Origin: Ruminococcaceae bacterium UBA5579
Lineage (GTDB): Bacteria > Bacillota > Clostridia > Oscillospirales > Ruminococcaceae
Assembly (NCBI GenBank): GCA_002425305.1
Contig: DILZ01000125.1
Span: 1-13,491, forward strand
Direction of reading: 5' to 3'
DNA: 13,491 nucleotides
In this document: positions 1 to 13,491 of the stretch, one piece after another
How positions within the stretch are numbered: position 1 is the stretch's first letter
Layout of the letters: every line of letters starts with the position of its first letter
Position numbers and translations under genes: made by a program
Notes under the pieces: model-generated
What the model was told of the DNA's origin: nothing
The model's input: only the letters and a program-made list of their open reading frames with translations
Databases searched by the model: none

Positions 1-1
1 C

Positions 2-44
2 GAATTGCCATTAGGGCAATTCCATTTTGCGCTACGCGCAAAAT
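2..44. repeat. Two adjacent perfect hairpins at the window edge
   Basis: Two inverted repeats lie back to back. GAATTGCC at 2-9 pairs with GGCAATTC at 15-22 around a 5-nt loop. ATTTTGCGC at 24-32 pairs with GCGCAAAAT at 36-44 around a TAC loop. Neither is followed by a clear T-run, so they may be factor-assisted or bidirectional terminators of a gene to the left of the window, or small dispersed repeats. I see no coding sequence in 1-126. Confidence 0.6.
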
Positions 45-126
45 ACCGCAAAAACGCTCAGGGTTGATGCGAGGACCGGCTTGTAATTACAGAGCTGCTT
101 GCACGCCTTACAAAGGTGAAAATCCT

Positions 127-186
127 ATGAATAAGGTTGAAATTTCCACGAAAAGTATTGACATCTCACAGAAAGATATGTTATAA
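127..186 (+). CDS. Possible 19-codon small ORF overlapping the marR promoter
   Basis: An ATG at 127 follows an AAAGGTGA ribosome-site-like stretch at about 112-119 and opens a 19-codon frame (MNKVEISTKSIDISQKDML) ending in TAA at 184-186. The frame runs through the -35 and -10 boxes of the marR promoter. I see no promoter for it. It could be a remnant 5' end of a lost gene, a short leader peptide, or chance. No family is recognised. The only support is the ribosome site spacing. Confidence 0.2.
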   Translation: MNKVEISTKSIDISQKDML

Positions 187-187
187 T
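158..187 (+). promoter_or_regulatory. Consensus sigma-A promoter of the marR gene
   Basis: TTGACA at 158-163 and TATAAT at 182-187 are perfect consensus boxes separated by 18 bp. Transcription would begin near 193-195, about 30 nt before the marR start at 224. A palindromic operator begins at the base after the -10 box, so repressor binding there would block initiation. Confidence 0.85.
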
Positions 188-201
188 TGTAGCAAGCTAC
201 A
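188..201. promoter_or_regulatory. Palindromic operator O1, probable MarR autoregulatory site
   Basis: TGTAGC (188-193), AA, GCTACA (196-201) is a perfect inverted repeat immediately downstream of the -10 box of the marR promoter. The same half-sites recur at 685-698. Dimeric MarR proteins usually bind short palindromes overlapping their own promoter, so autorepression is the simple reading. The assignment to this MarR is inference from position and repetition. Confidence 0.7.
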
Positions 202-223
202 CAATAATCCAAGGAGGAACTGT

Positions 224-640
224 ATGAACGAAAAGGATATAGGATTTCTGGTCAAAAGGCTTACCGATAAGATCAAGACTTCGGTAGACGCTTTACTTAA
301 AAAACACGACCTTACCTTTTCGCAGACTATGATCATAGAATATTTATCCGAGAATGGCGGCAGGGCTTCACAGAAGGAGATCGAGAATTATTTGCAGGTC
401 TCGCATCCGACGATCGTCGGGATCGTTTCGCGGCTTGAAAAAAACGGATTTGTCACCTGTTTTACCGATGAAAAAGATCGGCGCAACAAGATAGTTCTCG
501 CGACCGACAAAGCCTTAAGTATGGTCGACGTTATGCACGACGACAAAAGCAAGATGGAAAAAAGACTTACGAAGGGGCTTTCCGAAGCGGAGATTGCCGA
601 ATTCCGCCGTATAATCGACATACTTTTAAAAAACATTTAG
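224..640 (+). CDS. MarR-family winged-helix transcriptional regulator
   Basis: A 138-residue protein of normal MarR size, probably a dimeric DNA-binding repressor that responds to a small ligand or to oxidation. Residues about 1-50 form the N-terminal dimerisation and helical part. Residues about 50-100 are the winged helix-turn-helix: ASQKEIENYLQVS, then a recognition helix near HPTIVGIVSRLEKNGFV, then the wing with the typical DEKDRRNK turn. The C-terminal helices (about 105-138) complete the dimer interface. The frame is open upstream to 137, but ATG 224 is chosen because AAGGAGG at 211-217 is well spaced and the promoter boxes at 158-187 lie inside the longer version. Twin palindromes at 188-201 and 685-698 suggest it represses itself and the following gene. 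The ligand cannot be read from sequence. Confidence 0.9.
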   Translation: MNEKDIGFLVKRLTDKIKTSVDALLKKHDLTFSQTMIIEYLSENGGRASQKEIENYLQVSHPTIVGIVSRLEKNGFVTCFTDEKDRRNKIVLATDKALSMVDVMHDDKSKMEKRLTKGLSEAEIAEFRRIIDILLKNI

Positions 641-645
641 CGTTC

Positions 646-669
646 ATATCGGTCTTGCAAGACCGATAT
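646..669. repeat. Perfect 24-bp palindrome after marR
   Basis: ATATCGGTCTTG followed directly by its complement CAAGACCGATAT, six bases after the marR stop. As RNA it would form a tight hairpin, but no T-run follows, so intrinsic termination is likely weak and readthrough to the gene at 785 is possible. It could also be a protein-binding site. Confidence 0.55.
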
Positions 670-684
670 ATCTTCACAACAAAG

Positions 685-698
685 TGTAGCCTGCTACA
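685..698. promoter_or_regulatory. Second copy of the palindromic operator (O2)
   Basis: TGTAGC (685-690), CT, GCTACA (693-698) repeats the half-sites found directly after the marR -10 box, with the same 2-bp spacer length. It lies 87 bp before the start of the gene at 785. I could not find a convincing -35/-10 pair around it (TAGAAT at 703-708 is the best -10 candidate, without a good -35). The repetition argues that the marR product controls the downstream gene too. Confidence 0.6.
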
Positions 699-784
699 GA
701 TTTAGAATCAAACAGGATCGGGCATCCGATCGTTCCATAAAAAGAACGGTCTTGCTATATACTTTTTTGAAGGGAGTGAAAAAA

Positions 785-1330
785 ATGATCGAACGCATTG
801 GCACGGCAGTTACAGCGCAGCCCGAAACGGTCAAGTCCGTTAAAGTCTCGCAAAAGGCGGTGATTGAAGCGGCGGCTGAAAAGGAACAAACCACGGCTCA
901 AACGAATGATATCCGCAAACGCGACAGATTTGAGCGCAGCAGCGAGACTTCGCGTACGGGATCGCCCGACGTTCCGTAGACGCAAAAATCTTATGGCGAA
1001 ATACAGAATGCGGCACAGGTAAGCAACCCGCGAAACTATGACCGTCTCGAGCTTAGCGGCGGGTACATATCCGAACAATCCGAAAAAACGGCTAACGGCT
1101 TAAATATCGTCGATATTTCGGGATCAAATGTATCCGCAGCAAATCTGTATGATGTCAGCGATACAAGCGAAGAAACATCGTCATCGGAAGTTTCCTACGA
1201 CAGCTCATCGGAAGACGTTGACACAAACAAGCTGTATCAGTATACTAATACCGAGCTAAAGGACTTCCTGATCGACGGAAGCATTACCCAAAGCGAATAC
1301 GACAGGGAGATCGCCAAGAGAGAGTTCTGA
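785..1330 (+). pseudogene. Unknown protein gene interrupted by one in-frame TAG (977-979)
   Basis: ATG 785 has a good ribosome site (AGGGAGTG at 771-778) and opens 64 codons up to TAG at 977-979. The same frame then stays open for 116 codons to TGA at 1328-1330, just before a strong terminator. The product would be 181 residues if the TAG were read. The first part is lysine- and glutamate-rich (KAVIEAAAEKEQTT, IRKRDRFERSSE). The middle is Ser/Asp/Glu-rich and looks disordered (SEETSSSEVSYDSSSEDVD). The last 30 residues, YTNTELKDFLIDGSITQSEY then DREIAKREF, resemble a SHOCT-like short C-terminal helical motif. No in-frame ATG, GTG or TTG follows the TAG, so the tail cannot easily be made separately. 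It may be a recent nonsense mutation (CAG to TAG is the simplest), a sequencing error, or amber readthrough. marR in this window also ends in TAG, so global recoding is unlikely. Function unknown; a MarR-type operator lies upstream. Confidence 0.65.
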
Positions 1331-1358
1331 CATACTCCGCCGACAACATCACATTTTG

Positions 1359-1395
1359 AACCGTTTCGGCAGCAAGTTTTGCCGAAACGGTTTTT
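1359..1395 (+). terminator. Rho-independent terminator of the 785-1330 gene
   Basis: AACCGTTTCGGCA (1359-1371) pairs perfectly with TGCCGAAACGGTT (1380-1392) around an 8-nt loop, giving 13 bp followed by more T residues. It sits 28 bases after the TGA at 1330, which supports transcription through the whole 785-1330 frame despite the internal TAG. Confidence 0.85.
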
Positions 1396-1403
1396 CGCAA
1401 ATT

Positions 1404-1435
1404 AAGCCCCGTGCCATCAAGACGGCTCGGGGCTT
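1404..1435. terminator. GC-rich hairpin terminator, probably for the minus-strand sigma gene
   Basis: AAGCCCCG-T-GCC pairs with GGC-T-CGGGGCTT around an 8-nt loop (one T-T mismatch). On the minus strand it lies about 60 bases after the stop of the sigma-fusion gene at 1495 and is followed by TTAATTT. On the plus strand a T-rich stretch also follows, so it may work in both directions at this convergent junction. Confidence 0.65.
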
Positions 1436-1494
1436 GTTTGTTGGTTTTTCTCCCTAAGTCCGCATACTGCAAGCGGATACAACGACCGTATATT

Positions 1495-3033
1495 TCAATC
1501 GTTCGGGTCAAATACAAACGGGATCAATTCGTAAAGATCGTTTATCGTTTCTTTTGTGTAAATCTTTCCTCTGCAATGCACCTCGATTTTTTCGCTGCAT
1601 CGCCTGAACGCGCCCGATTCGATCGAGCTGAGGCTGTCGGGAAAGATGAGCGTTTTCAAATTTTTGCTGCCGTCAAACACAGAGTATCCGATTTTCTCAA
1701 CGCCTTCGGGAAGCTCGAGATATTCCAGGGCTTTGCAGTCCGCGAACACCCCGCCCCCAATTACCTTCGGAGCACCGAGAAAATTGATCTTCGTCAAGGA
1801 CGTACATCCGTTAAAGACGCCCTGTTCAAGATATATCACGCTATCGGGGATCGTCACTTCGGTGATCGTTTTGTTATACTGAAATGTATCCTTTAGGCTT
1901 TTGACGGGTTTTCCGCCGATCGTGGACGGTATCGTAACCTTTTCTTCGCTGCCGGTGTACTTGGTGATCATAGCCGCGCTTTGATCGATCTTGTTTCTAT
2001 GGTTCATATACTGGTACTCAAAATCGCCCTCGACGGCTTTTCCGTAGTAATCGACCTTGGAGGTTGTCGTTTCGGACAGCTCTTCGGGCTTGGAAACGAC
2101 CTCCGACGTGGAAACGGTAGGGACGGACGACACTGCGGGCTTAGAAACTTCCGCAGGCTTTGAAACGGTCGGCGTTGAAGTTACCGACACCGCAGGTCTT
2201 TTGCCGGAGTTGTTCAAGACAAGAACACCCGCAGTAACACCTCCGCCGACTACCGCTGCGGCGCACACGCCTGCTATTACCTTTGCTTTAACTGATTTCA
2301 ACATTGTTTTTCCTCCTTGTTTTGCGGCAGATGCCGCAGCATTTGAGGGAACGTTGTTTTGTGTTTTCGGAGGAACACTAAATTCGATCGGCACGTTCGG
2401 CACCGGAGTGTTTTCCGCTTCGAGCCTTAGCAGCTGCGTCAGCAGCGGAACAAATACGACCGCGTGCAGCCTGTCTTTGTTTTCTTCTTCATACCGCATC
2501 ACTTCCTCCTTGATTTTTAATCTGGCGGTTTTCAGACGGTACAGTACGGTTTTCTCGTGACAGTCCATAAGCTCGGCTATCTCGGCGGCGGTCATCTCGT
2601 CGAAGTAATACAGAATGATCGTTCTGTACTGCTCCTCGGACAGCGAACGCTCGATAATATCCATAATGATTTTCCGCTTTGCCATATCCGTGACGTACTC
2701 CTCGGGTATCAGCTTATCATCGGGAATATTTTCCAGCAGCTCCTCGCCGTTTTCCGCCAAATGACTGTTGGATATGGTTCTGATGTAGTTTTTGCACTTG
2801 TTCGCGGCGATCTTGTTGAGCCAGCTTTGAATGCCGCTGAAATCCGTCAGCGAGCCGAGCTTTTCAAATGCAGCGATATAAGTTTCCTGCATAACGTCCT
2901 TTGCGTTTTCCTCGTTTTTCAAAAGGTTTATGCAAGTGAACCACACGCCGCTTTTGGTCTGCTCGTAAAGGCTGTCGAACGCCGCTCTGTCACCTTTTGC
3001 CGCCAATTTTGCAAACTCCGAAATATTACTCAT
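1495..3033 (-). CDS. ECF-type sigma factor fused to a membrane helix and outside BspA-like repeats (paralog A)
   Basis: 512 residues. The sigma-70 region 2 part (about 10-85, with MQETYIAAFEKLGSL, SWLNKIAANKCKNYI) should bind core RNA polymerase and the -10 box. Region 4 (about 128-180, LSEEQYRTIILYYF, TAAEIAELMDCHEKTV) should bind the -35 box. A linker leads to one hydrophobic helix at about 252-274 (VIAGVCAAAVVGGGVTAGVL). A Thr/Pro/Val/Ser-rich stalk follows (about 278-325), then a C-terminal domain (about 365-490) with roughly four 23-residue BspA-type leucine-rich repeats such as EVTIPDSVIYLEQGVFNGC. Predicted topology is sigma inside, repeats outside. No separate anti-sigma gene is adjacent, and no HxxxCxxC zinc anti-sigma motif is visible. 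The start is set by GGAGGA six bases before ATG. An internal ribosome site and ATG at residue 244 could yield the membrane part alone. Family assignment is firm; sensing by the ectodomain is inference. Confidence 0.9.
   Translation of the reverse strand: MSNISEFAKLAAKGDRAAFDSLYEQTKSGVWFTCINLLKNEENAKDVMQETYIAAFEKLGSLTDFSGIQSWLNKIAANKCKNYIRTISNSHLAENGEELLENIPDDKLIPEEYVTDMAKRKIIMDIIERSLSEEQYRTIILYYFDEMTAAEIAELMDCHEKTVLYRLKTARLKIKEEVMRYEEENKDRLHAVVFVPLLTQLLRLEAENTPVPNVPIEFSVPPKTQNNVPSNAAASAAKQGGKTMLKSVKAKVIAGVCAAAVVGGGVTAGVLVLNNSGKRPAVSVTSTPTVSKPAEVSKPAVSSVPTVSTSEVVSKPEELSETTTSKVDYYGKAVEGDFEYQYMNHRNKIDQSAAMITKYTGSEEKVTIPSTIGGKPVKSLKDTFQYNKTITEVTIPDSVIYLEQGVFNGCTSLTKINFLGAPKVIGGGVFADCKALEYLELPEGVEKIGYSVFDGSKNLKTLIFPDSLSSIESGAFRRCSEKIEVHCRGKIYTKETINDLYELIPFVFDPND
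2302..2318 (-). promoter_or_regulatory. Internal ribosome site and ATG at the sigma/membrane junction of paralog A
   Basis: On the minus strand, AAGGAGGA (complement of 2311-2318) stands 6 nt before an in-frame ATG (complement of 2302-2304), which is codon 244. Initiation here would make a 269-residue membrane protein (1495-2304) starting MLKSVKAKVIAG, without the sigma domains. The same arrangement is at the same codon of the paralog. Use of this start is inference. Confidence 0.45.
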
Positions 3034-3067
3034 TGGGCTTCCTCCGATTTACACTTTGTTCCCCTTT

Positions 3068-3073
3068 ATTATA
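3068..3073 (-). promoter_or_regulatory. Probable -10 box of sigma-fusion gene A
   Basis: TATAAT on the minus strand (ATTATA at 3068-3073) lies 35 bp before the ATG, with no good -35 at 17 bp (TCTTTT). From the -10 box through the ribosome site the sequence is nearly identical to that of the paralog, while the DNA further upstream is not. A weak -35 may mean an activator or another sigma factor is needed. Confidence 0.5.
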
Positions 3074-3168
3074 ACACATCTCAAAAAAGAAAAAGATAAA
3101 CATTTTTAAAAAAAATTTTTTCCGGCGTTGGGGAGAGAAAAGGAAGAAACCGAGATTTTACAACATAA

Positions 3169-3197
3169 TTCCCGCAGCTAGTAAATAGCTGCGGGAA
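3169..3197 (-). terminator. Hairpin after sigma-fusion gene B
   Basis: TTCCCGCAGCTA (3169-3180) pairs perfectly with TAGCTGCGGGAA (3186-3197) around GTAAA. It lies 43 bases past the minus-strand stop at 3241. The following minus-strand bases (TTATGTTGT) are only moderately T-rich, so it is a plausible but not ideal intrinsic terminator separating the two paralogs. Confidence 0.6.
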
Positions 3198-3240
3198 AGT
3201 TTTATGAATTTGTGAGCTTTAACGCTATGCCGCTTTTAGG

Positions 3241-4965
3241 TCAGTTGTTTGAGTTGTCGCTGCTTGTATCGCTGCTTTCGCTGTTGGCACTTGTATCACC
3301 GTTCGAGCTGACGCTGCTTGCATTACTGTTTGCACTATCGCTGCTTGTGCCGCCGCCCAAGTATTGCGCAATTTCGTCAACGGGGAATGTCTGGCCGTTG
3401 AAAGTCAATTTTCCGTCCAGAAGTTTAAAACTCTCCATATCATCTTCCGTGAAAACATACCCCCTGTAATGCAGCTCACATTCAGGACAATTAACGATCG
3501 GATAACTAAATATGGTTTCTATGCTGTCCGGAACAACCACTTTTTTCAGATTCTTGCAGTTTACAATAGCAGCGTCCATCAGTACCCTGGTCGATTCCGG
3601 AAGCATCAAGCTTTCCAGGCTGTTGCATTCGTTAAAACCTTTAGTAGCGATTTTGTCCAGCGTCTCGGGCAAACGGACGTACTTTAAATTTTCGAGGGTG
3701 CGAAAGCAATCGTATCCTATATCGGTCACGCCGTCGGGAATATACACACCCTTTATATTATTGTTAAAAGAAAATCCCTGCATATACACAACGGTCTTTC
3801 CGTCTATGGTTTTGGGGATCTTAACATATTCCGCTTTTCCGAGGTATTTTGAAATGCGGATCTCGCCTTCCTGCTCCACATTATTGACAGTATGCCGGCT
3901 GGTTTTAAAATCCTCAGCCGAAGCCGTCGGGATAAGGTCCCACATAACCTCGCCCGTTTCCGAAATCGGGTTTTCCGGGAACTCCGTCGGCTCGTTTACA
4001 ATAGACTGCGTTGGCACGCTTTCGGTGGCCGAGCTTTCGGCGGGCTTTGAGGTGATATTTGCGGGCGTGGAAGCGTTTGTGGGCTTTGAAACGTCCGCCG
4101 ACGCGCTGACAGCGGGTGTGCTTGTCGTATTGTTTTTGGAACTGTTCGAGATAACGACCCCGGCGGTAACTCCGCCGCCGACTACCGCCGCAGCGCAAGC
4201 GCCCGCAATAATTTTTGCTTTAAGTGTGTTAAGCATTGTTTTTCCTCCTTGTTTTGCGGCAGATGCCGCAGCATTTGAGGGAACGCTTTTTTGTGTATTC
4301 GGAGGAACATTGAATTTGATAGGTACGTTCGGCACCGAAGTGTTTTCCGCTTCGAGCCTGAGCAGCTGCGTCAGCAGCGGAACAAATACGACAGCGTGCA
4401 GTCTGTCTTTATTTTTTTCTTCATACCGCATCACTTCCTCCTTGATCTTTAATCTGGCGGTTTTCAGACGGTACAGCACGGTTTTCCTGTGGCAGTCCAT
4501 AAGTTCGGCTATCTCGGCAGCGGTCATTTCATCGAAGTAGTAGAGGATTATCGTCCTGTACTGCTCCTCTGACAGCGATTTTTCGATAATATCCATAATT
4601 ATCTTACGCTTTGCCATATCCGTGACGTATTCCTCGGGTATCAGTTTATCGTCCGGGATATTTTCAAGAATCTCCTCGCTGTCCTCCACCAACGCGCTGT
4701 TGGACTTGGATTTGATGTAGTTTTTGCACTTGTTCGCCGCTATCCTGTTGAGCCAGCTTTGAACTCCGCTGAAATCCGTCAGCGAGCTGAGATTTTCAAA
4801 CGCCGCGAGATAAGTGTCCTGCATAATATCCTTTGCGTTTTCCTCGTTTTTCAAAAGGTTTATGCAGGTGAACCACACGCCGCTTTTGGTCTGCTCGTAA
4901 AGGCTGTCGAACGCCGCTCTGTCACCTTTTGCCGCCAATTTTGCAAACTCCGAAATATTACTCAT
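3241..4965 (-). CDS. ECF-type sigma factor fused to a membrane helix and outside BspA-like repeats (paralog B)
   Basis: 574 residues, the upstream member of a tandem pair. Residues 1-243 match paralog A at about nine in ten positions by eye, with the first 46 residues identical and no gaps: region 2 at about 10-85, region 4 at about 128-180. The membrane helix is at about 252-272 (IIAGACAAAVVGGGVTAGVV). A Ser/Thr/Pro-rich stalk (about 275-340) follows. The C-terminal part diverges strongly: BspA-like repeats at about 378-500 (GVYIPDGVTDIGYDCFRTL, YVRLPETLDKIATKGFNEC), a conserved HYRGYVFTEDDM segment resembling HCRGKIYTKETI of paralog A, then an extra Ser/Asn/Asp-rich low-complexity tail (540-574). 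The start has the same GGAGGA site. The codon-244 ATG again follows an internal AAGGAGG. Sigma activity is well supported by family; the membrane tether and signal are inferred. Duplication followed by divergence of the outside domain is the likely history. Confidence 0.9.
   Translation of the reverse strand: MSNISEFAKLAAKGDRAAFDSLYEQTKSGVWFTCINLLKNEENAKDIMQDTYLAAFENLSSLTDFSGVQSWLNRIAANKCKNYIKSKSNSALVEDSEEILENIPDDKLIPEEYVTDMAKRKIIMDIIEKSLSEEQYRTIILYYFDEMTAAEIAELMDCHRKTVLYRLKTARLKIKEEVMRYEEKNKDRLHAVVFVPLLTQLLRLEAENTSVPNVPIKFNVPPNTQKSVPSNAAASAAKQGGKTMLNTLKAKIIAGACAAAVVGGGVTAGVVISNSSKNNTTSTPAVSASADVSKPTNASTPANITSKPAESSATESVPTQSIVNEPTEFPENPISETGEVMWDLIPTASAEDFKTSRHTVNNVEQEGEIRISKYLGKAEYVKIPKTIDGKTVVYMQGFSFNNNIKGVYIPDGVTDIGYDCFRTLENLKYVRLPETLDKIATKGFNECNSLESLMLPESTRVLMDAAIVNCKNLKKVVVPDSIETIFSYPIVNCPECELHYRGYVFTEDDMESFKLLDGKLTFNGQTFPVDEIAQYLGGGTSSDSANSNASSVSSNGDTSANSESSDTSSDNSNN
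4234..4250 (-). promoter_or_regulatory. Internal ribosome site and ATG at the sigma/membrane junction of paralog B
   Basis: Minus-strand AAGGAGGA (complement of 4243-4250) is 6 nt before an in-frame ATG (complement of 4234-4236), again codon 244. The separate product would be 331 residues (3241-4236) starting MLNTLKAKIIAG. The match in position, spacing and bases to paralog A may be selection or just recent common descent. Confidence 0.45.
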
Positions 4966-4999
4966 TGGGCTTCCTCCGATTTACACTTTGTTCCCTATT

Positions 5000-5005
5000 A
5001 TTATA
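5000..5005 (-). promoter_or_regulatory. Probable -10 box of sigma-fusion gene B
   Basis: TATAAT on the minus strand (ATTATA at 5000-5005), 35 bp before the ATG as in the paralog. The -35 region at 17 bp (TCCCTT) is poor. The remainder of 5006-5132 holds hairpins at 5073-5102 and 5102-5117 (GAGTAT-TTAT-ATACTC) and no gene that I can support. Confidence 0.5.
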
Positions 5006-5072
5006 ACAACTCAATAAGGAGAAAGGGATAAACTTTAAAAATACTTTTTCTAAGGACATATTGATTTAATGG

Positions 5073-5102
5073 CGGTTCCCTCGCCTACGGCGGGGGAAAC
5101 CG
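5073..5102. repeat. Imperfect GC-rich hairpin upstream of sigma-fusion gene B
   Basis: CGGTTCCCTCGCC and GGCGGGGGAAACCG can pair around TAC with one bulge. It is not followed by a T-run in either direction. It may be a small dispersed repeat or part of a termination region with the hairpin at 5133-5161. Confidence 0.35.
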
Positions 5103-5132
5103 AGTATTTATATACTCTTGCCTCTAATAAAT

Positions 5133-5161
5133 AAACCCCGCTCCGTAATGGATCGGGGTTT
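5133..5161 (-). terminator. Rho-independent terminator of the sigma / tRNA-like / zinc-ribbon transcript
   Basis: AAACCCCGCTCC pairs with GGATCGGGGTTT around GTAAT (one mismatch). Read on the minus strand the stem is followed by TTTATTTATT. It lies about 93 bases past the zinc-ribbon stop and would end that transcript. Confidence 0.8.
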
Positions 5162-5235
5162 AAGATTACCAAAAAGATGCCGGGGTATCGCCAATGTTAT
5201 ATTGCCGTGTATTCCCATGTACTTATCGGTTATTT

Positions 5236-5249
5236 GAGGAAATATCCTC
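5236..5249 (-). repeat. Mini-hairpin just after the zinc-ribbon stop codon
   Basis: GAGGA-AATA-TCCTC, five bases after the minus-strand stop of the zinc-ribbon gene. Its core GGAAATATCC is the same as in the hairpin right after the SigH-like gene at 5636-5649. No T-run follows. Confidence 0.4.
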
Positions 5250-5254
5250 GAAGA

Positions 5255-5533
5255 TCAGTTTTCGCCTCTCTGCTTTGCAAAGCACTCGCTGCACAATACG
5301 GGTCTGTCGCCCTTAGGCTCAAACGGTACTTTCGCAACGCCGCCGCACACTGCACAGGTTGCCTCGTAAAACGTTCTCGGACCTCTTCCCGCATTCTTCT
5401 TCGCATCGCGGCAAGCCTTGCATCTCTGAGGCTCGTTTTCAAAACCTTTCTCTGCGTAGAATTCCTGCTCGCCCGCAGTAAAAACGAAGTCTGCGCCGCA
5501 GTCTTTACATTTCAGTGTCTTGTCTGTGTACAT
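5255..5533 (-). CDS. Small double zinc-ribbon protein (zf-trcl type)
   Basis: 92 residues with two four-cysteine zinc sites. The first is C9-x2-C12 with C38-x2-C41, surrounding an aromatic, charged stretch (FVFTAGEQEFYAEKGFENEP) typical of the zf-trcl family of putative zinc ribbons. The second is C60-x2-C63 with C81-x2-C84, enclosing VPFEPKGDRPVLC, a pattern seen in small CxxC proteins of Firmicutes. It is cytosolic with no signal or membrane segment. The exact function is not known for this family; nucleic-acid or protein binding is the usual guess. AAGAGG precedes the ATG by 7 nt. No promoter is visible in the 28 bases between it and the tRNA-like element, so it is probably transcribed from the sigma promoter at 6264-6292. 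Confidence 0.85.
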   Translation of the reverse strand: MYTDKTLKCKDCGADFVFTAGEQEFYAEKGFENEPQRCKACRDAKKNAGRGPRTFYEATCAVCGGVAKVPFEPKGDRPVLCSECFAKQRGEN

Positions 5534-5561
5534 AGTAATACCTCTTTAAAAAAATATCGTT

Positions 5562-5630
5562 CACCCGACCGGAATCGCACCGGCTCTCTGCGGCACGATA
5601 CCGCAGCGCTTTACTTTAAGCTATCGGGTC
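5562..5630 (-). tRNA. tRNA-like element with intact stems but non-canonical loops
   Basis: Read on the minus strand, 69 nt fold as a cloverleaf. The acceptor arm is GACCCGA with TCGGGTG (six pairs, end mismatch). The D arm is GCTT-AAAGTA-AAGC, without the usual GG. The anticodon arm is CTGCGG-TATCGTG-CCGCAG (six pairs, 7-nt loop). The T arm is GCCGG-TGCGATT-CCGGT, one base from the standard TTCGATT loop. In the best fold, position 33 is A instead of U and position 37 is a pyrimidine, so no anticodon can be assigned with confidence. No CCA is encoded. It lies 21 bases after the SigH-like stop and 28 before the zinc-ribbon start. Likely a degenerate tRNA or a tRNA mimic used for transcript processing; a working tRNA is less likely. 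Confidence 0.45.
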
Positions 5631-5635
5631 ATATT

Positions 5636-5649
5636 CGGGAAATATCCCG
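5636..5649 (-). repeat. Mini-hairpin just after the SigH-like stop codon
   Basis: CGGGA-AATA-TCCCG, two bases after the minus-strand TAA at 5652-5654 and five bases before the tRNA-like element. It shares the GGAAATATCC core with the hairpin after the zinc-ribbon gene. No T-run follows, so termination here is doubtful. Confidence 0.45.
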
Positions 5650-5651
5650 CT

Positions 5652-6215
5652 TTACAGGTACTCATTGCAAAACTTACGCAGCTTTGCCCTTGCCCGTGTG
5701 ACAGCATTGTCGACCGCTTTTCTGTCTATCTTCAGCTTCTCCGCGATCTCGCTGTAGGAAAGCCCCATCATCACGCCCTCCATACACCGAAACTCCAACG
5801 CGGTGAGGTTTGTGCGCATATTTTGCAACAGCACGGCTCTGCTTTCACGATCGATAACTATCTCCTCGGGAGTGGGCTTCGTATCGGGGATCTCTGCCAA
5901 TTCCTCGGAATCTGTTTCAAAAACGAGATTTTTCCGCCGCAAAGACCTTCTCGCAGTGTTTTTCAGCCTGTTATCAATACATATGTAAGCATAAGCGGAG
6001 AACTCGCCCTTTTCGGCGTCATAGCCGCGAATCGCCGCCATAAGCGCCTGCATTCCATCGCTTACAAGCTCCTCGTGATCCGCTGTGCCGGAATATCTTG
6101 AAGCGGCTGCAAACACCACGTTCATATACCGCGAGATAAGCTCTTCCAGCTTTCCGTTATCGGCGGAATAATTATCGAGAAGCTCACGATCGCTCATCTG
6201 CGAATGATCCGCCAT
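5652..6215 (-). CDS. SigH-like sigma-70 family RNA polymerase sigma factor
   Basis: 187 residues. Region 2 (about 20-95) contains ELISRYMNVVFAAASRY, HEELVSDGMQALMAAIRGYD and GEFSAYAYICIDNRLKN, the core-binding and -10-recognition helices. A short linker with TPEEIVIDRES, close to the NPEEMIINQE linker of sporulation factor SigH, leads to region 4 (about 130-187: LTALEFRCMEGVMMGLSYSE, IAEKLKIDRKAVDNAVTRAR). This pattern matches SigH-type factors better than ECF factors, though it is somewhat shorter than Bacillus SigH (about 218). It may control stationary-phase or early sporulation-type genes; whether this organism sporulates cannot be told. ATG 6215 has AAGGAGA at the right distance and a strong promoter. 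It probably heads a transcript with the tRNA-like element and the zinc-ribbon gene. Confidence 0.88.
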   Translation of the reverse strand: MADHSQMSDRELLDNYSADNGKLEELISRYMNVVFAAASRYSGTADHEELVSDGMQALMAAIRGYDAEKGEFSAYAYICIDNRLKNTARRSLRRKNLVFETDSEELAEIPDTKPTPEEIVIDRESRAVLLQNMRTNLTALEFRCMEGVMMGLSYSEIAEKLKIDRKAVDNAVTRARAKLRKFCNEYL

Positions 6216-6263
6216 AGTGTTCTCCTTGCGTTGAAATTTTGATAAACATCATTCACACATTTT

Positions 6264-6292
6264 ATTGTAACACATTTTACTTGATTTGTCAA
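6264..6292 (-). promoter_or_regulatory. Consensus sigma-A promoter of the SigH-like gene
   Basis: On the minus strand TTGACA (complement of 6287-6292), 17 bp, TACAAT (complement of 6264-6269). The start site would be near 6257, giving a 5' leader of about 41 nt. The rest of 6216-6386 is AT-rich with no other recognisable element. Confidence 0.85.
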
Positions 6293-6386
6293 TGAAAATA
6301 TAAAAAATTTATTTAAACTTTGTTAATATGTCACAAAAAAAGCGATATTTTTTCAGAACCTGTACCAATTATTAATTTCTCATTTG

Positions 6387-6932
6387 TTACATTGCATACA
6401 TTTCTCTGCCTGTTTTGAAGATGTTTCCGCCCAAACTGTCCACGGCGACGATCAGCGGAAACTTATCAAAAACAAGCCGCTTCACGCTTTCGCAGCCCAG
6501 ATCCTCGAATGCTATGACCTCACATTCCGTAATACACTTGCACGCCAGCGCTCCCGCGCCGCCTATCGCGCAGAAATATACCGCGCCGTTGCGCCGAACA
6601 GCTTCGCACACCGCCTCCGAGCGCTCGCCCTTGCCTATCATCGCGGAAAGCCCGCAGTCAAGAAATTCGGGAGCGTATACGTCCATTCTCGACGACGTAG
6701 TAGGTCCGCACGAGCCTATAACCATACCGTCCTTCGCGGCGGTGGGACCGGCATAATATATCGCCGCGCCCGAAAGCTCATACGGCACGGGCTCACCCTT
6801 GTCAAGCAGCTCCTTTATTCGCTTATGCGCCGCGTCGCGGGAGGTGTAAACAACACCCGAAAGCAGTACCTTATCTCCCGCCTTCAGCGTTTTCGCCTTC
6901 TCTTTAAGCTCGCTTGTATTCAATTCCGTCAT
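6387..6932 (-). CDS. Class I (Fe-S) fumarate hydratase beta subunit / C-terminal domain
   Basis: 181 residues, the usual size of the separate beta subunit of two-subunit iron-sulfur fumarases and tartrate dehydratases. With an alpha subunit carrying the 4Fe-4S cluster it would interconvert fumarate and malate in the cytosol. Visible family motifs are SGVVYTSRDAAHKR (about 26-39), the GPTTSSRMD substrate loop (about 76-84), the IGKGERSE segment (about 99-106) and the C-terminal FEDLGCESV and KFPLIVAVDSLGGNIF region. The frame extends to a TTG at 6962, but ATG 6932 has a GAGGTG ribosome site 4 nt upstream, so it is preferred. The gene for the alpha subunit, normally adjacent and upstream, is absent here; the upstream neighbour is the DivIVA-like gene. 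Fumarase versus L-tartrate dehydratase cannot be decided from this subunit. Confidence 0.88.
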   Translation of the reverse strand: MTELNTSELKEKAKTLKAGDKVLLSGVVYTSRDAAHKRIKELLDKGEPVPYELSGAAIYYAGPTAAKDGMVIGSCGPTTSSRMDVYAPEFLDCGLSAMIGKGERSEAVCEAVRRNGAVYFCAIGGAGALACKCITECEVIAFEDLGCESVKRLVFDKFPLIVAVDSLGGNIFKTGREMYAM

Positions 6933-6960
6933 AACGCACCTCACAAATGCTCGCGCCGCC

Positions 6961-6996
6961 AAAGCAAAGGAGCCGAAACCTTACGATATCGGCTCC
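6961..6996 (-). terminator. Terminator of the DivIVA-like gene
   Basis: GGAGCCGA (6969-6976) pairs with TCGGCTCC (6989-6996). On the minus strand the stem is followed by TTTGCTTT. It lies between the DivIVA-like stop at 7028 and the fumarase start at 6932, so fumarase expression depends on readthrough or an unrecognised promoter. Confidence 0.7.
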
Positions 6997-7027
6997 GATA
7001 TAACGCAATGTCTTGCTTTAAGCAGTC

Positions 7028-8479
7028 TTAAAAATTCCCGAACAGGTCGGAACTCATTCCCATATCATCGTCATCGCTTGAGCCCATATCGGTATCGCCG
7101 AAATCCCAAATTGCGGAATCATCGGCGTTGGGCGTTGAGGGATCTTCCGTTGTAGACGCGCCGCTGTCAGCTTCGGGTTCGCCGAAATCGCCCGATTTCT
7201 CCATCGCGAACAATTCGTTTTGCAGAGCAGCCCACGGATTGGCATCATCGCCCGCGCTTTCGGGCTTGCTTTCTTCCGGTTCCTCATATTCCTCTGCGGA
7301 CGATTCGCCCGACGCCGAGCCGAATGTCAGCTCTGCCTGCTTTAGCATCGCCGCAAGCGGGTCTTCCTCGGGCTGATCCATATCGAAATCGGAAACATCG
7401 TCGGAAGGCTTGACCGCGAAAAGCTCCTCCTGCTGTTTAACAGCCGCAAGCAAGTCACCGCCCATATCATTTTTGAGCATAGAGCTGTTGGCGGTCTGCG
7501 CAAGAATTTGCCTTTCAAACTCTTCGCTCATCTCCTGATTGCCGCGCTTCTTTTTCTTGATGGGCTTCACCTCGGTAACGGGCTCTTCAAACTCGTCCAT
7601 AGCCCCCACTGTTTCGGAAAGGTCAAATTCCTCAAGAACAACAGCGGTAGGACCGTTTGATGGATCATCAAGCGGCTGTACCTCGGTTATTATCTCGAGG
7701 CCTTCCTCCATATCCGAATCTTCGCTTTCGTCCAACGCCGCAAACAGATCGTCGGAAATACCGCCGCGTGCCGACTTAGCGGGCTTTTCACGCACCGGTT
7801 CGGCAACGGGAGCCTCCGCCTTTGGAGCGGTGATGTTCGAGAAATCGGGAACGGTGACGGGCTCTGCGCTTTGTGCGCCAAGAAGCTCGGACGCCTTTTG
7901 ATTTACCTCGTTTACCCCGCTTGTTACCTTATTCATAAAATCGCCGAGTACGCTCATAAATTCGTCAAGACCCTGCACGCTTCCGCCGCCCGCGCCCTGC
8001 GCGTCCCGAACCATACGCGTGGCAGTCTGCTTTGCTTTCTCGACGGTATCGTGTGCGGTCGCGTTCGCCTTATCCACGATATCCTTCGCCGTGGCATTCG
8101 CCTTTGCGACTATCTCCGCCGCCTTCTTCTCAGCCGCCTTATCGTTCGCCTTCGATGCTCCCGTGTCGGCGCTTCCCTTTTGCTTAAGCTTGCGCTTGAG
8201 ATCGTCTATCTGGATAAGCAGATTTTCCTCATTTCTGCGCTCCGTCTTAAGCTGAAGCTCAAGATCCGCGATCTTCTTGTCGCTTTCATTCTTTATCGCC
8301 TTGATCTTGTTGTCCGCCTCCGACGCTTTCTTCAGCGCCGCCTGAGTTTTCTCGTAGTTTGTCTTTTTATCCGCCTCTATCTCTTTCATACGCTGATTGA
8401 GATTTGCTATGTAATCGTTGACCTCTTTCTTATCAAAGCCCATGGCTTTCGTGCTGAAGCCGCCTTCTCCGCCTGCCAT
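7028..8479 (-). CDS. DivIVA-like N-terminal domain, coiled-coil protein with acidic C-terminal tail
   Basis: 483 residues, cytosolic. Residues 8-35 (FSTKAMGFDKKEVNDYIANL) match the start of DivIVA/GpsB-type domains, which bind curved or dividing membrane and recruit partners. Coiled coil runs through about 25-160. Within it are four 11-residue repeats at 120-163 (AAEIVAKANAT, AKDIVDKANAT, AHDTVEKAKQT, ATRMVRDAQGA). A second predicted helix (170-202) precedes a long, acidic, Pro/Ser-rich and probably disordered region (about 205-483) with several LAA...ELF-like short motifs. One basic patch, KPIKKKKRGN, interrupts it (305-314). ATG 8479 follows AAGGGGTG and a good promoter. A role as a cell-pole or division scaffold is inferred from the N-terminal domain only; the tail has no family I recognise. 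It appears monocistronic, with a terminator at 6961-6996. Confidence 0.8.
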   Translation of the reverse strand: MAGGEGGFSTKAMGFDKKEVNDYIANLNQRMKEIEADKKTNYEKTQAALKKASEADNKIKAIKNESDKKIADLELQLKTERRNEENLLIQIDDLKRKLKQKGSADTGASKANDKAAEKKAAEIVAKANATAKDIVDKANATAHDTVEKAKQTATRMVRDAQGAGGGSVQGLDEFMSVLGDFMNKVTSGVNEVNQKASELLGAQSAEPVTVPDFSNITAPKAEAPVAEPVREKPAKSARGGISDDLFAALDESEDSDMEEGLEIITEVQPLDDPSNGPTAVVLEEFDLSETVGAMDEFEEPVTEVKPIKKKKRGNQEMSEEFERQILAQTANSSMLKNDMGGDLLAAVKQQEELFAVKPSDDVSDFDMDQPEEDPLAAMLKQAELTFGSASGESSAEEYEEPEESKPESAGDDANPWAALQNELFAMEKSGDFGEPEADSGASTTEDPSTPNADDSAIWDFGDTDMGSSDDDDMGMSSDLFGNF

Positions 8480-8540
8480 AATAACACCCCTTGATTAAAA
8501 ATTTATCCCCCGCCGCATTCGACGGTAATTGTTCTTTTCC

Positions 8541-8569
8541 ATTATAACATATTTTTTTCAAATATACAA
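8541..8569 (-). promoter_or_regulatory. Promoter of the DivIVA-like gene
   Basis: On the minus strand TTGTAT (complement of 8564-8569), 17 bp, TATAAT (complement of 8541-8546), giving a 5' leader of about 54 nt. The interval 8570-8701 between this promoter and the divergent ireB promoter is AT-rich and holds no gene that I can support. Confidence 0.75.
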
Positions 8570-8701
8570 GTGTTTTAACAAATTTTATAAATATGTAAAT
8601 TTTGGGCGGCATTTTTTGTGAATATCTCACAAAGAAATGCGGCGTAATTTGTAATAATTATAGATTTTAAGGTTCAAGGAAATTATAATTGGCAAATGTA
8701 G

Positions 8702-8730
8702 TTGATATTTCGGCAAAAATTGTGTATAAT
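8702..8730 (+). promoter_or_regulatory. Near-consensus sigma-A promoter of the ireB transcript
   Basis: TTGATA (8702-8707), 17 bp, TATAAT (8725-8730). Transcription should start near 8737, 184 nt before the ireB ATG. Confidence 0.8.
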
Positions 8731-8736
8731 TGAAAA

Positions 8737-8920
8737 TACAGGGGAATACTCCGAGCCTTGCGAGAATATATCCGCAGCTTTATAGGGCTTGCCTTACGGC
8801 AGCGTTTCGCGGTCGTGCGACAGCTTTAAAGGATTATCAACGCACGAGTCGTAATGCCAAAGGCGGCTCGCCTTGCGGCGCGGCTTGAAGTAATTTTGCA
8901 AACAGAAAGGATTTGATAAT
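8737..8920 (+). ncRNA. Long structured 5' leader of ireB (unidentified cis-RNA candidate)
   Basis: The leader can fold as a three-way junction. P1 is CGAGCC (8752-8757) with GGCTCG (8865-8870). P2 is TGCC-TTAC-GGCA (8790-8801). P3 is TCGTGCG (8813-8819) with CGCACGA (8841-8847) around a 21-nt loop. CAGCTTTATAGG and CAGCTTTAAAGG occur on each side of P2. No T-run terminator follows. It does not match a riboswitch class I can name. It could be a cis-regulatory RNA, an independent small RNA, or chance folding. Confidence 0.35.
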
Positions 8921-9166
8921 ATGCTGGATAAAACAATGACCTTCTCGGTTCACGAGGACAGAGAAAACGAGATGAAGGATATCCTCACGACCGTTTACGA
9001 CGCTTTGAAGCAGAAGGGTTATAATCCGATAAATCAATTGGTAGGTTATATCCTGTCGGAGGACCCTACATATATCACCACCTTCAACAACGCGCGCGGT
9101 CTTATTCGTCATATCGACAGGGACGAGCTTTTGCAGGTGCTGGTCAAATCTTACCTCACAGATTGA
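8921..9166 (+). CDS. ireB: IreB-family regulatory phosphoprotein (UPF0297)
   Basis: 81 residues, full length for the family. The sequence starts [20 protein letters not shown] and contains [39 protein letters not shown] and the C-terminal [12 protein letters not shown], all characteristic. In Enterococcus faecalis IreB is a target of the Ser/Thr kinase IreK and phosphatase IreP and affects cephalosporin tolerance. That role is established there and only inferred here. AGAAAGGA precedes the ATG by about 9 nt. In many Firmicutes the gene lies with alaS, ruvX (yqgF) and a DUF1292 gene; here it stands alone, with its own promoter, a 184-nt leader and a strong terminator. Confidence 0.92.
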
Positions 9167-9230
9167 CCATTAAAGCAAGCTTGCAGTATGTGAAAAACTT
9201 TCTTGCAGAGATTTCGTTTCGAATCTGAGG

Positions 9231-9275
9231 AAAATCGTTTTGCCGGGTTTCGGCAAAACGATTTTTTTATTTTTT
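9231..9275 (+). terminator. Strong rho-independent terminator after ireB
   Basis: AAAATCGTTTTGCCG (9231-9245) pairs perfectly with CGGCAAAACGATTTT (9251-9265) around GGTTT, followed by TTTATTTTTT. The 341-bp interval 9167-9507 holds this terminator, the inverted repeat at 9291-9321, the binding-protein promoter and a leader palindrome, but no gene. Confidence 0.95.
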
Positions 9276-9290
9276 CGGAAGAAAAAGCGA

Positions 9291-9321
9291 GTGTTTTTTC
9301 AATGACCCAATGAAAAAACAC
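9291..9321. repeat. Perfect 11-bp inverted repeat upstream of the binding-protein promoter
   Basis: GTGTTTTTTCA (9291-9301) pairs with TGAAAAAACAC (9311-9321) around a 9-nt loop, followed by CTTTTT. It could be a second, AT-rich terminator or a regulator binding site about 65 bp upstream of the -35 box. Confidence 0.5.
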
Positions 9322-9385
9322 CTTTTTCGTGCAAAATACACAAAATATGTTTTGCGAGGTTATTAAGATTATTGTAATTTAGTTA

Positions 9386-9414
9386 TTGACATATTTTGAA
9401 TTAAATGGTATATT
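9386..9414 (+). promoter_or_regulatory. Promoter of the branched-chain amino acid transporter operon
   Basis: TTGACA (9386-9391), 17 bp, TATATT (9409-9414). The start site would be near 9421, giving an 87-nt leader that contains the palindrome at 9432-9452. Confidence 0.85.
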
Positions 9415-9431
9415 AAAATTGCAAAGAAAAT

Positions 9432-9452
9432 AATTTCGTTAAGTTCGAAATT
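9432..9452. promoter_or_regulatory. Palindrome in the leader of the binding-protein gene
   Basis: AATTTCG (9432-9438), 7 bp, CGAAATT (9446-9452). It starts about 11 nt after the expected transcript start. It may be an operator for a nutrient regulator or a small leader hairpin; no regulator in the window is an obvious partner. Confidence 0.4.
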
Positions 9453-9507
9453 GTTTTTCAAATTCCTAAAACAGATACAACAATGTAGGAAAGAAAGGAA
9501 AATCGTT

Positions 9508-10677
9508 ATGAACAAATTATTAAAGCGTTCCGTTGCGGCTGCGGCTGCAGCGGCAATGGTCCTGAGCTTCACGGGCTGTAAAAAATCGGGCGACAGCGGA
9601 AAGCTCGTTATCGGCGGTATCGGTCCCATCACCGGCGAAGCGGCGCAGTACGGCATCGCAGTAAAAAACGGTATGGAGCTTGCCGCAGAGGAGATCAATG
9701 CAAACGGCGGCATCAACGGTATGACTATCGAGATAGCGTTTGAGGACGACCAGGCAGACCCCGAAAAGGGTATGAACGCGTATAACTCTCTTAAGGACAA
9801 GGGTATGAAGCTGCTTGTCGGTACCGTCACCTCCGGCTCTTGTGCAGCAGTATCGGAATTGGCGGCAAAGGACGGTATGTTCCTGCTCACTCCGTCCGGC
9901 TCGGCTGTCAACTGCATCACGGCGGGCGACAACTGCTTCCGTATGTGCTTTACCGACCCGAACCAGGGTGCTATCGCTGCCGACTATATCGCGGATAACC
10001 TCTCCGCAAAGAAGATAGGCGTTATCTACCAGAATGACGAGGACTATTCCACCGGTATTTTCAACGGTTTCAAAGAAGAGGCAGCGAAAAAGGGACTTGA
10101 TATAGTAGCGGAGACCACCTTTACAAAGGACAGTGCGACCGACTTCTCGCAGCAGGTTAAGCAGGTAGCGAACAGCGGCGCGGAGCTTTTGTTCCTCCCG
10201 TTCTACTACACTCAGGCGGCTCTTGTTCTTCAGGAGGCGCAAAAGCAGGGTCTTGATATCCCCGTATTCGGCGGCGACGGACTTGACGGTCTTATCGGCG
10301 TGCTCAAGGATAAGGTAGACGTTGCAGACGGCGTTTATGTAATGAGCCCGTATGCTTCAACTTCTCCCGAAGCAAAGTCCGCGGCGTTCACAAAGGCATA
10401 TCAGGATAAGTTCCCGAACGTTGAGGTAAACCAGTTTGCGGCTGACGGCTACGACTGCATCTACGCCGTAAAGAAGGCTCTTGAAAATGCAGACGTTAAG
10501 GACGCTTCGATATCCGCAAAGGATCTCGGCGACAAGCTCAAAGCTGCTATGCTCGAGATAGAGTTCGACGGCGTTACCGGTAAAACAAAGTGGGCTTCCG
10601 ACGGCGAGCCGCAGAAAGCTCCGAAGGTACTGCAAATAGTTGTTGCCGACGGCAAAGGCTCTTACAAGGTACTTTGA
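9508..10677 (+). CDS. livJ: Branched-chain amino acid ABC transporter substrate-binding lipoprotein
   Basis: 389 residues. A lipoprotein signal (KRSVAAAAAAAMVLSFTGC) ends in a lipobox with C24 as the predicted lipidated residue, so the mature protein would be anchored on the outer face of the membrane. The rest is a type I periplasmic-binding fold (Peripla_BP_6): LVIGGIGPITGEAAQYGIAV, AAEEINANGGINGM, FEDDQADPEKG, LLTPSGSAVNC and GVIYQNDEDYSTGIFNGFKE are typical of Leu/Ile/Val-binding proteins. It should deliver Leu/Ile/Val or related amino acids to LivH/LivM. The frame is open upstream to 9451, but ATG 9508 starts the signal peptide and has AAAGGAA 7 nt before it. TGA is followed at once by TAG. 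It is the first gene of the operon. The exact ligand is not readable; the symbol denotes the family (livJ/livK). Confidence 0.92.
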   Translation: MNKLLKRSVAAAAAAAMVLSFTGCKKSGDSGKLVIGGIGPITGEAAQYGIAVKNGMELAAEEINANGGINGMTIEIAFEDDQADPEKGMNAYNSLKDKGMKLLVGTVTSGSCAAVSELAAKDGMFLLTPSGSAVNCITAGDNCFRMCFTDPNQGAIAADYIADNLSAKKIGVIYQNDEDYSTGIFNGFKEEAAKKGLDIVAETTFTKDSATDFSQQVKQVANSGAELLFLPFYYTQAALVLQEAQKQGLDIPVFGGDGLDGLIGVLKDKVDVADGVYVMSPYASTSPEAKSAAFTKAYQDKFPNVEVNQFAADGYDCIYAVKKALENADVKDASISAKDLGDKLKAAMLEIEFDGVTGKTKWASDGEPQKAPKVLQIVVADGKGSYKVL

Positions 10678-10703
10678 TAGTTTTGAATTAGGGCAAGATC
10701 TCA

Positions 10704-10731
10704 CCGTACAAGGGCGTACGCCTTTGTACGG
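10704..10731 (+). repeat. Hairpin after the binding-protein gene, possible processing or attenuation site
   Basis: CCGTACAAGGGC (10704-10715) pairs with GCCTTTGTACGG (10720-10731) around GTAC, with one G-T pair. GGCAA (10692-10696) and TTGCC (10734-10738) can extend it. No T-run follows, so it would not stop transcription fully. Such hairpins often protect the 3' end of abundant binding-protein mRNA in ABC operons. Confidence 0.55.
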
Positions 10732-10756
10732 CTTTGCCATAATTTCGGGCATTACG

Positions 10757-10831
10757 GCAAATCTTCGTTTTCGGGGATTTGCTTTCATAGAATTGTGACA
10801 CGTTGTTATTTTTCTATGAAAACAAATTCCC
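10757..10831 (+). promoter_or_regulatory. Mutually exclusive hairpins ahead of livH
   Basis: Hairpin A pairs GCAAATC (10757-10763) with GATTTGC (10776-10782). Hairpin B pairs GGGGATTTG (10773-10781) and TTTCATAGAA (10783-10792) with TTCTATGAAA (10812-10821) and CAAATTCCC (10823-10831), a stem of 19 pairs with one mismatch. They share 10776-10782 and cannot coexist. B ends 12 nt before the livH ribosome site. A leader switch that tunes permease expression is possible but unproven. Confidence 0.4.
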
Positions 10832-10858
10832 GTATCAAAATATAAGGAGTTAAGCTCT

Positions 10859-11800
10859 ATGTTACTTATTTCAAACATAGTAGATGGATTGAGTTTAGGG
10901 AGCATCTACGCGCTTATCGCGCTGGGCTACACGATGGTCTACGGAATAGCGAAAATGCTGAACTTCGCGCACGGCGACATTATAATGGTAGGCGGCTATG
11001 CGGCGTTCATCGCTATGGCGACAAGTTGGTGTCCTATTTGGCTCGCGCTTGTGATCACGGTTACCATATGCACGGTCTTGGGCGTGGTCATCGAAAAGCT
11101 GGCATACCGTCCGCTGAGAAGCTCTCCGCCGCTCGCGGTGCTCATCACGGCTATCGGCGTGAGCTATCTGCTTCAGAATATCGCGCTGCTCACGCAGTCG
11201 GCAACCCCGCGTATGTTCACTTCCATCGTTGACGGAATGCCGCCGTTTTTGCAGGTATTCAAGGGCAGAGGCGCGGTGTTCTTCAGCGAAAATCCCTACA
11301 AAGCCGAGGGCGTGAAGTCCGACCTTACGATATCGATGGAAACTTTCCTCGCGATTATCGTATCGGTAATTATTATGGTAGCGCTCACGCTGTTCATCAA
11401 TAAAACGAAAGCGGGCAAGGCAATGCTGGCGTGCAGTGAGGACAGGGGCGCGGCGCAGCTTATGGGCATAAATGTCAACGCCACGATAACTCTCACTTTT
11501 GCGATAGGCTCTGCGCTGGCGGCAGTCGCGGCGATACTGATGTGCTCGTCCTATCCGCTGCTTACGCCGTACACAGGCTCTATGCCCGGTATCAAGGCGT
11601 TTGTCGCGGCGGTTTTCGGCGGTATAGGAAGTATTCCCGGAGCAATGGTCGGCGGCGTATTGTTGGGAGTTATTGAAATTTTGTCAAAGGCGTATATCTC
11701 AACGCAGTTATCCGACGCTATCGTATTTTTGGTGCTTATAATCGTTCTTGTTGTAAGACCGACGGGAATTATGGGCAAGAAGATAAATGAAAAGGTATAA
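10859..11800 (+). CDS. livH: Branched-chain amino acid ABC transporter permease LivH
   Basis: 313 residues, very hydrophobic, with about eight membrane segments, normal for LivH. Family marks are the N-terminal DGLSLGSIYALIALGYTMVY, the MLNFAHGDIIMVGGYAAF motif and the cytoplasmic coupling region around MGINVNATITLTFAIGSALA. The C-terminal FGGIGSIPGAMVGGVLLG motif contacts the ATPase. It forms the transmembrane channel with LivM in the cytoplasmic membrane. ATG 10859 has AAGGAG at 10844-10849. A 178-nt structured spacer separates it from the binding-protein gene; livM follows after 9 nt. The segment at about residues 118-152 (SATPRMFTSIVDGMPPFLQV onward) is the expected outside loop. Confidence 0.93.
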   Translation: MLLISNIVDGLSLGSIYALIALGYTMVYGIAKMLNFAHGDIIMVGGYAAFIAMATSWCPIWLALVITVTICTVLGVVIEKLAYRPLRSSPPLAVLITAIGVSYLLQNIALLTQSATPRMFTSIVDGMPPFLQVFKGRGAVFFSENPYKAEGVKSDLTISMETFLAIIVSVIIMVALTLFINKTKAGKAMLACSEDRGAAQLMGINVNATITLTFAIGSALAAVAAILMCSSYPLLTPYTGSMPGIKAFVAAVFGGIGSIPGAMVGGVLLGVIEILSKAYISTQLSDAIVFLVLIIVLVVRPTGIMGKKINEKV

Positions 11801-11809
11801 GGCGGCAGT

Positions 11810-12895
11810 ATGAAAAAACAGAAACTCAACAATCTTTTGACCTTGAGCGGTACGGCGGTTCTGAGCGTCATAATGGCGGTACTGATGACGGCGGGCGCGC
11901 TTGACGGGAACAATATGCTTAAAGGTATGCTGATACCTATCGGCATACATATAATCTGGGCGCTGTCGCTGAATTTGACGGTCGGCGTTCTGGGCGAGCT
12001 GTCACTGGGACACGCCGGCTTTATGTGCGTCGGTGCGATATTCGGCGGCACGATATCGCAAATTGTTCAGATAAACGCGGCGGGCTGCCCGTCCGGGCTT
12101 AGGCTGGTTATCGCGCTTGTCTGCTCCGGAATAGCAGCGGCGGTTTTCGGTATACTTATCGGCATACCCGTTATGCGTCTGCACGGCGACTATCTGGCGA
12201 TAGTAACGCTGGGCTTCGGGGAGATAATGAAATCGCTCGCCAACAACATTTACCTCACTTCCGACATAAACGGTCTGCATTTCGGATTTACAAAACCGCC
12301 CGAAAACATTGATGCAGCAAGCGCGAAACAGATATTGAAAGGCTCTATCGGAATGCAGGCACCGCAGGATACAAACATTTGGTGGGTCGTGGCATTGCTG
12401 ATCATAACGCTCTTTATTATGATGACGTTTATGAACTCCAAATCCGGACGCGCTTGTATGGCGGTGCGCGACAACTACATTGCGGCGCAGTCGGTGGGTA
12501 TCAACGTAACGAAGTTCAGACTTATGGCGTTTACCATTTCCGCGGCAATAGCGGGCGTCGGCGGCGCTTTGTACGCACACTCCGTTCCGATGATAGCTTT
12601 CGGTAAATTTGATTACAACTTCTCAATTCTTATACTCGTGTTTGTGGTTCTGGGCGGTCTCGGAAGTATGCGCGGCTCTATCATTGCTACTGTCATTCTC
12701 TACGCGCTTCCGGAAATGCTGCGCAAGGTAAATCAGAATATCGTAAACGCACGTATGCTGATATACGCGATAATTCTCATCTTCCTTATGCTGTGGAAGA
12801 ACGCGCCGTTCTTTATAAGCCTGCGCGAGAAGATCAAGGCGAAGCTCAAAAAGGATAAGGCGGCAGACGTTACTTCGGGAGGTGCTGAGGTATGA
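11810..12895 (+). CDS. livM: Branched-chain amino acid ABC transporter permease LivM
   Basis: 361 residues, the second permease subunit. Motifs include NLTVGVLGELSLGHAGFMCV, the IPVMRLHGDYLAIVTLGFGE segment, the coupling helix region AVRDNYIAAQSVGINVTKFR and the C-terminal LGGLGSMRGSIIA. About nine membrane segments are apparent, and the last residues are basic and cytoplasmic (REKIKAKLKKDKA). An insertion at about 160-185 (KPPENIDAASAKQIL) lies in an outside loop. The start has AAGGCGG at 11799-11805, overlapping the livH stop by two bases. The stop overlaps the livG start (ATGA at 12892-12895), so translation is probably coupled. Confidence 0.93.
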   Translation: MKKQKLNNLLTLSGTAVLSVIMAVLMTAGALDGNNMLKGMLIPIGIHIIWALSLNLTVGVLGELSLGHAGFMCVGAIFGGTISQIVQINAAGCPSGLRLVIALVCSGIAAAVFGILIGIPVMRLHGDYLAIVTLGFGEIMKSLANNIYLTSDINGLHFGFTKPPENIDAASAKQILKGSIGMQAPQDTNIWWVVALLIITLFIMMTFMNSKSGRACMAVRDNYIAAQSVGINVTKFRLMAFTISAAIAGVGGALYAHSVPMIAFGKFDYNFSILILVFVVLGGLGSMRGSIIATVILYALPEMLRKVNQNIVNARMLIYAIILIFLMLWKNAPFFISLREKIKAKLKKDKAADVTSGGAEV

Positions 12896-13491
12896 CAGAT
12901 ATTTCAAAAAATGTCGAAAACACCGAAAACACGCCCGAAGCGGCGGTTGAAAGCAGCGTTATGCTTGAGGTCAAGGAGCTGTCGATACAGTTCGGCGGAC
13001 TAAGAGCGGTCGACGGGCTGAATTTGCGCGTAAATAAGCATCAGCTCTACGGACTGATAGGTCCGAACGGCGCGGGAAAGACCACGGTGTTCAATATGTT
13101 GACGGGCGTTTACAAGCCCACTACGGGCGCGATATTCCTTGACGGCGCGAACATCACGGGAAAATCTCCGGTGGAGATAAACAAAAGCGGCATTGCGAGA
13201 ACGTTCCAGAACATTCGTCTGTTCAAGGGAATGAGCGTGCTTGACAATGTAAAGGTCGGTATGCAGAACCAAACGAAATATACGACAATAGAAGGCATAC
13301 TGCGGCTTCCCCGCTACTTTAAAGAAGAAAAGCTGATGAACGAAAAAGCTATAGAGCTTCTTAAGGTGTTCGATCTTGACGGCGAAAAGGACGCGCTTTC
13401 GCAAAACCTGCCCTACGGCAAACAGCGCAAGCTGGAGATAGCGCGGGCGCTCGCCACGAACCCCAAGCTGCTTTTGCTCGACGAGCCTGCG
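12892..13491 (+). CDS. livG: Branched-chain amino acid ABC transporter ATP-binding protein LivG (partial, 3' end cut)
   Basis: The first 200 codons are present and open to the window end. Walker A GPNGAGKTT is at 57-65, the Q-loop FQN near 107, the LivG-type signature LPYGKQRKLEIARALA near 177-192, and Walker B KLLLLDEPA at the very end. This is the ATPase that, with LivF, powers uptake through LivH/LivM on the inner membrane face. The start overlaps the livM stop by 4 bases and has GGAGGTG 7 nt upstream, giving an acidic, Asn/Glu-rich N-terminal extension of about 23 residues ahead of the usual start of the domain at MLEVKELSIQFGG. ATG 12961 would give the standard length but lacks a ribosome site. 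livF is expected just beyond the window. Confidence 0.93.
   Translation, partial: MTDISKNVENTENTPEAAVESSVMLEVKELSIQFGGLRAVDGLNLRVNKHQLYGLIGPNGAGKTTVFNMLTGVYKPTTGAIFLDGANITGKSPVEINKSGIARTFQNIRLFKGMSVLDNVKVGMQNQTKYTTIEGILRLPRYFKEEKLMNEKAIELLKVFDLDGEKDALSQNLPYGKQRKLEIARALATNPKLLLLDEPA

Follow-up and report, generated by a model that had tools for sequence, protein, structure and literature searches.

Two fused ECF sigma factor genes of a Ruminococcaceae bacterium: varied ectodomains joined to a conserved sigma-membrane chassis, with a conserved internal ribosome site

The gene pair and its domains

The window, i.e., the whole stretch of 13,491 nucleotides analysed from contig DILZ01000125.1 of Ruminococcaceae bacterium UBA5579, harbors two adjacent genes on the minus strand, encoding proteins of 512 (gene 1) and 574 (gene 2) amino acids (Table 1). 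As had been predicted, each joins a complete sigma factor, a membrane helix, a stalk and BspA-like repeats, and the open reading frames, the Pfam matches and the hydrophobicity agree on this. Sigma70_r2, Sigma70_r4_2 and LRR_5 are above the Pfam cut-off in both proteins, which thus possess the regions 2 and 4 of an ECF (group 4) sigma factor (PF04542 and PF08281); the NCBIfam cut-off for TIGR02937 is 42.9 bits. A single hydrophobic segment is found per protein, with lysines ahead and Asn/Ser behind. The LRR_5 matches place the ectodomains among the BspA-type surface proteins, the nearest solved folds being TpLRR (6mlx) and BACOVA_04585 (4fs7), but here the repeats form the outer end of a sigma factor chain. 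The additional Ser/Asn tail is indeed seen in gene 2 only.

Table 1. Positions, in the window, of the features of the gene pair.
Feature	Position	Strand	Basis
Gene 1: sigma, membrane segment, stalk, LRR_5 (512 aa)	1495..3033	-	ORF and Pfam
LRR_5 domain, gene 1, residues 382-480	1594..1890	-	PF13306, E 6.6e-22
Ser/Thr/Pro stalk, gene 1	2044..2202	-	Sequence
Membrane segment, gene 1, about residues 253-275	2209..2277	-	Kyte-Doolittle mean 2.09
Internal in-frame start ATG (Met244), gene 1	2302..2304	-	Sequence and comparison
Internal Shine-Dalgarno AAGGAGG, gene 1	2312..2318	-	Sequence and comparison
Conserved helix between sigma and membrane, gene 1, residues 195-208 according to the alignment; candidate internal inhibitor	2410..2451	-	Gap-free alignment to gene 2
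ECF sigma part, gene 1, residues 1-183	2485..3033	-	Pfam Sigma70_r2, r4_2; TIGR02937, 79.4 bits
ECF-like promoter, gene 1, TTTATC...TGTTATA	3070..3100	-	Comparison and genome scan
Intergenic inverted repeat of 12 pairs; candidate terminator or boundary	3169..3197	.	Weak
Gene 2: sigma, membrane segment, stalk, LRR_5, Ser/Asn tail (574 aa)	3241..4965	-	ORF and Pfam
Ser/Asn-rich tail, gene 2 only	3244..3348	-	Sequence
LRR_5 domain, gene 2	3487..3777	-	PF13306, E 1.4e-17
Ser/Thr/Pro stalk, gene 2	3946..4137	-	Sequence; pLDDT <50 over 285-326 in model
Membrane segment, gene 2, about residues 252-273	4147..4212	-	Kyte-Doolittle mean 1.92; pLDDT <50 in model
Internal in-frame start ATG (Met244), gene 2	4234..4236	-	Sequence and comparison
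Internal Shine-Dalgarno AAGGAGG, gene 2	4244..4250	-	Sequence, comparison and SD energy
Conserved helix between sigma and membrane, gene 2, residues 195-208; candidate internal inhibitor	4342..4383	-	Model, block pLDDT 64 and 87
ECF sigma part, gene 2, residues 1-183	4417..4965	-	PF04542, PF08281; TIGR02937, 76.5 bits
ECF-like promoter, gene 2, TTTATC...TGTTATA	5002..5032	-	Comparison and genome scan

The two proteins are 90.7% identical over residues 1-183, 87.5% over 184-239 and 75.7% over 240-276, which include the membrane segment, and beyond residue 276 identity drops to 33.5% of the aligned residues. The original prediction of near identity over the first 243 residues and the membrane helix is therefore slightly overstated. 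The upstream DNA is as alike as had been claimed, with 2 of 42 positions differing from the -10 box to the start, and the likeness extends to a putative -35 element. The inverted repeat between the genes is weak evidence for a terminator, since 11 terminator-like sites occur in the region compared with 6.0 in shuffles.

Between the sigma part and the membrane, mean conservation among 39 proteins is 0.65 over residues 184-214 and 0.39 over 215-238. The better conserved stretch includes a helix that is visible in the model of gene 2 only and was placed in gene 1 by alignment. Since the Pfam scans of the proteins covered turned up no recognised anti-sigma domain between the sigma part and the membrane, it can only be guessed that the tether, or this helix as candidate internal inhibitor, restrains the sigma factor. 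Nor did Pfam name such a domain in the window, of whose open reading frames nine protein products were scanned, in line with the predicted absence of an anti-sigma gene nearby.

Fused relatives, known systems and promoters

At the cut-offs set, and with the source genome included, the fused layout is found in 7 of 43 genomes of the genus, in 30/297 and 38/396 of the family and in 15/394 of the order, so that sigma part, membrane segment and ectodomain in one chain are shared by relatives at all three ranks. All 12 matches in the genus outside the source genome are fused (open frames of 520-802 aa), as are most of the family matches listed, a few short frames of 175-292 aa being separate or cut sigma factors. 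A membrane segment is present in 121 of 121 proteins, listed or from the window, many of which are near copies. A fusion created by error is rejected on account of its recurrence in further genomes; Pfam, fold models and fused relatives concur on the single-protein signalling layout that had been proposed. Six sigma halves of the group were found in the source genome, which is incomplete. No split relatives of the fused clade came up among the loci inspected, and the two-gene pairs encountered (L019, L092, and L076/L077) have sigma factors distant from this clade; L019 and L092, from the same genome, look like a sigma gene paired with a separate membrane anti-sigma gene. By record title, Ruminococcus bromii and R. 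bicirculans, both inhabitants of the gut, are among the relatives.

The nearest described kinds are the Actinobacterial ECF52 group and IutY from Pseudomonas. The original prediction could name no described group with this exact layout: no description of the present LRR/propeller group was met in the literature search, but one-piece proteins of the sigma-membrane-sensor kind are known. Reported from Actinobacteria only, ECF52 (SCO4117 from Streptomyces coelicolor) combines a sigma factor, a transmembrane region, a Pro-rich extension and an outside binding module in one chain and has been suggested to be positively autoregulated; it possesses a zinc-finger domain, and its outside module is a carbohydrate-binding one. 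The present genes share the single chain of sigma, membrane region, extension and outer module but differ from that description in having no zinc finger and in displaying LRR_5 or a beta-propeller outside. No zinc-finger or ZAS domain was matched in P0001 or P0002 (Pfam, E ≤0.1), nor is a zinc finger among the 15 families matched by 34 aligned members (E ≤0.01); instead of a carbohydrate-binding module, LRR_5 is found outside, and a propeller fold in P0003, which belongs to the other ectodomain class. IutY from P. putida (ECF243) unites sigma factor and membrane partner in one polypeptide with a periplasmic anti-sigma domain and works with an outer-membrane receptor, Prc and RseP setting its sigma domain free; the single chain and the membrane segment are shared, whereas the present proteins bear a large sensor of their own on a stalk. 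Canonical ECF sigma factors with a membrane anti-sigma partner likewise have the sigma inside and the sensor outside, but in two genes rather than one. No Pfam match to a periplasmic FecR-type anti-sigma domain, as present in IutY, was obtained in the window proteins or the aligned members.

In the favoured explanation, an ECF sigma factor in the cytoplasm is linked via the conserved helix and one membrane segment to a stalk that bears the outside sensor, which is of LRR type here and a beta-propeller in relatives. The sigma factor would be kept inactive at the membrane until an outside event caused first the ectodomain and next the membrane segment to be cleaved, freeing it as in IutY. Proteolytic release is thus borrowed from relatives; a site-2 protease (M50) homolog is present in the genome, but this is weak support because all 14 of 14 controls have one as well. 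CadC and ToxR are membrane-bound regulators that act while tethered, and the sigma factor might do likewise, a ligand altering its shape or pairing so that RNA polymerase binds at the membrane and cleavage is dispensed with. While a conserved helix and spacer able to relay a conformational signal would suit such action, as would the lack of an anti-sigma domain in the proteins scanned, removal of the extension has been proposed or shown to be necessary in both of the well-described one-piece relatives, and tethered action is considered unlikely.

Regarding what a released sigma factor would read, the strict promoter pattern has four matches genome-wide, all ahead of genes of the group, i.e., of four of the six sigma halves in this incomplete genome; it precedes neither the C110 and C142 sigma copies nor any other gene. 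With a relaxed pattern, 13 sites were found compared with 2 in a reversed control. When an open reading frame of at least 60 aa with a ribosome site was required within 260 nt, the only non-sigma site was that of C68, 102 nt before a HisA-like open reading frame, the site of C83, at a contig end, being left out of this count, and for this reason no regulon is claimed. The promoter is not visibly shared by seven genes that belong to the clade but to neither the inner nor the sister group, and scanning for sigma-70 promoters revealed none at either gene start. Because the strict ECF-like promoter precedes four of six sigma halves and nothing else, it points to autoregulation, and the near-identical upstream regions make it probable that both genes share a promoter type, as had been proposed. 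The freed sigma factor would then read the promoter preceding its own gene as well as those of some paralogs, different sensors feeding one specificity with positive feedback.

The internal ribosome site and start codon

Both genes have an internal Shine-Dalgarno (SD) sequence and an in-frame ATG ahead of the membrane segment, a feature that had gone unnoticed in the original prediction. Comparison of the coding sequences shows such a strong ribosome site and in-frame start to be conserved in 20 of the 23 genes of one clade, whose support is weak (82/56) compared with that of its two halves (98/80 and 95/88). A strong SD precedes an in-frame ATG in 17 of 29 cases near the membrane segment vs. 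7 of 445 elsewhere, and the median SD energy is -10.3 kcal/mol at the internal site, compared with -9.3 where the full-length genes begin and -3.3 at 180 ATGs taken as controls. On the other side, a GGAGG arising from codon choice at the conserved Gly-Gly is in itself fairly likely (0.20-0.59 per gene), and the spacing between SD and start is as short as 4 nt in 2 of the 20 genes. The start is absent from three clade genes (L038, L039, and L090) and from 47 of 48 further fused genes that had DNA sequence, so the basic layout does not need it. Among sigma-adjacent membrane genes of this genome, it was recognised by eye in two of eight (L092 and L100/L019), relatives of which were found, at the cut-offs used, in none of the 297 family genomes besides their own. 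Proteins starting exactly at the internal Met make up 17 of the 30 matches listed (92 in all); they were set aside as evidence, all being on contigs of 1.0-5.8 kb and possibly cut genes.

With a conserved SD and start inside the open reading frame, the genes resemble two-polypeptide phage endolysin genes, in which an in-frame internal start yields a C-terminal protein beside the full-length one and both can assemble together; the analogy is limited to the coding strategy, the proteins being unrelated. From the conserved internal site, a sensor-only protein is probably produced by each gene as well. An SD-like sequence directly before the membrane segment, as seen in all 20 clade genes carrying one, could instead pause the ribosome to aid insertion of this segment and start no second protein; this seems improbable, since a start codon has been retained at a downstream distance of 4, 7, or 10 nt (in 2, 16, and 2 of the 20 genes, respectively) although residues change, the codon being TTG where Met is replaced, and since GGAGG, too, is missing at this place from those three clade genes that lack the start. 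More doubtful still is a remnant, with no present role, of the fusion of a sigma gene to a downstream membrane-sensor gene: the two-gene pair L019 does have AAAAGGAGGGCTGTTTTTATG ahead of a similar membrane segment, but decay would be expected at synonymous sites, whereas the two Gly codons of the SD are GGA in 19/19 and 19/20 genes and show the lowest variability among 48 comparable columns, other degenerate codons varying with a median of 1.42 bits. If the internal start is used to make a sensor-only protein, the sigma-less membrane and ectodomain product would be a partner of the full-length form or its competitor for ligand or protease, and would thereby set its response threshold.

Outer modules and the system as a whole

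Substitution rates are unequal along the gene pair: dS is 0.41 in the sigma part and about 2.3 outside, roughly five times higher, the latter value being near saturation (pS 0.71, near its limit) and derived from an uncertain alignment; dN is likewise far higher outside. In P0026 and P0030, residues 1-185 are identical and the ectodomain is LRR in one and propeller-class in the other. Along the sigma tree, LRR and propeller-class labels alternate with seven changes, at least five of them forced; explicit labels were used, as a tree without them had lumped the two classes, probably through the shared stalk. As shuffled labels give a mean of 13 changes, the classes are clustered and exchange is not free. 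Single cases of exchange are weakened by the fact that near-identical sigma halves may produce false joins in metagenome contigs.

These comparisons show that different outer modules are carried on a conserved sigma-membrane chassis. The pattern is one of outer-module exchange and/or homogenisation of the sigma halves, and the ectodomains have probably been exchanged rather than merely diverged, given that synonymous sites approach saturation outside, though not within the sigma part, and that identical sigma halves occur with LRR or propeller-class ectodomains. Fast positive selection alone is disfavoured, dS, too, being far higher outside, with the reservation of the uncertain alignment there. 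The tandem duplication followed by quick adaptive sensor divergence originally predicted, which the adjoining genes with similar sigma halves and dissimilar outsides had suggested, fits poorly and is very unlikely, since dS and not dN alone is raised outside and the two classes alternate on the tree.

It is rather probable that these are one-gene, two-protein systems, in which a tethered ECF sigma-sensor is accompanied by a sigma-less copy from a selected internal start, and in which cassette-swapped sensors on a near-constant chassis with a self-directed promoter would channel many signals into one specificity with a built-in decoy or partner. The best explanation as a whole, to which slightly better than an even chance is given, is that of one-piece membrane signalling proteins with release by cleavage, autoregulation and an internal sensor-only product.

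One-piece membrane sigma factors, with a module-swapped sensor, are hereby extended to Clostridia-type bacteria. If the internal start is used, these would be, to our knowledge and according to the literature search, the first sigma factor genes known to make their own sensor-only partner, and the arrangement would constitute a simple threshold device. Since some named relatives are gut bacteria, it can be guessed that the LRR and propeller ectodomains may sense surfaces of host, food, or neighbours. The modular design also offers a natural template for engineered receptors.

Recurrence and setting of the fused genes

When residues 1-290 were used as a protein query, with matches limited to 0.55-1.75 times the query length, 1450 proteins were matched. 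Ruminococcus bicirculans is represented among the best 120 of these, and a hydrophobic segment is found at about the same position in the 121 proteins made up of these best 120 matches and the two window proteins. At the genome level (own genome counted), relatives can be found in 7/43 genomes of the genus and 30/297 of the family (E 1e-20), in 38/396 of the family with a second query (E 1e-25) and in 15/394 of the order with a third (E 1e-30), the top 6 or 8 candidates per genome being scored in the family and order searches; the majority of genomes in each group are therefore matchless at these cut-offs. All 12 genus matches outside the own genome are open frames of 520-802 aa, and a few family matches are open frames of only 175-292 aa. 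Among the relatives that carry a name are an Oscillospiraceae bacterium, Ruminococcaceae bacterium UBA7135, the Clostridia genome 'Lapin-013' and Ruminococcus bromii. Two other genomes (G154 and G232) each harbor five or six sigma-query matches, with open frames up to 1,161 aa. In the window, the ORFs by the periplasmic-binding-protein gene resemble a branched-chain amino-acid ABC transporter.

Coordinates of the fused genes, their neighbors and two further loci of the same genome
Feature	Contig	Position	Strand	Remarks
Gene 1 (fused sigma)	DILZ01000125.1	1495-3033	-	512 aa
Gene 2 (fused sigma)	DILZ01000125.1	3241-4965	-	574 aa
Zinc-finger protein zf_Tbcl	DILZ01000125.1	5255-5533		between gene 2 and the SigH-like sigma
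Third sigma factor, SigH-like	DILZ01000125.1	5652-6215	-	upstream of gene 2, same strand; TIGR02937 90.1 bits, SigH models next, under their cut-offs
IreB regulatory phosphoprotein	DILZ01000125.1	8921-9166	+	ordinary; precedes the next gene
Periplasmic-binding protein	DILZ01000125.1	from 9451
L019/L100, two-gene pair of sigma and membrane protein	C113	about 752-1405
L092, anti-sigma-like membrane gene	C67	1687-2811		adjoins a sigma gene

Uneven divergence and probable ectodomain exchange

The original prediction explained the two window genes by simple duplication with selection for new sensor specificity, which alone would leave dS similar along the gene. This account fits poorly with the dS between gene 1 and gene 2: the sigma part has 0.41, the linker after it 0.19, the region of the membrane segment 0.81 and the outside part about 2.3, the last reading as saturated and not as a value because pS (0.71) is close to its limit and the outside alignment (33.5% identity) is uncertain. 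The corresponding dN are 0.05, 0.06, 0.14 and 0.74. As far as sequences can tell, such uneven divergence points to exchange and not to selection alone.

A tree was built from 41 sigma halves, those of the first 43 proteins minus P0005 and P0018, which fit neither ectodomain class; on it, 17 LRR and 24 propeller-class proteins alternate. Seven changes of ectodomain class are needed, at least five of them forced by well-supported branches, versus a mean of 13 in shuffles; the two classes are therefore clustered, yet far from separate. The sigma parts of the relatives P0026 (LRR) and P0030 (propeller class) are identical (185/185), and identity is 97.8% over the 89 positions that lead to the membrane segment, versus 25% outside. 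Chimeric metagenome contigs could account for some single cases of apparent exchange, but hardly the whole pattern. A cluster of the fused family in the own genome (L021, contig C125) combines LRR and propeller-class ectodomain pieces, and is broken by runs of N at the places where one would expect near-identical sigma halves.

A putative internal start before the membrane segment

Gene 1 and gene 2 both encode the peptide GGKTM ahead of the membrane segment, using AAGGAGG, seven bases (AAAAACA) and ATG, i.e., a Shine-Dalgarno (SD) sequence with an in-frame start. The comparison covered 71 distinct fused genes with DNA, sequences lacking a membrane segment having been dropped by a filter; a stop codon falls within the fetched stretch in 55 of them. 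A strong SD with an in-frame start is present at this site in 21/71 genes, 20 of which belong to a single 23-gene clade with support of 82/56 as a whole and of 98/80 and 95/88 for its two halves. The three clade members without it, none of which has GGAGG at the site, can be explained by two losses. Outside the clade, the distant fused gene L061 (genome G174) encodes Lys-Glu-Ala instead of Gly-Gly with its internal SD, possibly an independent origin, and the remaining 47/71 genes lack this combination of strong SD and in-frame start.

In the 20 internal-start clade genes, the Gly codons are GGA in 19/19 and 19/20, and no other of the 48 conserved columns whose codons are at least fourfold degenerate varies as little (median 1.42 bits). 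The preceding codon ends in A in 18/20 genes, with five different residues encoded among those 18, and the single gene without Met has TTG at the start position. The start follows GGAGG after 7 nt in 16 genes, after 10 nt in two and after 4 nt in two. In an earlier, partly overlapping gene set, a strong SD precedes 17/29 in-frame ATGs near the membrane segment versus 7/445 elsewhere, and Gly-Gly elsewhere in the genes is encoded by GGAGGA in 5/111 cases. All 20 internal sites are calculated to pair with the 16S tail at -9.5 kcal/mol or better (median -10.3), the medians being -9.3 at 19 main starts, of which at least one (L051) is probably misplaced, and -3.3 at 180 control ATGs, 11 of which reach the strength of the weakest internal site. 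As a counterpoint, each gene with Gly-Gly has a chance of 0.20-0.59 of containing GGAGG through codon choice alone; for 20/20 this chance is about 10^-9.8 with genes taken as independent, which they are not.

Elsewhere in the own genome, the membrane protein of L019/L100 has AAAAGGAGGGCTGTTTTTATG in frame directly ahead of its membrane segment, and L092, for which a search of 297 genomes gave no relatives besides itself, has AAAGGAGGATATTATG in frame before its own.

Promoters and probable working of the fused proteins

Promoter patterns of the clade genes were read by eye. All ten inner-clade genes with upstream DNA display TTTATC, 17-18 nt and (C/T)GT(C/T), and the five genes of the sister group display CCAACC, 16 nt and (C/T)GTC, a pattern of the usual ECF type; neither pattern is visibly present in full in the other seven clade genes. 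The strict pattern occurs at four sites in the own genome, each 36-39 nt ahead of a fused sigma gene (contig C11 twice, C125 and C139), and at none in the reversed control; the fused copies on C110 and C142 lack it. This placement naturally suggests that the four fused sigma genes are autoregulated and share one specificity.

Related layouts are known. A review describes IutY as a fusion of a sigma factor with its membrane partner, from which Prc and RseP free the sigma, and notes membrane extensions in groups ECF48/52/53; a second review places regulatory extensions in up to 18 ECF groups. A separate paper on IutY reports its two-step cleavage. SCO4117 (ECF52) is described with a zinc finger, a transmembrane region, a Pro-rich stretch and a carbohydrate-binding module. 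The present group resembles IutY and ECF52 in layout, but it is filed with neither because it has no zinc finger or carbohydrate module, unlike ECF52, and no FecR-type domain, unlike IutY. Search listings of the open-access literature in PMC yielded no description of the fused group, nor of any sigma factor gene with an internal start. The fused proteins most likely work by tethering of the sigma factor at the membrane and its release by proteolysis, upon which the released sigma would amplify its own synthesis, while a sensor-only product from the internal start may tune the response.
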